Shown here one piece after another: positions 1 to 64,000 of a DNA stretch of 64,000 nucleotides. The notes under the pieces are model-generated. The model did no database searches and was not told the DNA's origin. It saw only the letters and a program-made list of their open reading frames with translations. The stretch covers positions 124,001 through 188,000 of the forward strand of contig CACYHQ010000004.1 of the NCBI GenBank assembly GCA_902774245.1, in the 5' to 3' direction. The translations under genes and the position numbers were made by a program. Within the stretch, counting starts at the first letter, position 1; each line of letters opens with the position of its first letter. This DNA is from an uncultured bacterium. Its GTDB lineage: Bacteria; Verrucomicrobiota; Lentisphaeria; Victivallales; UBA1829.

Positions 1-47
1 AGCCCGCCGACGCTCCCGCGGCCGCGGCTGAAACGCCCGCCGCATAA
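1..47 (+). CDS. 3' end of an unidentified gene (partial)
   Basis: An open frame enters from the left edge and ends at a TAA at 45-47. The visible residues are PADAPAAAAETPAA, a Pro/Ala-rich tail of the kind found at the end of several bacterial proteins. The stop lies 18 nt before the next ATG, so the two genes may be co-transcribed. Nothing identifies the product. Confidence 0.45.
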   Translation, partial: PADAPAAAAETPAA

Positions 48-65
48 GCAACGGGGCTTCCTCGG

Positions 66-830
66 ATGTCCGAATCCGGCGGCCTCACCAGACGCACCGA
101 ATCGCTGCTCCGCGCGCTCCGCACGCGCCACGGTCGCCGCGATTCCGAATACTGTTTCTGCGACGGTCTCCGCGCGTCCCGTGAAGTCGTCACGCTTGCG
201 CCGGACCTCGTCGAACTCGTGATTCTCCGCGAAGGCACCGCCCTGCCCTTCCCATCGCCCGTCGAACCGGTCGTTTTACCTCAATCTGAATTCGACCGCA
301 TCGCGCCCACTGTCCATTCGCAGGGCATCCTCGTGCTGTCCCGCCGCCCGGCGCCCGTCCCGATGGACGCTCCCATGGCCGATCCCTTCGCGCTCGTGCT
401 TGACCGCGTCGGCGATCCCGGCAATTTCGGCACCATCCTGCGGACGGCGCGCGCCGTCGGACTGCACGAAGTCTGGCTCACGCGCGGCACCGCCGACCCG
501 TTTTCCGACAAAGTCGTCCGGTCCGCGTCCGGGGCGCAATTCTCCCTGAAAATCCGGTACGGCGGCGACCTGACCGAGCTCGCCGCGGACCTGCGCAAAC
601 TCGGCGTGAAGACCTGCTACCGGACGCTTCCGGCGAGCGGCGGCAACGTCTTTCTGGAGCCGGACCTCTTCGATCGCAGCGCGATCATCCTCGGCTGCGA
701 GGCGACCGGTGTGGCCGAACTCGAAAACTCGCGCGGACTGAACATCCCGATGCCCGGCGACGCGGAATCCCTGAACGTGGCGCAGGCCGCCACGGTCATT
801 CTCTTCGAGTACGTCCGCCGGATGTTCTGA
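66..830 (+). CDS. TrmH/SpoU-family RNA 2'-O-methyltransferase
   Basis: The 254-residue protein is a SAM-dependent SPOUT methyltransferase that would methylate a ribose 2'-OH on rRNA or tRNA in the cytoplasm. Residues 1-95 resemble the small L30e-like substrate-binding domain. The catalytic trefoil-knot domain follows with its three signature motifs: DRVGDPGNFGTILRTARAVG from about residue 113, IILGCEATGV near 207, and the knot motif with MPGDAESLNVAQAA near 229. Length fits the family (240-270 aa). The motifs cannot tell whether the target is 23S rRNA or tRNA, so no symbol is given. It is convergent with the next gene, with a 6-bp gap. Confidence 0.9.
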   Translation: MSESGGLTRRTESLLRALRTRHGRRDSEYCFCDGLRASREVVTLAPDLVELVILREGTALPFPSPVEPVVLPQSEFDRIAPTVHSQGILVLSRRPAPVPMDAPMADPFALVLDRVGDPGNFGTILRTARAVGLHEVWLTRGTADPFSDKVVRSASGAQFSLKIRYGGDLTELAADLRKLGVKTCYRTLPASGGNVFLEPDLFDRSAIILGCEATGVAELENSRGLNIPMPGDAESLNVAQAATVILFEYVRRMF

Positions 831-836
831 TTCGCC

Positions 837-3479
837 TTACCTGTTTTGTTCAGGATCGCCATACACGGCATAATCCGGCTTGCCGCCGTATGCACGGGAA
901 TCCACGGCAAAGTAATTGTCCCCTCCGTCCGGATTCGTCCCGGCTGTGTTGTCGATCGCATAAAAGCTTCCGTCATCCAACTCGATGACCACCTCAACTC
1001 CAGACTGTCCGTCTGTACTCCCGTCAAGGACATGCACGGAAGTGACATGCGGACCGCCGTCGTCCGCGCGAACCGGTTCGTACACCACGACGAACGGCCG
1101 GTCCCATGTGTGTGGGTCCGTCCGGCGGATCATCAGCGTCGGCACGGGCTTTTCCCTGAAGAAACGGTCGAAATACCGGAAGTTCGCGGGCGATTCCGCC
1201 GTGTAGAATTCGCGCCGGAGACCGTTGTCCGGGATGAAGACATTCATCTTCAGTCCGTCCTTCCCGACGTCGAAGCTCCCCTTGATCGCGCCTGCGCCTT
1301 CCATGCCGTGTACATTTTTCAGGAAATCGTAGCCGAACCCGGACGCCGGATCGAACGGAGAAATCTCCCTGCCGCCGTCCATTTCGAACTTGCATCCCGT
1401 CCCGAGGTTGTGGTAGAGGTAATCGAACGTCTTCCCCTCGCCCTCCAGCATCTTCACGCGGAAGATGTCGAGATAGAATCCGGTCTTCGGCGAAGTCCGC
1501 ACGATGGCGTTCACGCGCCGCAGCTCCGCCTTCAGCGTTTTCAAATTCAGCACCGTCGACACGTCGGAGAACTGGATATTGTCCCGCATGCCCGGCTTCG
1601 GTTCCCCGCCCGGCACGGGCATTGGATCGGCGAGGTTGATCTTGAGCGGCAGATACGCTTTCGAACCGATTTCCGCACCGTTCACGACCACGGTGTTGTG
1701 CCCGACCGCCATGCGGTTGAACATCCGGTGCTGGATGTGCCAGTAGTTCGGCCCCGCGCCGAAATCGCATCCGAGGATATGCCCGCCTCCGTACAGCTCC
1801 ATCGCCAGGCCGTTTTCGTGGTAATGGCCCGACTTTTCCGAAAAGCCGTACACGCTGTACGCCAGCGCGTCCTCCGGTCGTCCCGTCGAGCTGAACGAAC
1901 GCCCCATCAGGAGCGCGTGGGCCGGGCTGAAGGAGACGCGCGGAATCGCCGGTTTCGCCTCGACCGGGCGGAGTTCCGGCACGAACGCGAAGAGCGGAAG
2001 CCACAGGTCGCCGCTGAACTCGCGTCCGCCCGCGAAGTTCAGCATTGAGGTAAACAGGTCTTCCAATTCGCGGTCGCCTTTTTCGCGCGCATACGCGATC
2101 ATCAACTCCGCCTGAAGCGTGTACATCGTGGCGTAGCCGCCGTCGCCCCACGCCGTCGAACGACCGTTCGGGAACGCCACCTGCGGGAACGCACACGCGC
2201 CCTTCATCAGAAGAGGCCGGTCGTCCAACACATGGATCCCCTGCCTGTCGTACAGCCAGCCGAACTGCACGAGCTGTTGGACGGATCCCTGCCCATAGCC
2301 AGCGGGCGGTTCCGGCCACAGCCCGGTGTCGGGCTGGAGATTGGCGGCAATCACATCCTTGTACGCGCCGTTTCCGGGCGTCGTGCGGTTCAACAGCTGA
2401 TCCAGATAATACTGCCGTCCTTTTCCGCCGGGCATGTCCGCGTCGTCGTCCATCGCGAGCGTGTACGGAATCGCGCAGAGGTGTTCGTTCAGGTTCCAGT
2501 TTCCAAACAGGCCGCCGCCCCGCGTGATCTTGTTTTCCACCATCTTCCGGAACATGATCCTGAACTGCTCGAACGCCCACTTTTTGCCCTGAGGATGTCC
2601 CGGCGCCCACAGCGGACCATTTCCGTCTTCGCGTCCGTTTTTGAACTCGTCCGATTCGAAATACACGCGGTCAAGGTACGGATAGATGAAGTCGTAGATC
2701 AGCGGCACGGCCAGATAACGCCGCCCGTCGCCGAGCGTTTCGTAGCTCAGATAACCGTGTGAGCTCACCTCGTCTTTTTCGTTCGGTGCGACGTCCTCCG
2801 GGTTCAGCTGCTCCTGCTGCGCCGCGCCGCGCACGAACACCCACAGGATATCCGCCGCGAACTTCGCGTGTGCCTCGTCCCCGGTGAAATAATACACGAT
2901 GGCAGCCCGGAACGCCAAGTTCAGGATCGTCATATTCTCGTTCTCAAACGCCAGCCCGGTCTCATCGAACGGCACATCCGTGAGCTTGCCGTCACGCATC
3001 AGCTTCAGGTTGCCGTCGTCGAACGGGATCAGGTCCTCAAGTTTCTGTTCCGTGCCGTTGCCGACGCGTCCGGCTGCCACGCGCACCGTCGGGTACTTCG
3101 CGTTGCCCGACCTCGCCGCAAACGGGACGGCGTTGTCCTTCGCATGGAAAATGGTATGGCGTTTTCCGTCCTCCCAGTTCATCTGCATCCGCGAGACGAT
3201 CCAGTCCGGGTCGCTTTTATGACGCTCCACGTACGGCTTTACCTCGCGTTCGAGCCGCGCGTACATGTCGCCAGCCCATTTGCATGTTTTGATCTTCTCA
3301 AGCAATTTTTCACGGTCGGCGGCCATGGCATAGATACGCGGATGTCCCTGCGGAAGCCGAGCGGGGATCACGATGTCGGGAGCGACTTTTTCCTGAACCT
3401 CCGCGGCATCACAAAACAGCGCAGATGCCGGGAAAGCGGCAACGACAACGATTGACGGGATCCATTTCGACAGCTTCAT
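837..3479 (-). CDS. Secreted heparinase II/III-like polysaccharide lyase
   Basis: I start this 880-aa protein at 3479, where MKLSKW begins a normal signal peptide (hydrophobic run SIVVVAAFPASALF, cleavage after the Ala near CDA). The longer in-frame start at 3533 would overlap the macro-domain gene. The middle (about residues 90-480) is Trp/Tyr-rich and probably an alpha/alpha barrel as in alginate/heparin lyases. The heparinase II/III beta-sandwich follows from about residue 510, with a HYHENG segment near 551 and a Tyr/His-rich stretch (PNYWHIQHRM). Family members cleave uronic-acid polysaccharides by beta-elimination; the substrate here is unknown. It is the last gene of an mfd-macro-lyase reverse operon, 16 bp after the macro gene, an odd pairing of repair and secretion. 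Confidence 0.85.
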   Translation of the reverse strand: MKLSKWIPSIVVVAAFPASALFCDAAEVQEKVAPDIVIPARLPQGHPRIYAMAADREKLLEKIKTCKWAGDMYARLEREVKPYVERHKSDPDWIVSRMQMNWEDGKRHTIFHAKDNAVPFAARSGNAKYPTVRVAAGRVGNGTEQKLEDLIPFDDGNLKLMRDGKLTDVPFDETGLAFENENMTILNLAFRAAIVYYFTGDEAHAKFAADILWVFVRGAAQQEQLNPEDVAPNEKDEVSSHGYLSYETLGDGRRYLAVPLIYDFIYPYLDRVYFESDEFKNGREDGNGPLWAPGHPQGKKWAFEQFRIMFRKMVENKITRGGGLFGNWNLNEHLCAIPYTLAMDDDADMPGGKGRQYYLDQLLNRTTPGNGAYKDVIAANLQPDTGLWPEPPAGYGQGSVQQLVQFGWLYDRQGIHVLDDRPLLMKGACAFPQVAFPNGRSTAWGDGGYATMYTLQAELMIAYAREKGDRELEDLFTSMLNFAGGREFSGDLWLPLFAFVPELRPVEAKPAIPRVSFSPAHALLMGRSFSSTGRPEDALAYSVYGFSEKSGHYHENGLAMELYGGGHILGCDFGAGPNYWHIQHRMFNRMAVGHNTVVVNGAEIGSKAYLPLKINLADPMPVPGGEPKPGMRDNIQFSDVSTVLNLKTLKAELRRVNAIVRTSPKTGFYLDIFRVKMLEGEGKTFDYLYHNLGTGCKFEMDGGREISPFDPASGFGYDFLKNVHGMEGAGAIKGSFDVGKDGLKMNVFIPDNGLRREFYTAESPANFRYFDRFFREKPVPTLMIRRTDPHTWDRPFVVVYEPVRADDGGPHVTSVHVLDGSTDGQSGVEVVIELDDGSFYAIDNTAGTNPDGGDNYFAVDSRAYGGKPDYAVYGDPEQNR

Positions 3480-3495
3480 GTGGAATCCGGCTCGT

Positions 3496-4002
3496 TTACG
3501 CCTGAAATCCGTCCAGTGCGCGTTGATACGCATCCAGCACGTTTTCGGAGAACGCGCAGAAAATGACCTCTTCCGGCAGTTTCCCGGCCCACGTGCCGAC
3601 CGCGTCCACTGCGATCTTTACCGCCGCTTCGAGCGGGTAACGGTACACGCCGATGCTGATGCCCGGAAACGCCACCGTGCGGCAGCCGTTTTCCTCCGCC
3701 AGCGCCAGCGAGTTCAGGTAGCACGAACGCAGCAGGTCGGGTTCGCCGTGCGTGCCGCCGCGCCAGACCGGGCCGGGCGTATGGATCACGTAGCGCGCGG
3801 GCAGATTGAATCCGGGCGTGATGCGCGCCTCGCCGGTATGACAGCCGCCAAACTTCAGGCAGGCTTCGTAGAGCTGACGGCCCGCGGCGCGGTGAATGGC
3901 GCCGTCGACGCCGCCTCCGCCCAGCAGGGAACAGTTCGCGGCATTGACGATCGCGTCGACGCGGAGCTTCGTGATGTCGTTCAGGACCGCGGTCATTTTC
4001 AT
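3496..4002 (-). CDS. Macro-domain ADP-ribose hydrolase
   Basis: The 168-aa protein is a stand-alone macro domain. The ADP-ribose-binding signature [20 protein letters not shown] lies in the first 45 residues, and [16 protein letters not shown] forms the phosphate loop near the C-terminus. The closest functional class is the YmdB/MacroD group, which removes ADP-ribose or deacetylates O-acetyl-ADP-ribose. The start at 4002 is set by a strong upstream GAGGAGGT ribosome-binding site that overlaps the mfd stop codon; the longer open frame to 4224 lies inside mfd. Translational coupling to mfd is likely (17-bp gap). Confidence 0.9.
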
Positions 4003-4019
4003 GGTTCTTACCTCCTCAA

Positions 4020-7000
4020 TCAATCCTGCTCCTCGCGCGGGATGAACTCGCGGACGGTACGCAGGACCAGTTTCAGTTTCTGCGCGGGCTTCGCGCTGGC
4101 CAGGATCGCCGGGATCAGGCCGTCGCGCCTCAGCATGCGCTTGTTTTTCTCCAGATACACCAGATTGCCGCGGCAGGTCACATTCGTGATCCCCGCGTCC
4201 GCGGCGGCGAGGCGGATCCGGCACGTCATCAGGAAATGGTCGACTTCCGCCGGGATCGGCCCGAACCGGTCGCGCAGTTCGTCCGCGAACGCGTCGAGGT
4301 CGTGTTCCGAGGTGAACATCGCAAGCCGTCTATAGCAGTGCAGACGCACGCGCGGCGACTCGACGTAGCCCGGCGGGATGCCCGCCGCGATCATACCCGG
4401 CGGCGGTTCGACCGCGAAACTCAGGAAATCGAGGTAAAGTTCGCAGTCCGGCGCGGTCGGCAGTTTCTCGCCCTTGAACATCGCCACGCAGTCGCGCAGG
4501 AGTTCGCAGTACAGGTGGAATCCGACCGCGTTGATCTGCCCGCTCTGCTCCTCGCCCAGGATGTTGCCCGCGCCGCGAATCTCCAAGTCGCTCATGGCGA
4601 GCTGGAACCCCGCGCCGAGGTGCGTGTAGCGCCGGATCGCCGCCATGCGTTTGCGCGCGTCTCCGGTCAGAATGCCGTCCTTCGGCAGGAAAAGGTACGC
4701 GTACGCCTGCCGCACCCAGCGCCCCACGCGGCCGCGCAGCTGGTAGAGTTCGGCGAGCCCGAACCGGTCGGCGCGTTCGATGATGATCGTGTTCGCGTTC
4801 GGGATGTCGATGCCGGATTCGATGATCGAGGTGCAGACCAGGATCTTTGTCTTGCCCTCGATGAAAGACGACATCACGACTTCCAGCTCGCTCTTGTCCA
4901 TCTGGCCGTGCGCGACGCCGAGCGGGACGTCCGGAAACATCGCCCCGATCTCGGTCGCGACCTTGTCGATCGATTTCACGCGGTTGTGCAGATAGTACAC
5001 CTGGCCGCCGCGGTTCAGCTCGCGTTCGATCGCCATGCGCACAACGTTCTGGTCGTACTGCGCGAAGACCGTGCGGATCGGCAGCCGGTTCACCGGCGCG
5101 TTCATGAGCGTGCTGAGGTCGCGGATGCCGGAGAGCGACATATGGAGCGTGCGCGGGATGGGCGTGGCGGTCATGGACAGCACGTCCACGGTCGCGCGGA
5201 GGCGTTTCAGGCGGTCCTTGTGCAGCACGCCGAACCTCTGTTCCTCGTCGATGATGACGAGCCCGAGGTCCTTGAACCCGACGTCGTTCTGCACCAGCCG
5301 GTGCGTGCCGATCACGATGTCGATCCCGCCGCTTTTCAGGCGTTCGATGATCCGGTTCTGTTCCGGTTTCGTGCGGAACCGCGAAAGCTGTTCGATCACG
5401 ATCCCGGTCCCCGCGAACCGATCCTTGAACGTCATGTAATGCTGCTGCGCCAGCACGGTCGTCGGCACCAGCATGGCAACCTGACGCCCCGCGAGCGCGC
5501 ATTTGCACGCCGCCCGCATCGCGAGCTCGGTCTTGCCGTAGCCCACGTCGCCGCAGAGCAGACGGTCCATCGGGCGCGGCGACTCCATATCCGATTTGAT
5601 CTCGGCGGCGGCGCGCAGCTGGTCCGGGGTCTCCCGGAATGGGAACGCCTGCTCGAACAGTTCCTGTTCGGGGTCGTCCTTCGGGAACGCCATGCCCGCC
5701 TTCTTCATGCGGACGGCCTGGATTTTGAGCATTTCGAACGCCAGGCTCTGCACGGAGTGGCGCGCCTCGTCGCAGGCTTTGTTCCAGCGGCCGGAGTTCA
5801 GACGGCTGAGCGTGATGCGGGTATTTTTCGATCCGACGTAGCGCGTGACAAGATGCGCATGCCGTACCGGGATCCGCACCACCTGATCGTCGCCGAATTC
5901 CAACACGATCATCTCCGAGCGTGCTCCGGCGGCCTCCGCGATATCCAGTCCGAGGTAACGGCAGATGCCGAAATTCAGGTGGACCGCATAGTCGCCCTCC
6001 TCAAGGTCGCCCGCCGAGATCACGCCCGCCGCGTCCTCGCGCGAAACAGGTTCGGTCCGCGGCGTGTCGTCCTCAAACTGAAGCTCGTGCGCCATGCTCC
6101 GGCGGCGGTACGGCAGCGCGAAAAGCTCGCGGATCGTCAGGACCGCCAGTTTCTCCTTCGGCAGGAAGAACCCGCACGGCACGCTACCCTCCTCCACGCT
6201 CAGGAATTCGTTTTCGCACAGGTCGTGGTCCAGGATCCAGCGCCGCACCTGATGCGGATCGGAATCCGGCCCAACGAGCAGCGTCACATGCGTTTTCTCC
6301 TCGATCCACTGGTGGATCCGGCTCGCGGTCAGCTGCTGCGCCAGCACGGAAAACGCCTGGTCCAGCGATTTACCGTCCGCGTCGGCGTCCACGGCGAACT
6401 CATGCCCGGCGGCCGCCGCCATCGCGTCGCGTCCGGTGGAGTAACACGGGAACGCCTCACACGGTCCGCCGTCCGGCATCGCTGCGCCTGCGGCGTCTTC
6501 AAGTGCGACAAGACGGCCCGCCGATCTCATTTTCTCCTCAAACGCCGCCCACTGTTCCACCTCCTCCGGCGTGCCGTAACGCGTCAGATGCGTCCGGATC
6601 TCGCCGGGGGCCTCCTCGACCAGCACGGAATCATTCTCCAGGAGGTACTCGAACGCCGGGGCGGAGGCGTATTCCGCGCCGTTCACGACTGTACCGTCGC
6701 CGCCCGATCCAGACCGCAGAATTACGCGGTAGGAATCCACCTTACCAGTCGACATCTGCGTGTCGGGACGGAACAACCGGATGCTGTCGATGGTGTCGCC
6801 GAAGAACTCAATGCGGGCGGGCGACGTCTCCGAGGAGGAAAAGATGTCGATCAGGCCGCCGCGCCGCGCGAATTCGCCGGGCATGCCGACCTCGATCTCG
6901 TCGTCGTAACCCATTTCCACGAGGCGTTCCGCGAGGTCTTTCAGATCGACCTCGTCGCCGACCTTCAGCACAAGTTCGCTTTCTCGCATCAGGCGCGGCA

Positions 7001-7448
7001 CGGGCGCGGGCGAAGTCAGGCTCGTCACGGACCCGAAAAACACGTCCGGCGGATTCTCCAGAAGCCGGTGAAGCGCTTCGGCGCGGGGGGAGTCCGATTG
7101 AAGCAGACTCTGCCGCCGTGTCGAACCGTCCGGCAGGGCGTGAACAGATATCTTTTTTCCGGCGACCTCGCCCCAGGCGGTCAGGTCATCACGGCACTGT
7201 TCCGCGCGAGATTGCGATGCCGCCACATAGAAAAATCTCCGTTTCCCGCCTTGCGGCCCGTCGGTTTTCTCCATCTGTTTTTTTGACACAGACGAGGTTT
7301 TGGCACTGGATGATTTCGATCCGCCGGAAACGAGGCTGAGCAGAGCGATCGGCATGATATCGGATTCGAGCGGGCCGATGCGTCCGGCACAGCCATTCGC
7401 TTTAGAGATTAAACCAAAAAAAATACTTTTCCAACCTCTTTTTTTCAT
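4020..7448 (-). CDS. mfd: Transcription-repair coupling factor Mfd
   Basis: This 1142-aa SF2 translocase removes RNA polymerase stalled at DNA lesions and recruits UvrA. Visible modules are a UvrB-like N-terminal half; the RNA-polymerase-interaction domain starting [18 protein letters not shown]; the Walker [10 protein letters not shown] near residue 633; a DEEQ box ([16 protein letters not shown]) near 730; the TRG region ([17 protein letters not shown]); and a C-terminal regulatory domain. The first ~65 residues are Ser/Lys-rich and weakly conserved, so the start could instead be Met32 (7355); 7448 is preferred because AAGAG sits upstream and a TATAAT box is near. It heads the operon with the macro-domain gene. 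Confidence 0.95.
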
Positions 7449-7480
7449 TTCACTCTTGCCTTTTTCTATTTAGAATGTAC

Positions 7481-7486
7481 ATTATA
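7481..7486 (-). promoter_or_regulatory. -10 box for mfd
   Basis: On the reverse strand this hexamer is a perfect TATAAT, 33 bp before the mfd start at 7448. No good -35 box stands 16-18 bp upstream. The divergent mfd/rpoD gap (7449-7628) must also carry an rpoD promoter; an AT-rich stretch at 7455-7500 is the only candidate. Confidence 0.4.
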
Positions 7487-7628
7487 TGCAATTGTTTTTT
7501 AAACTTGGGGTTTATCCCATGACATACGAATGCGAAAAAGCTGTTGCGGAGGCCGGAATCGAAAACGGTTGCGACTATCAATATAACAGCTCAACGCAGG
7601 AAAACAAATCGCCGAGGTCTTTTTTTCG

Positions 7629-9347
7629 ATGAAAAATGATGCGAAACAAAAACGGATTGCGGTTCCCGCCGCCGAAAAAAGCGCGAAAACGGCTGCTTCC
7701 AGCAAGCAGGCAAAAGGCGCGTCCGGCAAGGTGAAAGCCGCGAAATCAACCGTTGCGGCCAAATCCGCCCGCGTTTCCGCATCTCCGAAAAAAACTCCCG
7801 CCGCCCCTGCGAAGAAATCCGCTCCCGTGAAAAAAGTTGCTCCTGCAAAGGCGACTTCAGCAAAGAAGGCCGCTCCCGCGAAGAAAACGATTCCGGCAAA
7901 GAAGACCGCTCCGGCGAAGAAAAAAGCGTTCAAGCCCGAGGTCCTGTTCGACGAGGAACCGGTTGTGAAAAAGGCCTCTTCCAAGGTCAAGTTCAAAGCC
8001 GCAGTCAAGCTCGAACCGGCGAAGAAATCCTCCGCGAAAGCCGCTCCGGCAAAAGCCGAAGCGAAGCCCGTTGCGAAGCCGGAAACGAAGAAGACTTCCG
8101 CAAAGAAGAGCCCGATCAAGGTCGCCGCCAGGAAACCGGCCGTCAAGGTCGAGATCAGGACCGCTCCGGCGAAAAAATCCGCTTCCAAGCCCGAAACGAA
8201 GAAAGCAGTTCCGGCAATGGCCAAAGCCGAGCCGAAGAAGGCTAAAGCAACAGCCACGCCCTCCGAGAAGAAGGCTTCCGCGAAGAAATCCGTTTTCGCC
8301 TCGGCAGGCAAGAAAGCCACGCTCAAAGTCAAAGTCGAATCGGCGGAAGCAGTCGTTCCGGCAAAGAAAACCGGCACGGTCGACGCGAACGGCGTTCCGG
8401 CGGTGCTGGAAGACGTCGAAGACGCCTCCGAGATCGATCTTTCCAAGTTCATGGCGGAATCGAAAGATCCCAAGATGGACAAGAAGAACGCGAAGGCCGC
8501 GGCGAAGAACGGTCCCGTCACGAAGAACGACTCGATGAAGGTGTACATGCACGACATCGGTCAGATCTCACTGGTCTCGAAAGATCAGGAAGTCACGCTG
8601 GCGGCCCAGATCCACGGCAAGGACCACGACGACCACGACGAGGCGCGCGCCACGCTCATCGAGGCGAACCTGCGCCTGGTCGTGAAGATCGCGCACGATT
8701 TCAAGGGGCTCGGACTGCCGCTCCTCGACCTCATTTCCGAGGGCAACATCGGCCTCATGCGCGCCGTGGAGAAATTCGATCCGTCGAAGGGCGCGAAGTT
8801 CAGCTCCTACGCCGCCTGGTGGATCAAGCAGTCCATGCGCCGTGCCCTCGCCAACCAGTCGCGCGTGATCCGCATCCCCGTGCAGTCCGCAGGCAAGATC
8901 AACAAGATCAAATCCGTCAAGATGAAACTCACGGAAAAGCTCGGACGTGAACCGACTGACGAAGAGATCGCCGCCAACCTCGGATTCAGCGGACGCACCG
9001 TGACCGGTCTGCGCCTCGCCGACCTCCGCACGTTCTCCCTGCACGACCCCATTCAGCAGGGCGAAGACGGCGAATTTCAGGACATCATCCCCGACCAGGG
9101 AGCGATGTCGCCCGACCGCATCCTCGGCGACGAGGAATCCGTCCACCGTCTGCTCTCCCTGCTCTCCCAGCTCGAGGATCGCGAACGCCTGATCCTTCAG
9201 CTTCGCTTCGGACTCGACGGCAAGCGTCCGAAAACGCTGGAAGAAGTCAGTCAGGAGATCCACCGTACGCGCGAACGCGTCCGCCAGATCCAGAATCAGG
9301 CGCTCGCCAAGCTCCGCGCCATGCTCGCCGATGAGGCGGGAGAATAA
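7629..9347 (+). CDS. rpoD: Primary RNA polymerase sigma factor with H1-histone-like N-terminal tail
   Basis: The last ~270 residues are a sigma-70 core. Region 1.2 begins [13 protein letters not shown] near residue 303. Region 2 contains [20 protein letters not shown] and [13 protein letters not shown] for -10 binding. Region 3 follows, and region 4 ([15 protein letters not shown] near 515, [10 protein letters not shown]) binds the -35 box. Residues 1-285 hold no region 1.1; they are Lys/Ala/Pro-rich repeats (AAPAKK, PAKKSS) like a histone-H1 tail, followed by an acidic linker ([17 protein letters not shown]). The promoters in this window match what such a sigma would read. The RBS is weak (GAGG 12 nt upstream). 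Whether the basic tail is a domain or a shared local composition is open. Confidence 0.93.
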
Positions 9348-9377
9348 CCGACGACCCGAATTCAAGAGGTTTTACCG

Positions 9378-9422
9378 ATGAAATACGATGCAACAGATTG
9401 TTCAGGAAAGGGGGTGAATTAA
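9378..9422 (+). CDS. Possible 14-codon leader peptide before rpsU
   Basis: ATG at 9378 follows AAGAGGT by 8 nt. The frame reads [14 protein letters not shown] and stops at 9420-9422, one base before the rpsU ATG. The rpsU ribosome-binding site (GGGGGTG) lies inside this frame. It may be a coupled leader or chance. Confidence 0.3.
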
Positions 9423-9423
9423 T

Positions 9424-9591
9424 ATGGAAGCAACGGAAGTCAAACTGAAGAAAGGCGACTCGATCGAACGCGCACTCCGCCGTCTGAAAAAGAAACTCGA
9501 CAAGGAAGGCACGCTCAAGGAACTCCGCAACCGGAGACACTACGAAAAGCCGAGCGAAAAGAAACGCCGCACGCAGCGCCGCAGAGGCTGA
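9424..9591 (+). CDS. rpsU: 30S ribosomal protein bS21
   Basis: The 55-residue basic protein begins [20 protein letters not shown] and ends in an Arg/Lys-rich tail ([10 protein letters not shown]), as in bS21, which sits near the anti-Shine-Dalgarno end of 16S rRNA in the small subunit. The length is slightly under the usual 58-70. The ATG at 9424 has a purine-rich GGAAAGGGGGTG upstream. It follows rpoD by 76 bp in the same direction; co-location of rpsU with the sigma gene is also known from the E. coli rpsU-dnaG-rpoD operon, though without dnaG here. Confidence 0.9.
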
Positions 9592-9682
9592 TGGCTGATC
9601 TTTTCAACCGATAACCCCGCTCCGGGACGCCCCCGCGACGTTTCCGGAGCGGACGCACCAAACCCCATTTCTCATCGTTTTC

Positions 9683-10855
9683 ATGTCCGATCCCACCTCC
9701 AACGCATCATCGAAATACGGCGTGCCGCGCAAATTCTCCTGGATGCCCACGCTCGACGGGTACATCCTGCGCTCGTTCCTGGTGCCGTTTTTCATCCTGC
9801 TCTTCGCCTTCACGCTGCTGTTCATCATCATGGACATGTACAACGACGTCGGCGACTTCCTCGACAACAAGGCGTCCGTCTCCGTCTCCGTCGAATACTT
9901 CATTCTGAAAATCCCCGGAAACATCCGGTTCATCCTTCCCATCACCGTCCTTCTCGCCTGCATGTATGCGCTCGCCAATCTCGGCCGCAGTCGCGAACTC
10001 ACGGCCATCCGGGCGTCCGGGATCTCGCTCAGCCGATGCGGCTTCCCGATCTTCGCGGTCGGTTTCTGCGTGATGCTGGTCAATTTCTACTTCAACGAAG
10101 AGCTTGTCCCGGAAACCACGCGCCAGGCGGAAATCCTCAGAAAAACGGTCAACAATGAACACTATGAGGAGGAAAGCAACGCCCGTCTCCAGTTCCACAG
10201 CGGCGACCGCCTCCGCAGCTGGTATTTCGGCCAGTTCGACGACGATGATTTCCAGGAGAATGTCAAGCTCAAGATATTCAAGAAGAATCCCGATAAGCCC
10301 AGACAGCGCATCCTGGTCCGCACGATCGAAGCGGAAAAGACGCGTTTCGTCCCGGGTGTCGGCTGGGAATTCTACAAGCCGGAAATCCACGAGTATTCCT
10401 CCGACGGCCTCCCCGGCGACACTTCGTTCGCAGACGCCGATCCGCTGGTCTTTTCCGAGGAGGAGATCCCGGACAAACCGTCCGTGATCGTCAAGTCCGT
10501 CATCGAACCGGAAGCGCTCTCCTCGCTTGAGATTTTCTTCATCCTGCGCGACAATCCGAGCATGGCGGAGAATCTCCGCCGCATCTACCGGACCATTTTC
10601 TACAACCGTCTGGCGTTCCCGTGGGCGTGTTTCCTCTGCGCCTTCTTCGCGTTCCCGCTTGCCACGAAGAACGAACGCTCCGGCATCTTCACGGCCATCG
10701 CCTCAGCCGTCGGCATCGCCGTGCTCTATCAGGTGCTCAACGAAATCTTCATGGTCGCCGGGAAGAGCGGCTATTTGCCGCCGATCCTCGCCGGTCTTAC
10801 CCCGACCGTCGTCTTCGGCGCATACGGCATCTATCTGCTGAAAAAAGCCGGCTGA
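9683..10855 (+). CDS. LptF/LptG-family lipopolysaccharide export permease
   Basis: The 390-aa protein has the layout of the YjgP/YjgQ family: two membrane helices near the N-terminus (FLVPFFILLFAFTLLFIIM; FILPITVLLACMYALANLG), a third after SRELTAIRASGISLSR, a large hydrophilic periplasmic domain (about residues 150-290), and three C-terminal helices. In the Lpt bridge two such permeases pair with the LptB ATPase to lift LPS out of the inner membrane. The RELTAIRASG coupling-helix motif supports this. Only one paralogue is present, so F versus G is not assigned. Confidence 0.88.
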   Translation: MSDPTSNASSKYGVPRKFSWMPTLDGYILRSFLVPFFILLFAFTLLFIIMDMYNDVGDFLDNKASVSVSVEYFILKIPGNIRFILPITVLLACMYALANLGRSRELTAIRASGISLSRCGFPIFAVGFCVMLVNFYFNEELVPETTRQAEILRKTVNNEHYEEESNARLQFHSGDRLRSWYFGQFDDDDFQENVKLKIFKKNPDKPRQRILVRTIEAEKTRFVPGVGWEFYKPEIHEYSSDGLPGDTSFADADPLVFSEEEIPDKPSVIVKSVIEPEALSSLEIFFILRDNPSMAENLRRIYRTIFYNRLAFPWACFLCAFFAFPLATKNERSGIFTAIASAVGIAVLYQVLNEIFMVAGKSGYLPPILAGLTPTVVFGAYGIYLLKKAG

Positions 10856-10874
10856 GCCCTCTCCGGCACATCTT

Positions 10875-10932
10875 CAAAAAAACAATCCGGCCGCGCACTG
10901 CCTCAGATGCAATGCACGGCCTTCTTTTTTTT
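10875..10932. terminator. Bidirectional intrinsic terminator
   Basis: GGCCG (10889-10893) pairs with CGGCC (10917-10921), extended inward by GCA/TGC. It is followed by TTCTTTTTTTT on the plus strand, while the reverse strand runs into GTTTTTTTG. It serves the convergent permease and PHP genes. Confidence 0.85.
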
Positions 10933-10946
10933 GCCGGGAATCAGGA

Positions 10947-11651
10947 TCAGCAGCAGCCAATAAGATGCGGAAAACAGCTGCGGATTTTACGGTCGAGGAC
11001 GAGCCGCGCGTAATGCGCCGTATCGGTGAGGCGTTCGTCCAGCAGCACGCCCGTTTCCGCGAAACCGTTCACCACGTCGTGATTGTCCGAGCCCGCCGTC
11101 CACGGCAGACCGTAGCTGTCCGCGTACCATTTCGCGCGGCGGTTCTCCTCGTCCTTGCGATGGCCGTTCAGGATCTCCACGGCGTCGACCCGGTCCGGGA
11201 GCAGGCGGATCATCGGGATGTAGTAATCCTGCCGGAACGGATGCGCATGGACGATCGTGCCGCCTTCGGAACGGATATACTTCAGGTAATCGACAAGTGG
11301 AAGGCGGTCGATGAACGGATGATCCGCAAGCCAGTTTTCGTCCAGCCCGTAGGTCAGGAAATCGTTCCCTTCGGAGGAATCCTCCCACGCGAAAAACACC
11401 TGCATGCCGACCTGATCGCCGTATTCCTTCGCCGCACGGTAGCCCGCAGTAAAGAGCTCGACGCGGTCCCGCCACGGCAGATCGCGCGGCACGGTGCTGT
11501 TCCCGTTGAAGAAATGGTCCGTGATGATGATGCCGTCGTAGCCGCGCACGTGGTAGGCCTCGGCGACCTCGCGGCCGGAGGATTTGGCGCATTTGCTCCC
11601 CTCCGAGGTGTGGACGTGCGTATCGTAACGGTAAAGTCTCGGTTCGCTCAT
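10947..11651 (-). CDS. PHP-domain phosphoesterase
   Basis: The 234-residue protein has the metal-binding motifs of a PHP domain: DTHVHTSEG near the N-terminus, IIITDHF, IVHAHPF in the middle and GSDNHD near the end. PHP enzymes hydrolyse phosphoesters with two or three metals; histidinol-phosphatase-like and nucleotide substrates are known, and this one cannot be specified. The start at 11651 follows a GGAGA ribosome-binding site; the longer upstream frame is inside the kinase-like gene. It ends with two cysteines (IGCC). It lies 20 bp after the kinase-like gene and is probably co-transcribed with it. Confidence 0.85.
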   Translation of the reverse strand: MSEPRLYRYDTHVHTSEGSKCAKSSGREVAEAYHVRGYDGIIITDHFFNGNSTVPRDLPWRDRVELFTAGYRAAKEYGDQVGMQVFFAWEDSSEGNDFLTYGLDENWLADHPFIDRLPLVDYLKYIRSEGGTIVHAHPFRQDYYIPMIRLLPDRVDAVEILNGHRKDEENRRAKWYADSYGLPWTAGSDNHDVVNGFAETGVLLDERLTDTAHYARLVLDRKIRSCFPHLIGCC

Positions 11652-11671
11652 TTTGAACTTGTCTCCTTTTT

Positions 11672-12292
11672 TTATGACAGCAGCCGGGGCAGGAACTCCG
11701 CGACCGCGCCGAACAGCAGCGGGATCGTGAAATTGTCGTCCAGGTGGATTTGCTCGTTGAAGAATTCGGCGATGCAGGACACGGCCACGCCGGACAGCCA
11801 GATCGCAAGCGTCGCGCCCGGCAGGCCGCCGACAAAACAGAATCCCGCCGCGATGATCCAGCCGCTCAGCAGGAACGCCAGCGAACCTTCCAGCGACTTG
11901 CCGTTGAAGAAACGGTGACGCCCCCATTTCCGCCCGATCAGCGCCGCGGACGTGTCGCTCAGGATCAGGATCGCGAACGCGCACGACGCCACGCGGTGGG
12001 AGAAACACAGCGCGGTCAGGCAGGCCGATGCGTACATCGGCGGCGCTCCGCTGAACCGGAATTGCCCCGGCTTGCTCTCGCGGGCCATCTTGCCGAACAG
12101 TTTCTTGTAGAGCGGCGTCACGTACGGAACCTGCCGGAACACGGCGATCTCGATCAGGACGTTCAGCACGGCGAATGTGCCGAACATGATCACGTTGAAC
12201 AGCCGCGGGAGGTAAAAAAGAGAGAACGGCATCCAGAGCGAGCTCAGATGCACCATTTTCCGAAGGACTTCCTGTCTGTAAGGGATTGCCAT
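11672..12292 (-). CDS. Membrane CTP-dependent lipid kinase-like protein (dolichol/diacylglycerol kinase family)
   Basis: The 206-aa protein has several membrane helices. It carries the KMVHL motif near the N-terminus and the segment SDTSAALIGRKWG...KSLEGS that marks the Sec59/Dgk1/VTE5 family and the related phosphatidate cytidylyltransferases. It would transfer phosphate from CTP to a membrane lipid or prenol, or a nucleotide to phosphatidate; the two are hard to separate by eye. I chose Met at 12292 (MAIPYRQEVLRKMVHL) because AGGAAAAAG is upstream and the longer start at 12343 runs into a tRNA fragment. It is the first gene of a pair with the PHP gene. Confidence 0.75.
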   Translation of the reverse strand: MAIPYRQEVLRKMVHLSSLWMPFSLFYLPRLFNVIMFGTFAVLNVLIEIAVFRQVPYVTPLYKKLFGKMARESKPGQFRFSGAPPMYASACLTALCFSHRVASCAFAILILSDTSAALIGRKWGRHRFFNGKSLEGSLAFLLSGWIIAAGFCFVGGLPGATLAIWLSGVAVSCIAEFFNEQIHLDDNFTIPLLFGAVAEFLPRLLS

Positions 12293-12345
12293 CGCTGTTC
12301 TTTTTCCTGTGTTTATCTCATTCCCTGCTCTGCTGTTCGGCATAA

Positions 12346-12387
12346 TGGCGGCGGCGGGAGTCGAACCCGCGACCCGCTCTTTGGGAG
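12346..12387 (-). other. tRNA 3' half, probable integration (att) scar
   Basis: Reading the reverse strand, the segment contains an anticodon-loop start CTCCCAA (anticodon CCC if intact), AGAGC (3' half of the anticodon stem), a 5-nt variable region, a perfect T-arm (GCGGG, loop, CCCGC) and an acceptor 3' strand CGCCGCC plus discriminator A. The 5' half is missing: the preceding bases cannot pair with AGAGC. A break at the anticodon loop is typical of tyrosine-recombinase integration into tRNA genes. No CCA is encoded. Confidence 0.6.
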
Positions 12388-12461
12388 TATTCGTCCTGTA
12401 TCGACGCTATATATTGCTTTTCAGTTGATTGCACCCGCAGAAAATGCTTCTTGGTTGACGA

Positions 12462-12905
12462 TTGCCTGTTTTTTTTGACGGTTACGCTGTTTTAGAGACA
12501 ACAACGGCAAGTATCGTAAAAAAGCCGTCCGATGGAAAAATATACTTCCATTCGGCTGAAAGTCAAGCTCGTCTCTTTGAAATCTTATGTCGTATTGGCA
12601 GCCGCTATCTCCCGCCGGATTATTTTCCGCATGCTGCTCATGTCAGCCTGAACGGAACAATCTATGTTTCTCCGGGAGCCCTGCTCAGAGATGCAGAAGA
12701 AACGTCCGGATATGACGCTTCGTCTCAGTGTCGGGTCCCCTACGTTTATATTGAGGTTGTTAGCGCTCTTTATTATAGCGCAGGAGCCGACATTTTCAAT
12801 CACAACCCATATTTTAACCGGACAGCAGTGCCGGACAGCAGTGAAAAGAGCTTGAGAAAAAGAGGAAAAGTGAACGTGTTTTATCCTCAAACGGAAAAGA
12901 GCTGA
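12462..12905 (+). CDS. Uncertain hypothetical ORF or remnant
   Basis: The frame is 147 codons with a TTG start and no ribosome-binding site, in AT-richer DNA between the tRNA fragment and the AIDA gene. The translation (for example YLPPDYFPHAAHVSLNGTIY) matches no family I know. An overlapping reverse frame (12585-12890) is no better. A 13-bp tandem duplication near the 3' end would shift any frame, so this may be a decayed gene. Otherwise the 12388-12920 stretch holds nothing recognisable. Confidence 0.2.
   Translation: MPVFFDGYAVLETTTASIVKKPSDGKIYFHSAESQARLFEILCRIGSRYLPPDYFPHAAHVSLNGTIYVSPGALLRDAEETSGYDASSQCRVPYVYIEVVSALYYSAGADIFNHNPYFNRTAVPDSSEKSLRKRGKVNVFYPQTEKS
12818..12843. repeat. 13-bp tandem duplication
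   Basis: CCGGACAGCAGTG occurs twice in direct succession. Thirteen is not a multiple of three, so the duplication shifts the overlapping frame. Confidence 0.85.
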
Positions 12906-12921
12906 TTTTGCTATAGTTGGC

Positions 12922-12964
12922 CCCCCACAAAAAACGCCGCAACAGATTGCTCTGCCACGGCGTT
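12922..12964 (-). terminator. Intrinsic terminator of the AIDA/RTX gene
   Basis: On the reverse strand AACGCCG and CGGCGTT form a stem around an 18-nt loop, followed by TTTTTTG. It lies 22 bp after the stop at 12986. Confidence 0.85.
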
Positions 12965-12985
12965 AAGTTCAAACTATGCCTATTA

Positions 12986-15900
12986 TCACAAACTGGCAAG
13001 GATTCCTTTCCCTTCCTCCTCAAAGATGCGCGCCGAGGTAGCATCAAAGAACGCACCCATGCCGGACAACAAGGCAAACTGGTCGGAGCCGTCATCGCCG
13101 AACTGGAGCGTGATTTTATCTGCTGTTATGCCGGAGACCCGGACGCTGTTTTCGCCGTCGGCGTAGGTCAGCGTTTCAGTATTCCAGTTGTCCTCGCTAC
13201 CAGACGCGAACCACAGCGTGACCTTGCCACCAGCGAGTTGTTCGACCGTGTCGGTTCCCCAGTTGTCGCAGAACGTGAACACATCGTCTCCTCCGCCTCC
13301 ATGCATACGGTCATTCCCAATGCCGCCCGCGATTACATCATTGCCGGACGCGCCGACAATACGGTCGTTGCCCGCATCGCCGAACAGGAAGTTGTCGCAC
13401 TTGTTCGCCCAAATGGTATCGTCACCGTTACCGCCGCGAATCGTGAGGCCGTCGCCCGTGTATTCAAAGCGCTGGCTGGTCATGTCCACGATGTCGTCGC
13501 CCGCACCGGCACGGATTTCGTTGATCCGGGCGATACGCGACTGTTGTTCAGAAACAGATCCCGGCAACGCCGTATAGATGTCGTCCACAAAGAGCGCGTC
13601 GCCGTTCGCGTCGTCGGTCATGAGCAGGGTATTGGCATCGTCCGAGCCCTCGAAAACATCCGTGAGCTTGTTCTTGCCGACAAGCATAACGTTTTCCTTT
13701 GTGCCGCCCCATAGATCATCGGCGGAGCCGACATGCTGCGCCGCATAGCTTTTTTTCCATGTGCCGACGGCATTCATGAAGAACACGTCGGAATTGCCGT
13801 CCGCATTGGATCTGACGAGTTTCGGATCATCGGTCACCTCTCCTGCGACGACAGGTTCAATTATAGTCCATTCTTCGCCGTCATCGGCTTTGACGCGCAC
13901 CTGATAGTTGCCCTCAGGCAGTTGGAAGGAATCCAGCGCGTTGGTATCGGCATTGAGCTGGACGACATGCTCGAAATCGTCCGTGGAGTATTCCACAATG
14001 TACTGCGTGGCTCCCGTAATCTCTTCCCATGTCTGCGTCTGCGGAATGACGTCACCGTTCATGCAGGTGATTGTCAAGGAAGCGGCGGAAATACCGCCTT
14101 CGTCGTTTTGCGAAGCGACCTTCACCGTCAGGACGTTTTCCCCGACCTTCAGCGACGCCGTGTTGACCGTGCAGGTGAAATCGCGGGAATAGCCGGGCGA
14201 GATATAAGCGATGCCGCAGGCCCCGATGATGACGTCTCCGCAATAGACATACGCCATAGTCTCCTCCGACATTTCCTTTCCGTCGTTGGAAACCGTGAAA
14301 GTCAGCGTGACGTCTTCCTTCCATTCGACGGGGTCTTTTCCGGCCGACAGATTATCGATCGTCAAATCGGGCGAAGCGACCGGAATATAACCGTTAATTC
14401 CCCCATAGAGACGCAATGCGTCCATTTCTTCCACGGTATACCACCGGGTGGTTTCATCCCCCCATCCGAAATCCAGATGGAACATATTTCTGGAGCTGTC
14501 GTATCCGTCTGCGACAATGGCATGACTCTGGCTTCGGACCGAAACTCCGGTCGGCCTGCCGTGAAGAAGTTCGTACGCCAGAACATCATAGTACGACATA
14601 CCGGACTCATGTTGTTCCGCCGCTTCGTCTTTTTCGAAGCCCGCCCGGATAAACAGGTCTCCGTTCCAGGCCGTTGATGTTTCTTTCGAAGTATAATCGG
14701 CCTGCTGAACCACTCCGGCGGCGAAACACAACGCGGCAATGCAGTTTTCGTCCAGGATATTGAAATTCTGCAGCAGCTTGTTTGTCTCCGCAAACGAAAG
14801 ATGACCGCTTTCCGGGTTATCGGAGCTTTCGATCATGATGTAGCGATTGCTCTGGTAGGCATCCGAGTCCGCCAGGGACAAGGTGAAATCGAGCAGGCCG
14901 TTCTGTATCCAGTAATAGATGATCTGCGATGCGGCGGTATTGGTGCAGCCGACCACGCACCGTTCCCCTGTTACCGGATAGATCGGGCAATATTTGTTGT
15001 AAGGATCCTCCTGATCCCATCCTGCGCTGAGCGAAAGCAGAGCCTTGCTCTCCGCGTATTTCAGGATGGCAGGGCTGCCGTCGACGGAACCGGACCAGGA
15101 GAAACCCATGATGTGGTCCAGCATGTGCGACGCCACCGTTATAATCTGTTCGTCGGAATACCCGGAATCCAGCAGGACAAAGGCGTTGTCGTCCCTGACC
15201 TGATCGTTCCCGTCGCATGTCTCGGCAATGCCGAAGAAATCGCCGTATTCGTCGAACGCGGAGCTTACGCCGAAATATAGCGTGGAGAATTCGATGCCAT
15301 CGGGGCGCTCGAGCGTGAACGCGATATTGTACTTTCCGTATCGCTCCGAAAGGGCGGAAACGACGGCCGCCCGCTGTTCGTCCGAAAACGCCGGATCGGC
15401 CACGGAGAGGTCGAACGACAATTCAAGGTCCGGATTGCTGTACCGGGCCAGATTCTCCCCGTCGAAGTCCAGATAAACATACTGCGTCGGCTGTGTTGCG
15501 TTCACGCTCAGGATCAGATCGCCGTCGTTCAAGTTCAGCGTATATTCCTTGTTGCCGACCACCACGGACCGGTCCAGCGAAAGCGAACCGAAATCCGCGA
15601 CGGAATTGTACACCGAAATCGTCTTCGTTTCGAATCCCCGCGCCCCTTCCGCAAGCTTGTAGTCGCCGTAATCCTGCGAATTCGAGACCGGGAGCGTGAA
15701 AGAAGGACAATCCGGCGTTTCGGCGAGACCGGCCAGATTGACCAGTGCGCTTTCATTTCCGGGCGAGATCACCGAAAGATCGAGTTGCAGCTCGGCGCCG
15801 GGATCGAACGTGATGCCCTGGCAATCGACATGTCCCGTGACGATGCCGCCGCTGGAGATTACGGCGGACTGGATCGTTCCGCCAGCTCCGAGTTCCAGCC

Positions 15901-17542
15901 TGCCTCCGGCATAAACCGTGATACCGGTCGCCGTGCCGTTGGAGGCAACAAACATAATCCCGCCTTCGTTGACCGTGGCGTCGTTTGCGGAACCGTCGGA
16001 CCCGACCTCCAGGCTGCCTCCGGTATTGATCGCGACTCCGGTCGCTTTCCCGCCGTCTCCGACAATCGCGCTGCCGCCGGAATTGACCGTAGCGCCGCTT
16101 GCCGAACCGCCGGACCCGACCTCCAGGCTGCCTCCGGCATGGATCGCGATTCCGTCCGCTTTCCCGCGGTCCGCGACAATCATGCTGCCCCCTTCGTTGA
16201 CAGTGGTGCTGTCCGCCAGACCGTCGTCGGAGACCGTAAACTTGCCTCCTTCGTTGACAGTGGTGTGATCCGCCTGACCGCCGCGGACGTAGAGTCCGCC
16301 GTTAAAGTCCAGAGTAGCACTCGTTGCGGTCGTACTCGAGTGGACCGTGGCATAGCGTCCGTAGTTCAGCACAAGTCCGCTGAGCGTATTGGAGAGGAAC
16401 GTAACGGTTGCGCCGCCGTCGACTTCGACATATCCGCCGTTTTCCAGAATCCCGGTTGCCGTGCCGCCCGCGGAGACATACATGGATCCCCCGCAATTGA
16501 CAGTGGCGCCGTTCGCCATGCCGCCTTCGGACACCTCGAACTCGCCGCCGTTGACCGTGGTGCTGTCCGCCGTGCCCCCGCTGTAGACGCGGAGACTGCC
16601 GTATTCGTTGACCGTGGTGCTGTTCACAATCCCCCCGCTGTGGACGCGGAGACTGCCGTATTCGTTGACCGTGGCGCTGTTCGCCGTCGTGCCGGAATGA
16701 ACGGTGGCGGATGCTTCGGAAAGGACCAGTCCGCTGAAACAGTTCGAGACAAAAGAAACAGTCTCATCATCCTCGAAATCCACATACCCGCCATTTTCCA
16801 CGATCCCGGTCGCCACGCCTCCATAATAAACATAAAGTTCGCCGCCGGAGGCAAGCATGATATTGGTTGCCGTGCCGCCTCCGGAGACTTGGAACTCGCC
16901 TCCGTTGACCGTGATGCTGTCCGCCGTCCCGCCGTCCTCAATAATCATGCCGCCGCCGTTGACCGTGGCGCTGTTCGCCGTGCCGCCGGAAGAAACAGCA
17001 AAAGTCCCGCCTTCGTTGACCGTGGCGCTGTTTGCCGTGCCGCCGTCCCGGACATACAGATTGCCGTAGTAGTTGACCGTGGTGCTGTCCGCCGTCCCGC
17101 CGTTCATCACGTACATTTCGAAGTTGTCGTCAAGCGTTTTGCCGTCCATGACGGAGGCGCTGGACAGCAGCTTGTTTCCCGAGCCGAAATAGACGCCGGA
17201 ATACTCACTGGCGAATGTCACATATCCTCCTTCATAGACATTGACATATCCTTCGCAGGGCGTCCACACGATATTCGTCGCCGTACCCCCGCTGTAGACA
17301 AGCAGGCAACCGCCGCCGGTCATGATGGTGCCGTCCGCCGTCCCGCCGTCCCGGATATGCATGCTGCCGTCGGCGTTGACCGTGACGCTGTTCACCGTGC
17401 CGCCGAGGACGGATATGATACCGTCGACATCGATCGTGGCACTGTTCACAATGCCGCCGGAAGAGACGTACAGGAATTGACAGTGGCGTCGATCGCCGTC
17501 GTACCGGAGTGAACGGTCGCGGAAGCCTTGGAAAGAACGCAT
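12986..17542 (-). CDS. AIDA-repeat / C10-peptidase / RTX surface protein (main part)
   Basis: The 1518-codon frame continues the gene that starts at 17880. Residues 20-600 are about twenty copies of an AIDA-like repeat (GGTADSTTVNEGG, LYVYSGG). Near 685-830 comes a metallopeptidase-like region (YVYLDFDGE...) whose zinc site reads H806-MLD-H810-IMGF, so the catalytic Glu of HExxHxxG is Met. Then follows a streptopain-like C10 cysteine-peptidase domain with Cys866 (GCTNTAASQ) and His1007 (SHAIVADGYD). A CARDB-type and an Fn3-like beta domain follow, then RTX nonapeptides (GGNGDDTI, GDAGNDRI, GGGGDDVF; about 1370-1420). RTX ends suggest type I secretion. The first ~25 codons of this frame are out-of-phase junk. 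Confidence 0.85.
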   Translation of the reverse strand: MRSFQGFRDRSLRYDGDRRHCQFLYVSSGGIVNSATIDVDGIISVLGGTVNSVTVNADGSMHIRDGGTADGTIMTGGGCLLVYSGGTATNIVWTPCEGYVNVYEGGYVTFASEYSGVYFGSGNKLLSSASVMDGKTLDDNFEMYVMNGGTADSTTVNYYGNLYVRDGGTANSATVNEGGTFAVSSGGTANSATVNGGGMIIEDGGTADSITVNGGEFQVSGGGTATNIMLASGGELYVYYGGVATGIVENGGYVDFEDDETVSFVSNCFSGLVLSEASATVHSGTTANSATVNEYGSLRVHSGGIVNSTTVNEYGSLRVYSGGTADSTTVNGGEFEVSEGGMANGATVNCGGSMYVSAGGTATGILENGGYVEVDGGATVTFLSNTLSGLVLNYGRYATVHSSTTATSATLDFNGGLYVRGGQADHTTVNEGGKFTVSDDGLADSTTVNEGGSMIVADRGKADGIAIHAGGSLEVGSGGSASGATVNSGGSAIVGDGGKATGVAINTGGSLEVGSDGSANDATVNEGGIMFVASNGTATGITVYAGGRLELGAGGTIQSAVISSGGIVTGHVDCQGITFDPGAELQLDLSVISPGNESALVNLAGLAETPDCPSFTLPVSNSQDYGDYKLAEGARGFETKTISVYNSVADFGSLSLDRSVVVGNKEYTLNLNDGDLILSVNATQPTQYVYLDFDGENLARYSNPDLELSFDLSVADPAFSDEQRAAVVSALSERYGKYNIAFTLERPDGIEFSTLYFGVSSAFDEYGDFFGIAETCDGNDQVRDDNAFVLLDSGYSDEQIITVASHMLDHIMGFSWSGSVDGSPAILKYAESKALLSLSAGWDQEDPYNKYCPIYPVTGERCVVGCTNTAASQIIYYWIQNGLLDFTLSLADSDAYQSNRYIMIESSDNPESGHLSFAETNKLLQNFNILDENCIAALCFAAGVVQQADYTSKETSTAWNGDLFIRAGFEKDEAAEQHESGMSYYDVLAYELLHGRPTGVSVRSQSHAIVADGYDSSRNMFHLDFGWGDETTRWYTVEEMDALRLYGGINGYIPVASPDLTIDNLSAGKDPVEWKEDVTLTFTVSNDGKEMSEETMAYVYCGDVIIGACGIAYISPGYSRDFTCTVNTASLKVGENVLTVKVASQNDEGGISAASLTITCMNGDVIPQTQTWEEITGATQYIVEYSTDDFEHVVQLNADTNALDSFQLPEGNYQVRVKADDGEEWTIIEPVVAGEVTDDPKLVRSNADGNSDVFFMNAVGTWKKSYAAQHVGSADDLWGGTKENVMLVGKNKLTDVFEGSDDANTLLMTDDANGDALFVDDIYTALPGSVSEQQSRIARINEIRAGAGDDIVDMTSQRFEYTGDGLTIRGGNGDDTIWANKCDNFLFGDAGNDRIVGASGNDVIAGGIGNDRMHGGGGDDVFTFCDNWGTDTVEQLAGGKVTLWFASGSEDNWNTETLTYADGENSVRVSGITADKITLQFGDDGSDQFALLSGMGAFFDATSARIFEEEGKGILASL

Positions 17543-17880
17543 CCGCTGAATGCATGTTCGACAAAGGAGACTGTCGCGCCGTTCGTGACGTACACATATC
17601 CCCCGTCTTCCACGATTGCCGTGGCCGTGCCGCCGGAATAGATGCGGAGATAACCGCCTTCGTTGACCGTGGCGCTGTCCGCCGTACCGCCGGAGGAAAT
17701 GTACATGTTGCCGCCTGAGTTGAGCGTCGTGCAGTCCGCGATGCCGCCGGAGGAGACATAAAGACGACCGCCGGAATTGACCGTGGTGCTATTCGCGATG
17801 CCGCCGTCGAGCACGGTCATGGAATCGTTTTCAAGAATGATGCCGCTTTCGACTTCTCCGCTGGATATGATGTACGCCAT
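17446..17880 (-). CDS. Frameshifted N-terminal part of the AIDA/RTX protein
   Basis: The 144-codon frame has the true start of the large protein: ATG at 17880 behind a strong AGGAGGAGAG site, and a clear promoter 50 bp further up. It begins MAYIISSGEVESGIILENDS, with no signal peptide, and runs through AIDA repeats (MYISSGGTADSATVNEGG). Near 17470-17480 it reads ATVNSCTSLPAAL and stops, whereas the other frame resumes LYVSSGGIVNSAT exactly where the repeat should. About 10 nt (GGCGGCAG-like) appear to be missing, giving a frameshift. It may be a real mutation, slippage in repeats, or an assembly error. Confidence 0.8.
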   Translation of the reverse strand: MAYIISSGEVESGIILENDSMTVLDGGIANSTTVNSGGRLYVSSGGIADCTTLNSGGNMYISSGGTADSATVNEGGYLRIYSGGTATAIVEDGGYVYVTNGATVSFVEHAFSGCVLSKASATVHSGTTAIDATVNSCTSLPAAL

Positions 17881-17929
17881 TTTCTCTCCTCCTCATGCGA
17901 TTGTTGCCGCCTGTTACGCGCATCAACTA

Positions 17930-17958
17930 AATATATAGTACTTCTGTGTATTTTACAA
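17930..17958 (-). promoter_or_regulatory. Promoter of the AIDA/RTX gene
   Basis: On the reverse strand there is TTGTAA, a 17-bp spacer, then TATATT. The gap 17881-18198 otherwise holds the RBS of this gene and the promoter of the divergent acetyltransferase gene. Confidence 0.75.
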
Positions 17959-18125
17959 GTGCTTGAAAAATAAAAAAACAACAATCGGAAACTTTTGATG
18001 TCATCAGGTCAAAGCCTCCATACGCCGCCATACAGCGTCAGTCCCCCCGTGAAAAACGAATCTGGCCGGTTTGAACTGTCGTCGATCACGTTATTCATTA
18101 CGTGTCGAAATCTTCGGCAAGAGGC

Positions 18126-18153
18126 TTGAAATGCCGTTGAAAAATGCTATAGT
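18126..18153 (+). promoter_or_regulatory. Promoter of the acetyltransferase gene
   Basis: TTGAAA, 16 bp, TATAGT, with TGC directly before the -10 box. The start codon is 45 bp downstream. Confidence 0.7.
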
Positions 18154-18198
18154 ATCTCATCTCGCGATCAGAAAAACACATCGGAACAGAGGACGAAT

Positions 18199-18798
18199 AT
18201 GTACCGCAACACGAAACATCAGGGGATCGTCTTCCGGATCATGGACAATGGCGGCCCTACCGACGACCGGGAATCATATATCGAGGAGGCGGCGGCGGAG
18301 ATCAACCGTTCGAAGTCGCTTTGCCACAAGGCGAACATGGCGGCCCCGACCGACCCGTCGTACCGGACGTATTTGGAAGAACTCTTTCAACGCAAGCTCG
18401 ACGATGTGACCATCCTCACGCCGTTCTACTGCGACATGGGGATCCGGGTCAGCCTCGGGCAAAAGGTCTTCATCAACGACAACGTGTACCTCTGCGCGGG
18501 CGGCGGCATCGAGATCCAGGACGGCGTGCTGATCGCGCCGCGGGTGTGCATCGCGACGGTGAACCATGACGTGAACAATCGCCACCGTTTCTTTACTTAC
18601 CATAAGGTGACCATTCGGAAAAACGCATGGATCTGCACCAATGCCACGATCTGTCCCGGCGTGACGATCGGCGAAAACAGCGTCGTCGCAGCCGGAGCCG
18701 TCGTGACAAAAGACGTACCCGACAATGTCGTCGTCGGCGGCAATCCCGCCCGGATCATCCGCCATCTGGATCCCGAGGAGCAAAAAGAAAAGTTCTGA
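18199..18798 (+). CDS. Hexapeptide-repeat sugar O-acetyltransferase (NodL/LacA/Maa type)
   Basis: The 199-aa protein has the left-handed beta-helix of the maltose/galactoside acetyltransferase family. Repeats run from about residue 75 (VFINDNVYLCAGGGIEIQDGVLIAP) to VTIGENSVVAAGAVVTKDVPDNVVVGGNPARII. The catalytic His is in ATVNHDVNN. Family enzymes move acetyl from acetyl-CoA to a sugar or Nod-factor hydroxyl. The N-terminus (EINRSKSLCHKANMAAPTD) matches the helical cap. The start has AGAGGA 6 nt upstream. It is monocistronic. Confidence 0.88.
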   Translation: MYRNTKHQGIVFRIMDNGGPTDDRESYIEEAAAEINRSKSLCHKANMAAPTDPSYRTYLEELFQRKLDDVTILTPFYCDMGIRVSLGQKVFINDNVYLCAGGGIEIQDGVLIAPRVCIATVNHDVNNRHRFFTYHKVTIRKNAWICTNATICPGVTIGENSVVAAGAVVTKDVPDNVVVGGNPARIIRHLDPEEQKEKF

Positions 18799-18996
18799 AC
18801 CGGTCCGCGTTCTTCCCGCTTTGGGCTGATGGGCTTCCATTGAAAGCGGAGGGGTGACGCGGGAAACGGTATCGCAAGTAGGTTGTAATACAGGGCCGGT
18901 TGCATGGTGATGATGTAACCGCCCCTCTTTGGATTTGTGTTTCGGAAGAATCTTCTACCTCAACAACAGCGGCCGAAATACCATTTTTAACCTCAG
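18799..18996. other. Intergenic stretch with a possible RNA hairpin
   Basis: After the acetyltransferase stop, CCGCTTT (about 18819) can pair with AAAGCGG (about 18843), with outer CCGCGT/ACGCGG arms. There is no T-run, so it is not a convincing terminator. No gene is seen. Confidence 0.3.
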
Positions 18997-19214
18997 ATCG
19001 TGGAAAAATCGTGGAAAACCATAAAAAACAGTGATAACAACTCCTGCTTCTCACCTCAAAAGTCCGTCAAGGTACCCCAATGGGAGGATTGTTTCGGTTG
19101 TAGCTTGCCGGGACACATGGTTTTTGCATCGACTTGCTTTTTGAAACGAGCTGAACGGGCAGTTTTTCTGAGCTCAGAAGCTTTCCACGTTTTTTTCCAC
19201 GATTTTTCCACGAT
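18997..19214. repeat. 22-bp perfect inverted repeat enclosing 174 bp
   Basis: ATCGTGGAAAAATCGTGG (plus four A) at 18997-19018 is exactly mirrored at 19193-19214. Each arm itself contains the direct repeat ATCGTGGAAAA twice. The short frames inside show no coding character. The whole 18799-19283 gap holds only this and the terminator below. Confidence 0.8.
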
Positions 19215-19227
19215 TCGTGGCACGAAA

Positions 19228-19272
19228 CATAAAAAATCACCATGTTTCACAGTGTATGAAAAATGGTGATTT
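19228..19272 (-). terminator. Terminator of tRNA-Arg
   Basis: AAATCACCAT (19234-19243) pairs with ATGGTGATTT (19263-19272). On the reverse strand the stem is followed by TTTTTT, 12 nt after the tRNA 3' end. Confidence 0.8.
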
Positions 19273-19283
19273 GAGCTCAAATT

Positions 19284-19360
19284 TGGCGGTGGCAGCGGGG
19301 ATCGAACCCACGACCTGCTCTTTAGGAGAGAGCCGCTCTATCCAACTGAGCTATGCCACC
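19284..19360 (-). tRNA. tRNA-Arg (anticodon CCU)
   Basis: The full cloverleaf is visible on the reverse strand. The acceptor is GGTGGCA / TGCCACC, the D-arm GCTC..GAGC, the anticodon stem GCTCT / AGAGC around loop CTCCTAA (anticodon CCT), and the T-arm GTGGG TTCGATC CCCGC. The discriminator is G and CCA is encoded. It decodes AGG. Confidence 0.95.
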
Positions 19361-19449
19361 GCTTCAGAGTCTTTGCAAAAAAATAATGGTCCGTGATGAT
19401 CCGGCACCTGTTTCTTCTGCATGTTTTGTGCGGTTTCGAGCAAGTATAT

Positions 19450-19478
19450 ACTATAGCGCCGTTTCACCGAAAAATCAA
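19450..19478 (-). promoter_or_regulatory. Promoter of tRNA-Arg
   Basis: On the reverse strand there is TTGATT, 17 bp, TATAGT, about 90 bp before the tRNA 5' end. Apart from this and the dyad at 19534 the 19361-19682 gap shows nothing. Confidence 0.65.
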
Positions 19479-19533
19479 GCGGCGATCCGAAAAACGATGT
19501 TCCTCTTCGGGGATTCGCTCCAAGGCAAAAAAG

Positions 19534-19549
19534 ATACCCTTTAGGGTAT
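19534..19549. promoter_or_regulatory. Short dyad, possible operator
   Basis: ATACCCT-TT-AGGGTAT is a 7-bp inverted repeat with a 2-bp centre, 134 bp before the secreted Gly-rich gene. No regulator is known. Confidence 0.3.
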
Positions 19550-19682
19550 ACGGGTTCCTGACGCCCGGTTTTTGAAAAAAAGTTGGTGTCCGGCACAATA
19601 TCAAGCGCGGCGGGAGCGTTATTTGATCAGAAGCGCGCAACAGAAACAACAAACTCAACCAACACACGATCAGGAGCCTACA

Positions 19683-20144
19683 ATGAAATCCATTTCCCAT
19701 CTTCTCATCAATAAACTCTCCGCCGTCATCATCATCGCCGCGGTCGCCGGGCTGGTCTCGATCAACGCGTTCGCACACACCAACGAGCACATGGGCTTCG
19801 GCGGATTCCAGCCCTTCGGCGGATTCGGATACGGGTATGGCGGATACGGGTTCGGCGGCTACGGCATGGACTTCGGTTACACCTTCGCCGGATTCGGCGG
19901 ATTCGGGCACGGCATGGACTTCGGCGGCCACTTCGGCGGACATCATTCCGATGTTCATTTCGCTGGCAATTTCAGCGGATTCGGACCTGGGTTCACCGCT
20001 CAGAACGTGGTCCACGCATCGAACCGGAAGATCGTCCCTCTGCCACCCACCGCTTCGGCCGTGAACACGTCCATCACCTACGATGAATCCGGCGAACTCC
20101 ACGTCCGCCCGTTCGACGACGAGGACCTCTTCGTGGAGGATTGA
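19683..20144 (+). CDS. Secreted Gly/Phe/His-rich protein of unknown function
   Basis: The 153-aa protein starts at 19683 behind AGGAG. It has a signal peptide (LSAVIIIAAVAGLVSINAFA). The mature part has low-complexity aromatic-glycine repeats (GFGGFQPFGGFGYGYGGYGF, about residues 38-95) with scattered His (GHFGGHHSDVHF). It ends in a more ordinary acidic tail (SGELHVRPFDDEDLFVED). Such Gly/Tyr/Phe-rich repeats can form flexible surface or matrix material, and the His could bind metal; both are guesses. No family is recognised. Confidence 0.7.
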   Translation: MKSISHLLINKLSAVIIIAAVAGLVSINAFAHTNEHMGFGGFQPFGGFGYGYGGYGFGGYGMDFGYTFAGFGGFGHGMDFGGHFGGHHSDVHFAGNFSGFGPGFTAQNVVHASNRKIVPLPPTASAVNTSITYDESGELHVRPFDDEDLFVED

Positions 20145-20335
20145 GGAGAGTTCAGGTCTCCTCGAAAACAACGATTGTTCCACGGGGCGTCTCCCAGGGG
20201 GTGGGAGGCGTCCCGATCTTTTTGCATTGATGAAAGCCCATATTCTTTCAATCGGCACTTGATTTTTCCGCCTTTCCGCTGTAATTTATCTGCCGGAAGA
20301 AATCATAAAAAACTCCCCCCTCCCCCCGGTGCATC

Positions 20336-22183
20336 ATGGCGCAGAACAACTCATCAGAATCCGCCGCAGAACAAAAAACATCCGAACATATCGTCGTGGA
20401 CGAACGCCTGAAGCTCCGGCGGCCGAGGCTCGGATGTTTCCTGCTCTTCTTCCTCTTTTTCTTCTCCGTCATCGGGTTGGGACTTCTCCTCTTCTCCACG
20501 ACGTTCAAGCGTCCGATCCTCTGCGAGACGCCGACGGATCGCGTTACCGTGTCCGATCCGTGCCGCGTCCTGCACGAAGAGGACCTGGAATTCGTGACGG
20601 AGCTCGCGAACAAGGTGGCGGACGAAGGCAACTGCGACATCGCCGTCATGTTCGTGGACGAGCATTTCGAAGACTTCCATGCGCTGTTCGACGCCGTGCT
20701 GGCGGACTGGTCGCCGGACAAGGGCGTATTGTTGATGTACGGATTGCAGGACGACAACATCAAAATGGCTCTGACGGGCGGTGAATGGCGTCTGACCGGG
20801 CACGACGAATCGCGGCTCTGCGGTGAGGTCGCCATTCAGGACTCGACCTGCCGGGCGAACCGGGTATGCTATCTTCTGAACCACCTGAAGGAATCCCTCG
20901 AACGGGCGAAACACGACGACCTGCCGAAAGGCACGCTGGAGCATTTCGACGGCGTCTATTTCGACTGGGCCCCGATGGCGCAGCCGGACTCGCTTCCGTA
21001 TCTGGCCGCCGTCATCAGCATCGTGATCGGGATCATCGCGATCATCTTCGGGCTGGTGTTCTGGAGAATGGGACGCACGGAACGGGCAAACAATCTGGCC
21101 CGTTACCGCGGGATCCTGGACGAATACGAACGGAGGCATCCGAACGAGCCGGAACTACAGCTCCTCGACTGGAACGAATATAAGGAAAAAGGCATCGCCA
21201 AGGTCCTTCGCCACCCGATCCTGCAAACCGTTTCGATCCTGCTCGCCGTGTCCCTCGGTGGACTTGTCGTTTCCTTCGGCGTCTTCAGCGGACCGGAGCA
21301 GGATCAATACACGATGGACAATGGGATCAAAAATCCCTATCCCTCTTCCCGCCGGGCGACGTACACCAGGGAAGTCCCCGAAGCGCCGTCCGGGGTCGTC
21401 GTCGACCTCGCGGACGCGTTCACGCCGGACGAAGAACGCGCCATTTCCGAGGCGGTCGGCCATCTGGAAGACGCCGTCGGCGGACAGGTCCAGGTCCTGA
21501 CCGTGAAGACCCTCGGCACTGCGTTTCTGGAGGACTACACACTCGAGGTCGCCTCCCGCTGGGAGATCGGCGAAGCCGGAAAAGACAACGGCGCGCTGCT
21601 CTTCCTCGCCATTGACGACCGCAGGAACCGCATCGAGGTCGGTTACGGCTGGGAAGCCTTCCTGACCGACGCCCGCTGCGGCGATCTGCTCCGCGACGCC
21701 GTGCCGGAACTCCGCGAGGCACGATACGCCGACGCCTGCCTGAAGATCATCCAGGGCATGGAGCGCTATCTCGCGGAAAACCCGGTCCTGGATACCGCCC
21801 GCGGCCTCGGGCAGAAAGGCGCGGTCGCGATCATCCCGTCCGTCAATCCTCCCGAATCGTCCCGGGATCCGCGTCAACCGGATTACATCGAGGCGTTTCT
21901 GGGCTCCTTCGGCATCCTGCTCGCCCTGCTGGGCGTCGTGCTCGGGTACTGGGGACGCGTCATGAAGACGTCGGTGCCCGGTTACTTCCTCTTCGATCCG
22001 GTCGAATTCCGCAAACTGTATTCCGGCAGCAGCACCGGCTCCTCGTCAGGCGGTTCGAGCCGGAGTTCCGGCCGCAGCTCAAGTTACAGTCACAGGTCAA
22101 GCTCTTCTCACAGGTCGGGCGGTTCCCGCAGATCGGGCGGCGGCGGCTCGTTCGGCGGAGGCGGCGCGTCCGGGAGATGGTAA
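20336..22183 (+). CDS. Membrane protein with two TPM domains
   Basis: The 615-aa protein has an N-terminal helix (FLLFFLFFFSVIGLGLLLF) followed by a TPM-like domain (about residues 70-200) that starts VSDPCRVLHEEDLEFVTELA but lacks a typical core. Two more helices follow (about 222-245 and 285-310). A standard TPM domain comes next (about 350-480: VVDLADAFTPDEERAI, DNGALLFLAIDDRRNRIEVGYG), then a helix near 525, and a Ser/Gly tail ending GGGGSFGGGGASGRW as in the YgcG family. TPM proteins are envelope-associated and include thylakoid Psb32-like repair factors; the role here is unknown. The RBS is weak. Confidence 0.82.
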   Translation: MAQNNSSESAAEQKTSEHIVVDERLKLRRPRLGCFLLFFLFFFSVIGLGLLLFSTTFKRPILCETPTDRVTVSDPCRVLHEEDLEFVTELANKVADEGNCDIAVMFVDEHFEDFHALFDAVLADWSPDKGVLLMYGLQDDNIKMALTGGEWRLTGHDESRLCGEVAIQDSTCRANRVCYLLNHLKESLERAKHDDLPKGTLEHFDGVYFDWAPMAQPDSLPYLAAVISIVIGIIAIIFGLVFWRMGRTERANNLARYRGILDEYERRHPNEPELQLLDWNEYKEKGIAKVLRHPILQTVSILLAVSLGGLVVSFGVFSGPEQDQYTMDNGIKNPYPSSRRATYTREVPEAPSGVVVDLADAFTPDEERAISEAVGHLEDAVGGQVQVLTVKTLGTAFLEDYTLEVASRWEIGEAGKDNGALLFLAIDDRRNRIEVGYGWEAFLTDARCGDLLRDAVPELREARYADACLKIIQGMERYLAENPVLDTARGLGQKGAVAIIPSVNPPESSRDPRQPDYIEAFLGSFGILLALLGVVLGYWGRVMKTSVPGYFLFDPVEFRKLYSGSSTGSSSGGSSRSSGRSSSYSHRSSSSHRSGGSRRSGGGGSFGGGGASGRW

Positions 22184-22219
22184 CCCCCCACAGTTGTCTC
22201 TTTCCCTTGAAAACAGGAA

Positions 22220-22262
22220 GGCTGCCGGTCTCGGATTGAGGCGCGGCAGCCGAATCTTTTTT
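22220..22262. terminator. Intrinsic terminator
   Basis: GGCTGCCG (22220-22227) pairs with CGGCAGCC (22244-22251), followed by GAATCTTTTTT. It ends the TPM gene and sits between convergent genes. Confidence 0.85.
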
Positions 22263-22284
22263 GAAGGTGAAAACCGAAGCGGTC

Positions 22285-23328
22285 TTACTTGACCGGCTCC
22301 GTGATGCCTTCCTTGGTCTGCGTCAGCGGTTTGACCGTGCCGTCGTCGTTGAAGAAGAGCTCGTCGATGCAGACGGAACGGCGCAGGCCCTGTCCCTTCT
22401 GTCCGTCGCGGTCGAGCGTGCCGTTGTGGTAGAAGAGGAACGTGCGGCCCTTGAAGTCGATCACGCCGGGATGAATGGTGAAGCTGTTCTTCGCCGCGCC
22501 GGTGACCTGGCCGCGGAACGTCCACGGGCCTCTGATGTTCTCGGCGGTGGAGTAGTTGATGACCTCGCCGCCGCGTCCCATACCGGGGTAGAAGTTGTAG
22601 TAGAGACCGTTGCGCTTGTAGAGCCATGGGCCTTCGGTGTAGTTCCGCATCCCGGTGTCGGTGATCTCGCCGTCGAGCTCGATCATGTTGTCTTTCAACT
22701 TCGCGACGTAGTTGTTCGTGTGTCCCCAGGAGAGCCACGCGGTGCCGTCGTCGTCGATCAGCACGGTCGGGTCGATGTCATTCCATCCGGCGCGGCCGCT
22801 GGTCATGTTGTCGAGCACGACCGGTTTTTCGACGGGCACGAACGGGCCGACGGGCGAATCCGCCACGGCGACGCCGATGGAGTTGCCACCGTTCTTATCG
22901 TCGCGGTACGTGCAGTACCAGTAGAATTTGCCGTTCTTGTGGGCGACCTGGGATGCCCACGCCGTGCCCTTGATGCCGCTCGGGAACTGTTCCGGCCGCA
23001 GCAGGACGCCGTGGCTGCGCCAGTGGACGAGGTCGTCCGAGGAATAGCAGCGCCAGTCGGCGATGTTGTAGTTGCCGGGGAGACCGTTCTGCTCGCCGTC
23101 GCGGTAGACGTCTTCGCCCGTATAGACGTATACGCGGTTCCCGACGACCAGCGGCGCGGGATCAGCGGTCCAGGCGTCCGTGAAGATCGGGTTGCCGGCG
23201 GGTTCCAGGTCGGTGCCGTCGTAGACTTTGTTTTCGAGCGCCTTGAGCTTTTCGCGTTCGAGCTGGCAGGAGGTGACAAGCAGGCCCGAAACGAGGATCG
23301 AACCGGCGAGGAGGAGTTTGGATTTCAT
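22285..23328 (-). CDS. GH43-family glycosidase lipoprotein
   Basis: The 347-aa protein has a lipoprotein signal (LLLAGSILVSGLLVTSC) and a five-bladed propeller with the three GH43 acidic residues in order: Asp56 (TADPAPLV, base), Asp186 (DIDPTVLID, pKa modulator) and Glu232 (YTEGPWLYK, acid). Family 43 enzymes cleave alpha-L-arabinofuranosides, beta-xylosides or beta-galactans; the substrate cannot be chosen from motifs. It is likely tethered to a membrane and acts on plant or host glycans. The RBS is AGGAG, and the gene has its own promoter. Confidence 0.9.
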   Translation of the reverse strand: MKSKLLLAGSILVSGLLVTSCQLEREKLKALENKVYDGTDLEPAGNPIFTDAWTADPAPLVVGNRVYVYTGEDVYRDGEQNGLPGNYNIADWRCYSSDDLVHWRSHGVLLRPEQFPSGIKGTAWASQVAHKNGKFYWYCTYRDDKNGGNSIGVAVADSPVGPFVPVEKPVVLDNMTSGRAGWNDIDPTVLIDDDGTAWLSWGHTNNYVAKLKDNMIELDGEITDTGMRNYTEGPWLYKRNGLYYNFYPGMGRGGEVINYSTAENIRGPWTFRGQVTGAAKNSFTIHPGVIDFKGRTFLFYHNGTLDRDGQKGQGLRRSVCIDELFFNDDGTVKPLTQTKEGITEPVK

Positions 23329-23396
23329 GGTTGCTCCTTTGGTGAACTATGAGGTGAAAGGGTGTGTTTTTGATATTTGAAAACGAAAACGAGCAT

Positions 23397-23425
23397 AATA
23401 TACCCATCCCCCTCGAAAAAGTCAA
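23397..23425 (-). promoter_or_regulatory. Promoter of the GH43 gene
   Basis: On the reverse strand there is TTGACT, 17 bp, TATATT, 69 bp before the start codon. Confidence 0.75.
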
Positions 23426-23454
23426 ACGGAATCGGGAAAAAGCTTCTTTTGTTT

Positions 23455-25995
23455 TCAGCGGAATTTCCGCAGGCGCAGGGCGTTCGTCACCACGAAGAGC
23501 GAACTGCACGCCATCGCCGCCGTCCCGAGCATGGGATGCAGACGCCACCCGAGCACCGGATACAGCGCGCCCGCCGCGACCGGGATCCCCAGCACGTTGT
23601 AGAAGAACGCCCAGAAGAGATTCAGGCGGATGTTGCGCATGACGGCGCGGCTCAGGCGGACGGCGGTCACCACATCGCGCAGGTCGCCGCGCAGAAGCAC
23701 CACGTCGGCGGTCTCCATCGCGATGTCCGTGCCGCCGCCGATGGCGATCCCGACGTCCGCACGGGCGAGCGCGGCCGCGTCGTTGATGCCGTCGCCGACC
23801 ATCGCCACCTTGCCGCCGTCCTGCTGAAGCTCGCGGATGCACGCCTCCTTGCCGTCCGGCAGGACGCCCGCGATCACACGGTCGACCCTGAGTTCGGACG
23901 CGGCGGCTTTCGCCGCGACTTCGGTGTCTCCGGTCAGCAGCACGGTCTTCAGTCCGAGTTCATGAAGCGCGCGCAAGGCGTCCGCGCTGCCGTCCTTCAC
24001 GGTGTCGCGGAGCGCCATGACGGCGCAAAGCTTTTTCGCGTCGAGGTCCGCCATGAAAAGCAGGCTGTGACCGCCGGATTCCAGCTCGCGGATCATGGTT
24101 TCCTGCGCATTCAGCGGGATCTCCTCGCGCTCCATCAGGCGCGCGTTGCCGCAGACATAGCGGACGCCGCCGACCGTGCCGGACACGCCCATCCCGGGCG
24201 TCGCGGAGAAACCCTCCACGCCCGAATCCGACACGCTCACGCCGTGTTCCTGCGCGTACTGCACGACGGCGCGCGCGAACGGATGTTCCGACTTCGATTC
24301 GAGCGGCACGGCGATCCGCAGGAAAGCCGTCTCTCCGCCGTCCGACTGCGTGCCGTCCGGGTTCAGCGTCACCACGCGGGTCACGCGGTGCCGCCCCTCG
24401 GTCACGGTCCCGGTCTTGTCCAGCACCACGGTTTTCACGCTGTGAAGCTCTTCCAGCGCGGCGGCGTTTTTGAACAGGATGCCGTATTTGGAGCCGACGC
24501 CCGTGCCGACCATGATCGCGATCGGCGTAGCGAGCCCGAGCGCACACGGACAGCTGATGACCAGCACGGCGATCGCGGTCGTCAGCGAGAAATAAACGGT
24601 CTGATGTTCGACGAACAGCCAGAAGCAGCCCGCCGCGAGCGCCGCGACCAGCACGGCAGGCACGAAAATGCCGCTCACGCGGTCCGCGAAACGCGAGATC
24701 GGCGCACTGGAATTCGAGGCGCTTTCCACCAGCCGGATGATGCGCGACAGCGTGGAGTCGCGCCCGACGCGTTCCGCACGGAACCGGAACGAGCCGTTCA
24801 CGTTCATCGTCCCGCTCACCACGCGGTCGCCCGGCTCCTTGCCGGCGGGCACGCTCTCCCCGGTCACGCTCGACTGGTCCACGACGCCGTTTCCGCTCAC
24901 GACCACGCCGTCCGCCGGGATCGACGATCCGGGCCGGATCACCACGACGTCGCCGACTGCGAGCTCATCGGCCGCGATCTCGATCTCCTGTACGCCCCGG
25001 ACCACGACCGCGGTCTTCGGCGACAGGTTCATCAGGCGGGACACGGCGTCCGTCGTGCGGCGTTTCGCCCGCGCCTCCAGGTATTTCCCGAAGGTCACGA
25101 GCACCAGGATCATGCCGGACGTCTCGAAATACAGGTTGCCCGCCGCCCCGGTCACGCGTGCGGCGTCCCCCTGCATCTTCCCGAGCAGCATTTCTCCGGT
25201 CATCACGAGGCTGTACAGCACGCTCGCGCCGGATCCGAGCATGATCAGCGAATCCATGTTCGGCGACAGCTTCAGGAAACGCCGCGCGCCGCTCACGAAA
25301 TACACCCGGTTCACGAACAGCAGCGGGATCACGAGGACGAGCTGAAGCCAGGCGGCGTCGAGCGGATAATCTTTCAGGAAGCCGTGCATGGCCGAGAACG
25401 CGACGCCTATGAGCGGGATCATCAGGATCGCCGACCAGAGGAACTGGCGGAACAGTTCGCGGCTCGGATCGGGAATAGACGCCGGAGCTTTCTTCTGTTT
25501 TGCTTCTGCCTGCCCGGCGGTTTCCGGCGCGGAAGCCGCCTTTGGCGCTTTTTCCACAAGTTCAGCCGTGAATCCGGCGTTCTTCACGGCATCCATGATC
25601 TTCTGCGGCATATCAGGTGCATTTTCGCATTTCACGGTCATGCGCCCGGTCACAAGATTGACCTCGGCGTCCTGCACGCCGGGGACCGCCCTCACTGCCT
25701 TCGCCACGTGCGCCTGACAGGACGCGCAGCGCATCCCGCCAACCTGAAAAACATGTTCAACAGCAAAAACCGGCGCAGGCGATTCCTCCACTATTTCGGC
25801 CGTGAATCCGGCGTTTTTCACCGCAGCGATGATCTTCTTCGGCATGTCCGGCGCATCGTCCGTCTCCACGGTCATGCGTCCCGTGATCAGATTCACCTCG
25901 GCGTTCTGCACGCCGGGGACCGCCTTCACGGCCTTCGCCACGTGCGCCTGACAGGATGCGCAGCGCATCCCGCCCACCTGAAATACATGTCTCAT
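23455..25995 (-). CDS. copA: Copper-exporting P1B-type ATPase with two N-terminal metal-binding domains
   Basis: The 846-aa protein carries two HMA domains, each with MRCASCQ (GGMRCASC near residues 8 and 88), joined by short linkers. It has eight predicted helices including the CPC metal site at Cys482-Pro-Cys484, the phosphorylation motif DKTGT at Asp526, an HP motif (SEHPFARA), and GDGINDAAALARADVGIAIG in the hinge. CPC plus CxxC domains indicate Cu(I) export (P1B-1). Typical MxCxxC becomes MRCASC. GGAGG precedes the start. It is the last gene of a reverse cluster, 31 bp after the antiporter gene. No CueR/CsoR-type regulator is beside it. Confidence 0.93.
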   Translation of the reverse strand: MRHVFQVGGMRCASCQAHVAKAVKAVPGVQNAEVNLITGRMTVETDDAPDMPKKIIAAVKNAGFTAEIVEESPAPVFAVEHVFQVGGMRCASCQAHVAKAVRAVPGVQDAEVNLVTGRMTVKCENAPDMPQKIMDAVKNAGFTAELVEKAPKAASAPETAGQAEAKQKKAPASIPDPSRELFRQFLWSAILMIPLIGVAFSAMHGFLKDYPLDAAWLQLVLVIPLLFVNRVYFVSGARRFLKLSPNMDSLIMLGSGASVLYSLVMTGEMLLGKMQGDAARVTGAAGNLYFETSGMILVLVTFGKYLEARAKRRTTDAVSRLMNLSPKTAVVVRGVQEIEIAADELAVGDVVVIRPGSSIPADGVVVSGNGVVDQSSVTGESVPAGKEPGDRVVSGTMNVNGSFRFRAERVGRDSTLSRIIRLVESASNSSAPISRFADRVSGIFVPAVLVAALAAGCFWLFVEHQTVYFSLTTAIAVLVISCPCALGLATPIAIMVGTGVGSKYGILFKNAAALEELHSVKTVVLDKTGTVTEGRHRVTRVVTLNPDGTQSDGGETAFLRIAVPLESKSEHPFARAVVQYAQEHGVSVSDSGVEGFSATPGMGVSGTVGGVRYVCGNARLMEREEIPLNAQETMIRELESGGHSLLFMADLDAKKLCAVMALRDTVKDGSADALRALHELGLKTVLLTGDTEVAAKAAASELRVDRVIAGVLPDGKEACIRELQQDGGKVAMVGDGINDAAALARADVGIAIGGGTDIAMETADVVLLRGDLRDVVTAVRLSRAVMRNIRLNLFWAFFYNVLGIPVAAGALYPVLGWRLHPMLGTAAMACSSLFVVTNALRLRKFR

Positions 25996-26026
25996 CGTTC
26001 AACCTCCATTATTTATAAAACCGTCA

Positions 26027-28165
26027 TCATATCGGGATCGCCATCGTGGTCGCGGATTCAGGCGAACCTGCCATCGGGGAATGCGTCAACTGGGCAAACG
26101 CCGCGGCCTGCTCCTCGTTGCCGATCGCCGCGATCAGGTCGCCGACGTGCAGCACCGTATCCGGGCGCGGATTCGCGTCGATCCTGCCTTTATGGATAAT
26201 ACCCACGATGGACATCCCGGTCCGGGCGCGGATCTGCGACGCCTCGATGGAATGTCCGGCCAGCGGGCTGTCCGGCTGAACCTGCGTCCATTGAAGCGCG
26301 ATCATGCCGTTGAACGCACGGATTTTTTCGGCGAGCGCGAACGCCGGGCTGTCTTCGAGCATGGGCTTGTAGCGGCTGGCACGGACGGAATCCAAATAAT
26401 TCTGGATGCGCGCCTCGGAAATGTCGTTCAGGACCAGGATGCGCCGGGTCAGCTCCAGCGACACCTCGAAATTCGACAGAATGATCTCGTTGACGGTCTC
26501 GTCGGAGAGGCGCTTTTCGTTCTCGGGCGAGGCGGCGCACATGACCGTGAGGATGTCCGAATTGAACTTGCGGGCCAGTTCGATGATCGCCAGGCATTCT
26601 TCAAGTTTCTCAAGCATCGGCACAAGGACTTTCGCGTCCCGGATATGGGCCGCTGTCAGGATGATGTCGCTCATGGGGTCGCCGTAGATCACGTTAAGCC
26701 CCTCGGCCTGCGCCTCGCGGTAGGCATCGTAGAACGGTTCGACAATCACGTATTTCAGTTTCAGACGCGTCAGCACGTGCGCGATCACGCGCGAGATGCG
26801 CCCGCCGCCCACCAGCACCATGTGGTCTTCCAGGTCGGGCTGAGGCAGCTCAATGGTTTTGCTCTGCAGATTCCGCCAGACCGTCCGTCGGAGCAGGGAG
26901 TAAACAGGAACCGTGAGGTTATTGATGATCGGTCCGACGATCATGGAGCAGACGACCACGCAGAGGATCAGCGAGTACAGTTCGGTCGTGATGAATCCGG
27001 CCAGCAGACCGGTCCCGATCACCACGAACGCGATCTCCGAGGTCGGGAACATCCCGAAGAACATCGCCACGGGAATCACGTTACGGTACTTGAAGATCCA
27101 CGTGACGGCGGCCAGGAACGTTGTACGGGCAAGTCCGGTCAGGACGACCAGCACGGCCACGAGCCACCAGTGCATACCCATGTAGTGTACGTCGAGCATC
27201 ATCCCGATGGAGACAAAGAACAGCATGGCAAAGAAGTCGCGCACCGGGGACAGCTCGGACAGAGCCTTTTTCCCGTATGCGCTATCGCTCAGCACGATGC
27301 CCGCCAGGAACGCTCCGAACGAAAAGGACACATGCATGACCACGGAAATCGCGCCGGATACCAGCGCGATGCCGGTGATGGAGAGCAGGAACAGTTCCTT
27401 CGACTCCAGGCGCGCCGCATGTTCCGTGAGTTTCGGCAGATAGCGTGCCCCAACCGTCAGCATCAGCGCCATGAACACTGAACTGAGCACAAGCGGCATC
27501 AGCGAGGAAAGGCCGCCCCCGGCCGACGACAGGGCGCCGAGCTGGCAGACCAGCAGCATCAGCGGCATCACGGTCAGGTCCTGCACGATGGAGACGCCGA
27601 TCATGACGCGTCCGGAGAGCGAGTTTTCAAAGCCTTTGCTGGAGAGCGTCTTCAGGACGACCGCGGTACTGGTGGAAACAAAACAGATGCCGAAAAGGAA
27701 CAGCGAGACGTTCGAGCTGAACAGCGGGATTTTCGTGTCTCCGGCGAAATTGACGGACGGATCGCGGCTCAGCAGCCACGCGATCCCGGTCCCCGCCAGG
27801 AAGGTGAAAAGGACCTGCGCCAGCGCGCCGAAGACCGCGATTTTGAAAACGGGCCGGATGTCCTTTTTGGAGAACTCCAGCCCCATGGAAAACAGCAGCA
27901 GCGCCACGCCGACGTTCGCCAGCGAGTTCACCGCAGTGTTTGCGACTTCGCCGAGCCCGGCCTTGAACAGATAACCGACCACAACGCCCGCGAGAATATA
28001 CCCCAAGATCAGCGGCTGTTTGAGCTTCTTCGCCACGGCGCCGCCGATCAGGCCGGTAACCACGATCAGGAGGAGCGCTGTCAGGATCGCGTCCTCGTCC
28101 GTGACGCTCATGTTGCTCGTCAGATCGAGGAACCAGGTCCGGACATGCACCAGGAACTCTTTCAT
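26027..28165 (-). CDS. CPA2-family K+(Na+)/H+ antiporter with RCK domain
   Basis: The 712-aa protein has about 12-13 membrane helices (residues 25-430), beginning LTALLLIVVTGLIGGAVAKK and with the family pattern LLLFSMGLEFS. A cytosolic TrkA-N domain follows (DHMVLVGGGRISRVIAHVL; the loop is GGGRIS instead of GxGxxG), then a TrkA-C domain (about 600-690: SPLAGHSIEASQIRARTG). Kef-like antiporters exchange K+ or Na+ for H+ and are gated by nucleotides through RCK. It is 28 bp after the ABC exporter and 31 bp before copA, so transcription is probably shared. Confidence 0.9.
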   Translation of the reverse strand: MKEFLVHVRTWFLDLTSNMSVTDEDAILTALLLIVVTGLIGGAVAKKLKQPLILGYILAGVVVGYLFKAGLGEVANTAVNSLANVGVALLLFSMGLEFSKKDIRPVFKIAVFGALAQVLFTFLAGTGIAWLLSRDPSVNFAGDTKIPLFSSNVSLFLFGICFVSTSTAVVLKTLSSKGFENSLSGRVMIGVSIVQDLTVMPLMLLVCQLGALSSAGGGLSSLMPLVLSSVFMALMLTVGARYLPKLTEHAARLESKELFLLSITGIALVSGAISVVMHVSFSFGAFLAGIVLSDSAYGKKALSELSPVRDFFAMLFFVSIGMMLDVHYMGMHWWLVAVLVVLTGLARTTFLAAVTWIFKYRNVIPVAMFFGMFPTSEIAFVVIGTGLLAGFITTELYSLILCVVVCSMIVGPIINNLTVPVYSLLRRTVWRNLQSKTIELPQPDLEDHMVLVGGGRISRVIAHVLTRLKLKYVIVEPFYDAYREAQAEGLNVIYGDPMSDIILTAAHIRDAKVLVPMLEKLEECLAIIELARKFNSDILTVMCAASPENEKRLSDETVNEIILSNFEVSLELTRRILVLNDISEARIQNYLDSVRASRYKPMLEDSPAFALAEKIRAFNGMIALQWTQVQPDSPLAGHSIEASQIRARTGMSIVGIIHKGRIDANPRPDTVLHVGDLIAAIGNEEQAAAFAQLTHSPMAGSPESATTMAIPI

Positions 28166-28193
28166 CGTCTCCGCCTCCCCTTCGTCCGGGCGG

Positions 28194-30242
28194 TCAGACG
28201 TCGCGGTCCATGGAGAACTGCGTGTCGTGGAGCTTGCGGTAACGGCCGTTCATGGCCAGCAGCTCTTCGTGCGTGCCGCGTTCGACGATCTCGCCCTTGT
28301 CCATCACCAGGATCAGATCGGCGTTGCGGATGGTGCTCAGACGGTGCGCGATGGCGAACACGGTACGGTTCTCCATGACGCGGTTCAGAGCATCCTGAAT
28401 GAGTTTCTCCGTCACGGTGTCGAGCGCGCTGGTCGCCTCGTCGAGCACGAGGATCGGCGGGTTTTTCAGGATGATGCGTGCGAGCGCAATGCGCTGTTTT
28501 TCGCCGCCGGAGAGCTTGCAGCCCTTTTCGCCGGCCTCCTCCTCGTATCCGAGCGGATGCGTGCCGGAAACGATGAAGTTGTGCGCGTTGGCGCGTTCCG
28601 CCGCCTGCTGGATCTCCTCCATTGTGGCGCCGGGACGGCTGTACGCGATGTTGTTCGCGATGGTGTCGTTGAAGATGATCGGTTCCTGCGTCACGATGCC
28701 GATCTGTCTGCGGAGCGAGGCGAGCGTGTAGTCGGTCACGTTCCGGCCGTCGATCAGCACCTCGCCGCCCGTCACGTCGTACAGACGGGACAGCAATGAC
28801 GCGATCGTGGTCTTGCCGCTGCCGGTCTCGCCGACCACGGCGACCATCTGGCCGCGCGGAATGGAGAACGAGATGTCGCGGATGACGTCGCGGCCCGGCT
28901 CGTAGGCAAACGACACGTGATTGAAGACGATCGCATCGCGGAATTCGCGGAGCTCGACGGCATCGGGCTTTTCGGGGAGCGCCGTAGTCGTGTCGACCAG
29001 GTCGAAATAACGGTCCGCGGCCGCCATACTGCGCTGCAGATTGTTCACGATCTTGGTGATCTCCTTGATCGGCTGGTACATCAGGAACGCCGGCGCCAGA
29101 AGCATGAACATCTGGGAAATCGAAACGCCGCGTGAGTACGCGTACACCAGGAACACCAGGGAGATCGTGACAGTGACGGTCTCCATGACCGGCGCCATGA
29201 AAAGCTTCAGGCGGAGCGCCTTCACGACCGTGCGGAAATACTTGCCGTTCACCAGCACGAACTTGCGCGCTTCACGCGTTTCCGTGTGGTTGGACTTGAT
29301 GAGCAGGATGCCGGAGAACGTCTCGTGCATGCGCGAGACCAGCTCGGCGACCTGCGCGAACGCGCCTTTGTAGATGCGGCGGATCTTGCGGCCGAGCACC
29401 ATCACCGGGATCACGCACAGCGGCATGCCGACCACGATGATGATCAGCATGGTGAACATGTGCTGCTGGACGCTCGCGATGATCATGGCGCAGAGACAGG
29501 CAATGATCTCCAGCGGACACCGCGTGATGTCCGCGATCACGTCGGCAACCGAGTGCTCGATCATGGCGGTATCGTTGGTGCAGCGGCTGATGAGGTGCCC
29601 CACGTCCTGGCGCCCGAAGAATTTCATCGACTGGGAGAGCAGGCGTTCGTACAGCAGATTGCGCATGTCGGCGATCACGCGGACGCTTACCCAGCGCATA
29701 TTGTAGTGATTGATATAGGTCGCGAGGTTTTTCAGGATCCATGCCAGAATGAACAGCACGGCGTAGACCATGAAGAACTGCCACGTCATGCGCCCGGACT
29801 GGTCCACGATCGGGAACTCGAATTCCACGGGCCACTGCACCGTGACCGAACGTTTGCCGACCTCGATGGGCAGGTGGAACGTCTGCTTGTAATCCCGGAG
29901 CTTGTCCAGCGACTTGGTCAGTTTCGGGTCGGTGTCGACGGGATGCATGATCTCCGTGACCATCTGCGTCTTTTCCTCCTCGGTCATGCCGGCCGGGGCT
30001 TCTTCGACCGCGCGGATCACCTCTTCCGCCGTCTTCTGGTTTTTCTCGGACTGTGCGGGGTCCTGGTCCACGATCATCGCCATGTCCGGCAGGAGCATCA
30101 GTCCGCCGAACATCGATCCGCCGACCGTCAGGCCGGCCAGGATGCCGATCGTGAGCATGAGCCAGTACGGGCGGACGAAGCGCAGAATGCGCCAGTAGCT
30201 CACTGACTTGAATTCTTTCTCGTTTTCGGTGCGTCTGCTCAT
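28194..30242 (-). CDS. msbA: MsbA-like lipid A / multidrug ABC exporter
   Basis: This 682-aa half-transporter has six helices and a nucleotide-binding domain: Walker A GETGSGKTT near residue 468, Q-loop VTQEPIIFND, signature LSGGEKQRIALA, Walker B PILVLDEATSALD and the H-loop IAHRLST. It would flip lipid A-core or another lipid across the inner membrane. It is ~100 residues longer than usual because of a hydrophilic insert between helices 1 and 2 (about residues 58-150), predicted periplasmic. No good SD is seen. Confidence 0.85.
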   Translation of the reverse strand: MSRRTENEKEFKSVSYWRILRFVRPYWLMLTIGILAGLTVGGSMFGGLMLLPDMAMIVDQDPAQSEKNQKTAEEVIRAVEEAPAGMTEEEKTQMVTEIMHPVDTDPKLTKSLDKLRDYKQTFHLPIEVGKRSVTVQWPVEFEFPIVDQSGRMTWQFFMVYAVLFILAWILKNLATYINHYNMRWVSVRVIADMRNLLYERLLSQSMKFFGRQDVGHLISRCTNDTAMIEHSVADVIADITRCPLEIIACLCAMIIASVQQHMFTMLIIIVVGMPLCVIPVMVLGRKIRRIYKGAFAQVAELVSRMHETFSGILLIKSNHTETREARKFVLVNGKYFRTVVKALRLKLFMAPVMETVTVTISLVFLVYAYSRGVSISQMFMLLAPAFLMYQPIKEITKIVNNLQRSMAAADRYFDLVDTTTALPEKPDAVELREFRDAIVFNHVSFAYEPGRDVIRDISFSIPRGQMVAVVGETGSGKTTIASLLSRLYDVTGGEVLIDGRNVTDYTLASLRRQIGIVTQEPIIFNDTIANNIAYSRPGATMEEIQQAAERANAHNFIVSGTHPLGYEEEAGEKGCKLSGGEKQRIALARIILKNPPILVLDEATSALDTVTEKLIQDALNRVMENRTVFAIAHRLSTIRNADLILVMDKGEIVERGTHEELLAMNGRYRKLHDTQFSMDRDV

Positions 30243-30283
30243 GGATGTGCGGCGGGGTGTAGGAGGATTGGATTTAACGGATT

Positions 30284-30312
30284 AATGTAACACCTTGCGG
30301 CGTATTTTTCAA
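30284..30312 (-). promoter_or_regulatory. Possible promoter of the exporter-antiporter-copA cluster
   Basis: On the reverse strand there is TTGAAA, 17 bp, TACATT, 42 bp before the msbA-like start. Confidence 0.5.
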
Positions 30313-30345
30313 GCTCGCAGGGGGAAAACCATGAAACTTGCACGA

Positions 30346-31950
30346 TTATTTTGCCTCGACCGTGTACACCCAGCCGCCGTCCTTGCTCCAGGCTCGGTCG
30401 ATGCGGACCGGGATCTGACGCGTATCGGAGTTCGCGGAGAGCTTCGCGAGGATGCCTTCGAGCTCGTAGAGGTTGTCCTCGATGTTGAGCTTCTGCGCAA
30501 GTTCGGCGGCGGAACCGGAGAACGGCGCGACGGATGGAAGCGAGGATTCGAGTTCGGTCAGGAGCTTGATGACGCCCTTGCTCGCGAGCTTGTACGCCTG
30601 CACGCCGGGCTGGTGGAACGCGTTGATATGGATGAGTTCGGCGTAGGCCGCCACGGCGCGTTCGTACAGCGCGATGATCATGCCGAGGCAGAACGCGTTC
30701 ACTTCCGGGATCCGCATTTCGATCACGCTGCGGCCGTGCCCGCGGAGGGCATTGGAGAGACCGGTCAGGAATCCGTGCAGATAGTCGCCCATGTCGATGC
30801 CGTCGGAGACGGGCGCGGGCGTGCTGTCCTTCAGGACCTCGATGAACGTGATGAAAAAGTCGTTGCGGCCGTCGTTGAGCTGCTGGATGAACGCGTGGGC
30901 GTCGGTGCCGCCCTTGTTACCGAAGACGTTCAGCCCCTGGTGGACCACGTTGCCGTCCAGGTCAAGCTCCTTGCCCAGGCTCTCCATCACCAGCTGCTGC
31001 AGATAGCGCGACAGCAGGATCAGGCGGTCGGAATACGGCACGATCACCATGTTCTTGTCGCCCCTGCCGCCGCCCGCGATATACCACATTGCGGACATCA
31101 TGTAGGCGGGGTTGTGCAGGAGCGCCGGATTGCGCGTGAGGGCGTCCATGTGGCACGCGCCTTCCAGCAGCGCGCCGAAGTCAATCCCGGCGAGCGCGGC
31201 GGGCAGATGCCCCACGATGCTGGTCTCGCTGGTGCGGCCGCCAATGGATTCCGCCATCTCGAACGTCTTCAGCCACCCCTCGCGGGAGGCGTGCAGATCG
31301 AGCTCGCTGCCCTTCATGGTGATGGCGCAGGCATGCTTCGCGAACGGCAGTCCGGCCTTCGCGTAGGCATTCTCGCAAAAGATCATGTTGTTCTTGGTCT
31401 CCTGCGTGCCGCCGGACTTGGAGATGTTCACGACGAGCGTGGTCTCCAGGTCGCACACGCGCATCGCGTCGGCGGCTCCGGCCGTGTCGGTATTGTCGAG
31501 GAAATAGATCTTCAGGTTGCCGCCGCGCTGTTCTTCGCTCAGCTCGTTCCAGTACGGGCCGTTCAGCGCCATCTGGAGCAGCTGCGGACCGAGCGCGGAT
31601 CCGCCGATGCCGTTGATGATCGCGGCCTGGAAACGCTTTCCGGTCGATCCGGTCAGCTTGCCGGCGCGAATGTCGGCGGCGAATTCCTCGACGTCGGCGA
31701 ACTCGGCGCTGCCGGAGTACACGGAGCGGTCGGTGAAATGCGTGACCTTGCGGTGTTCGTCCGGGTTCTTGATCTCGCCGCATTCGATCTTCTGCATTTC
31801 GGCGTGAACGGACGTAAAACGCGGTTCGATCGCCTTTAGATCCTCGTCCTCGAATTTCATTCCGGCGAAGTTGATCTGGAACGACGATTCCCCGTCGATG
31901 ATAGTATATTTATGGCAGCGTTCGATCCACATTGCGCTCTGTTCCGACAT
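30346..31950 (-). CDS. pgi: Glucose-6-phosphate isomerase
   Basis: The 534-aa cytosolic enzyme interconverts glucose-6-phosphate and fructose-6-phosphate. It has the SIS folds with the phosphate-binding motif INGIGGSALGPQ, NISKSGGTQET in the second SIS half, GGRTSETSIVGHLPAALAG, and the active-site stretch NVFGNKGGTDAHAF. The variant motifs (SKSGGTQET) match a divergent bacterial group. The start at 31950 (MSEQSAMW) is chosen because AAAGGA lies 9 nt upstream; the in-frame 31977 start has none. It is a single gene with a good promoter. Confidence 0.92.
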   Translation of the reverse strand: MSEQSAMWIERCHKYTIIDGESSFQINFAGMKFEDEDLKAIEPRFTSVHAEMQKIECGEIKNPDEHRKVTHFTDRSVYSGSAEFADVEEFAADIRAGKLTGSTGKRFQAAIINGIGGSALGPQLLQMALNGPYWNELSEEQRGGNLKIYFLDNTDTAGAADAMRVCDLETTLVVNISKSGGTQETKNNMIFCENAYAKAGLPFAKHACAITMKGSELDLHASREGWLKTFEMAESIGGRTSETSIVGHLPAALAGIDFGALLEGACHMDALTRNPALLHNPAYMMSAMWYIAGGGRGDKNMVIVPYSDRLILLSRYLQQLVMESLGKELDLDGNVVHQGLNVFGNKGGTDAHAFIQQLNDGRNDFFITFIEVLKDSTPAPVSDGIDMGDYLHGFLTGLSNALRGHGRSVIEMRIPEVNAFCLGMIIALYERAVAAYAELIHINAFHQPGVQAYKLASKGVIKLLTELESSLPSVAPFSGSAAELAQKLNIEDNLYELEGILAKLSANSDTRQIPVRIDRAWSKDGGWVYTVEAK

Positions 31951-32015
31951 AAGTCCGTCCTTTCGAAGTTGACTCAAATAAATGACCGGTTCCGATGATA
32001 AAACGATAATCTATT

Positions 32016-32044
32016 AATATAGCACGCGAATACCGTTTTATCAA
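32016..32044 (-). promoter_or_regulatory. Promoter of pgi
   Basis: On the reverse strand there is TTGATA, 17 bp, TATATT, with GTGC before the -10 box. Confidence 0.78.
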
Positions 32045-32125
32045 GTTCATATCCATGTTTCCGGCGGGAAAAGATATCCCCAAGCCTCACCTGCTTTTTG
32101 CAAATCGAAAACAGCCATATTCCGC

Positions 32126-32154
32126 TTGACAACCGCGGAAATACAGTGTATAAT
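32126..32154 (+). promoter_or_regulatory. Consensus promoter of the DUF4139 gene
   Basis: TTGACA, exactly 17 bp, TATAAT: both boxes perfect. The start codon is 56 bp downstream. Confidence 0.92.
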
Positions 32155-32209
32155 AAAAACGAGTTCGATTCCCCGCGTCTTATTACACCTCAACACCGGA
32201 GTCCGGGAC

Positions 32210-34057
32210 ATGAAAAGATCACTGTTCGCTTTCCCCTGCGCCGCCATCCTCGCTATCATCCTCGCCGCCTCGTTCGCGCCCGCCGTGCTGTTCGGACAAT
32301 CCGCATCCGAAAAGGACGCCGACAAAAAGGAACCCGACAACGCCCCGATCGTGAAGGTCTCGCTCTACAAGAACGGCTTCTGCTTCGTAACGCGCGAGAT
32401 CGCGCCGCGCGTCTGGGACAAACCGCTCGTCCTGACCCGGAGCATCGCGCCCCGCCACGGCACGCTGTGGTTCGATGATCCGACGGCGAGGCTCCGCCGC
32501 ACCACGGTTGAAAAATACGTCACGCCGGAACCCGCGCCCGCAGCGAAGAAGAACGATGCGCCGGGGTACCGTCCCGAATGGACCACCATGACCGACGTCT
32601 TCGAGTGGCAGCAGGTCACGGTCCGCACGAAGGACGGCGAAAAGATCTCCGGCCGCGTGGTCGGCAACCAGAAGCCTCTGCCGCAGGAACAGCCGAAGGA
32701 AACGCCCGTCGAGATCATGGACGAGATGTCGGCGTACCGGTCCTCCTCCATGCCCGTCCGCATCACGTCCTCGGCCTCCACCGTGAAATCGCATTCCTCG
32801 TTCGGCGCGAGCTTCCTCACGCTCGAAACCGAAGACGGGAATTTCATCGCCGTCCGCCAATCCGACGTGGTGGAGATCAACGCAAAGAGCCTGTACGAGG
32901 GAGACGACGTCCCCCAGCCGCCTGCACCGAAGCCGGTCAAGCAGACCGAGGAGATCCAGATCGTCGAAGCGACGATGGAAGATTACCGCCCCGTGCGGAT
33001 GCGCTACCTGACCGAGGGGATCACCTGGTCGCCGTTCTATCGGCTGGACCTTTCCGAGGAGAAAGGAAAAGACGGCGGAGGCAAGGTCACGGTCAGCGCC
33101 GCGGCTACGGTCATGAACAACTACAGCGATTTCGAGAATGCCGAAGTCGAGTTCATCTCCGGGTTCCCGAGCCTCGATTTCGCGTCCGTCGTCGCCGCCG
33201 TCGCGAAAAAGCTCCCCATGAGCACGTTCCTCCAGTCGCTCGCCAATCCGTCCGCCGGCACGCCGAACTACATCCGCAACGCCACGTCCGGCATCCTGAG
33301 CCAGAGCGTCATGAGTCAGAGCGTGATGAGCAACGCGCGCCCGGTCGTCCAGATCAACAAGGAAGACGAGCCGGACGCGCCGCCGTCCAAGTGGTCCGCC
33401 TCCGGCATGGAGGACATCCAGTACAAGTCCGTCGGGAAGCTCACGATGAAGAAGGGCGACGTCGTGTATCTCCCCGTCGCATCGAAAACGGCGGATTTCG
33501 AATACGTCACGACCTGGTCGGCTCCGCTTCAGGGCGAATTCTCGTTCGGGGAAAAGACGCCCGACACGAACGTGTGGAGCACCGTCCGCTTCCGCAATCC
33601 GTTCGATTTCGCCCTCACCACCGCCCCGTACGAGATCGAACGCGACGGCAAGATCCTCGGCCAGAGCACTGGCTCCTGGTTCGGCTCGGGCGAACTCGCC
33701 TCCGTCAGGATCACGCACGCGCTGGGCGTCTCCTGCACCATGTCCCACTTCGAAAGCGGCAACCGCGAACGCGTCTTCCGCGTGCCGAGGGCGGAAGGTC
33801 TCTCCGAACTGCGCTACCGTTACCCGGACGTCACGGTCGAGCTTGCCCTCGTGAACCGCACGGGAAAGGATGTGAAGATAAGCGTCGATTCCGTCTTTTT
33901 CGGCGAGCTGATCGAGGCGGACGAAAAACCGGCGAAGTCCGTCATGACGACCGACCGCACCATGAACAGCAAGAACAAGCTCGTCTGGGACATCACCCTT
34001 CCCGCGAACAGCAAAAAGACGCTCACCTACACGTACAAAGTCATCAAAGACAGATAA
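32210..34057 (+). CDS. Secreted DUF4139-domain protein
   Basis: The 615-aa protein (start 32210, after GGAG) has a signal peptide (CAAILAIILAASFAPAVLF). It resembles the DUF4139/mucoidy-inhibitor-like family: VSLYKNGFCFVTRE near the N-terminus, a linker, then the beta-rich domain from about residue 250 (YRPVRMRYLTEGITWSPFYR; VTVSAAATVMNNYSDFENAE; LTMKKGDVVYLPV) to VWDITLPANSKKTLTYTYKV at the end. Function is unknown in the family. A low-complexity stretch SQSVMSQSVMS lies mid-protein. It has its own consensus promoter and terminator. Confidence 0.85.
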   Translation: MKRSLFAFPCAAILAIILAASFAPAVLFGQSASEKDADKKEPDNAPIVKVSLYKNGFCFVTREIAPRVWDKPLVLTRSIAPRHGTLWFDDPTARLRRTTVEKYVTPEPAPAAKKNDAPGYRPEWTTMTDVFEWQQVTVRTKDGEKISGRVVGNQKPLPQEQPKETPVEIMDEMSAYRSSSMPVRITSSASTVKSHSSFGASFLTLETEDGNFIAVRQSDVVEINAKSLYEGDDVPQPPAPKPVKQTEEIQIVEATMEDYRPVRMRYLTEGITWSPFYRLDLSEEKGKDGGGKVTVSAAATVMNNYSDFENAEVEFISGFPSLDFASVVAAVAKKLPMSTFLQSLANPSAGTPNYIRNATSGILSQSVMSQSVMSNARPVVQINKEDEPDAPPSKWSASGMEDIQYKSVGKLTMKKGDVVYLPVASKTADFEYVTTWSAPLQGEFSFGEKTPDTNVWSTVRFRNPFDFALTTAPYEIERDGKILGQSTGSWFGSGELASVRITHALGVSCTMSHFESGNRERVFRVPRAEGLSELRYRYPDVTVELALVNRTGKDVKISVDSVFFGELIEADEKPAKSVMTTDRTMNSKNKLVWDITLPANSKKTLTYTYKVIKDR

Positions 34058-34079
34058 CACCGCATTTTGAAACGTTCTC

Positions 34080-34124
34080 ACCGCCGGAGCAGGTGAAAAA
34101 CACCTGCACCGGCGGTTTGTTTCT
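34080..34124 (+). terminator. Intrinsic terminator of the DUF4139 gene
   Basis: ACCGCCGG..CAGGTG pairs with CACCTG..CCGGCGGT around five A, then TTTGTTTCT. Confidence 0.88.
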
Positions 34125-34126
34125 GC

Positions 34127-34155
34127 TTGAAAAACGCCCGCCCGCGGAGTATATT
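34127..34155 (+). promoter_or_regulatory. Promoter of the rhomboid gene
   Basis: TTGAAA, 17 bp, TATATT. It begins 2 bp after the preceding terminator. Confidence 0.75.
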
Positions 34156-34192
34156 ATTGTTTGCGAATCTTTTTGACAGGAGATACAGGATC

Positions 34193-35104
34193 ATGCTTGA
34201 CGACAGAGACTATATGAGACGGAGGCCCGAACCGGAGAATACGGTACAGACCGGGCTGAAATGCGTTTACGCGCTGATCGCGATCAACGTGGCGGCGTTT
34301 ATTCTGACGATGGGACAGCGCGAGTTCGCGATCAACGAGCTCTGGCTCAGCCCGGACCACTTCATCGGCGGGATGTTCTGGCAGCCCCTGACCGCGATGT
34401 TCATGCACGACGGGATCTCGCACATCCTGTTCAACATGTGGGGACTCTACATCTTCGGCGGCATCGTCGCGCCGCGTCTCGGCGGCAAGGCGTTCCTCGG
34501 GCTCTACCTCTCCACCGGCCTGCTCGGCAACATGGTCTGGCTGGCGGCGGCGTGGAACAGTCCGGCGGTGCTCTGCGGCGCGAGCGGCGCGGTCATGGCG
34601 GTCACGGCCGCGGCCGCGGTCATGGCCCCGGAGACGCCGATGCTCCTGCTCTTCATCCCGTTCCCGATCAAGCTCAGGACCATGGCGATCGTGTTCTTCG
34701 TGCTGGAGATCGTGCTGGAGATCACGGGCAGACAGCCCGGCGTGGCGAATCTCGTCCACATCGTCGGGTTCGTCGGCGGCTATCTCTTCATCAAGTTCTT
34801 CTTCCGCCGAGAAATGCTCTGGGATCCGCTCGCCGCGCTCGGCGGACGCCGCGGAATCCGTCAGCCGCGCGGCAATAATGGCAATTCCGCTTCCGGCTGG
34901 ACCTATCACCGCAGCCCGGACCGCGAACCCGATTACGGCCCGAACTTCAGTACGGGGTCCAACTACGGATTCAACGGTACGCGCGTCTCCCAGCGCGAGC
35001 TCGACTATCTGCTCGACAAGATCTCGCGCTCCGGCATCAACAGCCTGACCGAACAGGAGCTCCAGCGCCTGAAGCAGGCCCGCGAGGAAATGCGCCGCTC
35101 CTGA
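34193..35104 (+). CDS. Rhomboid-family intramembrane serine protease
   Basis: The 303-aa protein has six helices. Catalytic Ser131 is in CGASGAV and catalytic His189 in VHIVGFVGGY; HDGISHILFNMW provides the HxxxN oxyanion helix. Rhomboids cut membrane proteins within or next to a helix. The C-terminal 90 residues are soluble, with low-complexity Arg/Asn/Ser and a helical end (ELDYLLDKISRSGINSLTEQ) that resembles the DUF6576/SHOCT-like tail of some bacterial rhomboids. The start at 34193 (MLDDRDYMRRR) is favoured over 34127, which lies within the promoter. Confidence 0.88.
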   Translation: MLDDRDYMRRRPEPENTVQTGLKCVYALIAINVAAFILTMGQREFAINELWLSPDHFIGGMFWQPLTAMFMHDGISHILFNMWGLYIFGGIVAPRLGGKAFLGLYLSTGLLGNMVWLAAAWNSPAVLCGASGAVMAVTAAAAVMAPETPMLLLFIPFPIKLRTMAIVFFVLEIVLEITGRQPGVANLVHIVGFVGGYLFIKFFFRREMLWDPLAALGGRRGIRQPRGNNGNSASGWTYHRSPDREPDYGPNFSTGSNYGFNGTRVSQRELDYLLDKISRSGINSLTEQELQRLKQAREEMRRS

Positions 35105-35174
35105 ACTCATCCCCTCCCCACTAGAAACCAATTCCCCTACCCCATCCCCGATTCACACCGAAAGGAACCGCACC

Positions 35175-36641
35175 ATGAAAATCTTCTGGGTCACCAGCGA
35201 AGCCACTCCCTACGCGAAAACCGGCGGCCTCGCCGACGTCTCCGGCGCTCTGCCGGAAGCCCTCGCCAAACGTGGACACCAGGTCACGGTCTTCATGCCG
35301 TTTTACCGTCAGCAGATGGGGAAACTCAACCTCAAATTCGACGAACGCCTCGACCTCATCGGCGTGCCGTTCGGCCCGAAGATCGAGTGGGCGGGCGTCA
35401 ACATCCTGAAGATCAATAAGAACCTCACGTTCATGTTCCTGGAATACGACCGCTTCTTCGACCGGCCGCGCCTCTACGACTGGGACGGGAAGGAATACGA
35501 CGACAACGCCGAGCGGTTCGCATTCTTCTGCCGCGCCGCCATGGAGGTCGCCGTGCTCCGCAAGCTCAATCCGGACATCCTGCACGTGAACGACTGGCAC
35601 GCCGCGCTGTGCAGCGTGTACCTGAAGAGCGACTACTACCGCACGCTCCCGGCGTTCCAGAAATGCCGCAGCGCCCTCACGATCCACAACATCGGCTACC
35701 AGGGCATCTTCCCGAAGGAGAAGCTGTACTGGACCGGGCTGGGCTGGGACTTCTTCAACTACACCTGCCTTGAATACCACGACTGCGTGAACTACCTCCA
35801 CGGCGGCATCATGACCTCCGACATGGTGAACGCCGTCAGTCCGACCTACGCGTCCGAGATCCTCTCCCCCGAGTACGGATTCGGGCTCGACGCCTCGCTC
35901 CGGCACGTCGCCGCGCGCGGCAGGCTCCGCGGCATCCTGAACGGCATCGACGTGGACGAATGGGATCCCGCGAAGGACAAGACGCTGCCCGCCATGTTCA
36001 CGCCCGATGACCTCTCCGGCAAGGCCGTCTGCAAGGCGGCGCTTCAGAAGCAGTTCGGCCTGAAACAGGATCCCGATGTACCGCTTTTCGCTACGATCTC
36101 CCGTTTCGCCGAACAGAAGGGGCTGGACGTCTTCGCGCGCGGCCTCGAGTATCTCGCACAGAACTTCGACATGCAGTTCGTGGTGATCGGCAGCGGCGAC
36201 ATGTACCTGGAAAACTGGTTCCGCTACCTCGCCGGAAAATTCCCCGGCAAGATCGGCGTGTACATCGGATATGCCAGCCAGGCCACCGCGCACCTCACGG
36301 AGGCGGGCGCGGACTTTTTCGTCATGCCGTCCCGCTACGAGCCCTGCGGACTCAACCAGATGTACAGCATGCGCTACGGCACGCTCCCCATCGTCCGCAG
36401 CACCGGCGGCCTCGCCGACACCGTGATCAACCTCGACAACGACAAGGCCCCCGCGACCGGATTCGTGTTCTGGGACCTCAACTCCATGGCGCTGAACAAC
36501 ACCATCACCTGGGCGGCGAACGTCCGCAAGGCCAAGCCGGACATCTTCAATAAGATGATCCGCCGCGCCATGACTACTGATTTCTCCTGGAACCGCACCG
36601 CCGGGAACTACGAGCGGATGTACGAAGATGCTCACCAGTGA
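35175..36641 (+). CDS. glgA: Glycogen synthase
   Basis: This 488-aa GT5 enzyme extends alpha-1,4-glucan from ADP-glucose. It shows the ADP-glucose site KTGGLADV (Lys15), HVNDWHAAL, NIGYQG, NGIDVDEWDP, and the C-terminal SRYEPCGLNQMYSMRYGTLP with the catalytic Glu, followed by STGGLADTV. The length is normal. AAGGAA precedes the start. It overlaps queA by 14 bp, so translation of the two is probably coupled; glg partners (glgC, glgB) are absent from the window. Confidence 0.95.
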   Translation: MKIFWVTSEATPYAKTGGLADVSGALPEALAKRGHQVTVFMPFYRQQMGKLNLKFDERLDLIGVPFGPKIEWAGVNILKINKNLTFMFLEYDRFFDRPRLYDWDGKEYDDNAERFAFFCRAAMEVAVLRKLNPDILHVNDWHAALCSVYLKSDYYRTLPAFQKCRSALTIHNIGYQGIFPKEKLYWTGLGWDFFNYTCLEYHDCVNYLHGGIMTSDMVNAVSPTYASEILSPEYGFGLDASLRHVAARGRLRGILNGIDVDEWDPAKDKTLPAMFTPDDLSGKAVCKAALQKQFGLKQDPDVPLFATISRFAEQKGLDVFARGLEYLAQNFDMQFVVIGSGDMYLENWFRYLAGKFPGKIGVYIGYASQATAHLTEAGADFFVMPSRYEPCGLNQMYSMRYGTLPIVRSTGGLADTVINLDNDKAPATGFVFWDLNSMALNNTITWAANVRKAKPDIFNKMIRRAMTTDFSWNRTAGNYERMYEDAHQ

Positions 36642-37680
36642 TTTCGACTACGAACTGCCCGAGGAGCTGATCGCGCAGGAGCCTTCGCAGGTCCGCGGCG
36701 CGGACCGCATGCTCGTGCTCGACCCGGCGACCTCGGACGTCTCGATCGGGATGTTCGAATCGCTCCCGGACTATCTGCGGCCCGGCGACGCGATCGTGCT
36801 GAACAACACCCGCGTCATCCCCGCGCGCATGTTCGCACGCAAGGAGTCCACCGGCGCGGAAGTCGAACTGTTCTACCTGAATCCCGACACGGAAGGACGC
36901 TGGATCTGCCTGGCGCGCGGCGCGAAACGCCTCAAAGAGGGAACCGTCCTGCGTCTGCGCACCTCCGGCGGCGAACTCTCCCCATATCGCGTGATGGTCG
37001 CCGGAAAACTTCCCGACGGCTCGTGTGTGATCGACCTCACCGGAAATGACCCGCAGGAGGTTTTCGCCGCCTGCGGACACCTCCCCCTGCCCCCGTACAT
37101 CAAGCGTCCCGACCAGCCGCTCGACAGCGACCGCTACCAGACGATCTACGCGCAGTGCAAGGGCGCGGTCGCGGCCCCGACCGCCGGACTGCATTTCACC
37201 GAAAAGACGTTCGCGGCGCTGAAGGAAAAAGGCGTGGAGCGGATTGAGCTCACGCTTCACGTCGGCGCGGGCACGTTCAAGCCCGTGTCCGAGGACAACA
37301 TCGAAGACCACCCGATGCACGCGGAGTATTTCGTCTTCACGCCGGAGGCCGCCGACCGCCTCAACCGCGTCCGCGCCGCCGGGGGCCGCATCCTCGCCGT
37401 CGGCACCACCTCGCTCCGCACGCTCGAATCCTGCGTGGACGACCACGGCGTCTTCACGCCCCGCACCGGCGAAACGTCCATCTACATCTACCCGCCGTAC
37501 CATATCAAGTCCGCCGACATGCTCCTCACGAACTTCCATCTGCCGAAAAGCACGCTCCTCATGCTCGTGTCCGCGTTCGCCGGCATGGAGCCGATCCGCA
37601 AAGCCTACCGCATCGCCGTGCAGGAACACATGAAGTTCTTCAGCTACGGCGACTGCATGCTCATCACCGGGCGCGTCTGA
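36628..37680 (+). CDS. queA: tRNA preQ1(34) S-adenosylmethionine ribosyltransferase-isomerase
   Basis: The 350-aa enzyme moves the ribosyl group of SAM to 7-aminomethyl-7-deazaguanine at the tRNA wobble base, a step of queuosine synthesis. Motifs include FDYELPEELIAQEP at the start, LNNTRVIPARM, CKGAVAAPTAGLHFT, LHVGAGTFKPV and TNFHLPKSTLLMLVSAFAG. The length is typical. It begins inside glgA and is followed by uvrC 27 bp later. Confidence 0.95.
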   Translation: MLTSDFDYELPEELIAQEPSQVRGADRMLVLDPATSDVSIGMFESLPDYLRPGDAIVLNNTRVIPARMFARKESTGAEVELFYLNPDTEGRWICLARGAKRLKEGTVLRLRTSGGELSPYRVMVAGKLPDGSCVIDLTGNDPQEVFAACGHLPLPPYIKRPDQPLDSDRYQTIYAQCKGAVAAPTAGLHFTEKTFAALKEKGVERIELTLHVGAGTFKPVSEDNIEDHPMHAEYFVFTPEAADRLNRVRAAGGRILAVGTTSLRTLESCVDDHGVFTPRTGETSIYIYPPYHIKSADMLLTNFHLPKSTLLMLVSAFAGMEPIRKAYRIAVQEHMKFFSYGDCMLITGRV

Positions 37681-37707
37681 GCGGACGGAGGGGGAACGGA
37701 GGCGCGC

Positions 37708-39204
37708 ATGTCGAAACTGCATCCCGAGTTCAGGCCGTCGGACATCCCGGACAAGCCCGGCTGCTACATCTACCGCGACCGCTTCGGCACGGTCATCTAC
37801 GTGGGCAAGGCGGCGAACCTGCGGCGGCGCATGAGCCAGTATTTCCAGGACTCGCGCATCCGCACCGCCGACCCGAAACTCCGCTCGCTGATCCACTCCA
37901 TCGCCACGTGGGAGACCATCACGGTCCGCACCGAGGACGAGGCGCTGATCCTCGAATCCCGCCTCATCAAGGAGTACGCTCCGCACTACAACGTCCTCAT
38001 GCGCGACGACAAGCGCTACCTGATGCTGAAGATCGACCCCGCCGAGACCTTCCCGCGCCTCCGGTTCGCCCGCCTCAAGAAGGACGATTCCTGCCTCTAT
38101 TTCGGCCCGTTCCCGAAGGGCGGCGCGCTCCACCTCACCGCCGACTTTCTCGTGCGGCATTTCGGCATCCGCGTATGCCGCTGCGCCGAGCCGGGGCCGG
38201 AGGACCGCGCGCACTGTCTGGCGGGGACCGTCCGCGACTGCTGCCGTCCGTGCGTGGGCGAGGTCACGAAGGAGGAATACGACGAACGCGTGAAGAAACT
38301 GATCGACGTGCTGAACGGGCACATCGGCGAGGTCGCCGCGATCCTGAAACAGCGCATGACCGAGGCCGCCGCGAAACAGCAGTTCGAGAAGGCCGCCAAC
38401 CTCCGCGACGTCGCCGACAACCTCGACTGTCTCTACGCCGGACGCCGCCGCAACCTCGCGAACGTCAGAATCCCGTCCCTCGACACCGGGGAAGGCGCGG
38501 TGAAGGAGCTCGGCGAGGAGCTGTGCCTCCCCGTCATGCCCGAAAACATCGAGTGTTTCGACATCTCGAACATCTCCGGCACGCTCGCCGTCGCCAGCAT
38601 GGTGCATTTCACCGGCGGCCGCCCCGACAAGAAGAAATACCGCCGGTTCCGCATCCGCACGGTCGAGGGGCCGAACGACTTCGCCATGATGAAGGAGGCG
38701 GTCACACGGCATTTCAGCCGCCTCATGGAGGAGGGCCGCCCCCTGCCCGACCTGCTCATGGTCGACGGAGGCAAAGGCCAGCTCTCCAGCGCCATCGACG
38801 CCCTTGTCGCCATTCATTGTCCGCCCTTCCCGATCATCGGCCTCGCGAAAAAACACGAGGAGGTCTTCATCCCCGGCGAATCCGAGTCCATCCGCCTGCC
38901 GCTGGACAGCGCCGCGGTCAAGCTCCTGCAGGCGGTCCGCGACGAGGCGCACCGGTTTGCCATCACCTACCACCGCGAGCTCAGATTAAAAACGATTCGC
39001 GATTCCCTGCTGGACGAGATCGAAGGCATCGGCGAGGCGAGAAAGGCCGCGCTTCTGCGCGAATTCGGGTCCGTCCGCGCGCTCCGAAACGCCACGGCCG
39101 AGGAGATCGCGTCGCGCGTCAGCGGCATCGGCGTTGAGTTCGCGCGCACCATCCGCGACTACTTGGACAAGCACGCCGCCGACGGCTCGGTCGATCCGCT
39201 CTGA
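37708..39204 (+). CDS. uvrC: Short UvrC-like excinuclease subunit
   Basis: The 498-aa protein starts behind GGAGG. It has the GIY-YIG nuclease (GCYIYRDRFGTVIYVGKAANLRRR), a cysteine cluster (CRCAEPGPEDRAHC..CCRPC), the UVR motif (QFEKAANLRDVADNLD, about residues 222-245), the RNase-H-like nuclease with ECFDISNISGT (Asp near 283), MVDGGKGQLSS and RDEAHRFAITYHR, and a tandem HhH end (IEGIGEARKAALLREFG). It is ~110 residues shorter than E. coli UvrC (610). The gap is between UVR and RNase H. The queA-uvrC neighbourhood is housekeeping. The next gene, on the other strand, ends at the adjacent base. Confidence 0.9.
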   Translation: MSKLHPEFRPSDIPDKPGCYIYRDRFGTVIYVGKAANLRRRMSQYFQDSRIRTADPKLRSLIHSIATWETITVRTEDEALILESRLIKEYAPHYNVLMRDDKRYLMLKIDPAETFPRLRFARLKKDDSCLYFGPFPKGGALHLTADFLVRHFGIRVCRCAEPGPEDRAHCLAGTVRDCCRPCVGEVTKEEYDERVKKLIDVLNGHIGEVAAILKQRMTEAAAKQQFEKAANLRDVADNLDCLYAGRRRNLANVRIPSLDTGEGAVKELGEELCLPVMPENIECFDISNISGTLAVASMVHFTGGRPDKKKYRRFRIRTVEGPNDFAMMKEAVTRHFSRLMEEGRPLPDLLMVDGGKGQLSSAIDALVAIHCPPFPIIGLAKKHEEVFIPGESESIRLPLDSAAVKLLQAVRDEAHRFAITYHRELRLKTIRDSLLDEIEGIGEARKAALLREFGSVRALRNATAEEIASRVSGIGVEFARTIRDYLDKHAADGSVDPL

Positions 39205-41217
39205 TTACTTCTTCAGCACCTCAAACAGCGCGCACACTTCGTCGTCGTACAGACAGCGGAAACGTTCCGGATGCGCTTTCGCCGCACGGTACTCCCAGCC
39301 GGGATCCGGCAGGCGTTCCGCATCGTCGCTGAACTCGATATAGAGATAGTCCGCGCCCGCCGCGTCCAGACGCGCGATCCATTCCTCCGCATCGACCGGA
39401 TCCGACCTCATTTCCGCAAGCGATCCGAATTCGTGCGGCTTCAGCGAATTCTTCCTGTTGATCGGGATCGAGACCACACGGTTTCCGGTTGCATCCTCCA
39501 TGAACCCGTAGGAGAACATGGTCCCGATCACCGCCGTCGTCTTCGGACCCTCGTCCTCCGACGCACGGATCACCTGACGGATGCATTCCGCAGGGCCGCG
39601 ACCGAACACCAGCACGTTGCCATGTGCGCGGACGCCGGGGTCAAGTTCCCGCGTCGCCGAGAGGAACGACCCGGCGGGGAAACACAGGACGAGCACAGCG
39701 CAGACCACGCGGCGCATCCAGCGTTCCGGCACGAACATCATCGCCGAGCCGGAGAGCGGGACCAGCACGTATCCGTATTTCGCCGTGACCGGAGAATAAT
39801 AGGCAGCCAACAGAACTGTCAGAACAGCAACGGGAAACACGCGCGGGAAGCGTTCCGCGGCGGGCGTCAGCGCCACGGGCAGCAGCAGGGAATCCGTCAT
39901 GATCCACGGGATGAACTGCCGCGCCTGCGCGATCTCCGGATACACGCTCAACTGAACGGCAAACAATCCGATCAGCGCAAGTGTCAGCAGGATTATCAGA
40001 GCGCGTTCCTGCGTTTTCTTACAGATCAGCACGACTGCGAGCACGGCGAACGGCGCCAGCCCCCACAGGATCCCGCTCGGGATGTTCAGACCCCACGAGC
40101 CGCCGCGGAAGAAGAAGTCCCACGCCTCCGCCGTGAACCCGACCGCGTGCCGTTCGAACTCCAGTCCGGCGTTGAAAATCGGCGGGATGCGCACGGGGTA
40201 GAACGGATTGCCCGTGACGATCCAGCTCCGCAAGTAGAACGGCGCAGCGAAGATGACAGACATGACCGCGGACACGACAACGCATTTGCGCGCGTCCGGC
40301 TTCCGCACGAAGTAATACGCCATGACAGCCAGAGCGAGGACCGGCGCAAGCATCAATCCGGTCAGCTTGATCGAGGCGGCGATCCCGAACAGGATCCCCG
40401 CCCCCAGGCACGATGGCACGTGACGGAGGGACGCCCCGGCGCACAGCAGCGCGAGTCCGGCGGTCAGATATCCGCCGTTCAGCACGTCCGTGTACGCCAT
40501 CGCGGCGTTGCCGGAGACCATGCTCGTGAACATGACCAGCGCGGCGGACGCGAGGCACGCCGTCCGCGACGCCCCGAACAAATTGCCCAGCACGCAGACA
40601 GCTCCGGCGTTCAGCATCAGCGCCCACACCTGCAACAGGCACGCGAAATCCGCGCTCCCCGGCGTCGGCGCCATCAGAAAACAGTACAGCATTTCCCCGT
40701 ACGCCGGGTAGTATTCGCATGTATAGCCCGGGACCGGAACATACGCCAGACTGCCGTCCAGAAGCCACATCGCCGGGAAATACAGGTGGTAGAAAAACGT
40801 GTCCGTCCCGAGGTGCGCCGCGAAACACGACATGCTCAAAATGACCGTCCCGCACAACAGCAGCCCGAAACAGAACTTTTCCTCACGCAGCTTCAGGAAA
40901 AAAGCAGGATTTGTCGAAGCGGACACCTGTCCTTCCTCTCCGTCATTCTTCTGCACGCGCCGCGCGATCCAGTACAATCCGACCGAAAACACCAGACAGC
41001 ATATCTCCACGGAAAAGACCGAAAGGCATCCCAGCGTCCCTGGCACCCCCACGGACGCCAGCATAATCGCCGTGCCGTACGCCGCCGCAAGCAGGAAACG
41101 TTCCGCCGCTCCGAGCACAGGCGACCGCGCGGCATTCCACGCCGCAAGCATCGCGACCGAAACGGGGATGGCCGCGAACAGGAAGAAAAGGACTTTGCAG
41201 AGAAACAGGATCAGCAT
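39205..41217 (-). CDS. Multi-pass membrane protein, GT-C glycosyltransferase-like
   Basis: The 670-aa protein has about 12 membrane helices. An acidic loop with TDTFFYHLYFPAMWLLDGS and YTCEYYPAYGEMLY follows the third or fourth helix, as in PMT/ArnT-like GT-C enzymes that use polyprenyl-phosphate sugars; IKLTGLMLAPVLALAVM and PFYLRSWIVTGNPFYP are also typical. The C-terminal ~130 residues are soluble (ADYLYIEFSDDAERLPDPGW). The donor and acceptor are unknown; an O-antigen or protein-glycosylation role is possible. It stops one base after uvrC ends, tail to tail. Confidence 0.7.
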   Translation of the reverse strand: MLILFLCKVLFFLFAAIPVSVAMLAAWNAARSPVLGAAERFLLAAAYGTAIMLASVGVPGTLGCLSVFSVEICCLVFSVGLYWIARRVQKNDGEEGQVSASTNPAFFLKLREEKFCFGLLLCGTVILSMSCFAAHLGTDTFFYHLYFPAMWLLDGSLAYVPVPGYTCEYYPAYGEMLYCFLMAPTPGSADFACLLQVWALMLNAGAVCVLGNLFGASRTACLASAALVMFTSMVSGNAAMAYTDVLNGGYLTAGLALLCAGASLRHVPSCLGAGILFGIAASIKLTGLMLAPVLALAVMAYYFVRKPDARKCVVVSAVMSVIFAAPFYLRSWIVTGNPFYPVRIPPIFNAGLEFERHAVGFTAEAWDFFFRGGSWGLNIPSGILWGLAPFAVLAVVLICKKTQERALIILLTLALIGLFAVQLSVYPEIAQARQFIPWIMTDSLLLPVALTPAAERFPRVFPVAVLTVLLAAYYSPVTAKYGYVLVPLSGSAMMFVPERWMRRVVCAVLVLCFPAGSFLSATRELDPGVRAHGNVLVFGRGPAECIRQVIRASEDEGPKTTAVIGTMFSYGFMEDATGNRVVSIPINRKNSLKPHEFGSLAEMRSDPVDAEEWIARLDAAGADYLYIEFSDDAERLPDPGWEYRAAKAHPERFRCLYDDEVCALFEVLKK

Positions 41218-41250
41218 CTCAAGTGTTCCGTTATATTGATGTGGTTTTAT

Positions 41251-41278
41251 AGTATAGTTCTCCCCGTGCTTTTTTCAA
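41251..41278 (-). promoter_or_regulatory. Promoter of the GT-C-like gene
   Basis: On the reverse strand there is TTGAAA, 16 bp, TATACT, 34 bp before the start. Confidence 0.68.
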
Positions 41279-41344
41279 GTCGTTTTCCGCATTATTCCGC
41301 GTTTTCGCGATCCCCGGCACGGTTTTCTCCGCGGATCAGGTTGA

Positions 41345-41508
41345 GGGCACCTCTATTAATTGGTCTTCGGAGGCTTTTCGCATCTGGGCAAATTCCAATT
41401 GGTAAGATTTTCGGTGGTTACCTTCAGGTAGCCACTCTCAAATCTTCCTGCATTGTCCTGTTTGCCCATCTGTGGAAAATCCTTCCGCTCGAATTAATAG
41501 AGATACCC
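41345..41508. mobile_element. MITE-like 164-bp imperfect inverted-repeat element
   Basis: The left end GGGCACCTCTATTAATT matches the inverted right end GGGTATCTCTATTAATT at 15 of 17 positions. Similarity continues inward: GGGCAAA at 41386 against TTTGCCC at 41461, and a central palindrome around ACCTTCAGGT at 41420-41429. TTGA stands directly outside both ends (41341-41344 and 41509-41512), as a 4-bp target duplication would. There is no coding frame. It fills most of the 41279-41582 gap. Confidence 0.65.
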
Positions 41509-41536
41509 TTGAAAAAAGGCATTTCCGTGCTATTGT
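41509..41536 (+). promoter_or_regulatory. Promoter of the Nif11-domain gene
   Basis: TTGAAA, 16 bp, TATTGT, with GTGC before the -10. The first four bases of the -35 box are the right-hand TTGA copy of the adjacent inverted-repeat element. Confidence 0.7.
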
Positions 41537-41582
41537 ATCTCATACTACATTCATTCAACATCCATATGAAAGGATTTTTACC

Positions 41583-41870
41583 ATGTCTATCGAACTCGCA
41601 AAAGCATTCTGTGTCCGCCTCATGTCCGACGACGAATTCCGCGACGCCATCGGCCGCGCCGCCTCCGCCAAGGAGATCGCCGACCTCGTCGCCGCCAACA
41701 ACTACACGTTCACCAAGCACGACCTCCTGAAAGTCGTCAGCGACCTCTCCGGCAAGAAGATCGACATGGAACACCTCTCCGCCATGATCTGCGAGGTCTA
41801 CGAGGAAGAGATCAAGACTGAAGGCGGCTCCGCAGATGCCGTTGCCGAGTGGCTTGCATCCCTCCAGTAA
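41583..41870 (+). CDS. Nif11-domain small protein
   Basis: The 95-aa protein (ATG at 41583 after AAAGGA) matches the Nif11 leader-peptide domain over residues 1-70 (MSIELAKAFCVRLMSDDEFR, AKEIADLVAANNYTFTKHDL). In RiPP precursors this leader ends at a Gly-Gly and is followed by a modified core. Here GG stands at 81-82 and the remaining 13 residues (SADAVAEWLASLQ) have no Cys and only one Ser of note. No lanthionine synthetase, cyclodehydratase or peptidase-ABC gene is nearby. It may be an orphan precursor or a non-RiPP use of the fold. Confidence 0.82.
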   Translation: MSIELAKAFCVRLMSDDEFRDAIGRAASAKEIADLVAANNYTFTKHDLLKVVSDLSGKKIDMEHLSAMICEVYEEEIKTEGGSADAVAEWLASLQ

Positions 41871-42483
41871 TCCGTTTATTCCCCTCCGGCGGACCGTGTC
41901 GGCACGATCGGAAAAGGACGCGTATTCCCCGCAGAACGGACTGACGGAAGCTCCGTTTGATCCGGCGGATTACGCCCGTCAGGAGCATCCCTCGTCCATG
42001 GAAGACGAAACTCCGGACGGGGACGTCGAATCATCCGCATCTGTTCCCCGTTGGTTTCTGCAGATTAAAAGCCGCTGGCGGGATGTTTTGGCATGGTCCT
42101 TTGCCGTTCTCCTGCTGGTGCGGATTGCCGTCGCGTTTTACTTCGCGGAATTCTGGATCGGCTATCTTCCGCAGTTCGGCCTGCTCGCGCTTCTGACCGC
42201 CGAACTCTTTTTTTCCAAAGACCGCTGTATTTCCCTGGTCTCCTGCATCCTTCTTGTTGACAGCCTCATAGCGGACGGCTATCATCTGTTTACATACAGA
42301 GCTGTATACCACCATAGACTCGAACTCAACTGGCCGTATGATGACCGCATCCAGATCGCGCTGGTGACGCTCGGGCTTGTTTTAATCGTGTGGAGAGATA
42401 GGTCCATCCCCAGGTTGGTCACGGCCGTTCCGCTCCTGGGTATCTTCCTCGTTCTCTTTGTGATCATAATCGCCAGCCTCTGA
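41836..42483 (+). CDS. Small membrane protein of unknown function
   Basis: The 215-aa frame overlaps the end of the Nif11 gene by 35 bp. The first 70 residues are hydrophilic and Pro/Ser-rich. Four hydrophobic segments follow (VLAWSFAVLLLVRIAVAFYF, IGYLPQFGLLALLTAELFF, CISLVSCILLVDSLI, LVTAVPLLGIFLVLFVIII). A start at 41998 (MEDETPDG, with AGGAG 12 nt upstream) is equally possible and avoids the overlap. No family is recognised. Co-transcription with the Nif11 gene suggests they work together, perhaps as transporter or immunity partner, which is a guess. Confidence 0.6.
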   Translation: MPLPSGLHPSSNPFIPLRRTVSARSEKDAYSPQNGLTEAPFDPADYARQEHPSSMEDETPDGDVESSASVPRWFLQIKSRWRDVLAWSFAVLLLVRIAVAFYFAEFWIGYLPQFGLLALLTAELFFSKDRCISLVSCILLVDSLIADGYHLFTYRAVYHHRLELNWPYDDRIQIALVTLGLVLIVWRDRSIPRLVTAVPLLGIFLVLFVIIIASL

Positions 42484-42484
42484 A

Positions 42485-42505
42485 CGGCGACATTGCTCCG
42501 CCGTA
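42485..42505 (+). terminator. Weak terminator-like hairpin
   Basis: ACGGCG pairs with CGCCGT; a T-run appears 11 nt later (CCCTTTTTTC). Confidence 0.35.
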
Positions 42506-42555
42506 AGAAAAGCCCTTTTTTCTCCGGATTCTCCTCGGAAACATTCGCGCGCGCA

Positions 42556-42584
42556 TTGCATTTTTATAAAAGCTGTGCTATATT
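42556..42584 (+). promoter_or_regulatory. Promoter of typA
   Basis: TTGCAT, 17 bp, TATATT, with GTGC directly before the -10. Confidence 0.75.
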
Positions 42585-42630
42585 ATAGTTTATATTTGTT
42601 TTTCAACGCTTTTCACAAACACAGACACTT

Positions 42631-44460
42631 ATGCAGAACATCAGAAACATCGCCATCATCGCGCACGTGGACCACGGCAAAACGACCCTCGTCGACGAGA
42701 TCATCCGCCAGGCCAAGCTCTTCCGCGAAAACCAGGAAATGCACACCTGCTTCCTCGACAGCAACGAACTCGAACGCGAACGCGGTATCACGATCCTCGC
42801 GAAAAACATCAGCGTGAACTACCGTGACACCAAGATCAATATCATCGACACTCCCGGCCACAGCGATTTCGGCGGCCAGGTGGAACGCGTCCTGAACATG
42901 GCGGACGGCGTCCTGCTGCTGGTCGACAGCGCCGAAGGCCCCCTGCCCCAGACGCGTTTCGTGCTGGACAAGGCGCTGAAGCTCAAACTCCGCCCCATCG
43001 TGATCATCAATAAGATTGACCGTCCCGACGCCCGCCCGCAGGAGGTCCTGAACGCCGTTTACGACCTTTTCATCGACCTCGACGCGACCGAGGAACAGCT
43101 CGAATTCCCCGTGCTCTACGCCAGCGGACGCGATGGCTGGGCCACCACCGACCTCGAAAAGGGATCCCGCGACTCCATTCTCCCGCTCATGGACGCGATC
43201 ATCGACCATATCCCGCCGCCGCCCTTCAACGAAGGCCCGGCGCAGATCCAGATCACCACGCTCGACTACAACGACTACGTGGGCCGCATCGGCATCGGAC
43301 GCGTCCACCGCGGCACGCTCTCCCTCGACAAGCCGCTCTGCCAGATCAAGCGCGACGGCCAGACGTTCCAGACGTCGATCAAGCAGCTCTTCGTATTCGA
43401 AGGCATCTCCCGCAAGGAGGTCCGCGAGGTCCCGTGCGGCGACCTCTGCGCACTCGTCGGCGTCGAGCACATCGACATCGGCGACACCATCGCCGACGCC
43501 GCCGCGCCGGAGGCCCTGCCCCCGATCTCCATCGACGAGCCCACACTCTCCATGATGTTCCGCGTGAACGACTCCCCGTTCTTCGGGCAGGAAGGCAAGT
43601 TCATCAGCAGCCGTCACATCCGCGAACGCCTCCTGAAGGAAGCCGAACGCGACGTGGCGCTCCGCGTGGAGGAAGGCGACGGCGACAGCTTCAAGGTCAG
43701 CGGACGCGGCGTGCTCCACCTCGCGATCCTCATCGAGACCATGCGCCGCGAAGGCTACGAGCTCACGATCACCAAGCCGCACGTCATCATCAAGGAGATC
43801 GACGGCGTGAAGAACGAGCCGATCGAGGAGCTCACGGTCGACGTCGACGGGACCGCCGCCGGAAAGGTCATTGAGATCGTCGGCCTCCGCCGCGGCGAGA
43901 TGATGAAGATGGAACAGCACGGTTCGCGCCAGCTGCTCGAATTCATGATCCCCACGCGCGGCATCATCGGCCTCCGCAGCAAGGTCATGACCGCCACCGC
44001 AGGCGAAGCCATCATCTCCCACCGCTTCGACCACTACGAGCCCATGAAGGGCGACGTGCCCAGCCGCACGAACGGCGTGATGGTCAGCATGGGACGCGGC
44101 AAGGCCGAAGCCTACGCCATCGACGCCCTCCAGCTCCGCGGCACGTTCTTCATCGACCCCGGCGTGGAGACCTACGAAGGCATGATCGTCGGCTCCCACT
44201 GCACCGACGACGACCTGGAGGTCAACCTCCAGAAGGCGAAGAAGCTCACCAACATGCGCGCCGCCGGCTCCGACCGCAACCTCAAGATCGCGCCCGCCGC
44301 GAAGCTCTCGCTCGAGGAGGCGCTCGAATACATCGAAGACGACGAATACGTCGAGGTCACCCCGCTCAACATCCGCCTCCGCAAGAAATACCTCACTTCG
44401 CTCGAACGCCGCCGCATCCGCGGCCGCATGCTGAAGGGCGAGGCCGAGGGCGCCGAGTAA
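42631..44460 (+). CDS. typA: Ribosome-associated GTPase TypA/BipA
   Basis: This 609-aa translational GTPase binds the ribosome and aids 50S maturation and stress growth. The G motifs are [10 protein letters not shown], the switch region [16 protein letters not shown] and [11 protein letters not shown]-like domains III and V and the BipA-specific C-terminal domain ([38 protein letters not shown]) follow. The length is normal. There is no Shine-Dalgarno sequence in the 12 nt before the ATG. It is followed 57 bp later by the ABC-F gene. Confidence 0.96.
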
Positions 44461-44517
44461 GGCGCGGAGAACATAACACTTCCGACGCATTCCCGCTGAA
44501 ACGACGAAGACGGCCCC

Positions 44518-46530
44518 ATGATCGATTTCCAGAACGTCACCAAGCTCCTGGGCGGCAAGTCCATCCTCGACAACGCCTCGTTCCGCATCAATCAGGGCGA
44601 GCGCGTCGGCATGGTCGGCCCCAACGGCGCAGGCAAGACAACCGTCTTCAGCATGATCCTCGGAGAGCTCCCGCCCGACAAGGGCGAGATCCTGATCCCC
44701 GAACGCCTCCGCATCGGCATTCTGCGCCAGCAGATCGACCTCTCCGACAAGCAGGAGGACGTGCTGTCCTACGTCGCCGCCACCGGCGAACTCCCGCTCA
44801 TTCAGGCGCGCCTCGCGGAGGTCGAACGCGCCCTCGAGACCGATCCCGCCAACCGTCAGTTGCTCGACGAGTTCGGCCACTTGCAGACGACCTACGAACA
44901 CCTCGGCGGCTACGATTCCGGGCATCGCGCCGAAGCCGCCCTCGCCGGGCTCGGGTTCGACGAGGACGCCTTCCACAAACCGCTGAACTCGTTTTCCGGC
45001 GGCTGGCAGATGCGCGCGTCCATGGCACGCGTCCTGCTCTCCGAACCCGACATCCTGCTCCTCGACGAACCCTCCAACTACCTCGACATCCCCGCCGTGG
45101 AATGGCTTCAGCGCCGGTTGCGCGTCTACACAGGCACCCTCCTCCTCATCTCCCACGACCGTTTCCTGCTCAACTCCCTCACGAACGTCACGCTCGAGAT
45201 CAACGGCGGCAAGGCCACACGCTACTCCGGCAGCTACAGCAAGTACGTCGTCGAACGCGAAACGCGTTCCGCGCTCGCCGAGGCCGCCCGCAAGAACACC
45301 GAGAAGCGCCGCGACAAGCTGAAGGAGAACATCGAGCGTTTCCGCTACAAGGCGAGCAAGGCCGCCCAGGTCCAGATGTGGATCAAGATGCTCGACAAGA
45401 TCGAGACCGAGGAACGGCCCGAACAGCTTCATTTCCAGGGGCGTATCCGCATCCCGGAGCCGCCGCGCTGCGGCGCCGAGGTCTGCGCCGTCGAAAACGT
45501 CTCCCACTCCTACGACGGCTCGCGGTTCGTCTTCCGCGACGTTTCGTTCACGGTCAACAACGGCGACAAGCTCGGCATCGTAGGTTACAACGGCATGGGC
45601 AAGACCACCCTGCTCCGCATCATCGCCGGCACCCTCGCCCCGACTTCCGGCCGCGCCCGCCTCGGACACAACGTCGTGATCGGCTATCAGGCGCAGGAAT
45701 TTGCCGAACTCCTGCCCGCCGAGGAGGCCGCGTACGACGTCGTGAAGCACGCCGCGCCCGGCGACACCCCGCCCTCGCGCATCCGCGAGATCCTCGGCGC
45801 GTTCGGATTCTCCGGCGACGACGCCATGAAGCAATGCAAGGTGCTGTCCGGCGGCGAGAAGATCCGCCTCTGCTTCGCACGCATCTTCGTGAACCCGCCG
45901 AACCTGCTCATCCTCGACGAACCCACCACGCACCTCGACATCGCCGCGCGCGAGGCGCTGCAGGATGCCATCATGAACTACAAGGGCACGGTCTGTTTCG
46001 TCAGCCACGACCTCGAATTCATCCGCGGCACAGCCACCACCATCCTCGAAATGCGCCATGACCGCGTGAAACGCTTCTTCGGCAACTTCGACTACTACAA
46101 GGAAAAGCTCGCCGAGGAGGAAGCCGCGAACGCGCCCGCCTCGAACAATCAGCAGAACAAGGCTTCTTCGTCTAATTCGTCCGCCTCGTCCAATTCGTCC
46201 GCGAATTCAGGTTCCGCCGCTCAGCCCCAGCCGCAGACCGCGGGCAAGGACCGCCGCCGCGAAAAGGCCGCGAAACGCAACGCACTGCTCCCCGAAAAAC
46301 GCCGCATCGAACGCGGCTTGGCGAAGTGCGAGAAGATCATCGAGGATGCCGAAAACGAGAAGGCGGAGATCGACAAGCAGCTCATGGAAGCCACGCCGCA
46401 GACCGATTTCGCCGCCCTCCAGAAACGCCGCAAGGCGCTCGATTACGACATCGCCGAGGCCACCGTCGAATGGGAACGCCTCGCCTCCGAACACGAAGAC
46501 TTCATGAAGAAATACAACGACGCAGACTGA
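44518..46530 (+). CDS. ABC-F family ribosomal ATPase
   Basis: The 670-aa soluble protein has two ABC domains. The first has Walker A GPNGAGKTT and signature FSGGWQMRASMA with LLLDEPSNYLD; the second has GYNGMGKTT, LSGGEKIRLCFA and LILDEPTTHLD. Between them is the P-site tRNA-interaction linker (KNTEKRRDKLKENIERFRYK). A Ser/Asn/Gln-rich spacer and a C-terminal coiled coil follow (about residues 580-660: RRREKAAKRNALLPEKRR). This layout matches the Uup/EttA-like proteins that act on stalled ribosomes. The stop codon lies in the loop of a GCAGAC/GTCTGC hairpin (46522-46537). Confidence 0.9.
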   Translation: MIDFQNVTKLLGGKSILDNASFRINQGERVGMVGPNGAGKTTVFSMILGELPPDKGEILIPERLRIGILRQQIDLSDKQEDVLSYVAATGELPLIQARLAEVERALETDPANRQLLDEFGHLQTTYEHLGGYDSGHRAEAALAGLGFDEDAFHKPLNSFSGGWQMRASMARVLLSEPDILLLDEPSNYLDIPAVEWLQRRLRVYTGTLLLISHDRFLLNSLTNVTLEINGGKATRYSGSYSKYVVERETRSALAEAARKNTEKRRDKLKENIERFRYKASKAAQVQMWIKMLDKIETEERPEQLHFQGRIRIPEPPRCGAEVCAVENVSHSYDGSRFVFRDVSFTVNNGDKLGIVGYNGMGKTTLLRIIAGTLAPTSGRARLGHNVVIGYQAQEFAELLPAEEAAYDVVKHAAPGDTPPSRIREILGAFGFSGDDAMKQCKVLSGGEKIRLCFARIFVNPPNLLILDEPTTHLDIAAREALQDAIMNYKGTVCFVSHDLEFIRGTATTILEMRHDRVKRFFGNFDYYKEKLAEEEAANAPASNNQQNKASSSNSSASSNSSANSGSAAQPQPQTAGKDRRREKAAKRNALLPEKRRIERGLAKCEKIIEDAENEKAEIDKQLMEATPQTDFAALQKRRKALDYDIAEATVEWERLASEHEDFMKKYNDAD

Positions 46531-46570
46531 CGTCTGCACGTTTATAGCACCTCTCTTCGCGGCGCGGCTC

Positions 46571-46850
46571 CGTTCGCGCCCCGCGACTTCATGAAAAAAA
46601 CAACGACGACACCGGCTAAACGTTTTTCAGTCGCCGCCGTATCTCTCACTATCCCCCCAAAAATAATACCGCCATTCGCGCCTCGCAGTCAGGGAAACAA
46701 GCTCCTTCCCCAATCAAAAAAACTCTGCCATTCGCGCCCCGCGGTAATGAAGAATGTCGTTCCGCAATCTAAAACTTCCGCCGTCCGCGCCTCAGCGGCA
46801 AAAGAAAAGATTCAACCTCATTTTTATTCCTTTGCCCTTCGCGCCTCGCG
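46571..46850. repeat. Left repeat array (five copies)
   Basis: Five degenerate copies of TTCGCGCCTCGCGGTAA begin near 46571, 46673, 46729, 46782 and 46836. The last four are spaced 53-56 bp with unrelated AT-rich spacers. They point towards the two-gene cassette. The same repeat appears inverted at 49436-49743. The 46531-46923 gap holds nothing else besides the hairpin repeat below. Confidence 0.8.
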
Positions 46851-46865
46851 TTCAAATCATCTGTC

Positions 46866-46917
46866 GAACTCGTGCAAACGAGTTCACCGAGGCGGCGCAG
46901 CCGCCCCCAGCGAAGCG
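46866..46917 (-). repeat. GC-hairpin repeat, left copy (L)
   Basis: Read on the reverse strand it is CGCTTCGCTGGGGGCGGC, a GGCGGC/GCCGCC hairpin, then TCGGTGAACTCG and an 8-bp stem GAACTCGT/ACGAGTTC. It matches the copies at 49371 and 49537 in mirror orientation. It ends 6 bp from the cassette's last stop codon. Confidence 0.82.
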
Positions 46918-46923
46918 GCAACT

Positions 46924-47607
46924 TTATTCGTTGTCCTTCTGTTTGTCCTGATACCACAGGAAATGATCTATTTTCCGCCTGATATTGGGAATATCCTGTA
47001 ATTCATGAACAGCAATTAGTGTGTCAATAATTCTTTTGTATTCAAGATAGTTTCGAGTATTTCTACAACCGGAAATATACGTTGACCTGACATTTAGATA
47101 AAAAGGGATCGTCTTTGCGACGATATTGTCATAGATCGAATAGTCATCTCTTCCATAGCAGATTGTGTTATGGTAACAGCAATACTTTGTCGCAAAGGAG
47201 AACAAATTGACGGTTTCAAACCCTGCAATCATTTCCACTGCTTCCGGGTGTCCGTCATGAATCATTTGATCCAACTCAGCCCCATGTGCCACGATTTTGT
47301 CGGCCAATGAAAAAACAGAGGTCCCCTTTTTCCCATACATTTTGAGGTTCGTAGAGTTCGTGTAATCTATCAACAGTATTTTATGAATCACTATGTCCCG
47401 AACTTTATTTGCATGATGCTTTTCTGCCCCCAAATAAAGGTCTAATTCCTTCCCATATTTTTTATATTTGGGGTCACGTTGAACAGAGTCCTCAACCTCA
47501 TCAATTAGATTCGGTGTCGCGGCCCGATATCCATTGTCCTCCGGATTCTTCCGTGTCCATTCATGATTGATTAACAGACTATCTTTAAATATGTAATTTT
47601 TCGGCAT
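46924..47607 (-). CDS. Cassette protein of unknown function (downstream gene)
   Basis: The 227-aa soluble protein lies in AT-rich DNA unlike its neighbours. It begins MPKNYIFKDSLLINHEWTRK. The most distinctive stretch is VNLFSFATKYCCYHN..YGRDDYSIYDNIV, resembling a motif I have seen in scattered uncharacterised proteins but cannot name. KVRDIVIHKILLIDYTNSTN precedes it and the C-terminus is helical and charged. There is no catalytic signature I trust. The RBS (AGGAG) lies at the end of the upstream gene, two bases apart, so the two are translated together. Its stop abuts a hairpin repeat. Confidence 0.75.
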   Translation of the reverse strand: MPKNYIFKDSLLINHEWTRKNPEDNGYRAATPNLIDEVEDSVQRDPKYKKYGKELDLYLGAEKHHANKVRDIVIHKILLIDYTNSTNLKMYGKKGTSVFSLADKIVAHGAELDQMIHDGHPEAVEMIAGFETVNLFSFATKYCCYHNTICYGRDDYSIYDNIVAKTIPFYLNVRSTYISGCRNTRNYLEYKRIIDTLIAVHELQDIPNIRRKIDHFLWYQDKQKDNE

Positions 47608-47609
47608 AC

Positions 47610-48935
47610 TTATTTCTCCTGTTTTTTTGCATCGTCTTTCAAATGCTTCAATTGTTTGCTGGCGTCATGACTCGCAGCGACTCCCCCCGCTCCCAAGAAG
47701 ATACAAATAACAGAAATTATTAAATTTACGGGGAGCAGACAAAAACCGGTAATCAAAAATAGAACCCCCAAACAACCACAGATATTACTCTCCGTATGTT
47801 TTTCATTTATTTTTTTCTGTATCTCATTTTTTAACTCTTTTTCTTTCTTCTGTTCCTCTTGTTCCTCCTCCTGTTTGTGTTTCAGCACTTCAAGCAGTTT
47901 TTTCCTTTGCAGGTCTTTAATCTTTTCAATGGTCTGCTCTGCTTCCGGAGAATCAATATTACCCATGATTTGAAGAACGGTATCTGCATAATCATAATTC
48001 TTTTGAATAAGTTCAACACAAAATCTGCAAAATGCTTCGAATTCATCCTCGGTAGGCCCCACAATGCTTATATCTTGCCATTCTTTACTCTGTATGACTG
48101 TTTCATCCAATTTATAAAACAAAAACAACATGCTTTGAAACAGGGAAATAGATTCCATGAAACCGCTATTGGGAAAAGACTCCCAAAACCATTTTAGATT
48201 TGCAACGGAGATATAAAAACTATCAATACGTTTTTGCAGGGAAAAGATCTCATCCGTATTCAACGACCAATCCGGCATTTCCTTGGATGCTTTTTGCCTT
48301 TCCGTAAGCAGTCGTTTAAATAAATGCAACTCATCAAATGATCGTATGTTTTGTTTTGCACCAAACAAATCCATCCGCAATTGTTCAAGTTCCTTAATTT
48401 TAAGATAAAGGGACAATTCTTTGCTAAAATCGCGGGATATAATCGTTTCTTCTTTCTTCAAGGCCGCTTTTGTTTGTGTGTATAATTTACGATATTGCAG
48501 GTCTTCTATCGCGGCATGTACGATCCTTTCAAATTCTGCATTTGTTTCATAGAAAAGCAGAATTCGTTCTATGGCAGTATTTTGTTTTTCCAAATCATCT
48601 ATTTGACATGAAACATCATACAGTTTGAGTTGCTGTTGTTTTGAAAATTCTTTGGCTTCTCGTTCTTGCTTCGCTAATTCTTCCATTTTTGCTCTATGCA
48701 GATCATTTGCTTCTTTTTCCGCTCTTGCTAATTCCTCCATTTTTGCTCTATGCAGATCATTTGCCTCCCGATCAAGTTTTGCCTGCAATGCCTGTTCTTT
48801 TTTTGCACGGGCGACTTCTTCCGCAGCATCAGCACTACGTTTTGCGGCATCTGCGTTTCGCTTTAACTGAACATTACGGTTGTGTTTTTGCCAAAAGTCC
48901 ATGGCATCGAAATCAGATTCTTTTTTTGAACTCAT
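47610..48935 (-). CDS. Cassette protein: coiled coil with C-terminal membrane helices
   Basis: The 441-aa protein starts MSSKKESDFDAMDFWQKHNR behind GAGGT. Residues 20-105 are a long Ala/Glu/Lys coiled coil that includes a tandem duplicate (EANDLHRAKMEELA twice; about 54 bp each at 48668-48775). A helical domain of unknown fold fills 110-345. A second charged coil (EEEQEEQKKEKELKNEI) precedes two hydrophobic segments (NICGCLGVLFLITGFCLL, LIISVICIFLGAGGVAA) near 385-425 and a short basic tail. It is AT-rich and probably acquired. A membrane-tethered sensor or effector is one possibility; nothing proves it. Confidence 0.78.
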   Translation of the reverse strand: MSSKKESDFDAMDFWQKHNRNVQLKRNADAAKRSADAAEEVARAKKEQALQAKLDREANDLHRAKMEELARAEKEANDLHRAKMEELAKQEREAKEFSKQQQLKLYDVSCQIDDLEKQNTAIERILLFYETNAEFERIVHAAIEDLQYRKLYTQTKAALKKEETIISRDFSKELSLYLKIKELEQLRMDLFGAKQNIRSFDELHLFKRLLTERQKASKEMPDWSLNTDEIFSLQKRIDSFYISVANLKWFWESFPNSGFMESISLFQSMLFLFYKLDETVIQSKEWQDISIVGPTEDEFEAFCRFCVELIQKNYDYADTVLQIMGNIDSPEAEQTIEKIKDLQRKKLLEVLKHKQEEEQEEQKKEKELKNEIQKKINEKHTESNICGCLGVLFLITGFCLLPVNLIISVICIFLGAGGVAASHDASKQLKHLKDDAKKQEK

Positions 48936-49067
48936 CTTTTACCTCGCTATGTTCTTTGTGTGGAAGATACGATTTTATGCGCGAGGAAACGGCCGGTTCA
49001 GATTGCAAATGTCAAGTTCAAATTCTTGACGGTTGAGTACAAAAAAGCCGGACGCTTCCCCATGCGA

Positions 49068-49205
49068 GTACACGAGGGTCCGACCAAGAACCCGATCCAG
49101 AGACGACAGAGAAACGCCCAGCAGAAACGGAGACACAATGCTCCTGCTGGTATTTCGTACTCTGGATCAAAAGATTAATTGCAAACTTGGTCGGTTTTCG
49201 TGTAC
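49068..49205. repeat. 138-bp nested imperfect hairpin
   Basis: Three paired segments nest: GTACACGA..CCGACCAAG (49068-49088) with CTTGGTCGG..TCGTGTAC (49186-49205); GATCCAG (49094-49100) with CTGGATC (49162-49168); and CCAGCAG (49118-49124) with CTGCTGG (49144-49150). It may be a MITE or a structured RNA. Short frames across it look non-coding. The rest of the 48936-49370 stretch shows no gene and no convincing promoter for the cassette. Confidence 0.6.
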
Positions 49206-49370
49206 TTTTGATTGAAATACGGCTGAAATGAGCTTGAAACCGGATTCCCGAAGGTCAGGAAAGCGATTCCAAAACACAATTTACACGTTGTCGGAGAAAA
49301 ATCAAACGGTTTTTCTGCTTTTTTTAGTAAAAAACCAGTTTTGAGGGGAAATAAAAGGACGCGATGCGTC

Positions 49371-49422
49371 CACGCTTCGCTGGGGGCGGCTTCGCCGCCG
49401 TGGTAAGCTCGCTCACGCTCGG
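49371..49422 (+). repeat. GC-hairpin repeat, right copy 1 (R1)
   Basis: ACGCTTCGCTGGGGGCGGC, a GGCGGC-TTC-GCCGCC hairpin, then GTAAGCTCGCT. It mirrors L at 46866-46917 and is followed 14 bp later by the first short repeat, the same spacing as on the left (16 bp). Confidence 0.82.
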
Positions 49423-49435
49423 CATCAGGTTCATT

Positions 49436-49743
49436 TTACCGCGAGACGCGAGCAGAAGAGGAATTAGAGTTATGGATCAGCCTTTCTTTACCACGAGACG
49501 CGCACGGCAAAAATTTTTCAGGTAATGCGGTACATTCACGCTTCGCTGGGGGCGGCTTCGCCGCCTCGGTAAGCTCGCTACGCTCGACACTTCCTTTATA
49601 CTTTACCGCGAGACGCGCGGACCAGGTAGTTCATATTGAGGGGAAGATTTCTTTGTATTACCGCTGAGACGCGAACGGCAAGAGATGTAGTGTATCAGGG
49701 AAGATCACCTCATCGGCGTGGTTACCGCGAGGCGCACAGACAA
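49436..49743. repeat. Right repeat array (five copies, inverted)
   Basis: Copies of TTACCGCGAGACGCGAACGG begin at 49436, 49488, 49603, 49658 and 49722, spaced 52-64 bp except where R2 is inserted. This is the reverse complement of the left-array repeat. There is no gene in the 48936-49971 gap. Confidence 0.8.
49537..49588 (+). repeat. GC-hairpin repeat, right copy 2 (R2)
   Basis: It is nearly identical to R1 over its first 28 bases and again followed about 15 bp later by a short repeat (49603). Confidence 0.82.
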
Positions 49744-49856
49744 AAAGAAAAACCTAACGTTCGCTTTCGTTTTTGTTCCCGGCACCATTCGACCTCTTCG
49801 GAGCGGATTGGTTCGTGTTTTTCCTGATTTTGCGGCGCGTTTTTCCGGTTATGGAT

Positions 49857-49884
49857 TTGATTTTCGCATGCGGCGTGCTATTGT
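49857..49884 (+). promoter_or_regulatory. Promoter of the DUF362 gene
   Basis: TTGATT, 16 bp, TATTGT, with GTGC before the -10. The 15 bases CGTGCTATTGTATCT are identical to those of the Nif11 promoter. Confidence 0.68.
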
Positions 49885-49971
49885 ATCTTTATCTTTTCAC
49901 TATCCCCCTTCACTCCAAGTGGCAGCTCCGTTTATTCAGGAAGCGCCCCAGCAACACCTAAGGAGTCCAGC

Positions 49972-51099
49972 ATGCCCGAAAAAATCTATTTCTGCAACTT
50001 CCGCACGAAAATGTACGGCGCGCCCCTGCCCGACAAACTCCACAACCTCATGGCGAAAGCCGGATTCGAGACGCTCGACCTGCGCGACAAGTTCGTCGCG
50101 ATCAAAATGCACTTCGGCGAGCTCGGCAACCTGGCGTTCCTGCGCCCGAATTACGCGAAGGTCGTCGCCGATTTCGTGAAGCAGCGCGGCGGAAAGCCGT
50201 TCCTGACCGACTGCAACACCCTCTACCCGGGCTACCGCAAGAACGCGCTGGAGCACCTCGAGACCGCCGACCTCAACGGATTCGGCCCGCTCACCACGGG
50301 CTGCCACGTGATCATCGGCGACGGGCTGAAGGGCAACGACGAGGTCGAACTCCCCGTTCCGAACGGCGTCCACTTCAAGACCGCGAAGATCGGCCGCGCC
50401 ATCTCCGACGCGGACGTGATCATCACGCTGAACCATTTCAAGGGCCACGAGCTGACCGGCATGGGCGGCGCGATCAAGAACCTCGCCATGGGCTGCGCAT
50501 CGCGCGCGGGCAAAATGGCGATGCACAGCGACGGCAAGGCGGAACTCGACCGCGACCTCTGCATCGGCTGCAAAATGTGTTTCAAACAGTGCGCGAACAA
50601 CGCCCTGCACTTCGACGCCGCCGCGAAAAAGATGTCCCTCGACCGCGAAGCCTGCGCCGGATGCGGACGCTGCCTGAGCGTGTGCCCCGTCGACGCCATC
50701 CACGCCTCCATGGCGAAGTCCACCGAGCCGCTCGACGAGAAAATGGCCGAATACGCCGCCGCCGTCGTGAACGGCAAGCCGAATTTCCACATCAGCCTCA
50801 TCTGCGACGTCTCGCCGAACTGCGACTGCCATTCCGAAAACGATGCCCCGATCATCCCCGACATCGGCATGCTCGCCGGATTCGACCCCGTCGCGCTCGA
50901 CGTGGCCTGCTGCGACCTCTGCAACAGGATGCCGCGCATGCAGGGCTCCTGGATGGACGATTGCGGGCACGGACACGACGTCTTCAACGACGCGCACGAT
51001 AACACCCGCTGGCGCGTCACCGTGGACCACGCCGTGAAGATCGGATTCGGCACCGACCAGTACGAGCTCATCGACCTCGACACAAGGACAAGTCCTTGA
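49972..51099 (+). CDS. DUF362 protein with two 4Fe-4S clusters
   Basis: The 375-aa protein starts behind AGGAG. The DUF362 domain covers most of the chain (VAIKMHFGELGNLAFLRP, GHELTGMGGAIKNLAMGC). It is interrupted by a ferredoxin-type pair: CIGCKMCFKQC (about residues 188-198) and CAGCGRCLSVCP (about 218-228). Such proteins are thought to move electrons or handle metals; no substrate is known. Extra cysteines (DVSPNCDCHS, VACCDLC) near 285-325 may bind metal. The last codons and TGA fall inside the arm of a hairpin repeat (51083-51098). Confidence 0.88.
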   Translation: MPEKIYFCNFRTKMYGAPLPDKLHNLMAKAGFETLDLRDKFVAIKMHFGELGNLAFLRPNYAKVVADFVKQRGGKPFLTDCNTLYPGYRKNALEHLETADLNGFGPLTTGCHVIIGDGLKGNDEVELPVPNGVHFKTAKIGRAISDADVIITLNHFKGHELTGMGGAIKNLAMGCASRAGKMAMHSDGKAELDRDLCIGCKMCFKQCANNALHFDAAAKKMSLDREACAGCGRCLSVCPVDAIHASMAKSTEPLDEKMAEYAAAVVNGKPNFHISLICDVSPNCDCHSENDAPIIPDIGMLAGFDPVALDVACCDLCNRMPRMQGSWMDDCGHGHDVFNDAHDNTRWRVTVDHAVKIGFGTDQYELIDLDTRTSP

Positions 51100-51131
51100 C
51101 TTGAGTTGTGCCCGGCTACGCTCGGGCACGG
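51083..51131 (+). repeat. Paired-hairpin repeat, copy 1
   Basis: Hairpin A is CAAGGAC-AA-GTCCTTG (51083-51098). Hairpin B is GTGCCCG, loop GCTACGCT, CGGGCAC (51108-51129). The second hairpin with its loop is identical to that of copy 2 at 59936. Confidence 0.8.
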
Positions 51132-51152
51132 TGGGAAAACAAATACACCCCA

Positions 51153-51190
51153 GTCCGTATCCGTCACACAACGGATGCGGATTCTTTTTT
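51153..51190 (+). terminator. Terminator of the DUF362 gene
   Basis: GTCCGTATCCGT pairs with ACGGATGCGGAT (two mismatches or wobbles) and TTCTTTTTT follows. Confidence 0.8.
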
Positions 51191-51194
51191 CAAG

Positions 51195-52526
51195 TTAACG
51201 GCTTATTTCCTTCAGCAAATCCTCTGCGTAGGCATCGCCTTGGGCGGCGGCCTTTTCCAGCCACTTCTCCGCCTCGGCCTTGTCCTGTTTCACGCCTTTG
51301 CCTTTGAGGTACAGATACCCCAGATTCCGTTGGGCGGCGAAATCGCCGAGCTCCGCCGCTTTCCTGAACCATTCTGCGGCCTGTTCCGGTCGTTCTTTTG
51401 TCGCATAAATCATCCCGAGCGCCCGCATCGACCGCGCATCCCCCTGGTCGGCGGCTTTCTGATACCACAGGACCGAATCGGGATTCCATCTGTTCCTGTT
51501 TCCTTTGTAACCCAGCAGGAGCCCGAGGCAGAACTGCGCTTCGACTTCGCCCTGTTCCGCGTGTTTCCGAAAAACGTCTTCCACCGCCACCCTCTGCGTT
51601 CCCCAAGGATCACCCGCGCGGACAATGGCCAGCCGGATTTCGGCCTCACTGCTTCCCAGTGCGGCGCCTTTCTGAAACAAATACTCAGCCATGGCACGGT
51701 CTCTCCTGACTCCGGCGCCCTCGTAATAGAGCTTGCCCAGCTGAATCAGCGCGGCAACGTCGTTCCGTTCCGCGTCTTTCTGCAACCGCTCAAGGTCGAT
51801 CCCCTCCGGGAGCTGTTTTACGACGGCTTTCGCCGCCTCCGTGCCCGGTTCCAGCCAAAGCCCTTTCGCCTTCAGTTCCTCGTCCGAAAGCCTGCCCAGG
51901 TCCTGCACGACATCCGGGTCCAAAACAACATAAAACAGGTCTTCCTCCAGCCAGAACGGCTGCGTCCGCCCGGCGGGATACTCGAACAGATCGTCAATGC
52001 CGTCGGGGTAATGAAAATGCGTGCCCAGACCACCCACCTCGATTTCCTTTCCGGCCAAAGGACCGTTTAAGACATCGGCATAAATCTTCGTCTCCGTGTC
52101 CATATTCCACCGGAAATGCGTCACGCGGAACAAGGACCCCGGAGGAAGCGCGAAACGGATCACTTTTCTTTCCTCCCTGTCCCAGATCATGCCGTCGCCT
52201 TTGCCGCCGATCGAATACCCCTGCGAGTTCAGCTCCTCATACGTTTCCAAACTGGCCTGATACCCCTCGCTTGACACCTCATATCCGGAAAAATCCTGAT
52301 CATAGGCATACAGCAAATCCGTTTTCCTCAGGTAATCCAGCGGATCCTGCGATTCGAAGTAATCGTAATCCACGCATCGCCCGGGCACCTTCACCAGATA
52401 AACATGGCCGCCCTCGTAGCCCTCGCCGGACATGGACCAGGAATAATAACACGACGATGCGAATAACGACAGCAGCAGGAACATGCCGTTCAGCAGAAAC
52501 AGAGGCAGGCGGGATTTGAATTTCAT
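51195..52526 (-). CDS. Sel1-repeat lipoprotein
   Basis: The 443-aa protein starts at 52526 (MKFKSRLPLF, after AGGATG). Its hydrophobic segment ends in LFASSC, a fair lipobox. Residues 30-270 form a domain of unknown type (GHVYLVKVPGRCVDYDYFES). From about 285 to the end are four or five Sel1/TPR-like repeats (AALIQLGKLYYEGAGVRRDR, LGMIYATKERPEQAAEWFRK, NLGYLYLKGKGVKQDKAEAE). Sel1 repeats mediate protein contacts, often in envelope complexes. A partner is not evident. Confidence 0.82.
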   Translation of the reverse strand: MKFKSRLPLFLLNGMFLLLSLFASSCYYSWSMSGEGYEGGHVYLVKVPGRCVDYDYFESQDPLDYLRKTDLLYAYDQDFSGYEVSSEGYQASLETYEELNSQGYSIGGKGDGMIWDREERKVIRFALPPGSLFRVTHFRWNMDTETKIYADVLNGPLAGKEIEVGGLGTHFHYPDGIDDLFEYPAGRTQPFWLEEDLFYVVLDPDVVQDLGRLSDEELKAKGLWLEPGTEAAKAVVKQLPEGIDLERLQKDAERNDVAALIQLGKLYYEGAGVRRDRAMAEYLFQKGAALGSSEAEIRLAIVRAGDPWGTQRVAVEDVFRKHAEQGEVEAQFCLGLLLGYKGNRNRWNPDSVLWYQKAADQGDARSMRALGMIYATKERPEQAAEWFRKAAELGDFAAQRNLGYLYLKGKGVKQDKAEAEKWLEKAAAQGDAYAEDLLKEISR

Positions 52527-52600
52527 CGTATTGCATCCTTTTTTTGCCGTTCTGCGAGGGCGGGATATCTCGTTTACGCATGCCCCCTCTGCAAATATAC

Positions 52601-52936
52601 TCAAAGCTCTTTCAGGATTTCCTGAAGATGATGTTTCAACGGAGCTAAATCGTTCCGGTAAGCATCCCACATATATTCCGGGCGGGGTCTCACATAATCG
52701 TGAATCAGGATGTTTCTCATCCCGATGATGTCGCCCCAGGGGATTTCCGGGTGTTTTGCCTGAAGCGCATCGGAAACCTTGTTGGCGGCTTCCCCGAGGA
52801 TTGCGAAGTTGAAGGACATGGCATCCAGCAGAAGTCTTGATTGAAAGAATTCCTCTTTCGAAACATCCTTCATCGCATCCTCAATGCGGGCGATGCCCTG
52901 AATCATGTGTTCGATCCTGTCGCGGTTAGTTGTCAT
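52601..52936 (-). CDS. hepT: HepT-like HEPN ribonuclease toxin
   Basis: The 111-aa all-helical HEPN protein has the catalytic RxxxxHxY motif (Arg74, His79, Tyr81 in RNILIHDY). In HepT/MntA modules the HEPN protein is an RNase toxin that cleaves RNA or tRNA. It starts within the stop codon of mntA (ATGA overlap, 52933-52936), so translation is coupled. Confidence 0.88.
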   Translation of the reverse strand: MTTNRDRIEHMIQGIARIEDAMKDVSKEEFFQSRLLLDAMSFNFAILGEAANKVSDALQAKHPEIPWGDIIGMRNILIHDYVRPRPEYMWDAYRNDLAPLKHHLQEILKEL

Positions 52937-53226
52937 AACAGGACCATGTCCTTTCTGACATTGGCCGCGAATGCGTCTTCGGACAGAGAGTCTTCCGGGA
53001 TCAGGTCAACTTTGCATCCGAGAAGCTTTTGCAGGTCGTATTGCAGCCCGCCGAGGTCGAACAGGGAAGAGTGCGGCTGAAACTCGGCAATGAAATCGAC
53101 GTCACTGTCGGGCGTCTCCTCCATCCGGGCGCAGGAACCGAACACATAGACCTTGCCGGCCTTGTGCTTTCTGGCGATCGCATAAATCTCGCTCCTCAAA
53201 CTCCGGATTCTGTCGAGCTGGCACAT
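52933..53226 (-). CDS. mntA: MntA-like minimal nucleotidyltransferase antitoxin
   Basis: The 97-aa protein has the polymerase-beta core GS(x10)DxD: Gly30-Ser31 and Asp42/Asp44 (FGSCARMEETPDSDVDF). In known pairs MntA adds AMP to the HEPN tyrosine (here Tyr81) and silences it. The third Asp of the fold is in KVDLIPEDSL. It precedes hepT in a two-gene reverse operon. The region may have been acquired with the adjoining Sel1 gene. Confidence 0.88.
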   Translation of the reverse strand: MCQLDRIRSLRSEIYAIARKHKAGKVYVFGSCARMEETPDSDVDFIAEFQPHSSLFDLGGLQYDLQKLLGCKVDLIPEDSLSEDAFAANVRKDMVLL

Positions 53227-53314
53227 TGTCTGCCTCCTGATTAAAAAGAATCTTTTCGATTCAATATCTATAATTTACGACCGGAACAGGAAAAAGTCAA
53301 ATCGGTTTCCGAAC

Positions 53315-53355
53315 AAAAATGAAGGGGCCGGAATCCTCAACAGAGTTCCGGCCCC
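53315..53355 (-). terminator. Terminator of pnp
   Basis: GGGGCCGGAA (53324-53333) pairs with TTCCGGCCCC (53346-53355). On the reverse strand TTCATTTTTG follows. Confidence 0.85.
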
Positions 53356-53429
53356 GTGAAATCGCAAGATGCTCAAATTGCAGTGTGCGCGAGCGGATGC
53401 CGCGCACTGCCACAGCACCGCTTGCGGTG

Positions 53430-55550
53430 TTAATTCTTCTTGCCGTCGAGCTCTTCGAGGGCGGCCTTGCGGCTGAGGCGGATCTTGCCGCTGCGGTCGA
53501 TGTCGACGACCTTCACGCTCACGACGTCGCCTTCCTTGCAGATGTCGGTGACGTTCGCGACGCGATAGTTCGCCATCTCGGAGATGTGCAGCAGGCCGTC
53601 CTGGCCGGGCAGGATCTCGACGAACGCGCCGAAGTCCTTGACGGTCTTGACGACGCCGCGGTAAATCTTGCCGATCTCGGCCTCGGCGGTGTAGAACTGA
53701 ATCTTGCGCTTGACCTCTTCGAGGATCTCCTTGTTGCCGGCGAGGATGCTGACGGAGCCGTCGTCCGCGATGTCCACCTGGGACTGCGTGGATTCGGTGA
53801 TCTCCTTGATGTTCTTGCCGCCGGTGCCGATGAGGGCGCCGATCTTGTCCGGGTTGATGTGGATGACTTCCATCTGCGGAGCGCGCGGGCTGACCTCGGG
53901 ACGTGGCGCGGCGATGCAGTCGCGGACGACCTTGTGGATCTCGGCGCGCGCGGCCTTGTTCTGCTGCATGGCACGTGCGAGCGTGGCGATCGGAATGCCG
54001 GGGAGCTTCAGGTCGAGCTGAAATCCGGTGATGCCTTCCTCGGTGCCGCAGACCTTGAAGTCCATGTCGCCGAAATGGTCTTCCGCGCCGATGATGTCGG
54101 TGAGGAGGAGTTCCTTGCCGGTGTCGTCGGTCACGAGGCCGCAGGAGATGCCCACGACCGGGGACTTGATCGGCACGCCGGCGTCCATCAGGGCGAGCGT
54201 GGCGCCGCAGACGGACGCCATGGAGGTGGAGCCGTTCGACGCCATGATCTCGGAGACGCAGCGGACGGTGTACGGGAAGTCCTTCGGCACGACCTGCGCG
54301 ACGGAGCGTTCGGCGAGGTTGCCGTGTCCGATCTCGCGGCGGCCGGGACCGGCGATGCGGCCGGTTTCGCCCGTGCTGTAGTTCGGGAAGTTATAGTGCA
54401 GGTAGAATTTCTTGACGTTGGTGCCGCCGTAGATCTTGTCGGATTCCTGGGCGTCCTTCGGGCCGCCGAGGGTGGCGATCACGAGCGCCTGGGTCTCGCC
54501 GCGCTGGAAGAGCGCGCTGCCATGGACGACGGGGAGCACGCCGACTTCGGCGGAGAGCGGGCGGATCTGGGTCACGCCGCGTCCGTCGGGACGGTAGCCC
54601 TTCTCGAGGATCGCCTTGCGGATGGTGGCGCGGACGTACTTGTCGAACGCCATGCCGAGGTAGAAGTTGAAATCCTCTTCGCCGTAGGCTTCGAGGTACT
54701 GTTCCTTGAGCTGTTCGGCGCAGAGTTCCTTCAGGGCGGAGAGGCCCTTTTCACGGTCTTCCTTGCCGGGGACGAGGCACGCGGCCTCGATCTTGTCGGA
54801 GATGAGCGCGATCATGGCGGCGTTGAAATCTTCCGGGACGAGGTGGAGCGTGGGCTCCTTCTTCGGACGGCCGACCTTGGCGGCGAGTTCGAGCTGGGCT
54901 TCGCACTGCTTCTTGACGATCTCGTTGGCGAAGATCATCGCCTTTTCGAGCGTTTCCTCGGAGCATTCCTTCGCCTCGCCTTCGATCATGATGACCTTGT
55001 CCGGCAGGCCGGCGTACACGAGCTCCAGCGTGCTCTTTTCCATTTCCTGGATCGTCGGGTTCGCGATGAACTCGCCGTCGATGCAGCCGACGCGGACGGC
55101 GCCGATCGGGCCCTGGAACGGCAGGTCGGAGAGCACGAGCGCGGTGGACGCGCCGAGCATGGAGAGCACGTCGCCCTCGTTCACGCCGTCGGCGGAGAGC
55201 AGCAGGCCGCAGACCTGGACTTCATCGAAGAAGCCTTCCGGGAAGAGCGGGCGGATCGGACGGTCGGCCATGCGGCAGATCAGGATTTCCTTGTCGCTGG
55301 GACGGCCTTCGCGTTTGATGTAGCCGCCGGGGAACTTGCCGGCCGCGGAATACTTCTCACGGTAGTCGACCTGCAGCGGGAAGAAGTCCTGGCCTTTCTT
55401 CGCCTCGCCGGAGCAGGCGGCGGAGAAGACGATGGTGTCGCCCTGACGGACCGTGCAGGAGCCGTTGGCGAGGTGAGCGAGCTTACCGGCTGCCAGCGTG
55501 AGGTCGCGGCCCGGTCCGATGTTGATTTTGACTGAAATCTCTTCCAGCAT
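53430..55550 (-). CDS. pnp: Polyribonucleotide nucleotidyltransferase (PNPase)
   Basis: The 706-aa enzyme degrades RNA 3'-5' phosphorolytically and is a core of the degradosome. Two RNase-PH domains flank a helical region (LQVDYREKYSAAGKFPGGYI; FNFPNYSTGE-type LHYNFPNYSTGETGRI; GDMDFKVCGTEEGITGFQ). The KH domain (KIGALIGTGGKNIKEI, about 563) and an S1 domain (GKIYRGVVKTVKDFGAFVEI, 625-695) follow. It has a very strong AAGGAGG site. Downstream of rpsO in the usual rpsO-pnp order. Confidence 0.96.
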   Translation of the reverse strand: MLEEISVKINIGPGRDLTLAAGKLAHLANGSCTVRQGDTIVFSAACSGEAKKGQDFFPLQVDYREKYSAAGKFPGGYIKREGRPSDKEILICRMADRPIRPLFPEGFFDEVQVCGLLLSADGVNEGDVLSMLGASTALVLSDLPFQGPIGAVRVGCIDGEFIANPTIQEMEKSTLELVYAGLPDKVIMIEGEAKECSEETLEKAMIFANEIVKKQCEAQLELAAKVGRPKKEPTLHLVPEDFNAAMIALISDKIEAACLVPGKEDREKGLSALKELCAEQLKEQYLEAYGEEDFNFYLGMAFDKYVRATIRKAILEKGYRPDGRGVTQIRPLSAEVGVLPVVHGSALFQRGETQALVIATLGGPKDAQESDKIYGGTNVKKFYLHYNFPNYSTGETGRIAGPGRREIGHGNLAERSVAQVVPKDFPYTVRCVSEIMASNGSTSMASVCGATLALMDAGVPIKSPVVGISCGLVTDDTGKELLLTDIIGAEDHFGDMDFKVCGTEEGITGFQLDLKLPGIPIATLARAMQQNKAARAEIHKVVRDCIAAPRPEVSPRAPQMEVIHINPDKIGALIGTGGKNIKEITESTQSQVDIADDGSVSILAGNKEILEEVKRKIQFYTAEAEIGKIYRGVVKTVKDFGAFVEILPGQDGLLHISEMANYRVANVTDICKEGDVVSVKVVDIDRSGKIRLSRKAALEELDGKKN

Positions 55551-55599
55551 ATGGGTACCTCCTTGAGGTGGTTTAGTGCCTCAGGAGCCTGCATGTCCC

Positions 55600-55890
55600 C
55601 GAATGGATCATCGGTCTGGTTGCCCGCGTGGAACCGCGGTATCAGCCTCCGCGCCCGGACTTGGATCGCTGTCCATGTCGGGAGCTGATAACGTCAATTC
55701 CACACCGGCCGCCGTCGGAAGGGTGCATCCATTCAGTTTCAGGGCTCGCGTCGCTTCGTTTCGCGCATGGCGTCGAACGGAGCAGGCGAGCGTGGCTCCT
55801 GTTGGCGGTTGTTGGATTGTCCGCCGCGCTGTCTGACCGGAAAATCCGGCGTTTTTCACGCGGCAAACGGATTGAATGAAAGGGTTATAA
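55600..55890 (-). promoter_or_regulatory. Structured leader of pnp
   Basis: Between rpsO and pnp (55551-55969) the reverse strand carries a strong nested hairpin at about 55650-55700 (TATCAGC paired with GCTGATA; inner CCCGAC with GTCCGGG). A TATTATAA box lies near 55888. In E. coli the pnp leader hairpin is cut by RNase III and PNPase to repress pnp; a similar role is inferred. The 95-codon frame across it (GTG start) is not convincing. Confidence 0.45.
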
Positions 55891-55969
55891 TACACAAAAT
55901 GGCCACGCCCCCGGGTTCATGCCGGGAACGCAACCATTTTCGCGTGTCGATTCAAAGAGCAGCGTGCTG

Positions 55970-56239
55970 TCACTTCTGGCCGCGGATACCGAGTTCGGCG
56001 GCGAGGGAGAGATAGCGCTCGTGGTTCTCTTTGGAGAGGTACTTCAGCAGGCGTTTGCGGCGGTTGACCATGGCCATGAGGCCGAAACGGGAGCTGTTGT
56101 CCTTCTTGTGAGAACGCATGTGATCGGTGAGTTCGGCGATCTTGGTGCTGAGCACGGCAATCTGGACCTCGGGGGATCCGACGTCGCCCTCGTGGCGGGC
56201 GTATTTCTGCATGATCGCGGTTTTAGTTTCTTTTTCCAT
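55970..56239 (-). CDS. rpsO: 30S ribosomal protein uS15
   Basis: The 89-residue protein binds 16S rRNA helices 20-22 early in 30S assembly. It has the normal length and the signatures GSPEVQIAVLSTKIAELTDHM, HKKDNSSRFGLMAMVNRRKR and YLSKENHERY. AGGA stands upstream of the ATG. It begins the rpsO-pnp unit. The gap to pnp (419 bp) is long for this pair and carries the leader described above. Confidence 0.95.
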   Translation of the reverse strand: MEKETKTAIMQKYARHEGDVGSPEVQIAVLSTKIAELTDHMRSHKKDNSSRFGLMAMVNRRKRLLKYLSKENHERYLSLAAELGIRGQK

Positions 56240-56285
56240 TGAATTCCATTCCTGTTTATGGGATTAAAACGAATTTTATCCTTTT

Positions 56286-56313
56286 AAGATACATCCTTTT
56301 CCGGAAAATGCAA
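56286..56313 (-). promoter_or_regulatory. Promoter of rpsO
   Basis: On the reverse strand there is TTGCAT, 16 bp, TATCTT, 47 bp before the start. Confidence 0.55.
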
Positions 56314-56362
56314 GCGCGATTCGCTTTTTTTTGTCATTTTTCGTTCCTTCCGGGCTTCGCGC

Positions 56363-56391
56363 TTGCATCGGCCCGCCTCGCGTGATATATT
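56363..56391 (+). promoter_or_regulatory. Promoter of gpmI
   Basis: TTGCAT, 17 bp, TATATT, 85 bp before the start codon. Confidence 0.7.
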
Positions 56392-56475
56392 AATAGGTTA
56401 TAACATTTTCAACCGAAACACAACGCGTCCGCCGCGAAACCGAACGGCGGCGCACCAACCTTCAGGAGTTTTCCC

Positions 56476-58128
<1,653 letters not shown>

Positions 58129-58140
58129 TCTTCGCTCACC

Positions 58141-58196
58141 CCGGAGCGGACGCGGCGGTTTTTCCTCCCGTCTCCGCTCCGGCTTCCATCTTTTTC
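58141..58196 (+). terminator. Terminator of gpmI
   Basis: CCGGAGCGGA pairs with TCCGCTCCGG (58173-58182), with TTTTT at 58191-58195. Confidence 0.75.
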
Positions 58197-58224
58197 TGTT
58201 CAAAACAGTTCCGGCGTCCCCCCC

Positions 58225-59238
58225 ATGCGCTCCCTCATCCTGATCGATTCCTACGCTCAGATTTTCCGCGGATACTTCGCGGTGCGTGTGCTCACGTCCC
58301 ACGACGGCACGCCGACCAACGCGGTCTTCGCGATGGCGAAGTTCCTGCTCAAGCTCCACGCGGACTACCCCGTCGACACGTTCGACGGCGCGTTCGTCTT
58401 CGACCTCGGGAAACCCGCGCACAGGCTGGAGCTCGCCCCAGACTACAAGGCGAACCGTCCGCCCGCGCCACCCGACCTGAACGCGCAGGTCCCGATCATC
58501 CGCGACCTGATCCGGGCGTTCGGCTGGCCGCTCTTCGAACAGCAGGCGTGGGAAGCTGACGACCTCATTTCCGCGCTCGCGAACGCGTTTTCCGAACGCG
58601 AAATCCGTATCATCTCGGCGGACAAGGACCTCGCCCAGCTCATCAACGACCGCGTCACCATGCTCATCCCGTCCCGCTCCGGCACCGGATTCGAACTGCG
58701 CGACGAAGCCGCCGTGCTCGAAAAATTCGGCGTGCCGCCGTCCGGCATCATCGACTATCTCGCGCTCGTCGGCGACACGGCCGACAACATCCCCGGCATC
58801 GAGGGGGTCGGCCCGAAGACCGCCGCCAAGCTCATTTCCGAGTGCGGCTCCATCAATGCCATTCTTGCGAATCCCGCCTCGGTCTCAAACGAAAACCTCC
58901 GGCGCAAGCTCGTCGACGGCGCGGAACATCTCCGCACGAATCAGGCGCTGGTCCGGCTGCTCCGCGAACCTCCGGCGGGCGCGAACTGGTCCGACGCCAT
59001 GCTCGAACGCACCGCGCCGGATTTCCGCCGCATCCGCGAGCTCGCCGCGAAGCTCGATTTGCACAGCGTCATCCGCGACATCGACAAGATCGCGCCGGAA
59101 AGCGCGTTCGAGGATACATGCGACGATCCCGACGATCTCTTCGCCGCAGCCAAGCCCGCGAAACAGGAAAAACCGGCTCCCGCCGCCGAAAAGGCAACGG
59201 AAAAGCCCGCTTCCGATCAAATGGAGTTCGATTTCTGA
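58225..59238 (+). CDS. Stand-alone 5'-3' exonuclease (PolA N-domain type)
   Basis: The 337-aa protein contains only the FEN/5'-nuclease part of DNA polymerase I: LILIDSYAQIFRGYFA, YKANRPPAPPDLNAQ, WEADDLISALA and ISADKDLAQL (metal Asp residues), then the H3TH region (DYLALVGDTADNIPGIEGVG, PKTAAKLI). It would remove RNA primers or flaps. After about residue 285 there is an acidic linker and a Lys/Ala/Pro-rich tail ending QMEFDF, which resembles a sliding-clamp-binding peptide. It stops one base before the next gene's ATG. Confidence 0.9.
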   Translation: MRSLILIDSYAQIFRGYFAVRVLTSHDGTPTNAVFAMAKFLLKLHADYPVDTFDGAFVFDLGKPAHRLELAPDYKANRPPAPPDLNAQVPIIRDLIRAFGWPLFEQQAWEADDLISALANAFSEREIRIISADKDLAQLINDRVTMLIPSRSGTGFELRDEAAVLEKFGVPPSGIIDYLALVGDTADNIPGIEGVGPKTAAKLISECGSINAILANPASVSNENLRRKLVDGAEHLRTNQALVRLLREPPAGANWSDAMLERTAPDFRRIRELAAKLDLHSVIRDIDKIAPESAFEDTCDDPDDLFAAAKPAKQEKPAPAAEKATEKPASDQMEFDF

Positions 59239-59239
59239 C

Positions 59240-59932
59240 ATGAATACCATCCGCGACCACCTCGAATCCGTCCGCGAGCAAATCGCCGCCGCGGAAGCCG
59301 CGGCCGGACGCCCCGCGGGCTCCGTCCGTCTCCTCGCCGTTTCCAAGACCTTCCCCGCCGGAGACGTCGCCGAGGCCCTCGCGTGCGGCCAGACCTGTTT
59401 CGGCGAAAACCGCGTGCAGGAACTCGCCTCGAAGGTCCCCGCCCTGCCCGCGGAGATCGAATGGCATCTGATCGGCTCGCTCCAGTCGAACAAGGCCGCG
59501 AAGGCCGCCGCGCTCGCGAGCTGGATCCACTCCGTCGATTCCGAAAAGCTCGTGCGGAAGATCTCCGCCGCCGCGGATTCTCTCAACAAAACGGTCAACA
59601 TTCTTTTCGAGGTCAATTCCGGCGAGGAGAACAAGACCGGGTTCCGTTCGTCCGACGACCTCCGCGCCTCGCTCGAAGCCGCCCTCGCGCTCCCCGGCAT
59701 TCGAGTGCGCGGCCTGATGACCATGGCGCCGCTCGGGTCCGACGAAGCCGCATTGCACCGCGTGTTTGCCGCGCTCCGCACACGGCGCGACGCGCTCGAA
59801 CAGGAATTTGACATTGATTTGCCCGAACTCTCCATGGGCATGAGCGGCGATTTCCGCGAAGCCATCGCCGAGGGCGCGACCATCGTCCGCATCGGCACCG
59901 CGATCTTCGGCGGGAGACAAAGTCTCCACTAA
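59240..59932 (+). CDS. YggS-type PLP homeostasis protein
   Basis: The 230-aa alanine-racemase-fold protein binds pyridoxal phosphate through Lys in LLAVSKTFP. FGENRVQELASK, EWHLIGSLQSNK, HSVDSEKL, GLMTMAPLG and LSMGMSGDFREAIAEGATIVRIG match the YggS/PROSC family, which buffers PLP and has no known catalysis. The start at 59240 follows the exonuclease stop by one base. The last codons (RQSLH) and TAA are in a GGAGAC/GTCTCC hairpin, part of a repeat. Confidence 0.92.
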   Translation: MNTIRDHLESVREQIAAAEAAAGRPAGSVRLLAVSKTFPAGDVAEALACGQTCFGENRVQELASKVPALPAEIEWHLIGSLQSNKAAKAAALASWIHSVDSEKLVRKISAAADSLNKTVNILFEVNSGEENKTGFRSSDDLRASLEAALALPGIRVRGLMTMAPLGSDEAALHRVFAALRTRRDALEQEFDIDLPELSMGMSGDFREAIAEGATIVRIGTAIFGGRQSLH

Positions 59933-59977
59933 GCAGTGCCCGGCTACGCTCGGGCACGGGGGGAGGACAAGTCCTCC
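59913..59977 (+). repeat. Paired-hairpin repeat, copy 2
   Basis: Hairpin A is GGAGAC-AAA-GTCTCC (59913-59927). Hairpin B is GTGCCCG..CGGGCAC (59936-59957), identical to copy 1. A third hairpin GGAGGAC-AA-GTCCTCC (59962-59977) follows. The 59933-60267 gap holds only these repeats and spurious short frames. Confidence 0.8.
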
Positions 59978-60130
59978 ACTGAAGAAGAGGCTTTCTTCGC
60001 AACGCCACAAATAAGCCTGAGCCTCCATGATAGATGTGTCGAGTTTCGGGCACAAAGACTGCTCTCAAGACAATAGAAAAGCCCGGCACACTGCAAGCAG
60101 TGCCGAGATGTGCATGACTCCGCTCAAGTA

Positions 60131-60178
60131 CAAGGGCAAAGCCCTTGACGGCGGTTGTGCCGTGCTTCGCGACGGCAC
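60131..60178 (+). repeat. Paired-hairpin repeat, copy 3
   Basis: Hairpin A is CAAGGGC-AAA-GCCCTTG (60131-60147), then hairpin B, GTGCCGT..ACGGCAC (60157-60178). The spacing and the CCTTGAC / GTTGTGCC edges match copy 1. Confidence 0.72.
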
Positions 60179-60210
60179 GATCACCCTACCCTTGATTAAC
60201 AGAAATGCCC

Positions 60211-60240
60211 GGCACACTTGACATGTACCGGGCCGAGTTT
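60211..60240 (-). terminator. Weak terminator of the beta-galactosidase gene
   Basis: On the reverse strand CCCGGT-type bases pair as GCCCGG/CCGGGC around a 14-nt loop; ATTTCTG follows. Confidence 0.4.
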
Positions 60241-60267
60241 CCCTGTTTTCGGGATTCGCCTTCAGGT

Positions 60268-63600
<3,333 letters not shown>

Positions 63601-63649
63601 TTATGGTTGATGAAGTAGTTGAGGTGAATCCGAATAATATCCTACCTGA

Positions 63650-63677
63650 AACATAGCAGTGTTTCCGGAAAAATCAA
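63650..63677 (-). promoter_or_regulatory. Promoter of the beta-galactosidase gene
   Basis: On the reverse strand there is TTGATT, 16 bp, TATGTT, with CTGC before the -10. Confidence 0.55.
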
Positions 63678-63740
63678 TCCGGTTTTCCCCCTTTTTTCGC
63701 TTTTTTCGGCACGAATCCGCGCTTCCCGCGTGAAAACACG

Positions 63741-63762
63741 TTCCTTAACCATAAAAAGGAAC
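63741..63762. repeat. Hairpin between tcdA and the GH2 gene
   Basis: GTTCCTT pairs with AAGGAAC around 8-9 nt. On the reverse strand GTGTTTTC follows, making a weak terminator for the tcdA-like gene. Confidence 0.4.
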
Positions 63763-63773
63763 AAAAAACAGGA

Positions 63774-64000
63774 TTACCGGCTCAGGATCCGGTACACCGC
63801 CGCCGCGCACTGCACGGCGAACGCCGCCGGCATGAACGACACCGTCCCGATCAGCGGATGTCCCGCCTCGTCGAGCTTAGGTTTGCGCGGCGTTTCCGTG
63901 GAATACACCGCCGTCACGCCGTGCTCGAATCCGAGGTCGCGAAGCCCTTTCCTGACGAGTTTCGCGAGCGGACACACTCGTGTCTCCGCGATGTCGCCGC
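63774..64000 (-). CDS. tcdA: C-terminal part of a TcdA-like tRNA t6A dehydratase (partial)
   Basis: The frame is open to the right edge; 75 codons are visible. The reading DIAETRVCPLAKLVRKGLRD, VTAVYSTETPRKPK and IGTVSFMPAAFAVQCAAAVY matches the end of the E1-like ThiF/MoeB family member TcdA (CsdL), which uses ATP to cyclise t6A37 of tRNA. The adenylation domain lies outside the window, so identification rests on the tail only. Confidence 0.72.
   Translation of the reverse strand, partial: GDIAETRVCPLAKLVRKGLRDLGFEHGVTAVYSTETPRKPKLDEAGHPLIGTVSFMPAAFAVQCAAAVYRILSR

Follow-up and report, generated by a model that had tools for sequence, protein, structure and literature searches.

A palindromic IS5-type MITE with a TTGA target duplication at the -35 box of a Nif11-domain gene in an uncultured Victivallales bacterium, and related elements around one central hairpin

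ERIC/REP-type repeats are dispersed palindromic repeats that lie between genes, and the 164-bp element described here resembles them; its membership in that class was assessed by sequence, through the Y1 transposase and Rfam only. Bacterial MITEs, including the Correia elements, are presented in the available part of PMC4133298 as sequences of about 30 to 300 bp with IS-like terminal inverted repeats, short direct repeats, and many copies, some of which hold core motifs for host proteins. The present element is like MITEs in general in size, in its IS-like terminal inverted repeats, in its short direct repeats, and in copy number. It differs from the usual MITE of that account in having a direct repeat of 4 bp rather than TA, and its interior recurs with other ends and with other duplication lengths. 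The same source describes TIMEs, Tn3-derived miniature elements of 262 bp with Tn3-type ends and 5- to 6-bp repeats that usually occur as a single copy and that contain conserved core stretches proposed to shape transcript structure. Conserved core stretches are found here as well, but a core common to several end types is a feature of the group described below, and no such account of TIMEs was found in the available part of PMC4133298. The IS5 group of the IS5 family is represented in Table 1 of that source by four rows, all of them with 4-bp repeats (4/4) and lengths of 1,190 to 1,324 bp. The partner IS identified below is like these in passing the family model, in its 4-bp duplications, and in its length of about 1.3 kb, whereas the element itself lacks a transposase and has nothing but its ends in common with the IS.

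The element was found in a 64,000-nucleotide stretch of DNA from a gut bacterium, here called the window, and is an imperfect palindrome (GGG...CCC) at window positions 41345 to 41508, taken as lying on the plus strand. Its terminal inverted repeats (left, 41345 to 41361, plus strand; right, 41492 to 41508, minus strand) pair at 15 of the outer 17 positions, and TTGA directly abuts both edges, at 41341 to 41344 and at 41509 to 41512. A central core, TTTTCGGTGGTTAC-loop-GTAGCCACNCTCAAA, lies at 41408 to 41442 on the plus strand and recurs in elements with different ends; within it, GGTGGTTAC...GTAGCCAC forms the core hairpin at 41413 to 41435. When single stranded, the element would be one long hairpin on either strand. 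Indeed, the RNA fold of 41344 to 41510 taken alone reached -71.6 kcal/mol on the plus strand (z = -8.8; none of 200 shuffles folded as well) and -70.7 kcal/mol on the minus strand (z = -8.1), where it also beat the shuffles by far. A first-pass annotation of the window had reported this palindrome, its 15/17 outer match, and the flanking TTGA copies; that observation is confirmed by the sequence and is not due to chance, since three more copies are present in the same genome.

The element sits between two divergent promoter-like sites, and none was found within it. On the left, TTGAAA-16-TATACT, identified by a sequence scan, is located at 41251 to 41278 on the minus strand, ahead of a divergent open reading frame (39205 to 41217, minus strand) whose 670-amino-acid translation is hydrophobic and appears to be membrane bound. 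On the right, TTGAAA-16-TATTGT, whose second hexamer is preceded by TG, spans 41509 to 41536 on the plus strand and shares its first base with the right TTGA. It precedes a 95-amino-acid Nif11-domain gene (41583 to 41870, plus strand; PF07862, 31.0 bits, cut-off 23.8) that has an orthologue in 13/13 genomes of the genus, with one match in each. The protein also scored 28.8 on the Nif11 leader-peptide model, just under the cut-off of 32.3 bits.

To be regarded as a MITE, the palindrome should recur, and other copies with the same ends and 4-bp duplications were indeed found in its own genome and in relatives. The genome (2.84 Mb, 86% complete) holds four copies, of which the other three are 76 to 87% identical to the window element; a strict full-length pattern had given no match in this genome, being too tight. 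Matches by BLAST were obtained in 12 of the 13 genomes of the genus, its own included, and in 19 of 61 relatives, and a covariance model, which the window element itself matches at 156.3 bits, extended the count within the genus to 13/13. No match was obtained in viral contigs with the core pattern or in phages and plasmids with the whole element. Other copies of the window element adjoin unrelated sequence. For the duplication test, the set of 68 copies with this type of end (type A) was reduced to 54 by dropping those with similar flanks; the ends were fixed from the letters of the element alone, and the flanks were compared only afterwards. An exact 4-bp duplication was present in 14 of the 54 copies (shuffle mean, 1.8; maximum, 8 in 5,000 shuffles), and one matching at three or more of the four positions was present in 35 (shuffle mean, 11.3; maximum, 20). 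Duplications of other lengths stayed at about the shuffle level, apart from one 6-bp case. The duplicated letters differ among type A copies (TTGA, TTAA, TGAA, ATTA, GAAA, TTAT, TATA, CGAA, AAAA, TTTA, and TTCA). In the window genome, two of the four copies have an exact duplication (TTGA at the window element and GAAA at L003) and two (L002 and L004) do not; the absence of an exact duplication from 40 of the 54 type A copies was assumed to reflect decay. Small size with terminal inverted repeats, target duplications, multiple dispersed copies, and an autonomous partner with the same ends (see below), all of them features expected of a MITE, were found. Among single loci, one type A copy of 186 bp (L272/L151, in G007) carries a 22-bp direct duplication at its tip. 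An inverted pair of copies (L014) was considered as a composite element and rejected, the open reading frames between the copies not being transposase-like as judged from the list of open reading frames.

The site as it stood before insertion can be read in relatives. Upstream of the Nif11-domain gene, the sequence aligns in 8 of the other 12 orthologues of the genus (L056 to L060, L062, L064, and L065), and each of these contains TTGA only once and lacks the element. The remaining four (L055, L061, L063, and L066) have a different upstream sequence, again without an element at this place, although a separate copy is located some 780 bases upstream in L063. The eight empty sites already read TTGAAAAA, followed by (C/G)GTGCTATTGTAT, and all of them contain TTGAAA together with the conserved downstream sequence CGTGCTATTGTAT/GGTGCTATTGTAT. 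The first-pass annotation had rightly placed the start of the -35 box of the Nif11-domain gene at the right TTGA and had proposed that the insertion created or copied half a promoter. Copying holds, in that TTGA was duplicated. However, the empty sites show that TTGAAA was present beforehand, so that the insertion copied its first four bases and neither created nor supplied a -35 box. Because the target TTGA was the start of that box, the duplication regenerated the box beside the element, and the right TTGA copy still runs into AA. As a sequence, the core promoter came through the insertion intact, with only the DNA upstream of the -35 box displaced, by 168 bp.

The same loci bear on the alternative that no insertion took place and that the Nif11-domain gene has the hairpin as its conserved leader RNA or attenuator. 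A strong hairpin beside a gene, on either strand, is what such an RNA would provide, but the element lies upstream of the promoter and thus outside the leader, a search of 41200 to 41600 revealed no terminator-like site, and the window element gave no Rfam match up to an E value of 5. (Rfam matches at nine related loci were limited to two tRNAs, both outside the elements.) Moreover, the hairpin is missing at this place from 12/12 orthologues in the genus, the empty sites refute a conserved leader for this gene, and the other copies of the element, as stated above, have no common neighbor sequence. We therefore give this alternative almost no credence. The two findings on which the first-pass annotation had said its reading would fall, a lack of other copies and a hairpin conserved as a leader RNA, were both looked for, and neither was obtained.

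A transposase with matching ends, which the first-pass annotation had suggested looking for, was located in relatives. These carry an IS of about 1.28 to 1.29 kb whose ends read, for example, GGGAACCTCTATCAATTCG and GGGCATCTCTATTAATTGC (L207), nearly the same 17-bp ends as those of the MITE; GGGCATCTCTATTAATTGC agrees with each MITE end at 16 of 17 bases. Its transposase passed the NCBIfam IS5-family model NF033581 (284.5 bits; cut-off, 140) and contains DUF772 and DDE_Tnp_1. Exact 4-bp duplications flank three IS copies (TATA at L220, ATTA at L222, and TTAA at L223), and no exact duplication was present at L219 or L188/L221, where decay was again assumed. Long transposase matches within the genus came from G003, G007, G005, and G002, while in the window genome the transposase is only a stub, a remnant of 85 residues that contains five stops and retains one good end. 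The core was sought in the transposase loci (L186 to L239) and was absent. Together, the other copies, the duplication statistics, the eight empty sites, and the IS5-family element with matching ends bear out the MITE-like insertion with a 4-bp duplication that had been proposed, and they leave little doubt that the window element is a nonautonomous IS5-type MITE inserted with duplication of TTGA. The insertion itself is documented by the empty sites; the duplications and the partner IS point to a mechanism in which an IS5-family transposase, supplied in trans, would have put the 164-bp element into TTGA with a 4-bp stagger.

The element belongs to a wider group of palindromes of about 165 bp. 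Fourteen elements were used to build a covariance model, which had matches in 52 of 137 genomes of the order, comprising 23 of the 36 genomes in the family of the window and 29 genomes in a second family (f4), and most of the matches listed span all 165 model positions. A scan of named genomes with the core pattern returned at least 119 stretches, with titles that name Lentisphaeria, Lentisphaerae, Victivallales, or Victivallaceae metagenome-assembled genomes or "uncultured bacterium." The 3.5-Mb genome G107 of family f4 had 131 model matches, the highest number among the 18 genomes counted. At least three end types surround the same central hairpin, and each of types A, B, and C is represented in both families. 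Type B, found in a sister genus, has the ends GAGGYAATTTCAAAAGTC around the same center, TTTTCGGTGGTTAC-loop-GTAGCCACNCTCAAA, and duplications of 4 bp, with some of 5 bp. The termini of type C elements, close variants included, read for example GGCGGCAGTGTCAAAAGT or GACGGCACTGCCAAAAGT. Among 53 type C rows, which include one place twice (L351/L383), tandem neighbors (L401 and L402), and two type B copies (L389 and L390), exact duplications were of 6 bp in 15 (shuffle mean, 0.43; maximum, 4), of 4 bp in 5, and of 5 bp in 6. Direct tandems of two or three copies with 4 to 6 bases between them were observed at G079:C15:42428-42935 (L401), G079:C80:9478-9979 (L402), G079:C44:937-1268 (L352), and G088:C19:71267-71597 (L338).

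An IS with B-type ends (L304, positions 751 to 2146; duplication, ATCC) encodes a 354-amino-acid transposase that showed no significant similarity by BLAST to its type A counterpart (E = 0.076) and fell below every NCBIfam cut-off. It is located in G029, a genome without model matches, and a type B transposase was sought in the B-rich genomes G018, G025, and G031 and not found. No partner for type C ends was found among the transposase loci collected. The end types were compared by aligned identity against shuffles that were not realigned, which favors the observed values. Between the window element and a type C element (L053), the arms agree at 42/83 positions (shuffle mean, 21.6; maximum, 37) and the ends at 12/39 (mean, 9.3; maximum, 19), with 82% identity in the core. 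Between the window element and a type B element (L042), the arms agree at 24/83 (shuffle mean, 21.4) and the ends at 19/39 (mean, 10.3; maximum, 21), again with 82% in the core. The end identity of 19/39 points to a partial likeness between the A and B ends, which may be distantly related. A literature search, from which subscription journals were mostly out of reach, returned no description of this element group. The combination of differing ends and differing duplication lengths around one kept central hairpin was unexpected.

The interiors of these elements vary. In G018, which has 176 type B ends (at most one mismatch), 20 stretches picked by size comprised 6 with the core tip, 8 with a TCCTCC...GGAGGA tip, 1 with a nested tip, 2 with longer tips, and 3 bare ones, so that the core is not universal. 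The other tips of type B elements in this genome were seen at L280 to L289 and L299: besides the plain TCCTCC...GGAGGA hairpin, there was a case with this hairpin nested in the loop of the core (L287), and there were longer tips at L288 and L289. The bare end pairs (L290 to L292, also in G018) are 40 to 42 bp long and have no interior. The TCCTCC pattern did not occur within the window. By comparison of the elements, their layout is one of concentric modules, namely ends, pairing arms, and central hairpin, in which arms, tips, and ends look like exchangeable parts and each end type would fit one of several transposases. A coding function of the core was considered and rejected: a frame is open in some type B and type C copies, but it contains a stop in type A and G018 copies.

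Alternatively, the palindrome might have grown around the central hairpin, which would be a REP-like unit mobilized by a Y1 (RAYT/IS200-type) transposase. It is a small hairpin with a mismatched pair, as such a unit would be, and other tips exist, including the one nested in the loop of the core. However, Y1_Tnp was detected in only 4 of the 14 host genomes searched and not in the window genome. Of 53 core matches in the genus, 47 lie inside listed elements and the other 6 are all in G008, with no solitary core seen among the 47. Moreover, the duplications and the ends fit DDE transposases. This origin is thus very improbable.

In the consensus fold, 24 of 34 pairs show compensatory change. 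The stem pairs of the core covary, one of them occurring as T-A in 66 rows, C-G in 12, and G-C in 7. In 28 of 54 type A copies, the two arms carry an identical 4-nucleotide block behind CTCT, where shuffles gave a mean of 5.8 and a maximum of 14; common descent inflates this count. In 5/5 IS read (L207/L216, L219, L220, L221, and L223), the block at one end is unlike that at the other. Template switching is described as maintaining hairpins in PMC8794818 and PMC8604942, and hairpin arms in the former, and switching of this kind inside the hairpin has probably kept the arms matched here. It is about an even chance that nothing more is needed and that the interior is functionless, the elements being old MITEs of common descent with arms homogenized by template switching and a core whose conservation is an effect of how the searches were seeded. 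The agreement of arm blocks within a copy is consistent with this, though the block differs between the two ends of the IS; so are the other tips tolerated in G018 and the lack of a gene-orientation bias in type A. In same-direction gene pairs, the type A core strand was sense in 11 cases and antisense in 11 (97 elements; crude open reading frame calls); the type B core strand was sense in 3 and antisense in 18, from crude calls mainly in three genomes.

One feature of the core is difficult to reconcile with such homogenization, which should erase a T-G wobble pair. After opposite-strand and identical entries were dropped from the 114 model matches at 95 chosen loci, 101 rows were left; the pair was T-G in 93 of these and Watson-Crick in 3, although most rows came from queries that included the core and the count is biased accordingly. 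Yet T-G is also kept (6/6) in the core-bearing elements that were picked out solely by their type B ends, and in L293 the pair is still there even though the tip flank is now a perfect palindrome. Since template switching should remove the T-G pair and the pair survives, we infer that the strand may be read folded, as RNA or as single-stranded DNA, and the tip would then probably be recognized as a folded strand. On this basis we put forward, tentatively and with rather more doubt than assurance, that selection acts on the central hairpin as a module in its own right, recognized in folded, single-stranded form through the nearly invariant wobble pair T-G (U-G), which the palindromic elements of two families kept as their ends were fitted to at least three different transposases (4-, 4-, and 6-bp duplications).

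For the Nif11-domain gene, the locus offers a clean case of a target duplication that fell on a -35 box and thereby preserved it. A MITE beside a promoter is in itself ordinary, and the idea that a promoter was created falls. If the wider reading of the central hairpin is true, the interiors of MITEs would not be mere filler; one hairpin would have persisted across an order even as the ends around it were exchanged, and transposase change in nonautonomous elements, arm pairing, and the reading of the tip by the host would all become testable.
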